Below are positions 1-64,000 of a stretch of DNA of 64,000 bases, piece by piece. The translations under genes and the position numbers were made by a program. Under the pieces are notes generated by a model. The model saw nothing but the letters and a program-made list of their open reading frames with translations, did no database searches and had not been told where the DNA came from. Within the stretch, counting starts at the first letter, position 1. Each line of letters starts with the position of its first letter. This DNA comes from Tachypleus tridentatus (taxonomy: Eukaryota; Arthropoda; Merostomata; Xiphosura; Limulidae): NCBI RefSeq assembly GCF_004210375.1, contig NC_134825.1, positions 8,556,001-8,620,000 on the forward strand, read 5' to 3'.

Positions 1-936
1 TAAAGAACTTGGTTTTCAGGCACTGATAGCATTAGTGACGAAACCACTAATTTCATCAAATCACGAGGGCTCAATCACCGCCAGTTTCTAAGTCTTCTTG
101 AAGAAATTGATTCAGACTATGGTGACCTTGTGTATCACTGTGAAGTACGCTGGCTGAGTCGAGGGAAGATGCTCAGAAGATTCTGGGAGTTGGTTGATGA
201 GGCTATAGAATTCCTCAGAAGCAAGAACAAAGACACAGAAGTGATTTCCATGACTGATCCAGCATGGTAAGCTGATTTGACCTTTCTGGTCGACATGACA
301 CAACACTTGAATGATCTTAATTTGTAGTTGCAAGGCAAAAATCAGCTTGTCTGTCAGCTTGCAAATCACGTCTCAGCTTTCAGGACAAAGTTGCAGTTGT
401 TCCGGCAGCAAGCAGCATCAGGCAACTTTGTGCACTTCCCCACTTTACAGTCACAGCTACAAAAGAATCAGGACATTGACACATAAGTTTATTTTGGGAA
501 GCTAGATACCTTGATTCAATCCTTTAACTCACGGTTTCATGACTTTAACCAATGCAGATTGTTGATGAAACAATTTGCTGATCCGTTCAGTGTGTCAGTG
601 GATGACTTGTCAGCAGAATATCAGCTCAAACTTACTGAACTCCAGGCATCTGATGAACTGCATGCTATTTACCGAGAAAACAGTTTGCTTGACTTCTACA
701 AAACGTTGCCTGATGCATTTGCTAATCTGAAAGAGAACGCACTTGTCTACACCAGCATGTTTGGCAGCACGTACTACTGTGAACAGGCTTTCTCGCATAT
801 GAAACTGAACAAAAACAAAACTCGCAATCAGCTGACTGATGATCATATGGAAGCAGTCTTGCGTCTTTCAACGTCAAATATCAAGTCAGACATTTATAAG
901 CTCGTAGATGACATGCAGCACCATCCATCGCACTGA
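1..936 (+). pseudogene. hAT transposase relic, GTF2IRD2-like, C-terminal part
   Basis: The plus strand reads as the C-terminal half of a domesticated-type hAT transposase of the GTF2IRD2 group. Recognisable pieces are HCEVRWLSRGKMLRR near 136-182, FLVDMTQHLNDLN near 284-324, and a 141-residue open stretch at 511-936. That stretch carries the hAT C-terminal dimerisation signature (LVYTSMFGSTYYCEQAFSHM) and ends at a TGA. The frame is broken: TAA follows DPAW near 268, TAG follows DLNL near 325, and another TAA lies near 484, so no intact protein can be made. The N-terminus lies left of the window. The family call is from recall of motif order and is fairly secure; the closest relative is not known. 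Confidence 0.75.
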
Positions 937-1161
937 CTTTGTGACAGTTGACGTATTATAACATTTATTAGGATAATGTGCAAACTCTTTGATGTAATCG
1001 TTATTTGTGTTTTCTTAAATGTGATGTCCATCTTGTGTGAAACAACTGTGGGACGATTTTAATCTTCACTTTTTTGTGGCCCCCAACGGTTACGAGAAGT
1101 CTGTTTGTGCACTACTGATTTACACGAAATAACGTTATATGTTTGGTTTCTAGTGTAAGAG
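937..1161. other. non-coding tail of the first hAT relic
   Basis: About 220 bases follow the transposase stop with no gene visible. They probably include the 3' end of that hAT element, but no terminal inverted repeat could be paired because the other end lies outside the window. Confidence 0.4.
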
Positions 1162-1360
1162 GCCCGGCATGGCTAGATGGTTAGGAGCCATCGACTCGTA
1201 ATCTGAGGTTTGTTGGTTTGAATCCCCGTCACTCCAAACATGCTGTCTTTTTCAGCCGTGAGGATGCTATTATATTCGGACAATCCTACTATCCGTTGGT
1301 AAAACAGTTGACGGTGGATGTTGATGACTAGCTGCCTTCCCTCTAGTCTTAAACTGCTGC
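1162..1360 (+). repeat. tRNA-derived SINE family A, copy 1
   Basis: A tRNA-like head (GGCCCGGCATGGC, then a box B resembling GGTTTGAATCC) is followed by the family body: CATGCTG, a decayed section around CTATTATATTCG, and the tail GATGACTAGCTGCCTTCC. The same head-body-tail order recurs at 1433, 15777, 16508, 35900, 40970 and 43750. It is a SINE copy and not a functional tRNA: the acceptor stem cannot close and the head runs straight into the shared body. Confidence 0.8.
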
Positions 1361-1432
1361 GGCCCAGCATGGCCAGGTGGTTAAAGCACTCGACTGGCAA
1401 TCCGAAGGTCGTAAGATAAAATCCCCGTCACG
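1361..1432 (+). repeat. SINE family A, head fragment
   Basis: Only the tRNA-like head is present (GGCCCAGCATGGCCAGG through CCCCGTCA). It is immediately followed by the head of the next copy, so this is a truncated copy in tandem. Confidence 0.7.
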
Positions 1433-1835
1433 GCCCGGCATGGCCAAGCGTGTTAAGGCTTTCAACTCGTAATCCGATGGTCGCGAGTTTGAATCCCGGT
1501 CGCACCAAACATTCTACCGTGGGGGCGTTATAACTGATTGGTCGATCCCACTATTCTTTGGTAAAAGAGTAGCCAAAGAGCTGGCGGTGGGTGGCGGACA
1601 TTCGCTAACAGGAGGAAAACAAGCATGGATTCCTTTCATCGAAGGCCTTCAGTTTGAATCCCGGTCGCACCAAACATTCTACCGTGGGGGCGTTATAACT
1701 GATTGGTCGATCCCACTATTCTTTGGTAAAAGAGTAGCCAAAGAGCTGGCGGTGGGTGGTGATGACTAGCTGCCTTCCCTCCAGTCTTACACTACTAAAT
1801 TCGGGACGGCTAGCGCAGATAGCCTTCGTATAGTT
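1433..1835 (+). repeat. SINE family A copy with internal duplication
   Basis: The head starts GGCCCGGCATGGCC and the copy ends near GGGACGGCTAGCGCAGATAGCC. The 109-bp body segment 1486-1594 is repeated at 1651-1759. Between the two lies a segment (1595-1656) that is not SINE sequence and is identical to 2561-2622. The hAT element beginning at 1854 sits just beyond the SINE tail. Confidence 0.8.
1595..1656 (+). repeat. 62-bp templated insert, identical to 2561-2622
   Basis: Sixty-two bases beginning CGGACATTCGCTAACAGGAG match 2561-2622 without a difference. The last six (AGTTTG) are shared with the SINE box B region, where SINE sequence resumes. In its source position the segment lies inside the hAT transposase relic. 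This looks like a copy made by template switching after the hAT element had inserted. Confidence 0.85.
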
Positions 1836-2129
1836 TTTTACGATATTCTAAATCAGTGGTTCTCAACCTTTTCTGACTAGCAGCACACTACGACAATCTG
1901 AAAATTTTCACGGCACACCTGGAAAGCCTTAACGATTTTTTTAGGTATACGTTATACGGCAAGCGTTAAAGGCCTTAGAACGAAAATCACAGCCAGAGCA
2001 AGTGATATTAATGTCATCTGCACATTGACAATACTATCGCTTGCTTTGGTCGTGAGTGTCGTTCTAAAGCTTTTTAACGATTTTGTGGTACAGAAGAAAA
2101 ATCAAAACTTCTTAATTTTACATATGTTT

Positions 2130-5100
2130 TCAATGTGACGCTTGTGCCTGCTTCCGAGAGCAAATCAAATTGAAGCGAGGCTCTAACGTAGACAAACAAG
2201 TTCGCATTTCATCATCGACTGTAAGAAGCCTCTCTCTCTTTCTGGCTTTAATTTCAGTCAATACTGAAAATCCAATTTCGCCAAACCACGACGATACAAA
2301 TGAAAGCAGAACTTCAACTGCTTTGCTTTGAATTTTTAATAGAGATACAAAACTCATCCAAGCTCTTTTCGGGAAACAATGACTGATTAAATTTGTCGTT
2401 TCCTAAATCAATGAGTAGTTCTTTCTCCTCACTTGTCTCGTTGTTTCCGAATGGATAGGTCACCCAGTTATATTCATCGACAGCAAGGGAAGTAATATTT
2501 TAGTGCGGACTGTAGGTCACTTAATGTGTTCAAAATTTGAGGGACAGTTTTCTTCTTTGACGGACATTCGCTAACAGGAGGAAAACAAGCATGGATTCCT
2601 TTCATCGAAGGCCTTCAGTTTGGACGTTGCAGTAACAATGTTTTCAGATGGTCCTTGGAGACTTAACTTCAGATAATTCTATTTTGTCAAACAAGTCGGA
2701 GAGAAATTGAACCTTCAGTCACCAGATCTCATCATGAAAAGAAAAATTCAAAACCTGCTTCCTCAATCTCCAAGAAAGAAGTTACTTCAGTTTTATGTTG
2801 GACAAGACGCTTTAACACCTGTCCTTTCGAAAGCCACCGAACTTCAGTGTGATACAGCAGCTTTTTGTAGTCTGAATTTATCGCCTCACAGAGAAGAGAG
2901 AAAAGTTTAGATTGAAGTGGCCGAGACTTGATGAAATTCACCACTTGAATAACTTGATTCATAACAGACTGCAAATTTTTCGGCAAAGATTTGGAGGCGA
3001 GCGCCTCTCTGTGAATCATGCAGTGAACAATTCTAATGTTTGGATTTTGTTGGCGCACCAGGTGACGTATCCCTTCTTTTTTTCCTTACATTAAGAACAG
3101 CCATCGGTACAAACGCTGACACAGTTATTCCTTACATTAAAGAACAGCCATCGGTACAAACGCTGACACAGTTATTCCTTACATTAAAGAACAGCCATCG
3201 GTACAAACGCTAACACAGTTATTCCTTACATTGAAGAACAGCCATCGGTACAAACGCTGACACAGTTATTTCTTACATTAAAGAACAGACATCGATACAA
3301 ACACTGACACGGTTATTTCTTACATTAAAGAACAGACATCGATACAAACACTGACACGGTTATTCCTTACATTAAAGGACAAACATCGGTACAAACACTG
3401 ACACAGTTATTCCTTACATTGAAGGACAAACATCGGTACAAACACTGACACAGTTATTCCTTACATTAAAGGACAAACATCGGTACAAACACTGATACAG
3501 TTATTCCTTACATTGAAGGACAAACATCGGTACAAACACTGACACAGTTATTCCTTACATTGAAGGACAAACATCGGTACAAACACTGACACAGTTATTC
3601 CTTACATTAAAGGACAAACATCGTTACAAACACTGACACAGTTATTCCTTACATTGAAGGACAAACATCGGTACAAACACTGACACAGTTATTCCTTACA
3701 TTGAAGGACAAACATCGGTACAAACACTGACACAGTTATTCTTTACATTAAAGGACAAACATCGGTACAAACACTGACACAGTTATTCCTTACATTAAGG
3801 ACAAACATCGGTACAAACACTGACACAGTTATTCCTTACATTAAAGAACAGACATCGGTACAAACACTGACACAGTTATTCCTTACATTGAAGGACAACC
3901 ATCGGTACAAACACTGACACAGTCATTCCTTACATTAAAGAACAGACATCGGTACAAACACTGACACGGTTATTCCTTACATTAAAGGACAAACATCTGT
4001 ACTAACACTGATACAGTTATTCCTTACATTAAAGGACAAACATCGGTACAAACACTGACACAGTTATTCCTTACATTGAAGGACAAACATCGGTACAAAC
4101 ACTGACACAGTTATTCCTTACATTAAAGGACAAACATCGGTACAAACACTGACACAGTTATTCTTTACATTAAGGACAAACATCGGTACAAACACTGACA
4201 CAGTTATTCCTTACATTGAAGGACAAACATCGGTACAAACACTGACACAGTTATTCGTTACATTGAAGGACAAACATCGGTACAAACACTGACACAGTTA
4301 TTCCTTACATTAAAGGACAAACATCGGTACAAACACTGACACAGTTATTCCTTACATTGAAGGACAAACATCGGTACAAACACTGACACAGTTATTCCTT
4401 ACATTGAAGGACAAACATCGGTACAAACACTGACACAGTTATTCCTTACATTAAGGACAAACATCGGTACAAACACTGACACAGTTATTCCTTACATTAA
4501 AGGACAAACATCGGTACAAACACTGACACAGTTATTCCTTACATTGAAGGACAAACATCGGTACAAACACTGACACAGTTATTCCTTACATTGAAGGACA
4601 AACATCAGTACAAACACTGACACAGTTATTCCTTACATTGAAGAACAGCCATCGGTACAAACACTGACACAGTTATTTCTTACATTAAAGGACAAACATC
4701 TGTACTAACACTGATACAGTTATTCCTTACATTAAAGGACAAACATCGGTACAAACACTGACACAGTTATTCTTTACATTAAAGGACAAACATCGGTACA
4801 AACACTGACACAGTTATTCCTTACATTGAAGGACAAACATCGGTACAAACACTGACACAGTTATTCCTTACATTAAAGGACAAACATCGGTACAAACACT
4901 GACACAGTTATTCCAATTGAAGAGCAAAATGTTTTCATTCACCAACTCGAAAATTTCTTTGCCTTTCGCTGTACTTTTAAATCTTTGCAAAATAAATATT
5001 CGTTTACGATTTTTCCATCTTTTATGAATTGAACAGATTCATCAACTTGAAGAGACCATAGCAGAGACAATTCATCTTCAGGTGCTTCGAATTATTCGCA

Positions 5101-5521
5101 ATCTTATCCTTCAAATCCGACAACTAGTCTACAATTCTGCGCGAAATTGTGTCATTGGACAGTGAAACTTGCTTACCCTTTTTGGCAGCATCTGTTCCAA
5201 GCATAATTTCAATGATGATTGCTTCGCTGGTGCAATGACTGATTCGGCCTCCGTATGCTCTTTCTTGCATTTTGCCAACAATTGAACAACCTTATAACTT
5301 ACAATCAATCCTTTTTCGGGCAGCTTCATGTAGTTCACAAGCTTCCTTGATTGTTCATGTTGTTGAGCCGTGAGATTCTCGAAGTATTCTTTTGGTTTAT
5401 CCTTCACAGCTAAATGTTTTGTTTCCAAGTGCCTCTTTAGTTTGCTTGGAACAAGCGCCTCATTCGATAAAGCTGAATTGCAGAGTAGACAGAATGGTAA
5501 TTGAGAATGTTCCGATTCCAA
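2130..5521 (-). pseudogene. ZBED5-like hAT transposase, broken
   Basis: Reading the minus strand from 5521, an N-terminal BED-type zinc finger (FCLLCNSALSNEALVPSKLK, then HLETKH) leads into EYFENLT. A frame break near 5150 follows, then NNCVSVCTDG near 4905, which is the TDG motif of this transposase group. After the tandem array comes NPNIRIVHCMIHREALASK (about 3040-2985) and LLYHTEVRWLSKGQVLKR. The C-terminal end (VDDEMRTCLSTLEPRFNLI) stops at 2130. Several frameshifts, stops and the 47-bp array make it non-functional. It differs in sequence from the GTF2IRD2-like relic at 1-936, so these are two separate hAT insertions. Confidence 0.85.
3085..4912 (-). repeat. 47-bp minisatellite born from transposase coding sequence
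   Basis: About 39 head-to-tail units of 47 bp (plus strand: CACAGTTATTCCTTACATTA, then roughly AAGGACAAACATCGGTACAA, then ACACTGA). Read on the minus strand each unit spells NCVSVCTDVCPLM followed by a stop. That is the same peptide as the single-copy transposase sequence at the right edge. Units at the left edge (about 3095-3260) keep GGCTGT, giving CTDGCS, the ancestral motif, whereas most internal units share a GTTTGT change. The period is not a multiple of three, so expansion destroyed the reading frame. Confidence 0.9.
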
Positions 5522-6035
5522 AGCGATAAAAACGTATTCGATGTATTCGTTTTTGTACTTTCGTTTGATTCCTTGCTTTTAATTCAACACATTCTCCTTT
5601 ACTTAAATATTTTTCCATGGATAAATGATAAAGCTAATTCATACATGATAAGCACGAAGTTCTGCAGTCGATATAAAATTCCTACCTACAGCGTAGTAGC
5701 TGTAGCTTACCCCAGAATGAAAACGTGTTCCAGAAAGCAGTTTGATTGTTTGATGCATTATTTATGACGTACGAAGCGCTTGTTGCACCACAATTAAACT
5801 AACAGTCGAACCGTTGCAGTCGAGAATGAAATTTAAGTATGAACTTCACAGTGCTCGAGTTCAATGAAGACCATCGAATGTTTTGGAAGGTTTCAGAGTG
5901 TCTCTATAGGAGCTTTTATTAACTGATGTGTTCGACTTGCTTGTAAAATCCCAAGAAAGTTGAATGTGTTTTAAAAACATCGCGGCACACCTGCCAATCT
6001 CTCGCGGCACACAGGTTGAAATCACTGTTCTAAAT

Positions 6036-6168
6036 ACATCCTAGTATAAGACTCGCATGAAATCGTATAAAGTGCCTATTTCTTAGCATAAGTCTCGACT
6101 ACTAAAATATTAAGTAAAATGTTTTAAATGTAAACAGTATAAACAGTCCAAGTTTTTAAAACTTTCAG
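6036..6168. other. intron or upstream sequence before first visible exon
   Basis: AT-rich sequence ending in a polypyrimidine-poor but usable acceptor (AACTTTCAG at 6160-6168). Exons upstream of the transposon cluster, if any, lie left of the window. Confidence 0.4.
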
Positions 6169-6372
6169 CCGCAACCTGTGACCCCCCACCCTCGCCTACG
6201 CATGGTTATGTGGAGTGTAACATAACCGAAACCGGAAAGTACCCTGTAACAACCATCTGTTACTACAGCTGTCTATCAGGATACGTTGTACCAACAAGCC
6301 AGTTGACACATGCCACAAGAGTGTGTCTTCAATCATTCCAGTGGAATACAACGGAATTCGTGGAATGTAAAA
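6169..6372 (+). CDS. exon 1 (visible): sushi/CCP domain
   Basis: Acceptor TTTCAG ends at 6168 and donor GTAAGC starts at 6373; the exon is 204 nt, phase 1-1. The translation starts ATCDPPPSPTHGYVEC and continues with TICYYSC, RVCLQ and the closing FQWNTTEFVECK. The opening Cys-Pro-Pro, the GY.C pattern, the W just before the end and the final Cys define a complement-control (sushi) module, with an extra cysteine pair. Two N-glycosylation sequons (NIT, NTT) fit an extracellular protein. Confidence 0.8.
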
Positions 6373-9300
6373 GTAAGCTTTTCACTGCCAATCTTCAATT
6401 TTATGGTTTTGTCTTAAAGTTCTTTCCTTCCCACTTGGACCTCTTACAGTGTGATTGGTTGATGGAAGTAATGACTAAATCTGATTGGTTCTGTAGCCAT
6501 ATCATTTTCATGACAGAAGTTTCTAGGACATTAATGTAAGATACAAAATAAAAATCACGAAGTTATCCCTCTTACAATTACGAAAAATGTCATACAACAT
6601 CCGACTGTGAATCTCGACATTTAACGAATCGAAGATATTTTACGATAATATTATTCAAAGTTGAAAGAATAATACAATAGGTACATGTTCTTGTCTTTTC
6701 AAAACTGGTTTTATACGTATAGATCCCTAGATGAACAATTAACAATAAAATTAACGTTAAGTACTTGTAAATGATTAGGTATAACATGTATCTGTGTTCC
6801 CTTAATTAAGTACTTGTGAATGATTAGGTGTAACGTGTATTTGTGGTCCCTTAATTAAGTACTTGTGAATGATTAGGTGTAACGTGTATTTGTGGTCCCT
6901 TAATTAAGTACTTGTGAATGATTAGGTGTAACATGTATCTGTGTTCCCTTATTTAAGTACTTGTGAATGATTAGGTGTAACGTGTATCTGTGTTCCCTTA
7001 ATTAAGTACTTGTGAATGATTAGGTGTAACGTGTATTTGTGGTCCCTTAATTAAGTACTTGTGAATGATTAGGTGTAACGTGTATTTGTGGTCCCTTAAT
7101 TAAGTACTTGTGAATGATTAGGTGTAACGTGTATCTGTGCTCATTAATTAAGTACTTGTAAAATGATTAGGTGTAACGTGTATCTGTGTTCCCTTATTTA
7201 AGTACTTGTGAATGATTAGGTGTAACGTGTATTTGTGTTCCCTTAATTAAGTACTTGTGAATGATTAGGTTAACGTATATTTGTGGTCCCTTAATTAAGT
7301 ACTTGTGAATGATTAAGTGTAACGTGTATTTGTGGTCCCTTAATTAAGTACTTGTGAATGATTAGGTGTAACGTGTATTTGTGGTCCCTTAATTAAGTAC
7401 TTGTGAATGATTAGGTGTAACGTGTATCTGTGCTCACTTAATTAAGTACTTGTAAAATGATTAGGTGTAACGTGTATCTGTGTTCCCTTAATTAAGTACT
7501 TGTGAATGATTAGGTGTAACGTGTATTTGTGTTCCCTTAATTAAGTACTTGTGAATGATTAGGTGTAACGTGTATTTGTGGTCCCTTAATTAAGTACTTG
7601 TGAATGATTAGGTGTAACGTGTATTTGTGGTCCCTTAATTAAGTACTTGTGAATGATTAGGTGTAACGTGTATCTGTGCTCACTTAATTAAGTACTTGTA
7701 AAATGATTAGGTGTAACGTGTATCTGTGTTCCCTTATTTAAGTACTTGTGAATGATTAGGTGTAACGTGTATTTGTGTTCCCTTAATTAAGTACTTGTGA
7801 ATGATTAGGTGTAACGTGTATTTGTGTTCCCTTAATTAAGTACCTGTGAATGATTATGTGTAACATGTATCTGTGTTCCCTTATTTAAGTACTTGTGAAT
7901 GATTAGGTGTAACATGTATCTGTGTTCCCTTAAGAATTCAATCGTATCGATGTTGTACCTAGGATTTTCAATTATTTCAGAGAGAGTGGTTCCAGAGCCA
8001 AGAAAGGGAGCTTGCGAAGACGAAAGATACGAAACTAATAAACCGGATTCGTTAGAGGTCAAACCCCCACAGTTTGTAACAATCCGTGGAAATGCTGCTG
8101 TCGTAAAGTGCTCCTTGACTTATATCCCTCAACATGGCGTCCATGAAAATATCTGTCATGCTACCGACCCAGAGCTAAGAACGTCCACTTCGTGCAGATA
8201 CAACATCGTTGTCGAAGATCTTGGCAGAACTGACAGTAGCACACGTAGGTGTTAAACCTTTGATCTTAGAGAACGGTACTGGTTGGGGTGAAAAAAACAC
8301 ACTTTCATTAAGGGAACGCCATGTTAGCATGATTATTATATAAAAATTATTTTTAAAATATCAGTTAAATGTTACTAACATGGAAAACGAGAATCATGTT
8401 ATTTCTTGTAAACATTATACACAGGGTCACTTAGCTTTCACCTAAGTTTTCTCATTCCCAAAATCTACTGAAAAGGGAAATAAGCTTATTTGTGTCCTAC
8501 ATAAAATTTAACGTAAATTATTTTTAACAGAAGCTCCCTTTCTTTAACACCATTCATTACAGGTTCTCGAACTTCCCACAACTAAACACGTAACCAGAAT
8601 GATACCAGTGGACCTGTCTGAAGCTTGTGTATAACACGATTCATTACAGGTACTACAACTTCCCACTACTAAACACGTAACCAGAATGATACCAGTGGAC
8701 CTGTCTGAAGCTTGTGTATAACACGATTCACTACAGGTACTAGAACTTCCCACTACTAAACACGTAACCAGAATGATACCAGTGGACCTGTCTAAACTTG
8801 TGTATAACACGATTCATTACAGGAACTAGAACTTGCCACTACTAAACACGTAACCAGAATGATGCCAGTGGACCTGTCTGAAGCTTGTGTGTATAACACA
8901 ATTCATTACAGGTACTAGAACTTCCCACTACTAAACACGTAACCAGAATGATACCAGTGGACCTGTCTGAAGCTTGTGTATAACACGATTCATTACAGGT
9001 ACTACAACTTCCCACTACTAAACACGTAACCAGAATGATACCAGTGGACCTGTCTAAAGCTTGTGTATAACACGATTCATTACAGGTTTTAGAACTTCCC
9101 ACTACTAAACACGTAACCAGAATGATACCAGTGGACCTGTCTGAAGCTTGTGTATAACACCATTCATTACAGGTTCTAGAACTTCCCACAACTAAACACG
9201 TAACCAGAATGATACCAGTGGACCTGTCTGAAGCTTGTGTATAACACGATTCATTACAGGTTCTAGAACTTCCACAACTAAACACGTAACCAGAATGATA

Positions 9301-12300
9301 CCAGTGGACCTGTCTGAAGCTTGTGTATAACACGATTCATTACAGGAACTAGAACTTCCCACTACTAAACACGTAACCAGAATGATACCAGTGGACCTGT
9401 CTGAAGCTTGTGTATAACACGATTCATTACAGGAACTAGAACTTCCCACAACTAAACACGTAACCAGAATGATACCAGTGGACCTGTCTGAAGCTTGTGT
9501 ATAACACGATTCATTACAGGTACTACAACTTCCACTACTAAACACGTAACCAAAATGATACCAGTGGACCTGTCTGAAGCTTGTGTATAACACGATTCAT
9601 TACAGGTTTTAGAACTTCCACTACTAAACACGTAACCAGAATGATACCAGTGGACCTGTCTGAAGCTTGTGTATAACACCATTCATTACAGGTTCTAGAA
9701 CTTCCCACAACTAAACACGTAACCAGAATGATACCAGTGGACCTGTCTGAAGCTTGTGTATAACACGATTCATTACAGTAACTAGAACTTCCACTACTAA
9801 ACACGTAACCAGAATGATACCAGTGGACATGTCTGAAGCTTGTGTGTATAACACGATTCATTACAGGTACTAGAACTTCCCACTACTAAACACGTAACCA
9901 GAATAATACCAGTGGACCTGTCTGAAGCTTGTGTATAACACGATTCATTACAGGAACTAGAACTTCCCACAACTAAACACGTAACCAGAATGATACCAGT
10001 GGACCTGTCTGAAGCTTGTGTATAACACGATTCATTACAGGTACTACAACTTCCCACTACTAAACACGTAACCAGAATGATACCAGTGGACCTGTCTGAA
10101 GCTTGTGTATAACACGATTCATTACAGGTTTTAGAACTTCCACTACTAAACACGTAACCAGAATGATACCAGTGGACCTGTCTGAAGCTTGTGTATAACA
10201 CCATTCATTACAGGTTCTAGAACTTCCCACAACTAAACACGTAACCAGAATGATACCAGTGGACCTGTCTGAAGCTTGTGTATAACACGATTCATTGCAG
10301 GTTCTAGAACTTCCACAACTAAACACGTAACCAGAATGATACCAGTGGACCTGTCTGAAGCTTGTGTATAACACGATTCATTACAGGAACTAGAACTTCC
10401 ACTACTAAACACGTAACCAGAATGATACCAGTGGACATGTCTGAAGCTTGTGTGTATAACACGATTCATTACAGGTACTAGAACTTCCCACTACTAAACA
10501 CGTAACCAGAATGATACCTGTGGACCTGTCTGAAGCTTGTGTATAACACGATTCATTACAGGTTCTAGAACTTCCCACAACTAAACACGTAACCAGAATG
10601 ATACCAGTGGACCTGTCTGAAGCTTGTGTGTATAACACGATTCATTACAGGTACTAGAACTTCCCACTACTAAACACGTAACCAGAATGATACCAGTGGA
10701 CATGTCTGAAGCTTGTGTGTATAACACGATTCATTACAGGTTCTAGAACTTCCCACAACTAAACACGTAACCAGAATGATACCAGTGGACCTGTCTGAAG
10801 CTTGTGTGTATAACACGATTCATTACAGGTACTAGAACTTCTCACTACTAAACACGTAACCAGAATGATACCAGTGGACATGTCTGAAGCTTGTGTGTAT
10901 AACACGATTCATTACAGGTTCCAGAACTTCCCACAACTAAACACGTAACCAGAATGATGCCAGTGGATCTGTCTAAACTTGTGTGTATAACACGATTCAT
11001 TACAGGAACTAGAACTTCCCACTACTAAACACGTAACCAGAATGATACCAGAGGACCTGTCTAAGGCTTGTGTGTATAACACGATTCACTACAGGTACTA
11101 GAACTTCCCACAACTAAACACGTAACCAGAATGATACCAGTGGACCTGTCTGAAGCTTGTGTATAACACGATTCATTACAGGTACTACAACTTCCCACTA
11201 CTAAACACGTAACCAGAATGATACCAGTGGACCTATCTGAAGCTTGTGTATAACACGATTCATTACAGGTACTACAACTTCCCACTATTAAACACGTAAC
11301 CAGAACTTATGCGCCAAGGGAATCCTTCGTCAAATTCTCAGCATATATACTCTGATGTAAACGTTTACATCTTTATTTTATGAATTATTTCGCAACACTG
11401 TAAACGTCTAGAATGAAGTACGACTTTCAAGTAAGCCTTAATTAACATCTTACAAAATAAACTGAAAGAAGTGGTCCGAAAAACCTACTAAGATAGTTTT
11501 CAACACTTTATCTTGTGAAAACCTGAAAATAAAAACCCGTTACTTCCTCAGTTTTGACTGCTTTAAGCATAAAGTTGGAACATGGTAAGAATTGGTACAA
11601 TAGTTTTTAGTATATTTTGTTCCGTGCTGTAAGTGTTTTGTAATTATTAAATCAGTGCTAAACGACAGAAACTAAAACATATTTGTTCTCTTCTACAAGG
11701 AAGATGTGATCCTCTGAACTCACCAGCCAATGGTTACATCCAGTGTCGAGCCAAGAGCTCAATGATTAGGTGTGAACTGAAATGTCAGAGTGGGTTTTCA
11801 ATGCCACCAAATCTGTTTCTTCTCCATCGTGGTTACGTGGAATGTGATCTGATTCAAGACGTGTGGGATTTCCAGAAAGTCCATAAGATCCAAAGTTTAC
11901 CGGACTGTCTTGGTAAGAACTGTGCTACAGTAACGATGTTTATATTTATTTTGCATGTAAGAAGTGTGGTTTTAATAATAACATGTGACAACAAACTGTG
12001 TTGATAAAGTAATCATTAAACAAACGTAAAATTAACAACTACCTAGTAATCATTACTCAAAAGTATGACTAACAAAAACATAGTGATCATGAATCAAACG
12101 TAGGACTAAAAACTACCTTGTGATCATTAATCACAGGACTAACGTCCACCTAGTGATCATTAATTATAGGACTAACGTCTATCTTGTGATCATTAACCAC
12201 AGGACTAACGACTACCTAGTGATCATTAATCACAGGACTAACGACACCTTGTGATCATTAATTACAGGACTAACGACTACCTTGTGATCATTAATCACAG

Positions 12301-15300
12301 GACTAACGACACCTTGTGATCATTAATCACAGGACTAACGACTACCTAGTGATCATTAATCACAGGACTAACGACACATAGTGATCATTAATCACAGGAC
12401 TAACGACACCTTGTGATCATTAACCACAGGACTAACGACTACCTAGTGATCATTAATAACAGGACTAACGACACCTTGTGATCATTAACCACAGGACTAA
12501 CGACTACCTAGTAATCATTAATCACAGGACTAACGACTACCTGGTGATCATTAATCACAGGACTAACGACTACCTAGTGATAATTAATCACAGGACTAAC
12601 GACTATCTTGTGATCATTAATCACAGGACTAACGACACCTTGTAATCACAGAACTAACGTCTACCTAGTGATCATTAATCATAGTACTAACGTCTACCTT
12701 GTGATAATTAATCATAGGACTAACGACTACCTTGTGATCATTAATCACAGGACTAACGACTATCTTGTGATCATTAATCACAGGACTAACGACTACCTTG
12801 TGATCATTAATCATAGGACTAACGAGTACCTTGTGATCATTAATCATACAACTAACGACTACCTTGTGATCATTAATCATAGGACTAACAACCTCCAGGT
12901 GATCATTAATCATAAAACTAACGACTACCTAGTGATCATTAATCACACGACTTACGACGACCTAGTGATCATTAATCATAAAACTAACGACACCTTGTAA
13001 TCATTAATCACAGGACTAACGACTACCTTGTGATCATTAATCATAGGACTAACGACTACCTTGTGATCATTAATCATAAAACTAACGACTACCTTGTGAT
13101 CATTAATCATAGGACTAACAACTTCCAGGTGATCATTAATCATAAAACTAACGACTACCTAGTGATCATTAATCACACGACTTACGACGACCTAGTGATC
13201 ATTAATCATAAAACTAACGACACCTTGTGATCATTAATCACTGGACAAACGACTACCTAGTAATCATTAATCACAGGACTAACGACTGCCTAGTGATCAT
13301 TAATCACAGGACTAACATATACCTTGTGACCATTAATCATAGGACTATCGTCTACCTTGTGATCATTCATCATAGGACTAACATATACCTAGTGATCCTT
13401 AATCACAGGACTATCGTCTACCTTGTGATAATTAATCACAGGACTAACGACTACTTAGTGATCATAAATCACAGGACTAACGTATACCTAGTAATCATTA
13501 ATCACAGGACTAACGTCTACCTTGTGATCATTAATAATAGAACTAACGACTACCTTGTAATCATTATCACAGGACTAACGACTACCTAGTGACCATTAAT
13601 CACAGGACTATCGTCTACCTTGTGATCATTATTCACAGGGCTAACGACACCTTGTGATCATTAATCACAGGACTAACGACTACCTAGTGATCATTAATCA
13701 CAGGACTAACGACTACCTAGTGATCATTAATCACAGGACTAACGACACCTTGTGATCATTAACCACAGGACTAACGTCTACCTAGTGATCATTAATCACA
13801 GGACTAACGTCTGCATAGTGATCATTAATCATACGACTAACGTCTACCTTGTGATCATTAATCACAGGACTAACGACTATCTTGTGATCATTAATCACAG
13901 GACTAACAACTACCTTGTGATCATTAATCATAGGACTAACGACTACCTTGTGATCATTAATCATAAAACTAACGACTACCTTGTGATCATTAATCATAGG
14001 ACTAACAACCTCCAGGTGATCATTAATCATAAAACTAACGACTACCTAGTGATCATTAATCACACGACTTACGACGACCTAGTGATCATTAATCATAAAA
14101 CTAACGACACCTTGTGATCATTAATCACTGGACTAACGACTACCTAGTAATCATTAATCACAGGACTAACGACTACCTAGTGATAATTAATCACATGACT
14201 AACGACTATCTTGTGATCATTAATCACAGGACTAACGACTACCTAGTGATCATTAATCACAGGACTAACGTCTGCATAGTGATCATTAATCATACGACTA
14301 ACGTCTACCTAGTGATCATTAATCATAGTACTAACGTCTACCTTGTGATAATTAATCATAGGACTAACGACTATCTTGTGATCATTAATCACAGGACTAA
14401 CGACTACCTTGTGATCATTAATCATAGGACTAACGACTACCTTGTGATCATTAATCATAGGACTAACGAGTACCTTGTGATCATTAATCATAAAACTAAC
14501 GACTACCTTGTGATCATTAATCATAGGACTAACAACTTCCAGGTGATCATTAATCACTGGACAAACGACTACCTAGTAATCATTAATCACAGGACTAACG
14601 ACTGCCTAGTGATCATTAATCACAGGACTAACATATACCTTGTGATCATTCATCATAGGACTAACATATACCTAGTGATCATTAATCACAGGACTAACGA
14701 CTACCTAGTGATCATTAATCACAGGACTATCGTCTACCTTGTGATCATTAATCACAGGGCTAACGACATTTTGTGATCATTAATCACAGGACTAACGACT
14801 ACTTAGTGATCATTAATCACAGGACTAACGACACCTTGTGATCATTAATCACAGGACTAACGACTACCTAGTGATCATTAATCACAGGACTAACGACACC
14901 TTGTGATCATTAATCATAGAACTAATGACTACCTTGTGATCATTAATCACAGGACTAACGACACCTTGTGATCATAATCACAGGACTAACGACTACCTAG
15001 TGATCATTAATCACAGGACTAACGACACCTTGTGATCATTAATCATAGAACTAATGACTACCTTGTGATCATTAATTACCGGACTAACGACTAATTAGTG
15101 ATCATTAATCACAGGACTAACGACACCTTGTGATCATTAATCATAGAACTAATGACTACCTTGTGATCATTAATTACCGGACTAACGACTACCTAGTGAT
15201 CATTAATCACAGAACTAACGACTACCTAGTGATCATTAATCACAGGACTAACATATACCTAGTATTCATTAATCAAACGTAGGACTAAATCTATCTAGTA

Positions 15301-18300
15301 GTCATTAATTAAACGTTTGACTAACAAGTACCTAGTAATCATTAATCAAGAACAAATAAAAGCAAATTAGAAACTATTTAATGATTAGGCGTATGTCATA
15401 GTGTGTGCTATTAACAGTGACAGTGGTTGAAATTCGGTTGCCACCAACTTGCTGTAAGAACTTAAAGCTAAATATTTACAACACATGTTGTTATGTGGTC
15501 ACTTCTAACCCATAAATGGTGTTATTTAGCTGAGCTATCAAGGACAATGATAGAAGCGGCAGTCAAGTTCGCGACTGTTGTTCAGGACTGTTCCGATTAC
15601 GAGACAATAGGCCTACTTATGACTGTTATCAAGCAAGGGTTGTTGGAGAGGAACAGTGCCACCTGCAAACAAATCCAGTGTGATTCGTTCACGTTCGTGT
15701 GTTCTGAAGAACTGGATGGCAAGAAACAAACCCTGGAAACTACGTGGACCGTTAAGGTTAATTTTGTTTATTTGTTTTGAGTTTCGCTCAAAGCTAAACG
15801 AGGACTACCTGCGCTAACGTTCCTTAATTTAGCAGTAAAAAACTGGAGAGAAGGCAGCTAATCATCACTACTCACTACCAATTCTTGGGCTACTTTTTTT
15901 GCCAGCGAGTAGTGGGATTGAACGAATGTTACAAAACCCCTACGGCTGAAAGGGCGAGCATGTTTGGTATGGCGGGGATTCGAACCACTTGCCATGTTGG
16001 GCGCGCGAAGGTTAAATGCTTATCTTAATTTACCTACGCCGCGGAAACTCGAATTTTACACTCGCGTAACTGTAACTAAAACGTATGTTACCTACAAATA
16101 TATGGATTTTTACTTGTCCATGTTACGTGCATCTTAATACATCAGTACTTTAAAATGAATCATGATAACCTAATTACGTTAATGTATTATAATATCAGTG
16201 TTTAATGTTACATTTTTCGTCACAGTGAAAATGAGATTTAGATTAGACAGTTATTTCAGAACAATATGATGGTAGTTGGTGTGTTTTCATTTATTCATTT
16301 ATCTTTCTCGCTTTAAACCTTTCTCGAAACTTTGGGTACGCAGTTGTCACACAGGGATAACAGATGACAATATGGAAGTTGTGTTATCTGCAATTCCACA
16401 GTGATAATCCAGGATGCTTCAATACTAAACTCTGGTTTCGATACCCGCGGTGGCCATTGCAAAGACAGTTCATTGTGCAGTTTTTAAATTAATAACAAAT
16501 AATTAGGTAGGAGCCTGGCACAGCCTGGTGGTTAAGTACTCAACTCGCAATATGTGGGTCGCGGGTTCGAATCTCGACAATAACATTCTTGCCCTTTCAA
16601 CTGTGGGTTCGTTATAATACAAAAGTCATTCCTTATTATTCACTTATAAAGAGTAACCGAAGAGTTAGCGGTGCGTGCTACTGACAATTTGCCATTCCTC
16701 TACTCTGTCATTTGCAAATTACGTCTAATGCAGATAGCCCTCAAGTAGCTTTGTGTAAATACACTAGCATACATAAACACTTAGAAAAATACAGTTGTTG
16801 AGTGTCGTATCGTGTAAATTTAAATCTGCTATTTGTAAGATTTCACTGGAGTTACAAAACGAATAATGTAGATTGAGATATCCAGGAAATAAAACCATTG
16901 TAATAGTTCGGTCTTAAAATAAGTGTAGAATAGGTTATTATGAATATTAATAATATGTACTTGAATAAACTAACCATGTTCTAATATAATGTAACCGTAT
17001 ATAGTTTTGTATAATATGTTCTGTACAAGGACCACTGGTATATTGCTCGAATGACAATTATGTTAAACTGTGCAAGAGGTAATGGTATGGTTGTATTTAA
17101 CGTAATGATCTGGCTGTGTTTAAAGTAATGTTATGGTTGTATTTAACGTAATGATCTGGCTGTGTTTGAAGTAGTGTTATGGTTGTATTTAACGTAATGA
17201 TCTGGCTGTGTTTGAAGTAATGTTATGGTTGTATTTAACGTAATGATCTCGCTGTGTTTGAAGTAGTGTTATGGTTGTATTTAACGTAATGATCTGGCTG
17301 TGTTTGAAGTAATGTTATGGTTGTATTTAACGTAATGATCTCGTTATGTTTGAGGTAACGAAGTACTTGTGTTTACGGTAATGATCTGGCTGTGTTTGAG
17401 GTAATGAAGTACTTATGTTTAACGTAATGATATACTTGTGTTTAAGGTAATGATATAGCTGTGTTTAACGTAATGATATAGCTGTGTTTAACGTAATGAT
17501 ATAGGTGTGTTTAACGTAATGATATACTTGTGTTTAAGGTAATGATATAGCTGTGATTAACGTAATGAAGTACTTGTGTTTAAGGTAATGATATAGCTGT
17601 GTTTAACGTAATGATATACTTGTGTTTAAAGTAATGATATAGGTGTGTTTAACGTAATGATGTACTTGTGTTTAAGGTAATGATATAGCTGTGTTTAACG
17701 TAATGATGTACTTGTGTTTAAAGTAATGATATAGCTGTGTTTGGCGTAATGATGTACTTGTGTTTAAGGTAATGATATAGGTGTGTTTGACGTAATGATG
17801 TACTTGTGTTTAAGGTAATGATATAGCTGTGTTTGGCGTAATGATGTACTTGTGTTTAAGGTAATGATATAGGTGTGTTTGACGTAATGATGTACTTGTG
17901 TTCAAGGTAATGATATAGCTGTGTTTAACGTAATGATGTACTTGTGTTAAGGTAATGATATAGCTGTGTTTGACGTAATGATGTACTTGTGTTAGGTAAT
18001 GATATAGCTGTGTTTGACGTAATGATGTACTTGTGTTTAAAGTAATGATATAGCTGTGTTTAACGTAATGATATACTTGTGTTTAAAGTAATGATATAGC
18101 TGTGTTTAACGTAATGATGTACTTGTGTTTAAAGTAATGATATAGCTGTGTTTGACGTAATGATGTACTTGTGTTTAAGGTAATGATATAGGTGTGTTTG
18201 ACGTAATGATGTACTTGTGTTTAAGGTAATGATATAGCTGTGTTTAACGTAATGATGTACTTGTGTTAAGGTAATGATATAGCTGTGTTTGACGTAATGA

Positions 18301-21300
18301 TGTACTTGTGTTAAGGTAATGATATAGCTGTGTTTGACGTAATGATGTACTTGTGTTTAAAGTAATGATATAGCTGTGTTTGACGTAATGATGTACTTGT
18401 GTTTAAGGTAATGATATAGGTGTGTTTGACGTAATGATGTACTTGTGTTTAACGTAATGATATAGCTGTGTTTAACGTAATGATATACTTGTGTTTAAGG
18501 TAATGATATAGCTGTGTTTAACGTAATGATATACTTGTGTTTAAAGTAATGATATAGGTGTGTTTAACGTAATGATGTACTTGTGTTTAAGGTAATGATA
18601 TAGCTGTGTTTGACGTAATGATGTACTTGTGTTTAAGGTAATGATATAGGTGTGTTTGACGTAATGATGTACTTGTGTTTAAGGTAATGATATAGCTGTG
18701 TTTGACGTAATGATGTACTTGTGTTTAAGGTAATGATATAGCTGTGTTTAACGTAATGATGTACTTGTGTTAAGGTAATGATATAGCTGTGTTTGGCGTA
18801 ATGATGTACTTGAGTTAAGGTAATGATATAGCTGTGTTTGACGTAATGATGTACTTGTGTTTAAGGTAATGATATAGGTGTGTTTGACTAATGATGTACT
18901 TGTATTTAAGGTAATGATATAGGTGTGTTTGACGTAATGATGTACTTGTGTTTAAGGTAATGATATAGGTGTGTTTGACGTAATGATGTACTTGTGTTTA
19001 AGGTAATGATATAGCTGTGTTTAACGTAATGATATAGCTGTGTTTAACGTAATGATATAGCTGTGTTTAAAGTAATGATATAGCTGTGTTTAACGTAATG
19101 ATATACTTGTGTTTAAAGTAATGATATAGCTGTGTTTAACGTAATGATGTACTTGTGTTTAAAGTAATGATATAGCTGTGTTTGACGTAATGATGTACTT
19201 GTGTTTAAGGTAATGATATAGGTGTGTTTGACGTAATGATGTACTTGTGTTTAAGGTAATGATATAGCTGTGTTTAACGTAATGATGTACTTGTGTTAAG
19301 GTAATGATATAGCTGTGTTTGACGTAATGATGTACTTGTGTTAAGGTAATGATATAGCTGTGTTTGACGTAATGATGTACTTGTGTTTAAAGTAATGATA
19401 TAGCTGTGTTTGACGTAATGATGTACTTGTGTTTAAGGTAATGATATAGGTGTGTTTGACGTAATGATGTACTTGTGTTTAACGTAATGATATAGCTGTG
19501 TTTAACGTAATGATATACTTGTGTTTAAGGTAATGATATAGCTGTGTTTAACGTAATGATATACTTGTGTTTAAAGTAATGATATAGGTGTGTTTAACGT
19601 AATGATGTACTTGTGTTTAAGGTAATGATATAGCTGTGTTTGACGTAATGATGTACTTGTGTTTAAGGTAATGATATAGGTGTGTTTGACGTAATGATGT
19701 ACTTGTGTTTAAGGTAATGATATAGCTGTGTTTGACGTAATGATGTACTTGTGTTTAAGGTAATGATATAGCTGTGTTTAACGTAATGATGTACTTGTGT
19801 TAAGGTAATGATATAGCTGTGTTTGGCGTAATGATGTACTTGAGTTAAGGTAATGATATAGCTGTGTTTGACGTAATGATGTACTTGTGTTTAAGGTAAT
19901 GATATAGGTGTGTTTGACTAATGATGTACTTGTATTTAAGGTAATGATATAGGTGTGTTTGACGTAATGATGTACTTGTGTTTAAGGTAATGATATAGGT
20001 GTGTTTGACGTAATGATGTACTTGTGTTTAAGGTAATGATATAGCTGTGTTTAACGTAATGATATAGCTGTGTTTAACGTAATGATATAGCTGTGTTTAA
20101 CGTAATGATATAGGTGTGTTTAACGTAATGATATACTTGTGTTTAAGGTAATGATATAGCTGTGATTAACGTAATGAAGTACTTGTGTTTAAGGTAATGA
20201 TATAGCTGTGTTTAACGTAATGATATACTTGTGTTTAAAGTAATGATATAGGTGTGTTTAACGTAATGATGTACTTGTGTTTAAGGTAATGATATAGCTG
20301 TGTTTAACGTAATGATGTACTTGTGTTTAAAGTAATGATATAGCTGTGTTTGGCGTAATGATGTACTTGTGTTTAAGGTAATGATATAGCTGTGTTTGAC
20401 GTAATGATGTACTTGTGTTAGGTAATGATATAGCTGTGTTTGACGTAATGATGTACTTGTGTTTAAAGTAATGATATAGCTGTGTTTAACGTAATGATAT
20501 ACTTGTGTTTAAAGTAATGATATAGCTGTGTTTAACGTAATGATGTACTTGTGTTTAAAGTAATGATATAGCTGTGTTTGACGTAATGATGTACTTGTGT
20601 TTAAGGTAATGATATAGGTGTGTTTGACGTAATGATGTACTTGTGTTTAACGTAATGATATAGCAGTGTTTGACGTAATGATGTACTTGTGTTTAAGGTA
20701 ATGATATAGGTGTGTTTGACGTAATGATGTACTTGTATTTAAGGTAATGATATAGGTGTGTTTGACGTAATGATGTACTTGTGTTTAAGGTAATGATATA
20801 GCTGTGTTTGACGTAATGATGTACTTGTGTTAAGGTAATGATATAGCTGTGTTTAACGTAATGATGTACTTGTGTTAAGGTAATGATATAGCTGTGTTTG
20901 ACGTAATGATATAGTGAGTTAAGGTAATGATATAGCTGTGTTTGACGTAATGATGTACTTGTGTTTAAGGTAATGATATAGGTGTGTTTGACGTAATGAT
21001 GTACTTGTATTTAAGGTAATGATATAGGTGTGTTTGACGTAATGATGTACTTGTGTTTAAGGTAATGATATAGGTGTGTTTGACGTAATGATGTACTTGT
21101 GTTTAAGGTAATGATATAGGTGTGTTTGACGTAATGATGTACTTGTGTTAAGGTAATGATATAGCTGTGTTTGACGTAATGATGTACTTGTGTTAAGGTA
21201 ATGATATAGCTGTGTTTGACGTAATGATGTACTTGTGTTTAAGGTAATGATATAGGTGTGTTTGACGTAATGATGTACTTGTGTTTAAGGTAATGATATA

Positions 21301-24300
21301 GGTGTGTTTGACGTAATGATGTACTTGTGTTTAAGGTAATGATATAGGTGTGTTTAACGTAATGATGTACTTGTGTTTAAAGTAATGATATAGCTGTGTT
21401 TGACGTAATGATGTACTTGTGTTTAAGGTAATGATATAGCTGTGTTTGACGTAATGATGTACTTGTGTTTAAGGTAATGATATAGCTGTGTTTAACGTAA
21501 TGATGTACTTGTGTTAAGGTAATGATATAGCTGTGTTTGACGTAATGATGTACTTGTGTTTAAAGTAATGATATAGCTGTGTTTGACGTAATGATGTACT
21601 TGTGTTTATGGTAATTATCGTGGTATTGTTCAATATAAGGTTTAATTTCTATATACTGAGTTTCCACTGACGTTCTTTATTTTATATTTATGACAAAATT
21701 GCTCTCTTACCGTTTCAGATTTAGCTTAATTATTATTTATATTCGTCAGACTGAATTGTTGTCCATTCTTTTAATTGTTGCTTGATATTTCCAGGCGGCA
21801 TATGAACCAGATAAAGATGACCTTCATGAAAACGTCGTGTCATTAATTGAGACCATACAATATGAGACCCAGCGGATTATAACCTCGGACCCAGAGTTTA
21901 AACATGAACTACAAGATTCTGGAGCTACCTTATTGGTAGAATCCTTTAATGATACACACTTTGCACTTGTCTGTCAAGAACGTGGCTTTGTTGTAGATAT
22001 CGACACAGATATATGTCGTAAGTCTTTTCCTGCTGTTCTATCCTTAACATGTCCCTTCTGGTCTAAAGGCTGTTTTGCCTAAAGTGTTTTCACATATTTG
22101 ATTTTTTAAAGTACTGGTATGTTGAACCGTAAACTGCACATTATAAGACACATCGGTGAAGGGCAAAGTGTAATACCCTTGTGTGCCCTCTTTGTGGCAC
22201 AGCGGTATGTCTGCCGACTCATGCCGCTAGAAACCGGGTTTCGATACCCGTGGTGGGTAGAGTACAGATAGCCCATTGTGTAGCTTTGTGTTTATTTCTA
22301 GCAAAAAAACAAAACTTTGTTCAGGTCCTCAATTTAGAAGTGATTACTCCACACATCTGTTACATTACAACAAAACTCAAACCTACTCGAAGGCCGTCAC
22401 TAATTTAAAGTGGTAGACAATCAGCTATTTAACACCATCCACTGCTAACTACTGTTGAACTATAACGAATAACTGGATTGACCGTCACTATATGACGCCA
22501 CCACAGGTGGAAGGACGAGCAAGTTTGTTGTCGGGACACCTCGAAAATATACAGTTTGATCAATAACTGTTTGTTTTATCTTTCTTTTAACTATCAAAGA
22601 CGATTTTAAATTTCTTTCACGACTAAAATTAGTTTTAGTACACCATATTGTAAACATTTCAACACGTTCATGTGTACTCTCAATCTTCTGTTGTCTTTGT
22701 ATAAATTTGATCAAGTAAAGACTGTTCCAGAAATTCCGTTTTAACTGAAATAGATCAGTTTCTGTCAGTTGAAACCCAAACTGCAGGTGATCATTGTGAG
22801 ATTTTGGATACTTCGACAATTCAGCAAACAAAGTAAACTTTGAAATTTACTTTTCAGGGGTGCCGACGGGAAATACGAAGAGGATGGACAATGCAAACAA
22901 TGTCCAGCAAACCACTATCAAGACCAGACTGGACAAATTCAATGTGAATCGTGTCCTCGTGGAACAATATCACACGCTGGTTCCCGAACTCGAGCAGACT
23001 GCAAAGGTAAACATTGTACCACCTCCTAATAATATCAAACATTGGTTCTTGATCTTGAACACAGTACAAAGGTAAACACTGTACCATATCCTAATAATAT
23101 CAAACACTGGTTCTTGATCTTGAACACAGTACAAAGGTAAACATTGTACCACATCCTAATAATATCAAACACTGGTTCTTGATCTTGAACACAGTACAAA
23201 GGTAAATACTGTACCACATCCTAATAATATCAAACACTGGTTCTTGATCTTCAACACAGTACAAAGGTAAACACTGTACCACATCTAATAATATCAAACA
23301 CTGGTTCTTGATCTTCAACACAGTACAAAGGTAAACACTGTACCATATCCTAATAATATCAAACACTGGTTCTTGATCTTGAACACAGTACAAAGGTAAA
23401 CACTGTACCACATCCTAATAATATCAAACACTGGTTCTTGATCTTCAACACAGTACAAAGGTAAACATTGTACTATATCCTAATAATATCAAACACTGGT
23501 TCTTGATCTTCAACACAGTACAAAGGTAAACACTGTACCATATCCTAATAATATCAAACACTGGTTCTTGATCTTGAACACAGTACAAAGGTAAACATTG
23601 TACCACATCCTAATAATATCAAACACTGGTTCTTGATCTTGAACACAGTACAAAGGTAAACACTGTACCACATCCTAATAATATCAAACACTGGTTCTTG
23701 ATCTTCAACACAGTACAAAGGTAAACACTGTACCATATCCTAATAATATCAAACACTGGTTCTTGATCTTGAACACAGTACAAAGGTAAACACTGTACCA
23801 CATCCTAATAATATCAAACACTGGTTCTTGATCTTCAACACAGTACAAAGGTAAACATTGTACTATATCCTAATAATATCAAACACTGGTTCTTGATCTT
23901 GAACACAGTACAAAGGTAAACACTGTACCACATCCTAATAATATCAAACACTGGTTCTTGATCTTCAACACAGTACAAAGGTAAACACTGTACCATATCC
24001 TAATAATATCAAACACTGGTTCTTGATCTTGAACACAGTACAAAGGTAAACATTGTACCACATCCTAATAATATCAAACACTGGTTCTTGATCTTGAACA
24101 CAGTACAAAGGTAAACACTGTACCACATCCTAATAATATCAAACACTGGTTCTTGATCTTCAACACAGTACAAAGGTAAACACTGTACCACATCCTAATA
24201 ATATCAAACACTGGTTCTTGATCTTCAACACAGTACAAAGGTAAACATTGTACTATATCCTAATAATATCAAACACTGGTTCTTGATCTTCAACACAGTA

Positions 24301-27300
24301 CAAAGGTAAACACTGTACCATATCCTAATAATATCAAACACTGGTTCTTGATCTTGAACACAGTACAAAGGTAAACACTGTACCACATCCTTATTATATC
24401 AAACACTGGTTCTTGATCTTCAACACAGTACAAAGGTAAACACTGTACCATATCCTAATAATATCAAACACTGGTTCTTGATCTTGAACACAGTACAAAG
24501 GTAAACATTGTACCACATCCTAATAATATCAAACACTGGTTCTTGATCTTGAACACAGTACAAAGGTAAACACTGTACCACATCCTAATAATATCAAACA
24601 CTGGTTCTTGATCTTCAACACAGTACAAAGGTAAACACTGTACCACATCCTTATTATATCAAACACTGGTTCTTGATCTTCAACACAGTACAAAGGTAAA
24701 CACTGTACCATATCCTAATAATATCAAACACTGGTTCTTGATCTTCAACACAGTACAAAGGTAAACACTGTACCATATCCTAATAATATCAAACACTGGT
24801 TCTTGATCTTGAACACAGTACAAAGGTAAACACTGTACCACATCCTAATAATATCAAACACTGGTTCTTGATCTTCAACACAGTACAAAGGTAAACACTG
24901 TACCACATCCTAATAATATCAAACACTGGTTCTTGATCTTCAACACAGTACAAGGTAAACATTGTACTATATCCTAATAATATCAAACACTGGTTCTTGA
25001 TCTTGAACACAGTACAAAGGTAAACACTGTACCACATCCTAATAATATCAAACACTGGTTCTTGATCTTCAACACAGTACAAAGGTAAACATTGTACTAT
25101 ATCCTAATAATATCAAACACTGGTTCTTGATCTTCAACACAGTACAAAGGTAAACACTGTACCATATCCTAATAATATCAAACACTGGTTCTTGATCTTG
25201 AACACAGTACAAAGGTAAACACTGTACCATATCCTAATAATATCAAACACTGGTTCTTGATCTTGAACACAGTACAAAGGTAAACATTGTACCACATCCT
25301 AATAATATCAAACACTGGTTCTTGATCTTGAACACAGTACAAAGGTAAACACTGTACCACATCCTAATAATATCAAACACTGGTTCTTGATCTTCAACAC
25401 AGTACAAAGGTAAACACTGTACCACATCCTTATTATATCAAACACTGGTTCTTGATCTTCAACACAGTACAAAGGTAAACACTGTACCATATCCTAATAA
25501 TATCAAACACTGGTTCTTGATCTTCAACACAGTACAAAGGTAAACACTGTACCATATCCTAATAATATCAAACACTGGTTCTTGATCTTGAACACAGTAC
25601 AAAGGTAAACACTGTACCACATCCTAATAATATCAAACACTGATTCTTGATCTTCAACACAGTACAAAGGTAAACACTGTACCACATCCTAATAATATCA
25701 AACACTGGTTCTTGATCTTCAACACAGTACAAAGGTAAACATTGTACTATATCCTAATAATATCAAACACTGGTTCTTGATCTTCAACACAGTACAAAGG
25801 TAAACACTGTACCATATCCTAATAATATCAAACACTGGTTCTTGATCTTGAACACAGTACAAAGGTAAACACTGTACCATATCCTAATAATATCAAACAC
25901 TGGTTCTTGATCTTGAACACAGTACAAAGGTAAACATTGTACCACATCCTAATAATATCAAACACTGGTTCTTGATCTTGAACACAGTACAAAGGTAAAC
26001 ACTGTACCACATCCTAATAATATCAAACACTGGTTCTTGATCTTCAACACAGTACAAAGGTAAACACTGTACCACATCCTTATTATATCAAACACTGGTT
26101 CTTGATCTTCAACACAGTACAAAGGTAAACACTGTACCATATCCTAATAATATCAAACACTGGTTCTTGATCTTCAACACAGTACAAAGGTAAACACTGT
26201 ACCATATCCTAATAATATCAAACACTGGTTCTTGATCTTCAACACAGTACAAAGGTAAACACTGTACCACATCCTAATAATATCAAACATTATTATCATG
26301 CTTTCTTGCAAACATGCACATTATTTTCCTATTTAAATAAGATAATCATTACATTATTGAAAAGTGTAACCAACTCGTTATAAGATGGGGCATATTCTGC
26401 CCACACCTGTGGGTAAATCAACACTAAAGTTAACCTATATTAGATATTTTTATCAACAGAGTTACCTTGTATGATACACATGCTTTAAGTTCGTATAGGA
26501 ATTGTATATCCAAAATCGACCAGTACTTTATTCAGTAAAAACAAATAGAAAGGTTTCTAAACATTTTTACTCTTATAATTCGATAACATTCAGCAAGCTA
26601 TGACCAACATAAGTCTCAATTAATGATATAAATAAGTTATAGAAAGAAGTAAAAGAACCCTATTTTCCTTTCTTAACTAAGCTATATTTCTTTAAGTTCA
26701 TTAAATCTATTTAAATTTTTCGGAAATAAGTTAAATTCGTAAAACATTCAGCGAAAGGAGTGTAGTATATTGAATATTAAGAAAAAATTACTTATGTATG
26801 TTAATTATCTTATTTTATTCTTGTAATTAAAGCGCTATGTTTTAAATTTTTCTACCTGGTACTGAATATTAAGCCACTTGTTTGACTGTTGTACATAAAG
26901 CACTGTACCTGATTTTAAATGTTTCTACCTAGTACTGAATACTAAACCACTTAGTTGAGTATTGTTCTTAAAATACAATGTTCTTTTAACTCGTTCTACA
27001 CTCTTCCATACATTAATAGGCTTAATTGTTTGTAATTCAAGCACGGTGTTTGTTTTCAGCTCTTTCTGCACAGTTTGTACATTAACATGTTGACTGCCAA
27101 GTATTTCAGCTGCTACAATACAACTCTAATGCTTCTTCATTTTGTAACTTTTTTCGTGACGCCATTTTGGATCAAAAGTGAAACAATATGTAAGTAGGTC
27201 AAATGTATGTATGGTGCTGACATCTAGCGTTGAAGTTAAGTATTATTGAGAACGTATTAACTCGTCCGTGGCACTGTGTTACCGATCGGCTTGGACGAGT

Positions 27301-30300
27301 TATCACGTCTTTGGCACTGAACAGGTTAAACTATTTAACAGATGTAGTTAAAACTTGGTGTCACTTTCTATCCAGTTCTTTAAACTGGATTTAAACTATA
27401 CAATTGTTTTAGCTAAACGACCCTTGTTATTTTTTAGCTGTTTCTGTCAAGTCTCGACTAGCTTTACCAGGAGCTGTGAGAGAGCAGGCTTATAGAGATG
27501 CCTGTAAACCTAACCCTTGTCAAAATGATGGCTTTTGTATTCGTGTTGGAAGAGACAGCTATAGGTGCCAGTGTAGACACGGCTACAAAGGTAAGGTCAA
27601 TGAGTAAGAACAATATGAAAAATATGAGTATAAAGGTAAGAACAGTGTTTGGTTATGGACTTTCAGTGAATGGGCTCATTGTGAAGTAAGTAAATTCATG
27701 TATACATGGTTGGAAAGGTAAAGCTACCTCCAGAAAGCTGTGTCACCCATAAGACACAATTATAAAATTACATACAACCGATTAGATATAGCCTAACTCA
27801 TATAGATAAGGCTAGAAAACAGGCAGCTGTACGCAATTATGGCCAGATAATACTTCCAGTCATGTACATCCAAGGCCAACCTGCGAGTCTAGTTATGTAC
27901 AACCAATGTCATTCTTCAAATCCAGTTATTTATAAACAGAAAAAGTATATCTAGATGCAAACAGGATCAGAATACAAGTCCAGCTACATGCAGTAAGGGT
28001 CCATGGGCAAATCTGGCCACATAGAGTCAGAGACAACCCACGTAAAGATAGGGCCAAAGTGTAACATACGTACAAGAAACACAATGAAAACTATATTCGT
28101 GTATACAGTTAAACCAAGCAGTTAATATGTATGTTTGTAAAGCTATAGGCTAAAGTAATGCCAGTGTCAAGCCACACTTCATAATTACCAACTAAAAGAG
28201 GAGAAAGCGTTGGAATTATGAAAATTATTAAATAATTCATACAGTTTCAAAATAAAACGAACAAATAACGGTGGCTCACATCACGTCAAATTAATGGATA
28301 GGTTAGCAAAATAAAACAAACAAGACGGTCAGTACAGAAGCAATTACAAAACAAAGTTGGTATTTAAGCACCCATGTATGGAACTTTGGACAAAATTCAT
28401 TTTATAAAAATAATGCCTTTGAGGAAAATGCTAACAATAGGCTGGAACAAGTTAAATTTTAGCGGCAGAATGCGGAGCGTAACTTAGTGGAAAGAAGGCA
28501 CAACCCACAACCCCTCACGTCCACAGTCTGACGCACTACCAATAGGTCAAGTTCTTTCAGTGTTTATTCCAAGTCCAAAACTATAAACATGAGATTATTG
28601 AAAATACTTTCAGTTAGGTAGATCCACCATTAATTTTATAACTTACATTTGATGTATTTTTTAACACTTACGTTTTGAAGAAGGTATTTCTGATTAAATA
28701 GATAATGGATTCTTATTTCAAGCAAGGTAACAGCTGACAACGTGATTAAGTTATATAATCTATGGAAGTCAGTTGTATTAAATGTTGATTACAAATATTT
28801 TATTTTTCTTTCTTATTAGCTAAAACTTATTGCTTATAATTACCATGACTGGAAATCAATATTTGATCTCATATTTGGCGATTTTATACGTAATGTTACA
28901 GTATGGTTCTCTGAGACTTGTATGCTGTATGAAAGAAACTGGATTCTTAGACATGTTTACGTTGGTTGAGTATATTATGTTAAACTACTTTGAATATGCA
29001 AATCAGAAAATCACGTGACAACCACTATTTGCGTAAAGTCGCAGCTGAACAGGATGTATCAGAACTACAATTTGTAGCAACCCTCTCTGAAGCAAAATAT
29101 TGATACACTCAGATGATACAGAAATGCTCTAATTGGAGATTCACAATGTTACTTAATATCATTCGAAAACAAAGGATCATGGATCCACCTGGAACACCCT
29201 GACCATTCAGAAATTTGCAGTAAACTGAACTTCATCTGTGGTATGCAAAACAGAGCATCTTGTAACAGGTGAGAATACAAACATACAAAGGTCAGTGGTA
29301 AAAGCCATTCACATGTGCCACGACAAAGAAATCCTAACTGTAGAAATTGTATGAACGACGTTTAATCAGAGATAAGTTGCAGCACATTGTGACAAACCCC
29401 GAAACGTACGTGTATCTTCATAACTATAACAAGACTCGTGTAACCACTGGACGAAAACACCTTCAAAGTGGTACACGGTGTGTAACGCAACTTGTTTTAT
29501 TCAATGATTTATCATCGTCACTGGATACTGCGTCTCGAACGTGGATAAAAAGTCAAAGTGATCTTAGACCAACGTTCATGATCTTTTGAAGTAAGTTTAT
29601 ACCTCACAAAAATATCGGTTTTGTACAATTAAGAGACCAACAGGATACAGGTTCACCAAGATAAGGCTTTCAATCAAACGTCTCATACTTGCAACAGCGA
29701 CAGAATAAAATAGTTGCTCGCGTTGGATTTTTCGTTACTATTGAATTCAATGCTGGAAAACTGTTGTTCTTGTACACTGGGTGAATTATGGAAACCATGC
29801 AGGTTGGAGTGGCGTGATTTAAATAATAGCTACGTTTCAGGACTATTGCCAATATATACAGTCGTCAGACAAAGCATGACCGGACGTGAAAATATAAGCT
29901 ACAAGATTGTAATGATGTTCCAAAGTCATTTTATTATAACAAACTCAGCCTCTATATAAGGATTAAGTGATGTTCCGAAGTCATTTTATTATAACAAACT
30001 CAGCCTCTACATAATAATTAAGTGATGTTCCAAAGTCATTTTATTATAACAAACTCAGCCTCTATATAATAATTAAGTGATGTTCCAAAGTCATTTTATT
30101 ATAACAAACTCAGCCTCTACATAATGATTAAGTGATGTTCCAAAGTCATTTTATTATAACAAACTCAGCCTCTACATAATAATTAAGTGATGTTCCAAAG
30201 TCATTTTATTATAACAAACTCAGCCTCTATATAATAATTAAGTGATGTTCCAAAGTCATTTTATTATAACAAACTCAGCCTCCATGTAATGATTAAGTGA

Positions 30301-33300
30301 TGTTCCAAAGTCATTTTATTATAACAAACTCAGCCTCTATATAATGATTAAATGATGTTCCAAAGTCATTTTATTATAACAAACTCAGCCTCTATATAAT
30401 AATTAAGTGATGTTGCAAAGTCATTTTATTATAACAAACTCAGCCTCTATATAATGATTAAGTGATGTTCCAAAGTCATTTTATTATAACAAACTCAGCC
30501 TCTATATAATGATTAAATGATGTTCCAAAGTCATTTTATTATAACAAACTCAGCCTCTATATAATAATTAAGTGATGTTGCAAAGTCATTTTATTATAAC
30601 AAACTCAGCCTCTATATAATAATTAAGTGATGTTCCAAAGTCATTTTATTATAACAAACTCAGCCTCTGAATAATGATTAAGTGATGTTACAAAGACATT
30701 TTATCATAACAAACTCAGCCTCTATATAATAATTAAGTGATGTTCCAAAGTCATTTTATTATAACAAACTCAGTCTCTGAATAATGATTAAGTGATGTTA
30801 CAAAGTCATTTTATTATAACAAACTCAGCCTCTATATAATAATTAAGTGATGTTCCAAAGTCATTTTATAATAACAAACTCAGCCTCTATGTAATGATTA
30901 AGTGATGTTGCAAAGTCATTTTATTATAACAAACTCAGCCTCTATATAATGATTAAGTGATGTTCCAAAGTCATTTTATTATAACAAACACAGCCTCTAC
31001 ATAATAATTAAGTGATGTTCCAAAGTCATTTTATTATAACAAACTCAGCCTCTATATAATAATTAAGTGATGTTCCAAAGTCATTTTATTATAACAAACT
31101 CAGCCTCTATATAATGATTAAGTGATGTTCCAAAGTCATTTTATTATAACAAACTCAGCCTCTACATAATAATTAAGTGATGTTCCAAAGTCATTTTATT
31201 ATAACAAACTCAGCCTCTATATAATAATTAAGTGATGTTCCAAAGTCATTTTATTATAACAAACTCAGCCTCTGAATAATGATTAAGTGATGTTACAAAG
31301 ACATTTTATCATAACAAACTCAGCCTCTATATAATAATTAAGTGATGTTCCAAAGTCATTTTATTATAACAAACTCAGTCTCTGAATAATGATTAAGTGA
31401 TGTTACAAAGTCATTTTATTATAACAAACTCAGCCTCTATATAATAATTAAGTGATGTTTCAAAGTCATTTTATCATAACAAACTCAGTCTCTATATAAT
31501 GATTAAGTGATGTTCCAAAGTCATTTTATTATAACAAACTCAGCCTCTATATAATGATTAAGTGATGTTCCAAAGTCATTTTATTATAACAAACTCAGCC
31601 TCTATATAATGATTAAGTGATATTCCAAAGTCATTTTATTATAACAAACTCAGCCTCTATATAATGATTAAGTGATGTTCCAAAGTCATTTTATTATAAC
31701 AAACTCAGCCTCCATGTAATGATTAAGTGATGTTGCAAAGTCATTTTATTATAACAAACTCAGCCTCTACATAATGATTAAGTGATGTTCCAAAGTCATT
31801 TTATTATAACAAACTCAGCCTCTATATAATGATTAAGTGATGTTCCAAAGTCATTTTATTATAACAAACTCACCCTCTATATAATGATTAAGTGATGTTC
31901 CAAAGTCATTTTATTATAACAAACTCAGCCTCTATATAATGATTAAGTGATGTTCCAAAGTCATTTTATTATAACAAACTCAGCCTCTATATAATGGTTA
32001 AGTGATGTTCCAAAGTCATTTTATTATAACAAACTCAGCCTCTATATAATGATTAAGTTCTTGTATTTGTAAAATGTTACATTGTATCGCTGTGATACCA
32101 GTGAACAAAGAATCGTGCAAACTTTAATCCAAAATTATTTTCTTTCTTAAAATTCAACTGTCAATGGTGTGTGTGAGGTACATCTTTAATTATGTATTAA
32201 AATAATCTCACGTAGGTCGTGAGTGTCAGGTGCCTTATTGTCCAGAAAGGTTCTGCTACAATGGAGGTTCTTGCAGTCTCTACTTTACCGGTGTTCTTGG
32301 TTGCATGTGTCCACCAGAATTTACTGGATTTCACTGTGAAAACAGAATAGGTAAGATCCATGTAATTCATCTTAACAAACTAATGTTTAGAATGAGGACC
32401 AGTATATATCTAAATATGTTTGATATTTCTACTTTACTAAAGCCAGGTGACAACATTTCTCTTTTCGAATATACATGCGTTGAGTTAATTCGCCTGTTTT
32501 TGTTGATTTCAATAGTATTCCCCAAATGTTTATACACAGTTCTTTGTAAATAAAGCCCAATTAAACATATCTCATCTAAGAGACACTATAATTTTAAATG
32601 TTTACAGTGACTCATCTGTATGTGAACTCTAACATCAGAGAAGAAATATACTAATTTCATTCTTCTATTTTTTTAGAAATTGATCCATGTTTACACAACA
32701 AATGTCAGAACAAGGGAAGATGCATCCCTCTTAAGAAGGATTACACGTGTGCTTGTTCTTCTCGATATACAGGTAATTAATTACCTTCTCATTACCATTC
32801 ATTGTTTCTCCTTCTCAAAATAAAGTATTCAAGAAAAATTGTAATATTTGGAGAGAATATCAACAATAGTAATATTTGATTTTATAGGATAGAATATCAC
32901 CAATTGTAATATTTGGTGTTATAGAATAGAATATCAACAATAGTAATATTTGGAGTGATAGGAAAGAATATCAACAATTGTAATATTTGGTTTTATAGGA
33001 TAGAATATCACCAATTGTAATATTTGGTGTTATAGAATAGAATATCAACAATAGTAATATTTGGAGTGATAGGAAAGAATATCAACAATTGTAATATTTG
33101 GTTTGATAGGATAGAATATCAAGAATTGTAATGTTTGGTGTTATAGGACAGAATATCAACAATTGTAATATTTGGTTTTATAGGATAGAATATCACCAAT
33201 TGTAATATTTGGTGTTATAGAATAGAATATCAACAATAGTAATATTTGGAGTGATAGGAAAGAATATCAACAATTGTAATATTTGGTTTGATAGGATAGA

Positions 33301-36300
33301 ATATCAAGAATTGTAATGTTTGGTGTTATAGGACAGAATATCAACAATTGTAATATTTGGTTTTATAGGATAGAATATCAACAATATTAATATTTGGTTT
33401 TATGGGATAGAATATCAACAATTGTAATATTTGGTGTTACATAATAGAATATCAACAATAGTAATATTTGGTGTGATAGGAAAGAATATCAACAGTAGTA
33501 ATATTTGGTGTTGTAGAATAGAATATCAACAATTGTAATATTTGGCTTTATAGGATAGAATATCAACAATTGTAATATTTGGTTTGATATGATAGAATAT
33601 CAACAATTGTAATATTTGGTTTGATATGATAGAATATCAACAATTGTAATATTTGGTTTTATGGGATAGATTATCAACAATAGTAATATTTGGTCTTGTA
33701 GAACAGAATATCAACAGTAGTGATACTTGGTGTGATAGGATAGAATATCAACAATAGTAATATTTGGTGTGATAGGAAAGAATATGAACAATTGTAATAT
33801 TTGGTTTGATAGGATAGAATATCAACAATTGTAATGTTTGGTGTAATAGGACAGAATATCAACAATTGTAATGTTTGGTGTAATAGGACAGAATATGAAC
33901 AATTGTAATATTTGGTGTTATAGGATACAATATCAACAAAAATAATATTTGGTGTGATAGGATAGAATATCAACAATTGTAATATTTTGTGTTATAGGAT
34001 AGAATATCAACATTAGTAATATTTGGTGTGATGGGATAGATTATCAGCAATAGTAATATTTGGTGTTGTAGAATAGAATATCAACAATTGTAATATTTGG
34101 CTTTATAGAATAGAATATCAACAATAGTAATATTTGGTGTAATAGGATAGAATATCAACAATAGTAATATTTGGTGTTGTAGAATAGAATATCAACAATT
34201 GTAATATTTGGTGTTACAGAATAGAATATCAACAGTAGTAATATTTGGCTTTATAGAATAGAATATCAACAATAGTAATATTTGGCTTTATAGAATAGAA
34301 TATAAACAATTGTAATATTTGGTTTTATAGGATAGAATATCAACAATTGTAATATTTGGTTTTATAGGATAGAATTTCAACAATTGTTATATTTGGTTTT
34401 ATAGGATAGAATTTCAACAATTATAATATTTGGTTTTATAGGATAGAATATCAAGAATTGTAATATTTGGTTTTATAGGATAGAATATCAAGAATTGTAA
34501 TATTTGGTTTTATAGGATAGAATATCAACAATAGTAATATTTGGCTTTATAGAATAGAATATCAACAATTGTAATATTTGGTTTTATAGGATAGAATATC
34601 AACAATTGTAATATTTGGTTTTATAGGATAGAATTTCAACAATTGTTATATTTGGTTTTATAGGATAGAATTTCAGCAATTATAATATTTGGTTTTATAG
34701 GATAGAATATCAAGAATTGTAATATTTGGTTTTATAGGATAGAATATCAACAATTGTAATATTTGGTTTTATAGGATAGAATTTCAACAATTGTTATATT
34801 TGGTTTTATAGGATAGAATTTCAACAATTATAATATTTGGTTTTATAGGATAGAATATCAAGAATTGTAATATTTGGTTTTATAGGATAGAATATCAAGA
34901 ATTGTAATATTTGGTGTGATGGGATAGTCTATCTTGAATGAAGTGTGATTCAACTGAAAAATTTTAATTTTCCATTAGCTATACAGTGATTACAGGGATA
35001 TTTTTTAAAAGAAAAACTGAACATGAAAGAAGGCAGAGAAAACAACAACAATGAAACTTAGTTGGTAAAAACAAAAGTTTGAAAAAACCTTCATTACATC
35101 AGTCAATAAAAATGGTCTTTTCATTCTTATGGTTTTGTTTTCTTATGATATTCACTCGTTGCTTCATCAGTGGCTTAACGGAAACTATGAGAACTTATAA
35201 TGTTAAAAATGTGGTTTCAGTACCCATTGTAAAAATAGCATAAAGTGCTTATTGCTTAGCTTTGTGCTCAACAACAAAGAAATCTCCACCCTTTATCTGT
35301 TATTTGTTAAAGTTATTTTAATTAAGATATCAAAACTTATCATGTGCCCCTATCGGCTCAGAGATGAATCTGAAGGCCTAAAACGCTAAAAACCAAATTG
35401 CAAACATTGTTTTTAACTTATATTTTATATTTTACCAACTTGACTTTAATACACTTCAGCCATTTGTCATCTTTCCTAGCCTTTCTTAGTATGATTTTCA
35501 AATGTAGTTATAACATCTTTCTGTTAACAAAGAGTTTATAACTTTATCATACAGGTCTTTATTGCCAGTATCGCCAGTGTAGGAAGCTGTACCGACAGTT
35601 TTACTGTCTGAATGGAGGAACTTGTGGCATCAGAACAAACCACCATCGGTCTGCCGTGTGTACGTGTCCTCCTGGATATAGTGGAAAAAGATGCGAAAAT
35701 ATCGAAGGTAAATCTTCTTCGTAGATTACTGTTTTAAGATTTGTAATATATGGAGGATTAGATAATATTTGTTTCTTTGAAAAGGGGTATTATTTTTTAA
35801 TATTTTTCGTTCTGTTGCATAGAATATAATTTGCCATAGTTGATGACTTTAAAATATGTGTAACTGAACCTCATAATTACTGACTGTACGTTTGTTTTTC
35901 AATTCCGCGGAAAGCTACATGAAGACTATCTGCGCTAACCATTCCTAACTGAGCAGTGTAAGACTTGAGGGATGGCAGCTAGCCATCACCACCCACCGCC
36001 AACTCTTGCGCTACTATTTTACCAACGAATAGTGGGATTGACCGTTACATTATAACACCCCCACGGCTGAAAGGGCGACCATGTTTGATGCGACGGGGAT
36101 TCGAACCCGCGACTCCCTGATTACGAGACGATAGCCTTAACCACCTGGACATGCCAGGCCCTTTCATTAGTTAATTGCACCAAACAAGTCTGACGGAGTT
36201 TCTTTGTACACTAACAGCACAATACCAGATGAGCTAGCCCAAGATATGGTGATTTGTTTTACATAAGCACAGCTGTAACAGACCAGCTAAGTCTACAGAT

Positions 36301-39300
36301 CTTGTTTTGTTGTACAATAAAAACAGCAATAGTAGACCAGCTAGGTTTACAGATGTGTTGTTGTAAATAAAAACTGCAATAGTAGACCAGCTAGATCTAC
36401 AGATGTTTTGTTTTAAATAAAATCTGCAACAGTAGACCAGCTAGGTGTACAGATGCTGCTTTATTGTAAATAAAAACTGCAATAGTAAAACAGCTAGGTT
36501 TACAGATGTTTTGTTGTAAATAAAAACTGCATTAGTAGACCAGCTAGGTTTACAGATGTTTTGTTGTAAATAAAAACTTCAATAGTAGACCAGCTAGGTC
36601 TACAAATGCTGCTTTGTTGTACAAAGAAAATAGCAGTACAAAACCAGTTAGATCGATGGACGTGGGTCGTTTGTAAAGCCATCAGGTTTTTCAATGTACT
36701 ATATGTATTACGTTGTTATACTCACATCAATGAATCCATATTTACCTATACATTCTACCACAACAAGAACCCTTGTGTTGCTGCCTTTTCTATTTGCCTT
36801 TACTCATAGTTACTCATAAAGGGTAGAATTCCTAAAACTCGTATTATTCGGTGACGAGTGGTTAAACGAGTGAGATATTTAACATCATATTTGCTCAGTG
36901 TATGTAATATGTGATGCCTCATTTCGTCTTTAATCACACACAGCAAACTGATAAGATTTCTATAATTATTTTCAGCTGATCACCTAAAGGTTTTAGCTCA
37001 TGTTACCAACAAATAATGTTAGGTCATCCCTTAAGCAATGTCCGATTTGAGGTTCAAAAAATGAGAAAGGATTTCAAAGGCTTTTAATGTTATTTAATCA
37101 ATAATGTATATTCGATTATTAATAATTACTTCCTGCCAACGATTCACAAGCTTCTGAATGTCACTTGTATAAAATTATTGTGGTTTGAAGGAAAATAATG
37201 TTGGAAGAGTAGTGTTGACATCTTCATGTGTTCCAAGCTCTTTTCCATCAAAATAGTTCTACAAACTTCTGAATAGATGATAATCATATGGGACAAGGTC
37301 TGGAGATTAAGGAAGATGTGAAAGTTTTTCCCAATCTAGCTCTTCAATATTTGCATATTTCATCCTTGCTGTATGGGGCCATGCATTATTCTGGTGTAAC
37401 ACAACACCTTTACAATTGATCAAAGCAGGACTATTTTCTTTCAGTTCATCGTTCAAGTGCTCTAACTGTTGAAAAAAGAAGTCTGATGTAATCATTACAC
37501 TGAGTGGCAGCAACTAAAAGTAGATCACACCAACAATATCCCAGCAAACGCTCAACAAGACTTTCCTAAAGGGGGGGTCCATTTTGGGCTGTGCTTTAGC
37601 CAATGTACAGTCATGTGAAAAGTTAAGACACCCTATGAAAGCCTGTGTAATTTTGTAACATTTTTGGATATATAGATATTTAATCTCAATTTTAACAATA
37701 CTGAGAGATCATAGGAATATAACTAAACAATTAAAACTGAAGAAAAGACTTTTCAAGATCTTCTGTAAATGTCATGCTACAAAAATGCATATTCTAACTG
37801 AGGAAAAAGTTAGGACACCCTACCCCCTAATAGTTAGTGTTATCCCATTTGGCTCAAATAACTGCAGTGAGACGCTTCTTGTAGCCATCTACCAGTCTCT
37901 GACATTGGTCTGAAGAAAGTTAACCCCACTCCTCAATGCAGAATTCTTTCAGCTGTGAGATGTATGAGGGATTTTTTGCATGTACAGCCCATTTCAAGTC
38001 ACCCCACCTTATCTCAATGGGATTTAGATTTGGGCGTTGACTTGGCTATTCCAGGACTCTCCATTACTTAGTTTTTCAGCCAGCCCTTGGTGGATTTACT
38101 GGTATGTTTTTGGTTATTGTCGTGTTGCAGGGTCCAGTTCCGCTTCAGCTTTAATTTTCTTACAGATGGTCTCACGTGATCCTCAAGTACCCTCTGATAC
38201 ATTGTAGAATTCATGGTGGATTCTATGATTGTAAGCTGTCCAGGTCCTGCTGCAGCAAAGCAGCCCCAAACCATGACACTTCTACCTCCATGCTTCACAG
38301 TTGGTATGGGGTTCTTTTCCTGGAATGCTTATTTGGTTTATGCCAAACATGTCCTCTGTTCTGGTGTCCATATAATTTAAATCTGGACTCATTTGTCCAA
38401 AGAACATTATTCCAGAAGTCGTGGTCTTTGTATACATTCTCTCTGGCAAACTTCAGTCTGGCCTTGATGTTTCTCTTAGAGAGCGAAGGTTTCCTCCTTG
38501 CATGCCTCCCATGCAAGTTAAACTTGTGCAGTCTCTTTCTGATTGTAGAGGCATGCACTTTCACATCAGCAGTAGCCAGAGCCTGCTGTAGGTCCCGTGA
38601 TGACATGTTAGGGCATTTGGAGACCTCTTTTAGCATCTTGCGGTCTGCTCTCGGGGTGAACTTGCTTGGGTGATCAGACCTGGGCATGTTGGCAGTTGTT
38701 TTGAAAGCCCTCCACTTGTTGACTATTTTCCAGACAGTGGAATGACCGATTTCAAAATCTTTTGGAATCTTTTTAAATCCCTCACCAGACTCATAAGCTG
38801 CTACAATTTTCTTTCTGAAGGCCTCAGACAGCTCTTTTGCTCTCACCATGGTGCTAACTCTCACTTCAACAGTCAGGAGCACACCAAACTAAATGTCTGA
38901 GGTTTAAATAGGACAACCCTCATTCAAAATGCTGAGTAACGATCTTCTAATCATGTGCACCTGGTGTGATACACCATTGTGTGAGTTGAGCCATTTTAAG
39001 TGGAAATAAATGTGGGGGTGTCCTAACTTTTTCCTCAGTTAGAATATGCATTTTTGTAGAATTACATTTACAGAAGATCTTGAAAATTTTTTTCTTCAGT
39101 TTTAATTGTTTAGTTATATTCCTATAATCTCTCAGTATTGTTGAAATTGATATTAAATATCTATATATCCAAAAATGTTACAAAAATACACAGGCTTTCA
39201 TAGGGTGCCCTAACTTTTTCACATGACTGTACCTGCACTGAACCATTGTCTGCAGCGCTTAATATTTTTTAGACAGGTTAGTGACATTCACGACAGTGTA

Positions 39301-42300
39301 GAAAAGTGCAAAAGTGCAAAAAAGAACCTCATACCAACTGTGAAGCATGGAGGTGGAAGTGTCATGGTTTGGGGCTGCTTTGCTGCAGCAGGACCTGGAC
39401 AGTTCACAATCATGGAATCCACCATGAATTCTACCATGTATCAGAGGGTGCTTGAGGATCATGTGAGACCATCTGTAAGAAAATTAAAGCTGAAGCGGAA
39501 CTGGACCCTGCAACACGACAATAACCAAAAACATACCAGTAAATCCACCAAGGACTGGCTGAAAACTAAGAAATGGAGAGTCCTGGAATGGCCGAGTCAA
39601 AGCCCAGATCTTAATCCCATTGAGATGCTGTGGGGTGACTTGAAACGGGCTGTACATGCAAGAAACCCCTCAAACATCTCACAGCTGAAAGAATTCTGCA
39701 TTGAGGGGTGGGGCAAACTTTCTTCAGACCGATGTCAGAGACTGGTAGATGGCTACAAGAAGCGTCTCACTGCAGTTATTTGAGCCAAATGGGATAACAC
39801 TAACTATTAGGGGGTAGGGTGTCCTAACTTTTTCCTCAGTTAGAATATGCAATTTTGTAGAATTACATTTACAGAAGATCTTGAAAAGTCTTTTCTTCAG
39901 TTTTACTTGCTTTGTTATATTCCTATAATCTCTCAGTATTGTTGAAATTGATATTAAATATCTATATATCCAAAAATGTTACAAAAATACACAGGCTTTC
40001 ATAGGGTGCCCTAACTTTTTCACATGACTGTACCTGCACTGAACCATTGTCTGCAGCGCTTAATATTTTTTAGACAGGTTAGTGACGTTCACGACAGTGT
40101 AGAAAAGTGCAAATGTCCACTCTTGCTCTAAGGTTGGCTTCTGTCAAACCACGAAGGACCCATTTCCTAAGTTTTGGCACCTTTCCAAGCTGTTGCAGAT
40201 TACAGTGAACTGTTGAATGGGTTGAATTAAGCTTCTGTACTAGTTCTTTAATTGCTACAACACAATGTTCATCAAATGCAGCCAGCATCAAGTCAACTAA
40301 ACTCAACAGGATGGCCAAAACATGCCACATTACTTAAGCTGTAGTCACCTGATCTGAACTTCTGATACCAGCTTTGACATTATCTTTTACTGAGAGACTC
40401 TGCATCATAAACACCTTGAATGTTTCATGTTGTTTCTACTGCACTATTGCCTTTTTTAATCTCATAAAGCATTATATGTCTAATGTGCTCCTCAGTCACA
40501 TCCATCTTCATAAGGGTTTATTTGATTATTTATCTGAAAAAGTGGAGTTGGGTTAGTTTCTTTTATTTCTCTGAACATTTTGATATACGTCCTACTACCT
40601 ACTTTAGTCATTAAAGCCTTCTACAAAGACAGAAATAAATTTTCGTACATTACTTATGGGATGACCTGATACATTAATATCATGAGATATAAAATTCCAG
40701 ATGATTGTGTGAAAATACAAACTAAATAATCTCTCTGTAGATGAATATTTTCGTGCGAATTTTCCTTTGTTCTAGAATATTTCTGCGTGGCTACATAAGG
40801 AGTTGTTTTCACATGTTTTAAACCACTGTTAGGACTAAATTGTTTTTCCAATCTGTAGATAGTTTATCATCTCACATCACTCAACGAACGTACAAGCGGT
40901 GAAGATGTTGTAGAAGTATTCATGGGTAAGTTTAATAAATGTTTTTAAAGACAAGTTTGTTTGTCTCGATTTTGAATTTTGCGTAAAGCTACACGAGGGC
41001 TATCTGTGCTAGCCGTTCCTAATTTAGCAGTGTAAGACTAGAGGGAAGGCAGCTAGTCATTACCACCCACCGTTAACTCTTGGGCTATTCTTTTACCAAC
41101 AACTAGTGGGATTGACCGTAACAATAACGCCCCTAGAGCTGAAAAGGCGAGCATGTTTGATATGACAGAAATCCGATTACGAGTCGAGCGCCTTAACCAC
41201 CTGGCCATGCCAGGCCTTAGAGACAAGTATCAGCGTCTATATATTGTTCAGAGTTAGTTTATTTGTAAAATTAAAGTATTAGTGTCAGGTAGGTGTAAAC
41301 ACACAATAGTAGTAATACTTTAGTGGGTGATTGTTGTTTGTTATGAAGCACAAAAGGCTATCTGTGCTCTGCCCATCAGAAGTATCGAAAGCCGAATTTT
41401 AGTTTTAAGTCCGCAGACATAACGCTGTGTCACTAGAAACTTAGTGGGTGATTCATCTGCAGTATCGAATCTCTTTTTCAAGAAATGCAAAGACTTAGAA
41501 GAAAATTGTTCGAGATAATTGGGCACTTTTTCGCAGACGCTGTTTTGGTTGTACAGTAGAAACAACGACACCTGACCAGCCAAGATTTATTGTACAACTT
41601 GGTTTCGTGTAGATGGAGTTTTGTCGTGTAATAAGACCAACAACAAGAGGCCTTGTAAGATATTTTTCTCCAGACTGCACGACAGAACTGACTTTCCGTT
41701 CTTTATTATTCAGAAAAGAAAAAAAAAATCTCTAAAATATTGTTTAGATCTCTTCTGTAAGAGTAATAATATTACACGGCAATAATAGTAGCAAAAAACA
41801 CAGAACAAAAAATGTCTGTTGTCTTTAATCTCAATAACAAAAAATAAAAACTGTCCACCTTTACTCTTAACTGTAGCAAACATGTTAGACCGATATCTAA
41901 CGTGACTTTTTGTGTAGGCGTGCACAAAAATTGTTAAAAACTGATAAGTTTTTTTGTTCAATAACTTTGCACGTGACCTGTACTCGGGCCAAATTTGACA
42001 TCGAATTGGAGGTTGCGAAGATCTATCAGTATACAAAATTTGAAAAAAAAAAGTTTAAAAGTTAAATAAGTTTTTCTATCAAATAAATTTTCCCTACTTT
42101 TTGGTGCGTAGAAAAAAAATCAAAATTGAAAATATCTCGTGTATTTCTTAACGGATTGCCTCGAAACTTGGCATATAAAGTAAGGGCCCAGAAAAACACA
42201 TCCAGTGAAAGTTTGGATTACCTCAGTCCGAGCTACAGAAAGTGAATTATCGGTAATAACACACAGTGCCCCCTACAGGTTGTTTTGGCCACACGACTGC

Positions 42301-42482
42301 AGTGTGTCACTCTTATTTTCAGTCTCTAGTATGTATTAATACATCTAAATTTAAGTAATATTTCTTATATTCTTTTTAATGTTGTTTCAGTAGTTTCTAC
42401 CGGAGGAGATTTTCTGGAAATGTTTATAGAAACCACTGAGGAACTAAAAAGCACATTTGAAAACCTCAGGGACTCAACATAG
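6169..42482 (+). CDS. SVEP1/polydom-like extracellular multidomain gene, 3' part (12 exons)
   Basis: Twelve plus-strand exons with consensus splice sites can be chained: 6169-6372, 7981-8244, 11700-11912, 15530-15756, 21795-22017, 22858-23006, 27438-27590, 32216-32350, 32677-32772, 35555-35707, 40863-40925, 42391-42482. Most are symmetric phase 1-1 modules, typical of shuffled extracellular domains. Domain order is sushi, HYR-like, sushi, about 150 unassigned residues, GCC2/GCC3 (ephrin-receptor-like), four EGF modules and a short acidic tail with TAG. This combination is known from SVEP1/polydom, a secreted adhesion and signalling protein. The vertebrate protein continues into a pentraxin domain and many sushi repeats that are absent here. 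The only phase conflict is between exons 5 and 6. The N-terminal part (signal peptide, VWA) is outside the window. Confidence 0.7.
6373..6755. other. intron 1, unique part
   Basis: About 380 bases of AT-rich intron sequence with no gene or recognisable repeat, ahead of the 49-bp array. Confidence 0.5.
6756..7935 (+). repeat. 49-bp minisatellite in intron 1
   Basis: About 24 units of 49 bp with core TTAATTAAGTACTTGTGAAT and then GATTAGGTGTAACGTGTAT. Variants ending GTGGTCCC, GTGTTCCC or GTGCTCAC recur in blocks a few units long, which shows multi-unit duplication. The variant GTGCTCA plus TTGTAAAATGA marks block starts near 7138, 7430 and 7676. It ends 45 bp before the next exon. Confidence 0.9.
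7981..8244 (+). CDS. exon 2: HYR-like domain
   Basis: Acceptor TTATTTCAG ends at 7980 and donor GTAGGT starts at 8245; 264 nt, phase 1-1. The translation runs RVVPEPRKGACEDE, then PPQFVTIRGNAAVVKC, and ends ICHATDPELRTSTSCRYNI followed by VVED. The last part matches the C-terminal strand of HYR (hyalin repeat) domains, where a T-D-x(n)-C-x-[FY]-x-[IV]-x-V-x-D pattern is usual. The first half is less typical, so the call rests mainly on that end and on the sushi-HYR-sushi order of SVEP1 proteins. Confidence 0.7.
8245..8544. other. intron 2, unique part
   Basis: Three hundred bases of AT-rich intron with no gene or repeat that I can identify. Confidence 0.5.
8545..11305 (+). repeat. 87/89-bp minisatellite in intron 2
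   Basis: About 31 units; core GATTCATTACAGGTACTAGA, then ACTTCCCACTACTAAACACG, then TAACCAGAATGATACCAGTG, then GACCTGTCTGAAGCTTGTGT. Length differs by a GT dinucleotide (GTGTAT or GTGTGTAT) and by C-tract slippage. Because 87 is 29 codons, the minus strand stays open over several units and gives long spurious ORFs (for example 9797-10204). Each unit has a HindIII-type AAGCTT. Confidence 0.9.
11306..11699. other. intron 2, 3' part
   Basis: Unique AT-rich sequence of about 390 bp, ending in the acceptor TTCTACAAG. Nothing else seen. Confidence 0.5.
11700..11912 (+). CDS. exon 3: sushi/CCP domain
   Basis: Acceptor CTACAAG ends at 11699 and donor GTAAGA starts at 11913; 213 nt, phase 1-1. Translation: RCDPLNSPANGYIQC, then MIRCELKCQSGFSMP, GYVECD, DVWDF and the final LPDCL. 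C-x-P-L...NG-x-x-x-C and the later W and C are sushi hallmarks, again with six cysteines as in exon 1. It is out of frame with the surrounding arrays and stands out by codon quality. Confidence 0.8.
12010..15352 (+). repeat. 33-bp minisatellite in intron 3
   Basis: About 100 units; core GTGATCATTAATCACAGGAC then TAACGACTACCTT. Units of 33 and 32 bp mix. The edges (12030-12110 and 15255-15345) keep longer, more divergent units containing ATCAAACGTAGGACTAA, so the centre has been homogenised. Each unit contains the small inverted repeat GTGAT-CATTA-ATCAC and the sequence TGATTAAT on the minus strand. Because many units are 33 bp, both strands remain open over long stretches; these ORFs (for example 14114-14776) are by-products. 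Confidence 0.9.
15530..15756 (+). CDS. exon 4: unassigned extracellular segment
   Basis: Acceptor TTATTTAG ends at 15529 and donor GTTAAT starts at 15757; 227 nt, phase 1 in and phase 0 out. It reads AELSRTMIEAAVKFATVVQD, then CSDYETIGLLM, SATCKQIQCDSF, FVCSEE and ends TTWTVK. Four cysteines are present but no family motif that I recognise. It continues in frame into exon 5, and together they occupy the place of the region between the sushi/HYR block and the GCC2/GCC3 domains of SVEP1. Confidence 0.6.
15777..16052 (-). repeat. SINE family A copy in intron 4
   Basis: Reverse orientation: tail (CTCAAAGCTAAACGAGG), body (AGTGGGATTG, GGCTGAAAGGGCGAGCATG) and a tRNA-like head with GGGGATTCGAACC. 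The head end is degraded after ATGTTGGGC. Confidence 0.75.
16415..16490 (+). repeat. SINE family B fragment
   Basis: Carries GGTTTCGATACCCGCGGTGG followed by a decayed AGATAGCCCATTGTG-like stretch, which matches the box B and body of family B seen intact at 22178. Confidence 0.6.
16508..16770 (+). repeat. SINE family A copy in intron 4
   Basis: Forward copy: head GCCTGGCACAGCCTGG with box B GGGTTCGAATC, body TTGCCCTTTCAACTGTGGG, and tail GCAGATAGCCCTCAAGTAGC. Moderately diverged from the other copies. Confidence 0.75.
17067..21607 (+). repeat. 46-bp (2 x 23) minisatellite in intron 4
   Basis: The largest array, about 98 dimers. The two 23-bp half-units are TGTTTAAGGTAATGATATAG plus CTG, and TGTTTGACGTAATGATGTAC plus TTG. 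The left edge (17067-17400) has divergent units with ATGTTATGGTTG and GATCTGGCTG. A long segment is duplicated within the array. Nearly every dimer includes AAGGTAATG, which resembles a 5' splice site. Confidence 0.9.
18033..20100 (+). repeat. 1,030-bp higher-order duplication inside the 46-bp array
   Basis: Rare variants recur at a constant distance of 1,030 bp. Examples are TTGGCGTAATG with TTGAGTTAAGG at 18792 and 19822, and TTTGACTAATGATG with TTGTATTTAAGG near 18885 and 19915. This shows a recent tandem duplication of about 22 dimers. A further segment near 17460-17960 reappears about 2,609 bp downstream. Confidence 0.8.
21795..22017 (+). CDS. exon 5: unassigned extracellular segment
   Basis: Acceptor TTTCCAG ends at 21794 and donor GTAAGT starts at 22018; 223 nt, phase 0 in and phase 1 out. 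It continues exon 4 in frame: AAYEPDKDDLHENVVSLIET, then HELQDSGATLL, VESFNDTHFALVCQERGF and DIDTDIC. No domain recognised. Composition is acidic and hydrophilic with few cysteines, like a linker ahead of the GCC2/GCC3 module. One sequon (NDT) is present. Confidence 0.65.
22178..22315 (+). repeat. tRNA-derived SINE family B
   Basis: Head CCCTCTTTGTGGCACAGCGG and box B GGGTTTCGATACCCGTGG, then GAGTACAGATAGCCCATTGT and GTAGCTTTGTGTTTA, ending in an A-rich tail. It is distinct from family A; other pieces occur at 16415, 35212 and 41345. Confidence 0.75.
22858..23006 (+). CDS. exon 6: GCC2/GCC3 (ephrin-receptor-like) domain
   Basis: Acceptor ACTTTTCAG ends at 22857 and donor GTAAAC starts at 23007; 149 nt. 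The clear frame reads GADGKYEEDGQCKQCPANHY, then QDQTGQIQCESCPRGTISHA and GSRTRADCK. CP...YQ...GQ..C..CP.GT....GS.....C is the GCC2/GCC3 signature, seen in SVEP1 and SCUBE proteins. In this frame the exon must be entered in phase 2, yet exon 5 leaves in phase 1. A small exon of 3n+1 bases is therefore missing from the model, or one base has been lost or gained. Confidence 0.8.
23007..26290 (+). repeat. 65-bp minisatellite that copies the exon 6 / intron 6 junction
   Basis: About 50 units of 65 bp start exactly at the splice donor. The unit is GTAAACACTGTACCACATCC, then TAATAATATCAAACACTGGT, then TCTTGATCTTGAACACAGTA, then CAAAG. Its last 44 bases match the last 44 bases of exon 6 (22963-23006) at 33 positions without a gap. 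Its first 21 match the true intron start at 19 of 21. Two Arg codons CGA of the exon appear as TGA in the units. Every unit therefore carries an AAAG/GTAAAC donor look-alike. Multi-unit blocks (for example 10 units, 650 bp) are duplicated. Confidence 0.92.
26291..27081. other. intron 6, unique part
   Basis: About 790 bp of AT-rich intron with no gene visible. A loose repeat of TTTCTACCTGGTACTGAATA occurs twice (about 26849 and 26922). Confidence 0.5.
27082..27329. mobile_element. short piggyBac-like MITE
   Basis: Bounded by TTAA at 27082-27085 and 27326-27329. The left end reads TTAACATGTTGACTGCCAAG, and the right end on the minus strand reads TTAACCTGTTCAGTGCCAAA, forming imperfect inverted repeats. 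No coding capacity in about 248 bp. TTAA targets and this end type suggest a piggyBac-like non-autonomous element. Confidence 0.6.
27438..27590 (+). CDS. exon 7: linker and EGF module a (first five cysteines)
   Basis: Acceptor TATTTTTTAG ends at 27437 and donor GTAAGG starts at 27591; 153 nt, phase 1-1. The reading is VSVKSRLALPGAVREQAYRD, then ACKPNPCQNDGFCIRVG, then RDSYRCQCRHGYKG. The EGF pattern C-x4-C-x5-C-x9-C-x-C ends in G-Y-K-G, and the sixth cysteine is supplied by exon 8 (GREC). Confidence 0.8.
27591..29904. other. intron 7, unique part
   Basis: About 2.3 kb without a gene. Just after the donor, AAAGGTAA recurs at 27632 and 27714, giving further donor look-alikes. 27830-28030 holds a loose degenerate repeat around TCCAGTTATGTACA. 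The short open frames at 28830, 29347 and 29714 show no domain and are probably chance. Confidence 0.5.
29905..32060 (+). repeat. 55-bp minisatellite in intron 7
   Basis: About 39 units of 55 bp; core GATGTTCCAAAGTCATTTTA, then TTATAACAAACTCAGCCTCT, then ATATAATGATTAAGT. Variants (GTTGCAAAG, GTTACAAAGACATT, TCTGAATAATG, CCATGTAATG) recur in the same order around 30660-30840 and 31260-31440, indicating block duplication. Confidence 0.9.
32216..32350 (+). CDS. exon 8: end of EGF a and EGF module b
   Basis: Acceptor TCACGTAG ends at 32215 and donor GTAAGA starts at 32351; 135 nt, phase 1-1. Translation GRECQVPYCPERFCYNGGSC, then SLYFTGVLGCMCPPEFTGFH and CENRIG. The first cysteine closes EGF a. 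The next six form a complete EGF (C-x4-C-x5-C-x9-C-x-C-x8-C) with the usual NGG and GF.C ending. Confidence 0.85.
   Translation, partial: VVSVRCLIVQKGSATMEVLAVSTLPVFLVACVHQNLLDFTVKTE
32677..32772 (+). CDS. exon 9: EGF module c, first part
   Basis: Acceptor TTTTTTTTAG ends at 32676 and donor GTAATT starts at 32773; 96 nt, phase 1-1. Translation EIDPCLHNKCQNKGRCIPLK, then KDYTCACSSRYTG. The E-I-D-P-C start resembles calcium-binding EGF modules. The sixth cysteine comes from exon 10 (GLYC). Confidence 0.82.
32835..34925 (+). repeat. 37-bp minisatellite in intron 9
   Basis: About 56 units of 37 bp; core GAATATCAACAATTGTAATA then TTTGGTTTTATAGGATA. Variation between GTGTTATAG, TTTTATAG and GTGATAG is common. 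Each unit contains TTTTATAG or similar before a G, a weak 3' splice-site look-alike. The minus-strand ORF at 33674-33976 is a by-product. Confidence 0.88.
34926..35554. other. intron 9, 3' part with SINE B trace
   Basis: AT-rich intron. 35212-35285 (GGTTTCAGTACCC, then GCTTAGCTTTGTGCTCAACA) looks like a decayed forward copy of SINE family B. Nothing else recognised. Confidence 0.45.
35555..35707 (+). CDS. exon 10: end of EGF c and EGF module d
   Basis: Acceptor CATACAG ends at 35554 and donor GTAAAT starts at 35708; 153 nt, phase 1-1. Translation GLYCQYRQCRKLYRQFYCLN, then GGTCGIRTNHHRSAVCTCPP and GYSGKRCENIEG. The first cysteine closes EGF c; the remaining six make a standard EGF with CPPGYSG.RC. 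Long basic first loop (RKLYRQFY). Confidence 0.85.
35900..36165 (-). repeat. SINE family A, near full length
   Basis: Reverse copy: tail CGGAAAGCTACATGAAGACT, body with GAATAGTGGGATTGACCG and CGGCTGAAAGGGCGACCATG, head with GGGGATTCGAACCCGCG and CCACCTGGACATGCCAGGCC. One of the best-preserved copies in the window. Confidence 0.85.
36280..36625 (+). repeat. 50-bp tandem repeat in intron 10
   Basis: Seven or so units of about 50 bp; core GCAATAGTAGACCAGCTAGG then TTTACAGATGTTTTGTTGTA and AATAAAAACT. Shorter and more diverged than the other arrays of this gene. Confidence 0.8.
37290..37607 (-). pseudogene. mariner transposase, C-terminal fragment
   Basis: Minus strand: NSPALINCKGVVLHQNNAWP then HTARMKYANIEELDWEKLSH. 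This is the second catalytic block of mariner transposases, where HxDNAxPH is usual; here the aspartate is replaced (HQNNAWPH), so catalysis would be lost. The neighbouring reading HWLKHSPKWTPP near 37600 belongs to the same protein upstream. It is separated from its N-terminal half by 2.5 kb of inserted sequence. Confidence 0.75.
37609..39229 (-). mobile_element. Tc1 element, full length, inserted in the mariner
   Basis: Flanked by TA at 37607-37608 and 39230-39231. The ends are CAGTCATGTGAAAAGTTAAG and, reversed, CAGTCATGTGAAAAAGTTAG. The terminal repeats are about 220 bp long and each contains two copies of AAAGTTAGGACACCC-like sequence, one outer (near 37620 and 39205) and one inner (near 37810 and 39020). 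This is the IR/DR arrangement known from Sleeping Beauty-type Tc1 elements. Total length is 1,621 bp, normal for Tc1. Confidence 0.9.
37854..38849 (-). pseudogene. Tc1 transposase, frameshifted
   Basis: The minus strand starts MVRAKELSEAFRKKIVAAYE (HTH 1, with STVWKIVNKW), then NMSSRDLQQAL and HASTIRKRLHKFNL (HTH 2), then the DDE domain: WNNVLWTNES, KHGGRSVMVWGCF, WTLQHDNNQKH. The first catalytic position reads Asn (WTNES, normally WTDES). A one-base deletion near 38330 shifts the frame, and a premature stop follows GWLKN near 38068. The stop corresponding to the normal C-terminus is at 37854-37856. About 330 codons, usual size for Tc1. Confidence 0.88.
39230..40114. repeat. rearranged block: duplicated mariner flank and inverted Tc1 half
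   Basis: The 83-bp mariner sequence after the Tc1 element (39230-39312, TACCTGCACTGAACCATTGT and on) recurs at 40031-40113 with a single difference. Between the copies lies the C-terminal half of a second Tc1 in the opposite orientation with its own terminal repeat (about 39325-40030). The join at about 39320 lies in an A-rich AAAAAAGAACC stretch that resembles the Tc1 sequence AAAAGAACC. Confidence 0.85.
39325..40030 (+). pseudogene. Tc1 transposase half copy, plus strand
   Basis: Begins abruptly at NLIPTVKHGGGSVMVWGCF and stays open to the natural C-terminus at 39783: WTLQHDNNQKHTSKSTKDWL, then PSQSPDLNPIEMLWGDLKRA, ending DGYKKRLTAVI. It retains the second Asp (QHDN) and the Glu (LNPIE) of the catalytic triad, 34 residues apart as in DD34E Tc1 enzymes, but lacks both HTH motifs and the first Asp. 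Its 3' terminal repeat ends at 40030 next to TA. Confidence 0.85.
40090..40330 (-). pseudogene. mariner transposase, N-terminal fragment
   Basis: Minus strand: FDEHCVVAIKELVQKLNSTH, then STVHCNLQQLGKVPKLRKWV and LTEANLRARVDICTFL. This is the helix-turn-helix and linker (WV.H.LT) portion of a mariner transposase. The fragment runs into the duplicated flank at 40114 and loses its frame. Confidence 0.75.
40863..40925 (+). CDS. exon 11: short tail exon (tentative)
   Basis: Acceptor GTAGATAG ends at 40862 and donor GTAAGT starts at 40926; 63 nt, phase 1-1. The alternative acceptor at 40858 gives a stop in the required frame, so 40863 was chosen. Translation VYHLTSLNERTSGEDVVEVF then M. No domain. 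Support is the exact phase match to both neighbours and the perfect donor. Confidence 0.5.
40970..41218 (-). repeat. SINE family A copy in intron 11
   Basis: Reverse copy with tail GTAAAGCTACACGAGGGCTA, body AACTAGTGGGATTGACCG and head CCTTAACCACCTGGCCATGC. The box B region is partly deleted (GACAGAAATCCGATTACGAG). Confidence 0.8.
41345..41440 (-). repeat. SINE family B copy, reverse
   Basis: GCACAAAAGGCTATCTGTGC, then AGAAGTATCGAAAGCCG and CCGCAGACATAACGCTGTGT align with family B in reverse (compare 22178). Confidence 0.65.
41441..42390. other. intron 11, 3' part
   Basis: About 950 bp of AT-rich intron without a recognisable gene or repeat. Confidence 0.45.
42391..42482 (+). CDS. exon 12: terminal coding exon (tentative)
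   Basis: Acceptor GTTGTTTCAG ends at 42390; phase 1 in. Translation VVSTGGDFLEMFIETTEELK then STFENLRDST and TAG at 42480-42482. Acidic, possibly helical, no domain. It joins exon 11 in frame, so the protein ends about 55 residues after the last EGF module. Whether this is the true end, or a lineage-specific or alternative end, cannot be decided from the sequence. Confidence 0.55.
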
Positions 42483-43005
42483 TCAGAAAACCATAGTTGT
42501 TGTTATAACCATGAACATTGTTAGACAGTACATTACGACCGTGGAGCTTCTCTCAAAGTGAATTATCGTTTTTGTTTCTTTTTCTTTAACCTTGCAATTT
42601 ATGCAATATTACTTGGTATCAAATTTAGGAATCAAACTACTTACTTTAGTTATCGTTGTGTAAATGCACGGAGGACGTTGTCGAATAGGTTACCAAATAA
42701 TTGTCTGGAATTCGTTACACATCTGTTGCGATTTCGAGATCGAATGTAACAGCTATGCTGTCCTAATTGTAAAGTTTTATTGAACCGAATTACTCACGTC
42801 CTCGTGTTTATGATGCTAATCAGAAGAGAACATTGTCCAGTAAATACAATATTCCGCTTCCAAAGTTTTAAACAAACCTTATTTTTCATCCGTTCGATTT
42901 TAAGTTTTTCGTTTGTTTATTGAACAACAATTAGATCTTCAGACATGAAAACAGATCTGGTATTTTGTAAAGGCAGTTTTGTAAATAAAATGCTTATTTC
43001 AGTTA
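42483..43005 (+). other. probable 3' untranslated region
   Basis: AT-rich sequence after the stop, ending with the poly(A) signal AATAAA at 42984-42989 followed by TG/T-rich bases. Confidence 0.5.
42984..42989 (+). terminator. candidate poly(A) signal of the SVEP1-like gene
   Basis: First AATAAA downstream of the stop at 42482, within GTAAATAAAATG. Confidence 0.5.
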
Positions 43006-43299
43006 CAGTATGTGTAATTATTATTTAACACAATGATAACAAAATTCTAATTAAAACGTGGTAATTCAACTTTACCACCATATTACCTAAGCCTATAAGG
43101 TAATTAAAAAGCAATTTCAAGAAACCAGTGCTACGGCTAAACACGTGATGTCTAAATTGTTTCCTTATTCGTTCCAAAATATACTCTGACATATTTTGTT
43201 ATTTTAGTCCCTGTGTTGCAGGTTGTAACGTAGAAGTAACGAATCTGTTTTTGTTTAACACACAAATAAATGGTTGACATACATATATTTCGAACAAAC

Positions 43300-45700
43300 A
43301 GTTATAGACTTCTCGATTTGTGAATATATAACTAAACATTTCTGGTTTTCGAAGCTCTTACATGGTTTATCTTTTCTTTAATGAGAAGTCCAAAATGAAC
43401 AGAATTTCCAACACGTATTAGGGTTAATGTGAGGTTTGCAAAAAAGCTTGCATCAATTGCATCTTTCTAGCCGAAGAATAATTTAAGTAAATTTTGATAA
43501 TTCACTAACAGTTTTGATGAAGAAAAAAAGTATTTTAAAAAGAAAATGCGTATTCTAAAGTGAAATTTAAATGAGAAATTTCTATCTATCACTTTAAAGA
43601 ATAAAAAACAGCAAGGCTATGACCTTAGGTGTTAAATAAAATATTTTGTAAATATTAAACAGAAGTTTTCGCTTATCAGAAATAAAAAAACTTATAGGTG
43701 GACTAAGTTTAGCAAAAAACCTGAATGATGTTTTTTGTTGTTTTTTTAATTTCGCGCAAAGCTACTCGAGGGCTTATCTGCGCTAGCCGTCCCTAATTTA
43801 GTAGTGTAAGACTAGAGGGAAGGCATCTAGTCCCCACGGTTGTGAGGGTGAGCATGTTTGGTGCGACCGGGATTCGAACCCGCGACCCTCGGATTACGAG
43901 TCGAACGCCTTAACACGCTAAGCCATGCCGGGCCCAAACCTTAATGAATTTCTCGATTTAGGAATTCTGATTTTAAATCCCTATTTTTTGAAGCCCTTCG
44001 TAGTTTATCTTTTCGTCAAAGCCAAGTAAAATCGAAGCGAAACAAAATTTATAAAACACATCGCAGCTAAAACCTTCTCAGTTTTTACGAAAAAACTTAT
44101 TCGTAGCAGAATAACATGAAAAAGAATCTTCAGGAAATTTTCAGAAGACTTGTTATTTTTATGACATCTTTTAAAATTAATTGCGAGATCTCGAATTGAT
44201 TTTATTTCTTTGAACAGCAAGCTTGAAACGTCGAGTTTAAATGGATAAGCATTTTGGGGTTTCATATTCAAAATGAAGTCAATAACAGCAGAGATGTATT
44301 GAATTTGTAATCAAGCCGTAATGAACTACTAAAAATCTGTGATATTTGATTAAAAATTTAAATTCTTTACAGACTTTCCACTGTTATCTTTCCTTCAAAA
44401 ATAAAATACAATCGAAGTTGGGCATAATTTCCTAGACAGGTTAAAGCTAGACGTTGCGAGTTTTACAAGAAAACATATTTTACACGCGCTCACCAAAAGT
44501 ATCTTTTTTTAGGAAAATATGGTAAAAAAGAATTTAACAATATTTTATTGAAAAATACCAATATTAAACCCTTGGATTAGTTTCGTGAAAATAATTTCTA
44601 AAACACAAAAACACTGCGTACTTTAATAAAAAGATTAAATGGGAATCCTTCTATTGTGTACGTATTTCAGAAAAAGTCTGAAACATTTGGTGTTTAATTT
44701 TTTAAAAGAGTATTTTTTGCGAATATTAAGTGTTTTCTCGTTTCCAGAATTAAAACATACTTAAAGGTGGAATTTTAATCTATAATTCATGTTTTTAATT
44801 TATTATTTTTTTAAATTATGTATTTTGCAAAGCTCAATCAGTTCTCTCGTAACCAGAATAAAAAATAAACAAACAAAACATAGAGATGGACGACATTTGA
44901 AAACAAGCCGCAATGAACTACTTGATTCTGAATTTTGATGGAAAATTCATTTTTAAGCCCTTTTTTAGGGCAAATCAAAATCGAAATTGAACGTCATGTC
45001 AGACAAATTAAAGTTAAAGCATCGGGAGTTTTTACGAACACAAATGCATCTTCCTAGCAAAATGTCCAAGAAAAGATTTTGAAAAAAAATATTTTTTATA
45101 AAATACGAACTGTTAAGTCTTGATAATTTTAATAAAAAATAACTTTTTAAGAGGAAATACAGGAAGTGCTTATTATAATGCAAAATTAAGCTAGAAATCC
45201 CCGATTGTGCGTATTTCGTATAACAGCAATTCGGAAACATTAAAAGTTTAATGAAAAAATATATCTTTTTAAAACATTAAAAGGGAATTTTCCTTTATGA
45301 ATAATAAAAACAAAGTTAAAGGAAGATTAAAATTGGAAACAAGCCTTAATAAATTTCTCGATTTGAGAATTTTGTTTGGAAATTTCTGTTTTTGAAAGCT
45401 TTGCATGGTTTACCTTGTATTTAAAAATAAACCAGAATCGAAGTTAAACAAAAAAAATTCCAAGGCACATCAAAACTAAAACTTTTTCAGTTGTTATGAA
45501 AAAGACTAGCGTTTGAAAATTTTACTTCAAATGCATTTTCCTAGCAGAACTACACGTGTTTCTTCACGCTTAATTTCTCAGAATAGGAATCATAAAAGTA
45601 AAAATGCATTTATTCAGATTGGATACTTCGATTACTGTCTGTTCGAGAATACTTTAGTGGCGGGTATGTAACAGAGTTTCTACTAAGTTGATGGTCTCCA
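43300..45700. repeat. degenerate AT-rich repeat cluster, about 380-570 bp spacing
   Basis: Similar blocks recur with strong divergence. Each has AAACAAGCC..AATGAA or similar, TTTCTCGATTTGAGAATT, a TTATCTTT-rich part, AATCGAAGTT-like (44032, 44410, 44977, 45434), then AAAACTTTTTCAGTTTTTAC. Spacing between the AATCGAA anchors is 378, 567 and 457 bp. An old tandem or nested repeat family; not identified. Confidence 0.55.
43750..43935 (-). repeat. SINE family A, internally deleted
   Basis: Tail CGCGCAAAGCTACTCGAGGG, then a jump from GGCATCTAG to CCCCACGGTTGTGAGGGTGA, then head CGGGATTCGAACCCGCGACC to AAGCCATGCCGGGCCC. The middle of the body (the AGTGGGATTG part) is missing. Confidence 0.8.
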
Positions 45701-47437
45701 AAAATATATCCCCTCCCGCCAAAAAAACAAACAGGTAACGCATATATCTCCATATTATAAATTCATTCTGCACAATGGCTAAAAAAAAAAATTTAGAGGG
45801 TGCAGAAGAAGCCGTGAAACCCTGTAAGTGTAACGAGTCCTGGATAGTGAGCCTAAAATGGGATTATTATGAAAGTAGAGAAAAAAAAATCAAGTTTTAC
45901 ACTTAAATCGTTTCTGAATTGGGGTATTTTCTGTTATATCACTAAAAGATTTTAATTTTTTAAAAAACTTTAATCAACGGAAGCTCTAAACTAAGAAATA
46001 TTTTTCCAGTTTTGTTCTTTATACATTTCATATTATACTTTCAATAACAACGACCAACAACAACATTACTTTTTTTTGCTAAGCAACATGACAGAAACCA
46101 TTCTTGGAACATAGGGTTAGCAAAATCACCGGCTTTTCTATGTATTAAATATTCTTAATCTAATTAATTTTCTTCCGTAATATCTTTGAATACGCCACGA
46201 ATTCATTTCACGAATGAACTTAATTTTGATCGACTCGAAATGAAACTTACCGATAACTGACTGTTTCAGCTGCACTTTGCCTCTTTTTGTTAGTCACGCT
46301 TGATTTCGTAATGTTTATTTATTTCAGTTAAATAGTAAACATGAAGTTAGGGTATACTATGGGGTGTGGGTGGTAGTACTTGTCATTTCTATACGTTAAC
46401 AACAGAATAAAATCCCAAAACAGAAGAAGAACACCTATTTAATTCATCGCAGGACAGAAAAGATTGATTTGAAATATTCAACATTTCAAGAGACAAGAAC
46501 AAATTAATGAGTAAATTCAACCATACTAAACAAAATAAAGCCTATAAAACATAATTTGAAATTAGCATAAAGAAAAGACTAAAACTTTCAAAGACCCTAT
46601 AAAAGGAACTTGACTGTGATTTTACCAACTAAACAATATGATAATTTATTGGTAAACACATTGTATGATGCATCTACATTTACTGAGATAAATACAGATC
46701 TTAACATGCAACAAAAATTAAAGAAACTATATAAAATATTGTAAAAAATAACTGACATTTAAACTTTATCATTTTTCGTACAAACCAACCAGTGGAAAAT
46801 GAAAACAACTACATGTTAATTCTTTTGAGCTTTAACATCAAATGAACTTCCAAAGGTTTCACCCACTAGAATTCATAGAAGAAAAAAAACAGAAATTACA
46901 TAAACTACTTTTCTAATCACATAATCCATCACGAGTTCGACATTCTTAAACAGCCTCCTAAGTTCAGTATATACACCACAGAAAACGGAAGAAGTTGCAC
47001 ACTTAACTCTATGTTTTAATAATGTTAACCAGCTTGCTACTTTATTAGTTGCAGAAACTATCCATATTAAAGTGGCACTGGACTTTTTGTAACCTCACAT
47101 AAAAAGCAGTCACTCGTAAGTTTCCACAGATTTATAAAGAAATTACAGCACACCATCGATGAATTACTCAGAACAGACTTAAACCAGTTAGAAAAAATTG
47201 CATAGTCACTATTCAGTCAATGCTAATAGTACGGGATTTAATTGAGGTAATATGGTGTGATTGGTCAATCTCCAAAGCATAAAAGGTCAAACTCAAAAGT
47301 TAAGTAGGTATTGAAAGACTTAATTTATAGAATCCAGTAGGATAAGCAATTTCAGTCATGCCATCCACACCGATATCTCTGGGAGTGAAAATGGTGAAAT
47401 AATAACCAAATGAGTCATTCCACAGAAAAATATATCA
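45701..47437. other. intergenic, nothing recognised
   Basis: About 1.7 kb of AT-rich sequence without long open frames or identifiable repeats on either strand. Confidence 0.45.
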
Positions 47438-47454
47438 GTGAAAATCCAACCTAT

Positions 47455-48410
47455 TAAGGAACCCATGTTTCCTGTTGAGACATTAGATAGAGGATTCACT
47501 CATTTACTTACCCAGAGAGAGAACAACCCCATCAACATGTTTCCTGTTGAAACTACTTCCATTAGACAGAGCCTCCAGAGGATTCACTCACTAACTTACC
47601 CAGAAAGAACAACCCCATCAAGATGCTTCCTGTTGAAACTACTTCCATTAGACAGAGCCTCCAGAGGATTCACTCATGTTCTTACCCAGAGAGAGAACAA
47701 CCACATTAACATGTTTCCTGTTGAAACTACTTCCATTAGACAGAGCCTCCAGAGGATTCACTCATTAACTTACCCAGAAAGAATAACCCCATGAACATGT
47801 TTCCTGTTGAAACTACTTCCATTAGACAGAGCCTCCAGAGGATTCACTCCAGTTCTTACCCAGAGAGAGAACAACCACATTAACATGTTTCCTGTTGAGA
47901 CTACTTCCATTAGACAGAGCCTCCAGAGGATTCACTCATTTACTTACCCAGAGAGAGAACAACCCCATCAACATGTTTCCTGTTGAAACTACTTCCATTA
48001 GACAGAGCCTCCAGAGGATTCACTCATTAACTTACCCAGAAAGAACAACCCCATGAACATGTTTCCTGTTGAAACTACTTCCATTAGACAGAGCCTCCAG
48101 AGGATTCACTCCAGTTCTTACCCAGAGAGAGAACAACCACATTAACATGTTTCCTGTTGAAACTACTTCCATTAGACAGAGCCTCCAGAGGATTCACTCC
48201 AGTTCTTACCCAGAGAGAGAACAACCACATTAACATGTTTCCTGTTGAGACTACTTCCATTAGACAGAGCCTCCAGAGGATTCACTCATTAACTTACCCA
48301 GAAAGAACAACCCCATCAACATGTTTCCTGTTGAGACTACTTCCATTAGACAGAGCCTCCAGAGGATTCACTCATTTACTTACCCAGAGAGAGAACAACC
48401 CCATCAACAG
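47455..48410. repeat. 88-bp minisatellite
   Basis: About 11 units; core CATGTTTCCTGTTGAAACTA, then CTTCCATTAGACAGAGCCTC, then CAGAGGATTCACTCATTTAC, then TTACCCAGAGAGAGAACAAC. Units of 88, 87 and 86 bp mix. The plus-strand open frames 47438-47794 and 48157-48690 are by-products. On the minus strand each unit holds CTGGGTAAGT, a consensus-grade 5' splice site. Confidence 0.88.
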
Positions 48411-51369
48411 TACAATTAATGGAAACATGAGAAAAAGAGACTGTCCACTTTCTATACTACAAACCTCAGACAAGAAAACCAAAGAATCAATGAATGCAAG
48501 ACTTAGCAAAATGTTTTATTTTGTATTATTTCAAGGAATTTCATATTCCACAAAAAGGGCAGTTTGTAAGCTATGTTTCCAGTGTTTAAATGTAGATGTT
48601 AGATATCAGACACACGATGTTAAAATCAAGTTTATACAAGTAAATCCAGAATACCTTGAATATTTTTCAATGTTTATGAGAAAGACTTGACAAGGTGTCT
48701 GCAAACAAGACTGTACTTATATGTAATGAAAATCAGTTAAAAACTCAATAATTATTTAGTTGGTAGAATTTCAGTCATTCAATTTCAACTGAGTATTTGC
48801 AGAAGTTATTTATCATGTTCATAAAGTAACTGAATTGATTAGTAATGAAATTGTACATGGCCACAGTTCCCTAAGTAAATAATTTCTGTTGAATTTGATG
48901 TGAAATGAGGCCTAAATGCACAATACAAATGCACAGGTGAGAGTAGTCTGTCGATAAAGCAAGAATGAAACTTGGCTTATTGTTACATGGAATGGAGTCA
49001 GCCTTATTTTTGCCAAAATTTTAAAGAACCAATTCATGGAAAGGACAACTTTACAACATTGTGATATGTTTACTTTAGCAGGTGGTATTCTTTCTTCCAG
49101 GTGTTAGAGCAGCATCAGACAGATGATTAAACTGAATAGTGTGTAATGAACCCAGTACTGTATTTTAAAAAGGTGTCATGATGGATGCTGTAACCTTAAT
49201 AAATAAGACAGGTCCCGATACAGAAAGGTCAAAATTACCTGAGCTCGATAGATCTATTCCATGTGACGAAGGTGTTTTGAATCTCCGTATGATAGCTGCA
49301 CAACAGTTAATTTTTCAGAAAGAGGCATTTTAAGGTGCAGAACCAATCTCAGAACTAACCTTACGTCTTTACCATACATTGCACAATCCAGTGTCTGCAA
49401 AAGTTAAGCAGTCTTATCATTTTTAACTAGTTTTACTGGAATGGTGTAAAAACTGTTTATTTACTGTACAGCCAACTCAAAGCTCACCTGTTAGCAGAAT
49501 TTAAAGAAAACATTGTTATAACATGCTTTCATCAGAGATACTGTTCAAGATGGCCTTAGGTAATTCACTGGACAGATGGTAAGATGCACATTTGGCAACT
49601 ATTGTCTTTAAGTATTTCGGAGAAAAAAAACCCTGATAATCATATTAAATTATATAATTTATTCTTACTAAGAAATCAAACATGAATGTTATTTAAGTTT
49701 ATGACTGTTCTTTCCAACATTAACATCATTTGCTAAAACTTTCTTCTATTTTACTTGAGTAACAGAATAATATGAAACATGTTTGTTTCTTTAACCACAC
49801 AAAATGATAATAAAGTTAAAACTTTAATTATACTTGCTTGAATACAGAACAAATACAAATAACTAGTTTTTTTTAACCATTAAAATATAATTATATTTAA
49901 ACTATTGTATAATAAATTAATAAAAACATACTTTGCTTGAATAATACCTGTGTATTACAGTGGCCCACTAGATCCATACTCATGGAATACTTTACAACAC
50001 AGTGGGCCAACTGTAATGAGCATATGGTGTTTGTATGCAATTCTTAAAGTTCAGGACTACCTGGAAATAATCTCCAGCTGGGAGTTACATTAGTTCCAAC
50101 TCAGATTCATGATGACAATAAAAAGTGTTAATACCCATACCAGCTTTCCTGAAATACAAAGACCTCAGATGTACGTGTCCACGAACTGCTTGATTCTACT
50201 CAACGCTACTTACACATATTCAAATGATTTAACCATATTTTTAAATTATTTTGAGAATAAACACATCAGGATAAAAGGAAGACAACATCTGAGGACTAAC
50301 TGTGATATGCACAATATATCTGTCCATTTCTACCTGATTTTATTAATGTAGAAATTTTATTAATGTTTCACTTATTTTGTTTTGTGCAGTTTTGGCATAA
50401 ACTTGGTTTAGAAACTTAATTAGGCTGACTCTGTTCTCTATAACACATATTAATTACTTTGCCAAAAAGGATGTTATAGTACATCCATATTAAAAGAGTC
50501 AAAATAACTGCAATATCCTTTGTTGGCAAAGTGGATGGTATCTTTATGTCACAGCCAATAAATCTTGGGGAAAAACTGACCAGTCACATGGTAATGCCAA
50601 CACAAAACAAGGGCTACAAGCAGACTGAAGTATTTATTCATTGTAATTTACACCTGGTTTTTTCCTCATTTTAGTTCCACAAAAATCAGTCCTGAGATCA
50701 GAAAAGTTACACAACCATAACATGATTTCACAGAAGCTACCATTTTAATGCACAGACTTCAAACTCAATTTTTCAAAGGTATCCATAAATTTTCTGTTCA
50801 GTCCTGTAGTCCTTAAGCAAACATATTTCACTGTTGCAATGAAATTAGTACTCTAGAGAATATAAGTAGATAGGAAGAAGAAATTTTACTACCTTAACAA
50901 CAGGATTTATTACAGAGTAACTGCTTTACCGAGTGTATTAAATGAGTTTACAAAAATAATTTTAATGAATAGAATACTGGATGTAAAAATACTCAAGAGA
51001 TAGTTAGCTTCCAAAGAGAAATAGTCATTTGAATGAGATATTGAGTCTAAAAGAAGACTACTCCTGGAAATAGACCTTTTCTCCTTGCCACAAAGGCACG
51101 ACTTCAGTCAGTTTATGATCAAGACTTATTCTTGGAAATCAAGCTTGGTACCATAGAACCAAGGATGACTAAAAGTTTACAAGCTTGAAGTAACAAAAGA
51201 AAATACTAATTGGAGTAATTGAAAACTCTAATCATTGGGAATTTTAATCTGGGTTAGTTAATTATTTTCCTGGCATTAATTGATTTAACCATAATTTCAA
51301 GTAATCAGTTATCTTGTGGCATTAATTAGTAAATTCCTGTTCATAGGTAACTAATTTAATCACCCTGCT
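48411..51369. other. intergenic / 3' flank of the zinc-finger gene
   Basis: No gene seen in about 3 kb. 50125-50155 holds GTGTTAATACCCATACCAGC, also found at 59728 and (as GTGTTAACACCCATACCAG) at 60187, part of a dispersed repeat. A candidate minus-strand poly(A) signal lies at 50906-50911. Confidence 0.45.
50906..50911 (-). terminator. candidate poly(A) signal of the zinc-finger gene
   Basis: TTTATT on the plus strand (AATAAA on the minus strand), the first one about 460 bp beyond the stop codon. Confidence 0.35.
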
Positions 51370-52871
51370 TTAAGATTTCCTTGTGTGCATCTTCTCGTGT
51401 CTCTTTAGGTTACTTTTACTTACAAATTGTTTACCACATACAATACAACTGTATGGTTTTTCACCAGTGTGTACCTTTTCATGAGCATTCAAATAACTTT
51501 TACATACAAATTGTTTACCACAAACTACACAACTATAAGGCTTATCTCCAGTGTGTATCTTCTCATGATTTGTTTGACTACTTTTACTTGAAAAATCTTT
51601 GCCACAAACTACACAACTGTACGGCCTTTCCCCAGAATGTATAATCTCATGATGCTTCAAGTTACTTTTACTCACAAACTGTTTACCACATACTATACAA
51701 CTGTATGGCTTCTCACCACTGTGTATCCGCTCATGAGTCTTTAAGTTACTATTACAAACAAATTGTTTACCACATACAACACAACTGAATGGCTTTTCTC
51801 CAGTGTGCATCTTCTCATGAATATTTAAATTACTTGTACACACAAATTGTTTACCACATACTACACAGCTGTACGGCTTTTCCCCAGTATGTGTCTGCTC
51901 ATGACTTTTTAACTTACTTGTACATACAAATTGTTTACCACATACTGCACAACTGTAAGGTTTTACTCCAGTATGTATCTTTTCATGAATTGTTTGACCA
52001 GTTCTACTTGAGAATTCCTTGCCACATACAATACAAACGTAGGGCTTCTCCCCAGTATGTATTTTCTCATGAATTTTCAAGTTACTTTTGCTTAAAAATT
52101 CTTTACCACATACAACACAATGGTTAGGTTTCTCCCCAGTATGTATCCTGTTATGTTTCTTGAGGTTGTTTTTACTTACAAACTGTTTACCACACAGTAA
52201 ACAACTGTACGGCTTCTCACCGGTGTGCGTCTTCTCGTGAATTTTCACACCATTTTTACTTAACCCTTTACCGCATACCGAACAACTGTATGGCTTATCT
52301 CCAGTGTGTATATGCTTATGGTGTTTTAAGTTACTTTTATGTGCAAATCCTTTTCCACATACTGCACAACTGTAAGGTTTCTCTCCAGTGTGTATCTTTT
52401 CATGACTTCTCAGATAACTTCCACTTATAAACTTCTTACCACACACTGCACAAATGCACGGTTTCTCCCCAGTGTGTATCTTATCATGTACCTTTAAGTA
52501 ATTTTTAGTCACAAATTCTTTGCCACATACCACACAATGGTATGGTTTCTGCTCAGTGTGTATTTTCTTGTGCATTTTTAAACGACTGTAATTTAAAAAT
52601 CCTTTGCCACATACAACACAACCATATGGTTTCTCTCCAGTGTGTATCCTCTCATGACTTTTTAAGTTACTTTTATACGCAAACCTTTTGCCACATACAA
52701 CACACATGTTTGGCTTCTCCTCAGAATGCATTCTCCGGTGACGTCTTAGGAGACTTCCACTTACAAATTTCTTACCACATACTACACAAGTATGTTTTTG
52801 TTCACCAGTAAATATCCTCTGGTGTTCTTTCAGGTGGTGCTCAATAAGGACTTTTTCACGTATCTTTGCAT
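51370..52871 (-). CDS. zinc-finger exon: 17 tandem C2H2 fingers
   Basis: Minus-strand exon entered after GATTTTAG (acceptor at 52873-52872) and ending TAA at 51372-51370. About 500 residues. Fingers follow the pattern YSCVVCGKQFVCKSNLKxHE..HTGEKP. The knuckle C-x2-C and H-x3-H are kept throughout. Finger 7 (YSCSVCGKGLSKNGVKIHEK) is one residue short between the second Cys and first His and lacks the core Phe, so it may not fold. Fingers 10 and 15 have Gln instead of the core Leu. The apparent Met at 52893 lies in the intron and is not the start. The repetitive fingers are highly alike, suggesting recent finger duplication. Confidence 0.88.
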
Positions 52872-55800
52872 CTAAAATCAAAACAGACTCCATGTAATAA
52901 AGTCATCTTTATTTAATATTATCATATCCACACACAAAAATAGAAAGAACAAATTAGACTAAGCAGACCAGACTTGCCTTTCTTACTTTGGTTGTTCTAC
53001 ATACAGATATTTATATCTTCAAAACACATCTTTTAAATCTGTTTGTAGTACAAACATTTGTGAAATTTACCAACATTTTGAATGTAGGTATGTCTCAACA
53101 AAAATTCTACGAGATGAAGGAAAATCAAAGAAGCAAAGATATAAAGATATTTGTAATAGTATATTAGGTATACTACAGTAAGTAAGTAGATTCCAGTAAA
53201 CACATGAATTATCTTTGTTTTGCACATGACTATAATTTCTACATTTCTTATACACGTTACCCTACAAACTGAATTAATTACATAGGTTTCTCTAAACACA
53301 CTACATTTTGTAAGTATGTTTCTCTAAACATTCATTATGTAGTTTTACATACAACATTCATTATATTCAACTAATCAGTTATTCTCTTTTGAGACTTAAA
53401 TAGATGAAAGAGTAGTAAAAACTAGAAATACTAAATCACACATAATAATTCAGAATATACATATCTTCTCTAACTGGTTATCCATCATAAATACTACACA
53501 TATCTTCTCTAACTGGTTATCCATCATAAAAACTACACATATCTTCTCTAACTGGTTATCCATCATAAATACTACACATATCTTCTCTAACTGGTTATCC
53601 ATCATAAATACTACACATATCTTCTCTAACTGGTTATCCATCATAAATACTACACATATCTTCTCTAACTGGTTATCCATCATAAATACTACACATATCT
53701 TCTCTAACTGGTTATCAATCATAAATACTACACATACCTTCTCTAACTGGTTATCCATCATAAATACTACACATACCTTCTCTAACTGGTTATCCATCAT
53801 AAATACTATGCATACCTTCTCTAATTGGTTATCCATCATAAATACTACACATACCTTCTCTAACTGGTTATCTATCATAAATACTACACATACCTTCTCT
53901 AACTGGTTATCCATCATAAATACTACACATACCTTCTCTAACTGGTTATCCATCATAAGTACTGCACATATCTTCTCTAACTGGTTATCCATCATAAGTA
54001 CTGCACATATCTTCTCTAACTGGTTATCCATCATAAATACTACACATATCTTCTCTAACTGGTTATCCATCATAAATACTACACATATCTTCTCTAACTG
54101 GTTATCCATCATAAATACTACACATATCTTCTCTAACTGGTTATCCATCATAAATACTTTTAAAAATAACTAATTATACATTCAGTGTTTTATATAATCA
54201 GTGTTCTAATGTACCAGTTGGTTATCCATCTTAAGTTCTTTTAAAGCAACTAAGTATACATTAATGGTTTTGTTTAACCAGTGTCATAAAGGTACGAGAT
54301 GGTTATGAATCATAAGTTATTTGAAAAAAACTAAGTATACATTCAGTGTTTTGTATAAATCAGTGTTTTACTATACCAGTTGGTTATCCATAATAAATAC
54401 TGTTAAAACAACTAAGTACACATTGTTTTGGGTTACATCTAGCTTTGTATTCTTTAATAGCCTTAGACTCATTTAGTTAAAAGATACATCTTCTTTGGAA
54501 AGGTGCAGATAAAAGATATCCTTCACCATTTATGTCATAATACAGTCACCCTAGCACATAACCTTGTGATAACATTCACTGATATCTTAATGAAGGAAAC
54601 CACAGGTTAATAGATGGCATGCCATATTCCTCACATGAAGAACCAAGATCAACTACTGGAATACAGTAAAGGAAACCACAGGTTAATAGATGGCATGCCA
54701 TATTCCTCACATGAAGAACAAAGATCAACTACTGGAATACAGTAAAGGAAACCACAGGTTAATAGATGGCAGGCCATATTCCTCACATGAAGAATCAAGA
54801 TCAACTAATGGAATACAGTGAATGAGAAGCTAAAAGTAAACATTTTCCTCAACTGAAAATGTTCTTTATTATATACATTCTTGTCCATACACACTATCTA
54901 TTTCTTGCATGAGCAGGCAACTATTCTAGAACACAATATAATCATCACACAGTTACAGCTTTCTGCCAGTAAAAAAAGTAATACACTCCATGTACAGTGG
55001 ATCCCCATAAACACTGAGATTCAAATAAACCTCATTCTTAAATAAGGCAAGAGGAATGATGGAAGTTGTTTAGAGGTATATGCTGAAAATTAATTTTTGT
55101 TAGGGAAAATTTAAGCTTCCAGAAACATCCATTTTCCTCTCTACATGTAGTAGCTAGAATACCACAAAGACATGGTGGAGGTACTGGTGTAAAAAGAGAA
55201 ACCATCAGAAAATCCATGGAACATGACACCCAATGAAAGGGTCCTACTACAGGTGTAACACATATTGGGGACTGCATCCTTCTTAGGTAGGATATAATCT
55301 TTAACTGGGTGGAAGCATAAAAGGAAGAAGAGAAAAATATTTCACAGGTGTGAAATATACACGGCCAACTGGGAGTTTGCATCAAACAACTCAGACAGAC
55401 ATAAGGTGTATTGTAGCTAGTGCACTAATTGGACTTCTTGCCTCCCAAGAACATTTTGTTCCAAATGACTGTTCAAAACTGCTGGGAAATTGGCATACAA
55501 CATAATCATGGATGAGCTGCCTTACTACTCACTATGAACCTTTCCAAAAAGGTTTCACAACTCAGGAGGAATGCTCAAAATTGATCATCCCTGTGGCTTG
55601 GAGCCAGAAATGGCAAGGGTCTCTTGTCCTTCTCTTGAAGACCAGGATGAAGGGATTAACAATAGAGTGGCACCCAAACCTAATCAACACAACAATTTTT
55701 CATTGGATAAAGTGTAATGAGTTACCTTAAAACCTGTTTTGACAAGCTGGTACATGCCAGAAAGAAGTGAGCAGAGCTCAAATAGGGCCTGGAGCCACAA

Positions 55801-58800
55801 GAAGCCCCTAATCATGCATATGATTGTTCACATGGTTGGTGAATGACGCTGTTGGAGGCATGGAAAGATCTGACCACACTCCAACTGTAGTAAAGGAACA
55901 TAGTGCAGCATCATATGTCCAAGATGGAGTAGGAGACAACTTTTGAGAAATGTTATTAATAGTTTTTAAATTCTGGACCTCTTTCTCCTCCACCCATTGA
56001 GAGCAAGAATGAAAATAAGAGGGGTGGGAACCACTACAGTTAGTGCAGTAAGGTTTCAGTTTGTAGTCTTAGGTGTCGTGATCTTTACCACTACAACAAA
56101 CATGCATCAAACCACCACAACATGATGCCTTCAAATGACTGAACCCATGGCATTGGAAACATCTGAGAGTTAGAAACATATGGCCATACCTTACAGTTCA
56201 TATAACCTGTTTTGACAATGGCAGGTAGACGTGGCAACGTAAACATTGGTAGGCAGCATAAGTCCTTCTTTAAAAGTGGAGATATGTCACACTGCAGAAA
56301 CTCCTTGAATGGAGTTTCCAGCAAGGATCTCTGACAAATCTCTCTCAACAATAACTCCTCATGAGGAATTCAAAGTAGCATGGGAAGTAAAATCAATATG
56401 TACATCTCCCATGGCATTTGAATTCAAGAGGAGCTCACTGTGTTGTGGAGCAGATGTTTTCACCAAGATGTCCCCAGAACTTTGCTTTCTGACAGAATTT
56501 GGAAAGCCCCTCTAATCTCTTCTGAATAAAAAAAGGAAGGCATTTGCCCTAAGGATTTGTCAGATAAAGAATAAAGGACAAAAAGTCAAGGTACAAGATC
56601 TGAAAGTGATAGTGACTGTGTAACAGAGCCATCCATGCATGACCATTCAATAAAAGCTGTGTTTTTATTTTCTTGTTTTCAGGTAAATGTTGATCATATA
56701 TAATAAGAATAAAAAAGATTCACTGCCTACTAACCCTACCCATCATGGAGTCCTATGAGGAGATGCACCACAATGCCAATCACCAGCAACATCAGAGATT
56801 CATAAGTACTTTTTCCAATTGCCAGCATCAAACATAATGTCCACAACACCCAATGAGAATGCACAACACTGGTAATTGGTTAACCCTAGCCCAACAGGAT
56901 CGAGTTACCACACCATTGGATAGATTTTGTCTGGAATGGAAATATGATTTGTGACAAGAGTGCATATGAAGAGGAGGAAGCTGGACACTCAAAGTGTGTA
57001 TCCTCTCCATCCACCAATATAGACCATCAACTATGGTATAAAGAAGAGTAATACAAGCCTGCAGAAGGTCCTGCACAAAATTTTACTGGTCATGAAGAGC
57101 CCAATGAAGAGCTTGCACATGAGTATGGCCTAAGGGCATAAGTGTAGCCAAGGAAGGCCACATCCCCCAAAGTGACAGAACCCTGCAAGATGTAAGATAG
57201 GGAACATTAAGAACATGGTGAACTAAACTGAGATGAATGACTTGAAAATCAACTTCTAATGGACCTGATATTGAGTAGGTTGAAGGAAGGATTTCTCCAA
57301 TTTGATTAACCAGCCCACATAAGCCACATAAGCCAATCGAGAGTTATCAGGATACATAAATAAGCATTCAAAATCCACCTTTGTCATCCATAAATCTTGA
57401 GAAAAAGCCCACCTGAGGATGAAAAATGACTTCAAGGTAAAATGGGGGAGATTGAGAAATTGATTCAGGCAGGACAATTTATAACAAGTAACCAGTCTCT
57501 GGTTGTCTTGAGGGCAACAAAAAGCTCTGAATAAAAACCAGGAGCCCTGGATGAATGAACAAGTGAGAGCTGAGAAGGACTAGGATTGTAAACAGGAATA
57601 GGAGCTAACTGTGGTTCCAACTGCTACAAATAAGCTGCTAACAAAGAAGGAGTAGGATGTTGATGGAAGAATTCTATGGTCATGTGAAAAGTTAGGACAC
57701 CCTCCATATTTATTTACACTTAAAATGGCTCAACTCACACACAGGTGTATCACACCAGGTGCACACGATTAGAAGATCGTTACTCAGCATTTTGCATGAG
57801 GCTTGCCCTATTTAAACCTCAGACATTTAGTTTGGTGTGCTCCTGACTGTTGAAGTGAGAGTGAGCACCATGGTGAGAACAAAAGAGCTGTCTGAGGCCT
57901 TCAGAAAGAAAATTGTAGCAGCTTATGAGTCTGGTGAGGGATTTAAAAAGATGCCAAAAGATTTTGAAATCGATCATTCCACTGTCTGGAAAATAGTCAA
58001 CAAGTGGAGGGCTTTCAAAACAACTGCCAACATGCCCAGGTCTGATCACCCAAGCAAGTTCACCCCGAGAGCAGACCGCAAGATGCTGAAAGAGGTCTTC
58101 AAACGCCCTAACATGTCATCACGGGACCTACAGCAGGCTCTGGCTACTGCTGATGTGAAAGTGCATGCCTCTACAATCAGAAAGAGACTGCACAAGTTTA
58201 ACTTGCATGGGAGGTGTGCAAGGAGGAAACCTTCGCTCTCTAAGAGAAACATCAAGGCCAGACTGAAGTTTGCAAGAGAGAATGTAGACAAAGACCAGGA
58301 CTTCTGGAATAATGTTCTTTGGACAGATTAGTCCAAAACTGAATTATTTGGACACCAGTACAGAGGACATGTTTGGCATAAACCAAATACAGCATTCCAG
58401 GAAAAGAACCCCATACCAACTGTGAAGCATGGAGGTAGAAGTGTCATGGTTTGGGGCTGCTTTGCTGCAGCAGGACCTGGACAGCTTACAATCATAGAAT
58501 CCACCATGAATTCTACAATGTATCAGAGGGTACTTGAGGATCACGTGAGACCATCTGTAAGAAAATTAAAGCTGAAGCAGAACTGGACCCTGCAACATGA
58601 CAATAACCAAAAACATACCAGTAAATTCACCAAGGACTGGCTGAAAAACTAAGTAATGGAGAGCCCTGGAATAGCCAAGTCAAAGCCCAAATCTGAATCC
58701 CATTGAGATACGATGGGGTGACTTGAAATGGGCTGTACATGCAAAAAATCCCTCATAAATCTCACAGCTGAAAGAATTCTGCATTGAGGAGTGGGGCAAA

Positions 58801-61800
58801 CTTTCTTCAGACCAATGTCAGAGACTGGTAGATGGCTACAAGAAGCGTCTCACTGCAGTTATTTGAGCCAAATGGGATAACACTAACTATTAGGGGGTAG
58901 GGTGTCCTAACTTTTTCCTCAGTTAGAATATGCAATTTTGTAGAATTACATTTACAGAAGATCTTGAAAAGCCTTTTCTTCAGTTTTAATTGTTTAGTTG
59001 TATTCTTATGATCTCTCAGTATTATTGAAATTGATAATAAATGTCTATATATCCAAAAATGTTACAAAAATACACAGACTTTCATAGGGTGTCCTAACTT
59101 TTTCACATCACTGTACATGCAATACCAAAGTGTCAGGAAGATGATCAAATACATACAGGAAAAGAAAATGGGCTATAAGTAATTCCCCAAGATAAGTGAG
59201 CAACAAAAAAACACCTGGAATAAGACCAAACTCAGAAGATCCCAACAACAGAAGGATTACATATGCAAGGATGGAGGTAGTAAGGGAGAAGTTGTCCCTT
59301 GAAAAAACCCTCAGAATTTTGATGTATAGCTTCAAAAAGGAGATATATAATAAATAAATACCATTCAAACAAAGTAAATATAAGAGAAAAGCATGAAAAT
59401 GGGAACGGGTTGAATGCACCAGAAAATTATGGAGTTCCATCCCTAACTAGTAAAATATATCCCAACTGCTGAGATCCTAAAAATGGAAAAGTCAGCTTGA
59501 TGGTAGGCCAAAGTAAACTGATCCATAGCCACTAGTAGGTGAGGCATATTGGCACCCTCAATCAGTTGGGAAGCAAGATGGGAAAACTAAAGAACTATCA
59601 AGCAACAAACAAATATGGAGATCACAGAAAATCAAGAACAGCAACAACTTGTGATGACAATCTGAAGTAAACATGTGTCTCAGGATGGCTGGTATTAACA
59701 CAGTTCTCTGCTTTATTAGTAAAAGTGTTAATACCCATACCAGCCATCCTGAAATATGTTTTTACTTCAAGTAGGTTTCTACTCATCATGAGTTACTTCA
59801 CCACAGCAATTATATAAGAAATGTAAATTTATAGTGTTTCTTTGTGTATTGTGTTATCTGTTTGAACTCTGTTATGCCTGAACTTGACCTACGTTACACC
59901 ATTGTTAACTGTACATGCTCTTCAATCCTAACGAAAGTGAGAAACTTAAATAAAAAAAACCATCGGTAGAAGGAATGACATTTCATACAACAGTGCAGAA
60001 AGGAAAAACTAACCCCTAATTTGTGAAGATAAAACTATCCAAGAATTTTAAATCAGTGAACAAACATTACCCATAATTTACAGAAAAAAAATGACTAAAA
60101 CCCACGTTAAGCTCGAAATATAAAGAGCTAAATGACCTACAGAAACAAACATGAATCTAGACTATCAGTTTTCTGCTTTATTAGTAAAAGTGTTAACACC
60201 CATACCAGTCACACTGAGATACACAGGGAAAGGGATAAATCTCTTACCAAATAACTGCAGATAAATCCAATGAGTCACCCCTGCTTGCCAACAGAGAAAA
60301 TGTGCTTGAAGGAGGTATGACTCCCAAAGTAGTTACATTAACCTTGGAATTCATAATGAGTAATAAAATAAGTTGTTTGATAGATGAATGCAAATGTGAG
60401 AGAGAAAATAATAATAAAGACTGGAAAGTGAATTGAAAATATAGGTGTCAGCTGCATAATAAAAAATAATTAATAAAGAAAATAACCTTGGAAGTGTGAT
60501 TACTTATTTATAAAGATGAAACACACTACAGAAAGATTTTATCTGTCTAAACATGAGCATTGCAAATGAGAAGTGGTAGTCTGATGGAATTTAACAGAGG
60601 GAGTTATGTGCATAATAGTGTGTGGCACTCTTATCTGTGGAGAGTTATCACATGATATTTGCATAATACACACACTGGAATGAGTCATTTCCAATGGAGG
60701 GGAGAAAGAAGGTTTGTGGCATGCATGAAGAAATGTTTTGCATACAGAGGGTAGCACTGAATGAGAATAGCTATTTAGGTAAGAAAAGGTAATGTACCAT
60801 ATCAGAAAAAGACTTAATGCTTACTGAAAGCTTGAAAATGTTCATAAAAGATATATAAAGTTATAATATAGAAACACTGATTTTGGGATCATGCAAACAA
60901 TCAAATTAGTAGGGAGAGAAATAACTGATCAAAATTAGCAGCAACATTTTCCACACACAAAGAACATCCAGCAGCCATAAACATGATAAAAGCTGTGAGG
61001 AATTTCAAAACAGTAGTTATATGGTATCTCAACTTCTGCAAACAACCACAGCACAGGACATCAACACATCTCGGGAACAAAGTTAAAACCTTGAAAAAAC
61101 AAAGCCACAGAAACATGAGAGTTCATAGTGTAAAACTGCTCAAAAATGTTCTCAGATTTCCTTAAGTATATATATACATATGCATACACACACACGTTGA
61201 TGCAACAACTGTTAAATACAGGTTTCTACATTTATAAGAACCTGAAAAGAATGATTCACGGCCCAGCAAAGTAACAGATCACAGGCCTAAAAATATGTGT
61301 ACAGAAACCAACCAGCAAATGTCCGAAACTTACTCTAGTACAAGCAACAGTATGGAATAATTCTTATCAGCAGGTTTGTATCACAATCTGAAAAAAAAAA
61401 CAACCCTGACAGAGCATGTAGTTTACCATTGTTCAGAAACTAACAAAAGTGAGGAATGGAATAATAAATGCCATGAAAGTTGAAAATGAAAAATAGGCAT
61501 GAACTGAAAGAAGAGATGGTCAGAGAAAGAGAGAGTAATCACAATATTGAAAACATCAAACCAATCATGAAGTTTACATATGAAGTTAATTTTGAATGCA
61601 AGTTCTTATGGGGGATCTACTGTGTATAGACTGTCACCCTTCTACTGATGACTAACTGTTGCTACATGTTGATTACTTCAAGAACTAAAGCAGTTCATGT
61701 ACACACAATTTAGGTTGAAGATAGTTCAAGCCTAGTGAAATGTACAAAACCTACGTATTGGCAGAAATACAAAAAATAACTACTGTGTTGAGAGATAAGT

Positions 61801-62661
61801 AGGTCACTTTGTAACTACTTAGTAATTAATATCTGTAGTAATAAAAACAATATAAAGTTAATAATTATACATAAGATTGTATAAGCTACTAAAAATTACA
61901 AGGACTGATAGATATTAAACAGTTAACTTTACTTAAATACTTCAAATTATTACTTAATTTCTGATAAAATGTAAATTGTGCACATACAGCTGAATTGAAT
62001 GAAAACAGTTTAAACTAAATGAAAAACTATCTCATTTTACCCAGTAGAAATATGTTTAACTAAATGAAACACTATCTCATTTTACCCAGTAGAAATATGT
62101 TTAAACTAAATGAAAAACTATCTCATTTTACCCAGTAGTAATATGTTTAACTAAATGAAACACTATCTCATTTTACCCAGTAGTAATATGTTTAACTAAA
62201 TGAAACACTATCTCATTTTACCCAGTAGTAATATGTTTAACTAAATGAAACACTATCTCATTTTACCCAGTAGTAATATGTTTAACTAAATGAAACACTA
62301 TCTCATTTTACCCAGTAGTAATATGTTTAACTAAATGAAACACTATCTCATTTTACCCAGTAGTAATATGTTTAACTAAATGAAACACTATCTCATTTTA
62401 CCCAGTAGTAATATGTTTAACTAAATGAAAAACTATCTCATTTTACCCAGTAGAAATATGTTTAAGAATTTGGAAACGTTTGTATTTACCAGGTAAACTT
62501 TCTGACCCGTAGCCAATTTCTTGACAGTCATCTTGTGTTTCCTTTTCTTTTCTTCTACTCAAAATATCTTTAGAGTCAATATCATTGTCACCCATCTCAG
62601 AAATAATCTCATCTTGTTGCATATCACAAGGTTCATGTGATTGTACCCTGACCAATGTGTT
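51370..62661 (-). CDS. C2H2 zinc-finger gene, 17 fingers (two visible exons)
   Basis: Two minus-strand exons, 62661-62490 and 52871-51370, join in phase 1 with GTAAAT donor and TTTTAG acceptor. The product is a probable nuclear DNA-binding protein: an acidic, hydrophilic N-terminal segment followed by 17 tandem C2H2 fingers with TGEKP linkers. The upstream exon is entered in phase 0, so at least one 5' exon lies further right, perhaps beyond the window. No KRAB, BTB or ZAD signature is visible in the part present. Multi-finger proteins of this type expand rapidly in animal genomes and often bind transposons or act as repressors; that role is inference here. Confidence 0.8.
52882..53449. other. 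zinc-finger gene intron, near the acceptor
   Basis: AT-rich intron with no gene; the minus-strand open frames near 53033-53299 have no domain and lie in simple sequence. Confidence 0.45.
53450..54160 (-). repeat. 39-bp minisatellite
   Basis: Eighteen units of 39 bp (plus: ACACATATCTTCTCTAACTG then GTTATCCATCATAAATACT). As 39 is 13 codons, the minus strand reads MMDNQLEKICVVF repeatedly in one 233-codon open frame. This is a by-product of period and composition, with no start context and no non-repeat flank. Confidence 0.92.
54160..54440. repeat. older, about 80-bp degenerate repeat beside the 39-bp array
   Basis: Three or four diverged units contain GTTGGTTATCCATCTTAAGT, AACTAAGTATACATTCAGTG and TTTTGTATAAATCAGTGTT. 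The GGTTATCCATCATAAATACT half is the same as in the 39-bp units, so the clean array appears to have grown from one part of this older repeat. Confidence 0.7.
54594..54825. repeat. 76-bp tandem repeat, three units
   Basis: Units start AGGAAACCACAGGTTAATAG and include CATGCCATATTCCTCACATG and AGATCAACTACTGGAATACA. Starts at 54594, 54670 and about 54746. Confidence 0.85.
55500..57660 (-). mobile_element. LINE relic, gag-like ORF1 (I/Jockey type)
   Basis: On the minus strand, broken frames read in order: PTPSLLAAYL and LAPIPVYNPSPSQLSLVH (57655-57550, proline-rich). Next come LPRLPAIVKTGYMNCKVWPY (about 56240-56180) and RCFQCHGFSHLKASC (about 56165-56120), a C-x2-C-x4-H-x4-C zinc knuckle. Then come YCTNCSGSHPSYFHSC (about 56055-56000) and WVEEKEVQNLKTINNIS plus SPTPSWTYDAALCSFTTVGV (55995-55885). 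The K-T-G-Y-x-x-x-x-V-x-P-Y element before the knuckles and the EEKE...I..ISx element after them are typical of gag-like ORF1 of I/Jockey LINEs. No reverse transcriptase block was recognised. Heavily frameshifted. Confidence 0.65.
57677..59113 (+). mobile_element. Tc1 element, plus strand, left repeat shortened
   Basis: Flanked by TA (57675-57676 and 59114-59115), inserted in the LINE-bearing region. The right terminal repeat is complete with both inner (about 58900) and outer (about 59090) AGGGTGTCCTAACTTTTTC copies. The left repeat has a single GTTAGGACACCC and goes straight into the internal TTTATTTACACTTAAAATGG. The roughly 190-200 bp between outer and inner direct repeats is gone, which explains the total length of 1,437 bp against 1,621 bp for the other copy. 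Confidence 0.88.
57870..58865 (+). pseudogene. Tc1 transposase, interrupted by stops
   Basis: MVRTKELSEAFRKKIVAAYE starts at 57870; HTH 1 (STVWKIVNKW), HTH 2 (HASTIRKRLHKFNLHGR), then VLWTD with a TAG at 58329 in place of the following Glu codon. KHGGRSVMVWGCFAAAG and WTLQHDNNQKH follow, then a stop after DWLKN near 58652. The first catalytic Asp (WTD) is kept here, unlike the copy at 37854. Stop codon of the full frame TGA at about 58865. Very similar in sequence to the other two Tc1 copies. Confidence 0.87.
59114..59671. other. zinc-finger gene intron, unassigned
   Basis: No gene recognised. It may be the continuation of the LINE relic interrupted by the Tc1 element. The minus-strand open frame 59108-59440 is hydrophobic but reads through T-rich sequence and shows no family motif. 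Confidence 0.35.
59672..59760. repeat. imperfect inverted repeat with dispersed core
   Basis: CTCAGGATGGCTGGTATTAACAC-type sequence (arm starting at 59677) faces GTGTTAATACCCATACCAGC plus CATCCTGA (59728-59755), separated by TTCTCTGCTTTATTAGTAAA. The loop and right arm recur at about 60168-60215 and the right arm at 50125. Likely the end of a retroelement or a fold-back element; family not identified. Confidence 0.6.
59761..62013. other. zinc-finger gene intron, mostly unique
   Basis: About 2.2 kb of AT-rich sequence. It includes the dispersed core at 60168-60215 and a short TA/CA microsatellite at 61168-61196. No coding sequence recognised. Confidence 0.45.
62014..62463 (-). repeat. 45-bp minisatellite beside a splice donor
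   Basis: Ten units (plus: TTTAACTAAATGAAACACTA, then TCTCATTTTACCCAGTAGTA, then ATATG). The array stops 27 bp short of the minus-strand exon ending at 62490. Each unit on the minus strand contains CTGGGTAAAATG, resembling the real donor context CCTGGTAAATAC. Confidence 0.88.
62490..62661 (-). CDS. upstream exon of the zinc-finger gene
   Basis: Minus strand: acceptor TGATTTCAG (62670-62662), exon of 172 nt, donor GTAAAT at 62489. Translation NTLVRVQSHEPCDMQQDEII, then SEMGDNDIDSKDILSRRKEK and ETQDDCQEIGYGSESLPG. It is acidic, low in hydrophobics and probably disordered. The phase 1 exit matches the zinc-finger exon exactly (CCT G / AT GCA), which is the main support. Entered in phase 0. Confidence 0.7.
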
Positions 62662-64000
62662 CTGAAATCAAAAAATTAATAAAAACTAACTAGTAACCAC
62701 TAAAAGCAACAATTCAATATAAGCATATAAGGTCTCTACCGCTCATTAAATATAAAACTTGACTACATAAAACTTGTTTTGAAATGTGTGGATTCTCATC
62801 ACAGATTTGTCTGTAGCACAAAGAATAATTCATTCACAAAAAAATTCATCTGAGTAGAAAGCACTAATAAAATTAAAACTTCTGTATTTGAAAACTTAAC
62901 ATGCAGTGATTAACATAACTTTCAATCAGAAACGGCTATGTGCTCAGAGCAAATCTGAGAAGCAGTATAGCTAATCAAATACACTTTTCTTACATTCCTA
63001 TTTACAAAGGTTAGAAGACAGTCTTTCATCAGTTAGGTACCTACACCATTAACAAGATACTCGGCCATAATCCCTGTAATATCTTAAAAGGTTCTGCAAG
63101 CCTAGAAGATTTAGGTTAGTCCTAAATAGGTATATTAAGTTGCCAATGCAAAAAAAATATTACTAACAAATAAAAGTGAAAAGTAATAAAATCCTACATA
63201 TTATACATCTTAACTATTTAAAGTATCAATAAATAAATAATACAGTATACTTTGTGTAGAGAACCCACAAACACTAGCTTTCAGCTCAAACAATTATTAT
63301 CCAATTAATTTTGTTTTAAAAACAAAAAAATTAGTACAACGTGCCTGATTTTATCAAATTCTTCCTAAAACATCTCTTAACTAGTAAAAAATCCCAGTGT
63401 AACTTTAGACAAGAATGACATAACAAAATTAGAATGGCACATTACTATTTAAATTGTGTCAAATTAGTAGCAAAATTTACATACCGAACAACTAAAACTT
63501 AATTTTTAAGGAGGAAACAAATGATAAATTACAAAAAAAGTTGAATCATCCATGAAAATATAATAATGTTAAATGTTATACAAACAAACCAATATCCTAC
63601 ACATGAATTACTTTTACCAGATACTTAAAATGAACCCACAAACAAGACTAGAATATGACTAGAATATAAACATTATTTTAACTTTGACTTATTTAAGTTA
63701 CTGTATGACCACTCAATCAACACTGACTAACATAAAATTCCATCTTATAATAATTGAAATACTTTCATTAACATAAAAATTACTGAAAATTTGAGTATAG
63801 TGTTAACATAATTAACTTTTAAAAAGTTAACTGGTGTAATACCATCATTGTAACAATAAAACATTACTGCAGCTAATACGGAGAAGTTAAAACATTGTTA
63901 ATACAATAACACAATATCATCTTAATACACTTTATAGTTTTATTGTTATTCACTCCCTAACAAACTTTACAAGGTAAATTTATAACTACAAAAAGTGTTA
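62662..64000. other. further intron or 5' flank of the zinc-finger gene
   Basis: About 1.3 kb of AT-rich sequence without recognisable exons. A short first exon could be present but cannot be supported. Confidence 0.4.

Follow-up and report, generated by a model that had tools for sequence, protein, structure and literature searches.

A minisatellite derived from an exon end and its 5' splice site in Tachypleus tridentatus

The intron behind exon 6 of a Tachypleus tridentatus gene carries a minisatellite that, judged from its sequence, is a decayed, homogenised and copy-number-unstable duplication of the exon's end together with its splice donor. The array lies in a 64,000-nucleotide stretch of contig NC_134825.1 (positions 8,556,001–8,620,000 of the forward strand), referred to here as the window; its features are listed in Table 1. 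The periodicity spans positions 22963–26289 (a total length of 51 x 65 + 14 - 2 bp) and includes 51 AAGGTAAA sites, the first being the real donor (GT 23007) and the last GT 26255. Of the spacings between these sites, 48 are 65 bp and two are 64 bp. TRF describes the same array as a 65-bp period with 50.6 copies and 96% matches among internal units. The initial annotation had put about 50 AAAG/GTAAAC copies behind the true donor, and 50 further sites were indeed counted; the periodicity stops at 26289 rather than at 26290.

Table 1. Coordinates of the array, its boundary words and the neighbouring exons in the window.
Feature	Position	Strand	Basis
Exon 6, Ephrin_rec_like domain	22858..23006	+	Acceptor ttttcag before 22858, donor AAAG/GTAAAC by eye; Pfam PF07699, E 4.1e-9; frame test
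Left boundary word AACAATATCACACG, periodicity start	22963..22976	+	17/20 matches in 22963-22982 vs 1-4/10 in six blocks further left
Repeat edge copy	22963..23027	+	Last 44 bases of exon 6 and first 21 of the intron; 51/65 to unit consensus, elsewhere <=37/65
Exon 6 donor GTAAAC (real 5' splice site)	23007..23012	+	Inferred from domain end and in-frame continuation in exon 7; paralogous exons end alike
In-frame TAA	23027..23029	+	Met by any downstream-donor transcript; translation CK-GKHCTTS-stop
Intronic part of the minisatellite	23028..26289	+	50 more 65-bp units (two are 64 bp) that each contain AAGGTAAA, closed by a partial unit of 14 bases
Right boundary word AATAATATCAAACA, periodicity end	26276..26289	+	20/20 matches before 26290, 2-3/10 in five blocks after
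Exon 7, EGF domain, closing the array-bearing intron	27438..27590	+	Pfam EGF; frame matches exon 6

Alignment of the repeat unit to positions 22963–23027 is ungapped on both sides of the splice site. On the exon side, 32 of 44 positions match the majority consensus (33 match a unit variant with G at position 30), and on the intron side 19 of 21 match, in register. Controls give much lower scores: (i) elsewhere in the window no 65-mer, in any phase or on either strand, scores above 37/65, against 51/65 for the exon copy, (ii) the exon 44-mer, dinucleotide-shuffled 20,000 times and compared in all 65 phases, reaches a maximum of 27/44, and (iii) with AG and GT left out, the donor-register score is 48/61, while the 538 other AGGT sites in the window score at most 25/61. 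These results bear out the initial annotation, which had placed the unit in register with the exon 6 donor and proposed a comparison with shuffled controls. The unit spans the exon–intron boundary and carries AG/GT, the exon itself being recognised by domain, frame and paralogues. While the internal units are homogenised, the exon copy stands apart from their consensus, and the edge unit types A and B each occur once per array.

The locus exists in three near-identical copies in the one assembly, two on C1 (at 8.58 Mb and, inverted, at 9.67 Mb) and one on C14 (at 4.81 Mb). The array contains 51 donor sites in the window and 21 in each of the other two copies, a difference in length that may be allelic or paralogous. 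Blocks of 4 and of 12 units on the left, as well as the final 5 units, are shared by the window and C14 arrays. In a genome-wide search with the unit, at least 44 match rows were obtained, all of them at the three copies of the locus; the search scores the best candidates only and skips very common words, and among the scored candidates no other locus was found. Within that scope, a dispersed satellite is rejected. Fourteen control genomes are uninformative about species restriction, since the widespread Sushi family is missing from them also.

The window copy may itself be pseudogenic, or it may represent a haplotig or an error of assembly, because its exon 6 is 149 bases long, four fewer than the 153 of each other copy, and does not continue the frame of exon 5. 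The C1 9.67-Mb copy has exons 5, 6 and 7 mutually in frame; in the C14 copy, exons 6 and 7 (the two tested) are in frame. The end of exon 6 has the same sequence in all three copies. It is conceivable, though we rather doubt it, that the count of 51 stems in part from the assembly (a haplotig or mis-joined reads) and that the real array has about 21 units. The missing four bases and the presence of three near-identical copies in a single assembly are compatible with this. The longer array, however, holds unit types (E, K, L and M) that are absent from the 21-unit arrays. Substitutions between the flanks of the window array and those of the C1 9.67-Mb copy number 1/840 and 1/1129, besides 5 and 4 indels of a single base. 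Flanks further 3' differ at 7/659 and 26/1548 positions, resembling a separate haplotype or duplicate.

What the array does to splicing depends on the choice among donors. The 9-mer AAGGTAAAC is common to 50 of the 51 sites, so that discrimination by the core site is impossible. The undegraded exon end adjoins only the first donor, use of which gives an exon of about 150 nt; later donors would give 214, 279, 344 ... 3397 nt. The unit length of 65 is not a multiple of three, and the reading frame therefore shifts with every unit. For any downstream donor, the first in-frame stop is the TAA that lies 20 bases behind the real GT. Truncation had initially been ascribed to stops in the degraded copies, but this TAA lies outside them. 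Its position argues against coding use of the downstream donors. Since only the first donor yields an exon of normal size and all later ones add the in-frame TAA, the array is probably tolerated, with exon-proximal splicing winning.

Alternatively, downstream donors could be used at a useful rate, the TAA-containing transcripts being removed by nonsense-mediated decay and copy number tuning expression. We consider this unlikely, although several observations are in keeping with it: the shared donor 9-mer, the stop immediately behind the real donor, the variation in copy number (51/21/21), and precedents elsewhere. In human IFI6 (6-16, G1P3), a minisatellite reportedly supplies multiple splice donor sites, and splicing is said to use two of the downstream repeat units as donors, yielding isoforms (PMC4526556). 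The C. elegans minisatellite CeRep25B is described as enriched near multiple alternative splicing decisions (PMC4039745), so the silence of intronic arrays is not a given. The present array resembles that of IFI6 (whose transcript is described as interferon-induced) in that its units offer splice donors, but where IFI6 donors reportedly give isoforms, any downstream donor here meets the stop. Against a role in expression stands, firstly, the more than twofold difference in copy number between copies with almost identical flanks, in which no constraint is visible. Secondly, in a column-by-column alignment of 49 of the 50 intronic units (one with a deletion was excluded), 11 columns vary and one of these falls inside the donor 9-mer, approximately the expectation from 9/65 positions. 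Thirdly, regular splicing is reportedly undisturbed by AG/GT-containing 'mirage' repeats in lancelet genes (PMC3087553, PMC3902484). A copy-number rheostat, in which U1 would bind dozens of identical donors, splicing would be leaky, the TAA transcripts would be destroyed and expression would vary with the number of units (21 versus 51), is in our estimation quite improbable.

The possibility that a hairpin hides the decoy donors was also tried and rejected: single units fold no better than their shuffles (the exon copy has z 0.94, the first intronic unit z -0.42). A stretch of two units gives z -2.42 (3 of 200 shuffles as good), but was given no weight because the GGUA/UACC pairing over the donor is also found in the exon copy.

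The direction of copying can be read from paralogous exons at C12 (70% identical) and C9, both of which lack this array. They stop at the same point as exon 6 and have the donors GTGAGT and GTAATT. Together with the Pfam domain in the exon, their array-free state makes the exon older than the array. Exon and unit differ at 11 positions, at which the C12 paralogue shows the exon state in eight cases, the unit state in two and neither in one; as an array-free paralogue sides with the exon at 8 of 11, this indicates that most of the differences arose within the array. The changes agree with the CpG decay proposed in the initial annotation, in that the unit retains none of the three CpGs found in the exon end; the G variant has TpG or CpA in their place. 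The accompanying proposal that both CGA codons had become TGA applies fully to the first (49 of 49 aligned units), but only partly to the second (TGA in 22, TCA in 27). The broader proposal, that the array was built from the end of the exon and the 5' splice site belonging to it, gains support from the polarity, the domain and the paralogues alike. Capture of an older minisatellite, such that the exon end would be a repeat unit, could leave exon and array homologous in register. It is nevertheless very improbable, and we reject it, because the exon end encodes the end of the Ephrin_rec_like domain, occurs array-free at C12 and C9, and is favoured eight to two by polarity.

The words at the two array boundaries agree in 11 of their 14 positions and share the exact core AATATCA. 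Their similarity suggests that slippage or unequal exchange between them started the array. Under the explanation that we favour, and hold to be likely as a whole, a 65-bp segment reaching from exon 6 across its donor would have been tandemly duplicated. The most likely trigger is slippage or unequal exchange involving two similar 14-base words, one exonic and one intronic, that lie 65 bp apart. Freed from coding constraint, the intronic duplicates would have decayed (loss of CpG, C/G to T/A), and ordinary minisatellite turnover would have multiplied and homogenised them to some 20–50 copies. The exon copy would meanwhile have been kept by selection, and splicing likely tolerates the result, a 'mirage' minisatellite. 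Sequence comparison establishes the in-register homology, the direction, the restriction to one locus and the difference in copy number; from it we infer the microhomology origin, neutrality and splicing at the first donor.

The initial annotation knew of no described case of such an array, but both the human IFI6 minisatellite and the lancelet mirages had already been described. The latter are tandem repeats across exon–intron boundaries, reported from the lancelet Adh3, globin (BflGb6 and BflGb9) and troponin C (TnC) genes, with similar repeats in PGBD5; haplotypes are said to differ in copy number, and edge units to escape homogenisation (PMC3087553, PMC3902484). The mechanism of their origin is called unclear (PMC3087553). 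By its sequence features, the present array is a further case of a mirage minisatellite, long and clear. It differs from the lancelet examples in that (i) the host is a chelicerate, (ii) it has 51 and 21 sites, compared with the 6 and 3 repeat units reported for two BflGb6 haplotypes, (iii) the exon-derived part has decayed, and (iv) the two similar words at its boundaries point to a likely origin. Genes in human segmental duplications likewise reportedly contain variable internal tandem repeats at exon–intron boundaries, which can alter splicing (PMC2812944). The likeness extends to their being recently duplicated genes, though their units average 30 bp, with about four repeats, against 65 bp here. 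No report of such an array in a chelicerate was found in the literature searched, in which a spider genome paper (PMC9912274) contains the word 'mirage'. The locus offers a clean natural experiment on 5' splice site choice among dozens of sites with the same core, at two array lengths. With the exon ancestor, an array-free paralogue and the likely boundary words all readable, it also gives hints as to how exon-end minisatellites arise.

A chance resemblance between an AT-rich repeat and an exon end is virtually excluded by the window, shuffle and AGGT-site controls, even though this gene's introns contain many minisatellites and some arrays elsewhere begin 6–23 nt behind a donor without an exon match. 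Nor is the relationship a gene-wide rule: among 11 arrays of the window compared with 10 exons (exons placed by eye; the 11 do not include the arrays at 47489 and 51383 or the short arrays at 54138 and 54593), only the exon 6 array scores above the background maximum at the edge of an exon. The genome was surveyed at 34 hand-chosen matches, 30 to the exon 6 peptide and four to Coagulin, with all three copies of the exon 6 locus excluded; many of the 30 are weak and are not proven exons, and a match may end before its exon does. No array (period >=15, copies >=2.5) overlapped any of the 34 matches. An array lies within 60 bases of four (L029, L032, L034 and L035), and in the three inspected (L029, L032 and L034) it begins 6–23 nt past the apparent donor, with no exon homology found. 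Around the C12 paralogue, TRF finds other arrays, one upstream of the exon with a 64-bp unit in 10.5 copies and shorter ones beginning about 2.9 kb downstream; the exon 6 array is not among them. L034 and L035 resemble one duplicated locus.

The intron 3' of exon 6 contains 51 AAGGTAAA sites, spaced at 65 bp (48 intervals) or 64 bp (two intervals). The first of these is the donor of exon 6 itself (GT at 23007); a further 50 sites follow, the final one at 26255, bearing out the ~50 donor copies counted behind the true donor in the initial annotation. When aligned at the donor, the 65-bp repeat unit matches the last 44 bases of exon 6 at 32 positions (majority consensus) or 33 positions (G variant, with G at position 30), and agrees with the opening 21 bases of the intron at 19, confirming the proposed register. 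The match exceeds its controls: the exon 6 end, shuffled 20,000 times with dinucleotides preserved (best of 65 phases each), reaches at most 27/44, and the exon 6 boundary copy scores 51/65, against 37 for the top 65-mer elsewhere in the window (all phases, both strands). When AG and GT are not counted, the exon 6 donor scores 48/61; the maximum among 538 other AGGT sites is 25. Judged by sequence, the repeat unit is the end of exon 6.

The periodicity begins at 22963, as first annotated, but stops at 26289 rather than 26290, a span of 51 units plus 14 bases minus two deletions. Since matching falls from 8–10 positions per 10-base block within the array to 1–4 (left) and 2–3 (right) beyond it, both array ends can be placed on 14-base words that resemble each other: the exonic AACAATATCACACG and the intronic AATAATATCAAACA (11/14 identical; exact core AATATCA). 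Slippage or unequal exchange between these two words would have generated the first 65-bp tandem copy, which seems the simplest reading of the array's origin.

Related exons bear on the direction from exon to array. The last residues of an Ephrin_rec_like domain (E 4.1e-9) are encoded by the end of exon 6, and the 49-residue exon 6 peptide gave 108 matches at E <=1 in the genome (2.17 Gb, 205 contigs; the window is C1:8556001-8620000). Apart from the window, the four top matches are C1:9671527 and C14:4807301 (96% each), C12:11089137 (70%) and C9:124970170 (48%). At the first two loci the array is present too, with 21 sites in each. The C12 and C9 exons stop at the same domain point as exon 6, with donors GTGAGT and GTAATT; no array of the 65-bp unit was found behind either, and arrays of other periods lie farther away at the C12 locus. 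The first ten bases of AACAATATCACACG are found in the C12 exon too. The window exon departs from both unit variants at 11 positions; of these, C12 carries the exon state at eight, the unit state at two and neither at one. All three CpGs of the exon 6 end are absent from the unit, with TpG or CpA instead in the G variant; together with a window CpG ratio of 0.53, this loss would fit methylation decay, in line with the CpG decay initially suggested. Among the 44 matches of a genome search for the unit, which scores best candidates only and skips very common words, none lies outside the three locus copies.

The two other locus copies (C1 9.67 Mb, inverted, and C14 4.81 Mb) align in pieces from ~9.3 kb to 34.9 kb of the window, the final 2 kb being array. 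In unit types, the window array reads ABCDEFGHFCGFGHGFCGIHFGJCGIJFGIKGHFLCGIJFGMHFLCGIJFI and the C14 array ABCDGHFCGFGHGFCGGIJFI; they have in common the first four units, a 12-unit block and the last five units. The 9.67-Mb array differs from that of C14 in a single unit. Aligning the window to the 9.67-Mb copy shows differences at 1/840 and 1/1129 positions beside the array, plus five and four single-base indels, and at 7/659 and 26/1548 farther out. With 51 versus 21 sites between near-identical flanks, array copy number appears to have changed fast. The three copies may be (i) alleles, (ii) segmental duplicates, or (iii) assembly products. Exon 6 has 153 bases in both other copies, in frame through exons 5–7 at 9.67 Mb and through exons 6–7 at C14 (the stretch tested there excludes exon 5). 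In the window, exon 6 is four bases shorter, at 149, and the missing bases put it out of frame with exon 5 (21795-23006); this locus copy may be a pseudogene, a haplotig or an assembly error.

How might so many donors behave in splicing? The same 9-mer, AAGGTAAAC, is present at 50 of the 51 donors, and hence the core site cannot discriminate among them. Predicted exon lengths by donor are 149, 214, 279, 344 ... 3397; under exon definition, only the first few donors would give a normal-sized internal exon. Given this size constraint and the undegraded exon end adjoining it, the first donor is expected to be used, with the array a tolerated passenger. The predicted truncation from downstream donors stands in that any of them would meet an in-frame stop, but the stop identified here is the TAA at 23027-23029, just behind the real donor and retained in any transcript spliced from a later one. 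One of 11 variable unit columns falls in the 9-mer (49 of 50 units aligned; a weak test), roughly the proportion that would arise if decoy donors were selected neither for nor against.

The initial view that no such case had been described does not hold. Lancelet mirages (PMC3087553; PMC3902484), the IFI6 minisatellite (PMC4526556) and variable repeats in human segmental duplications (PMC2812944) are, like the exon 6 array, tandem repeats over exon-intron boundaries. Mirage units measure 10-72 bp (Adh3) or 150-160 bp (globins), and the BflGb6 mirage has six and three units in two haplotypes (PMC3087553). Splicing is reportedly undisturbed by mirages, and two downstream IFI6 units reportedly serve as donors; a C. 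elegans minisatellite is described as overrepresented where a gene has several splicing decisions (PMC4039745). The exon 6 array shares, in its sequence, those defining features of boundary-spanning repeats that were examined. It adds to a known class, and is notable for its length, clarity and taxon; no published chelicerate example was found in a literature search that left out most subscription papers.

Exon-end arrays look uncommon within the genome: one of 11 window arrays examined (that of exon 6) matches an adjoining exon end, and no array overlaps any of 34 further hand-chosen hits (a small, partly weak sample). At three other loci (L029, L032, L034), minisatellites that show no exon homology begin 6-23 nt downstream of an apparent donor. 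Arrays in this genome may tend to lie just downstream of 5' splice sites.

The gene codes for Sushi, Ephrin_rec_like and EGF domains, and long minisatellites are present in several of its introns; across the window, minisatellites sum to ~23 kb of 64 kb. The Coagulin family, to our knowledge confined to horseshoe crabs, has 19 matches in the genome, which indicates a horseshoe crab; 14 control genomes gave none, but as the widespread Sushi family is likewise missing from them, they are uninformative here.

Other features of the window
Feature	Position	Strand	Remark
11 long minisatellites	3082-62465		basic units 23-87 bp
Minisatellite	47489-48409		unit 88 bp
Open frames	4-270, 487-936	+	resemble hAT/ZBED-type transposase pieces
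Open frames	2732-3085, 5129-5578	-	resemble hAT/ZBED-type transposase pieces
Long open frame	38295-38888	-	resembles Tc1/mariner transposases
510-codon open frame	51370-52902	-	reads by eye as C2H2 zinc-finger array
Long open frame	57831-58331	+	resembles Tc1/mariner transposases
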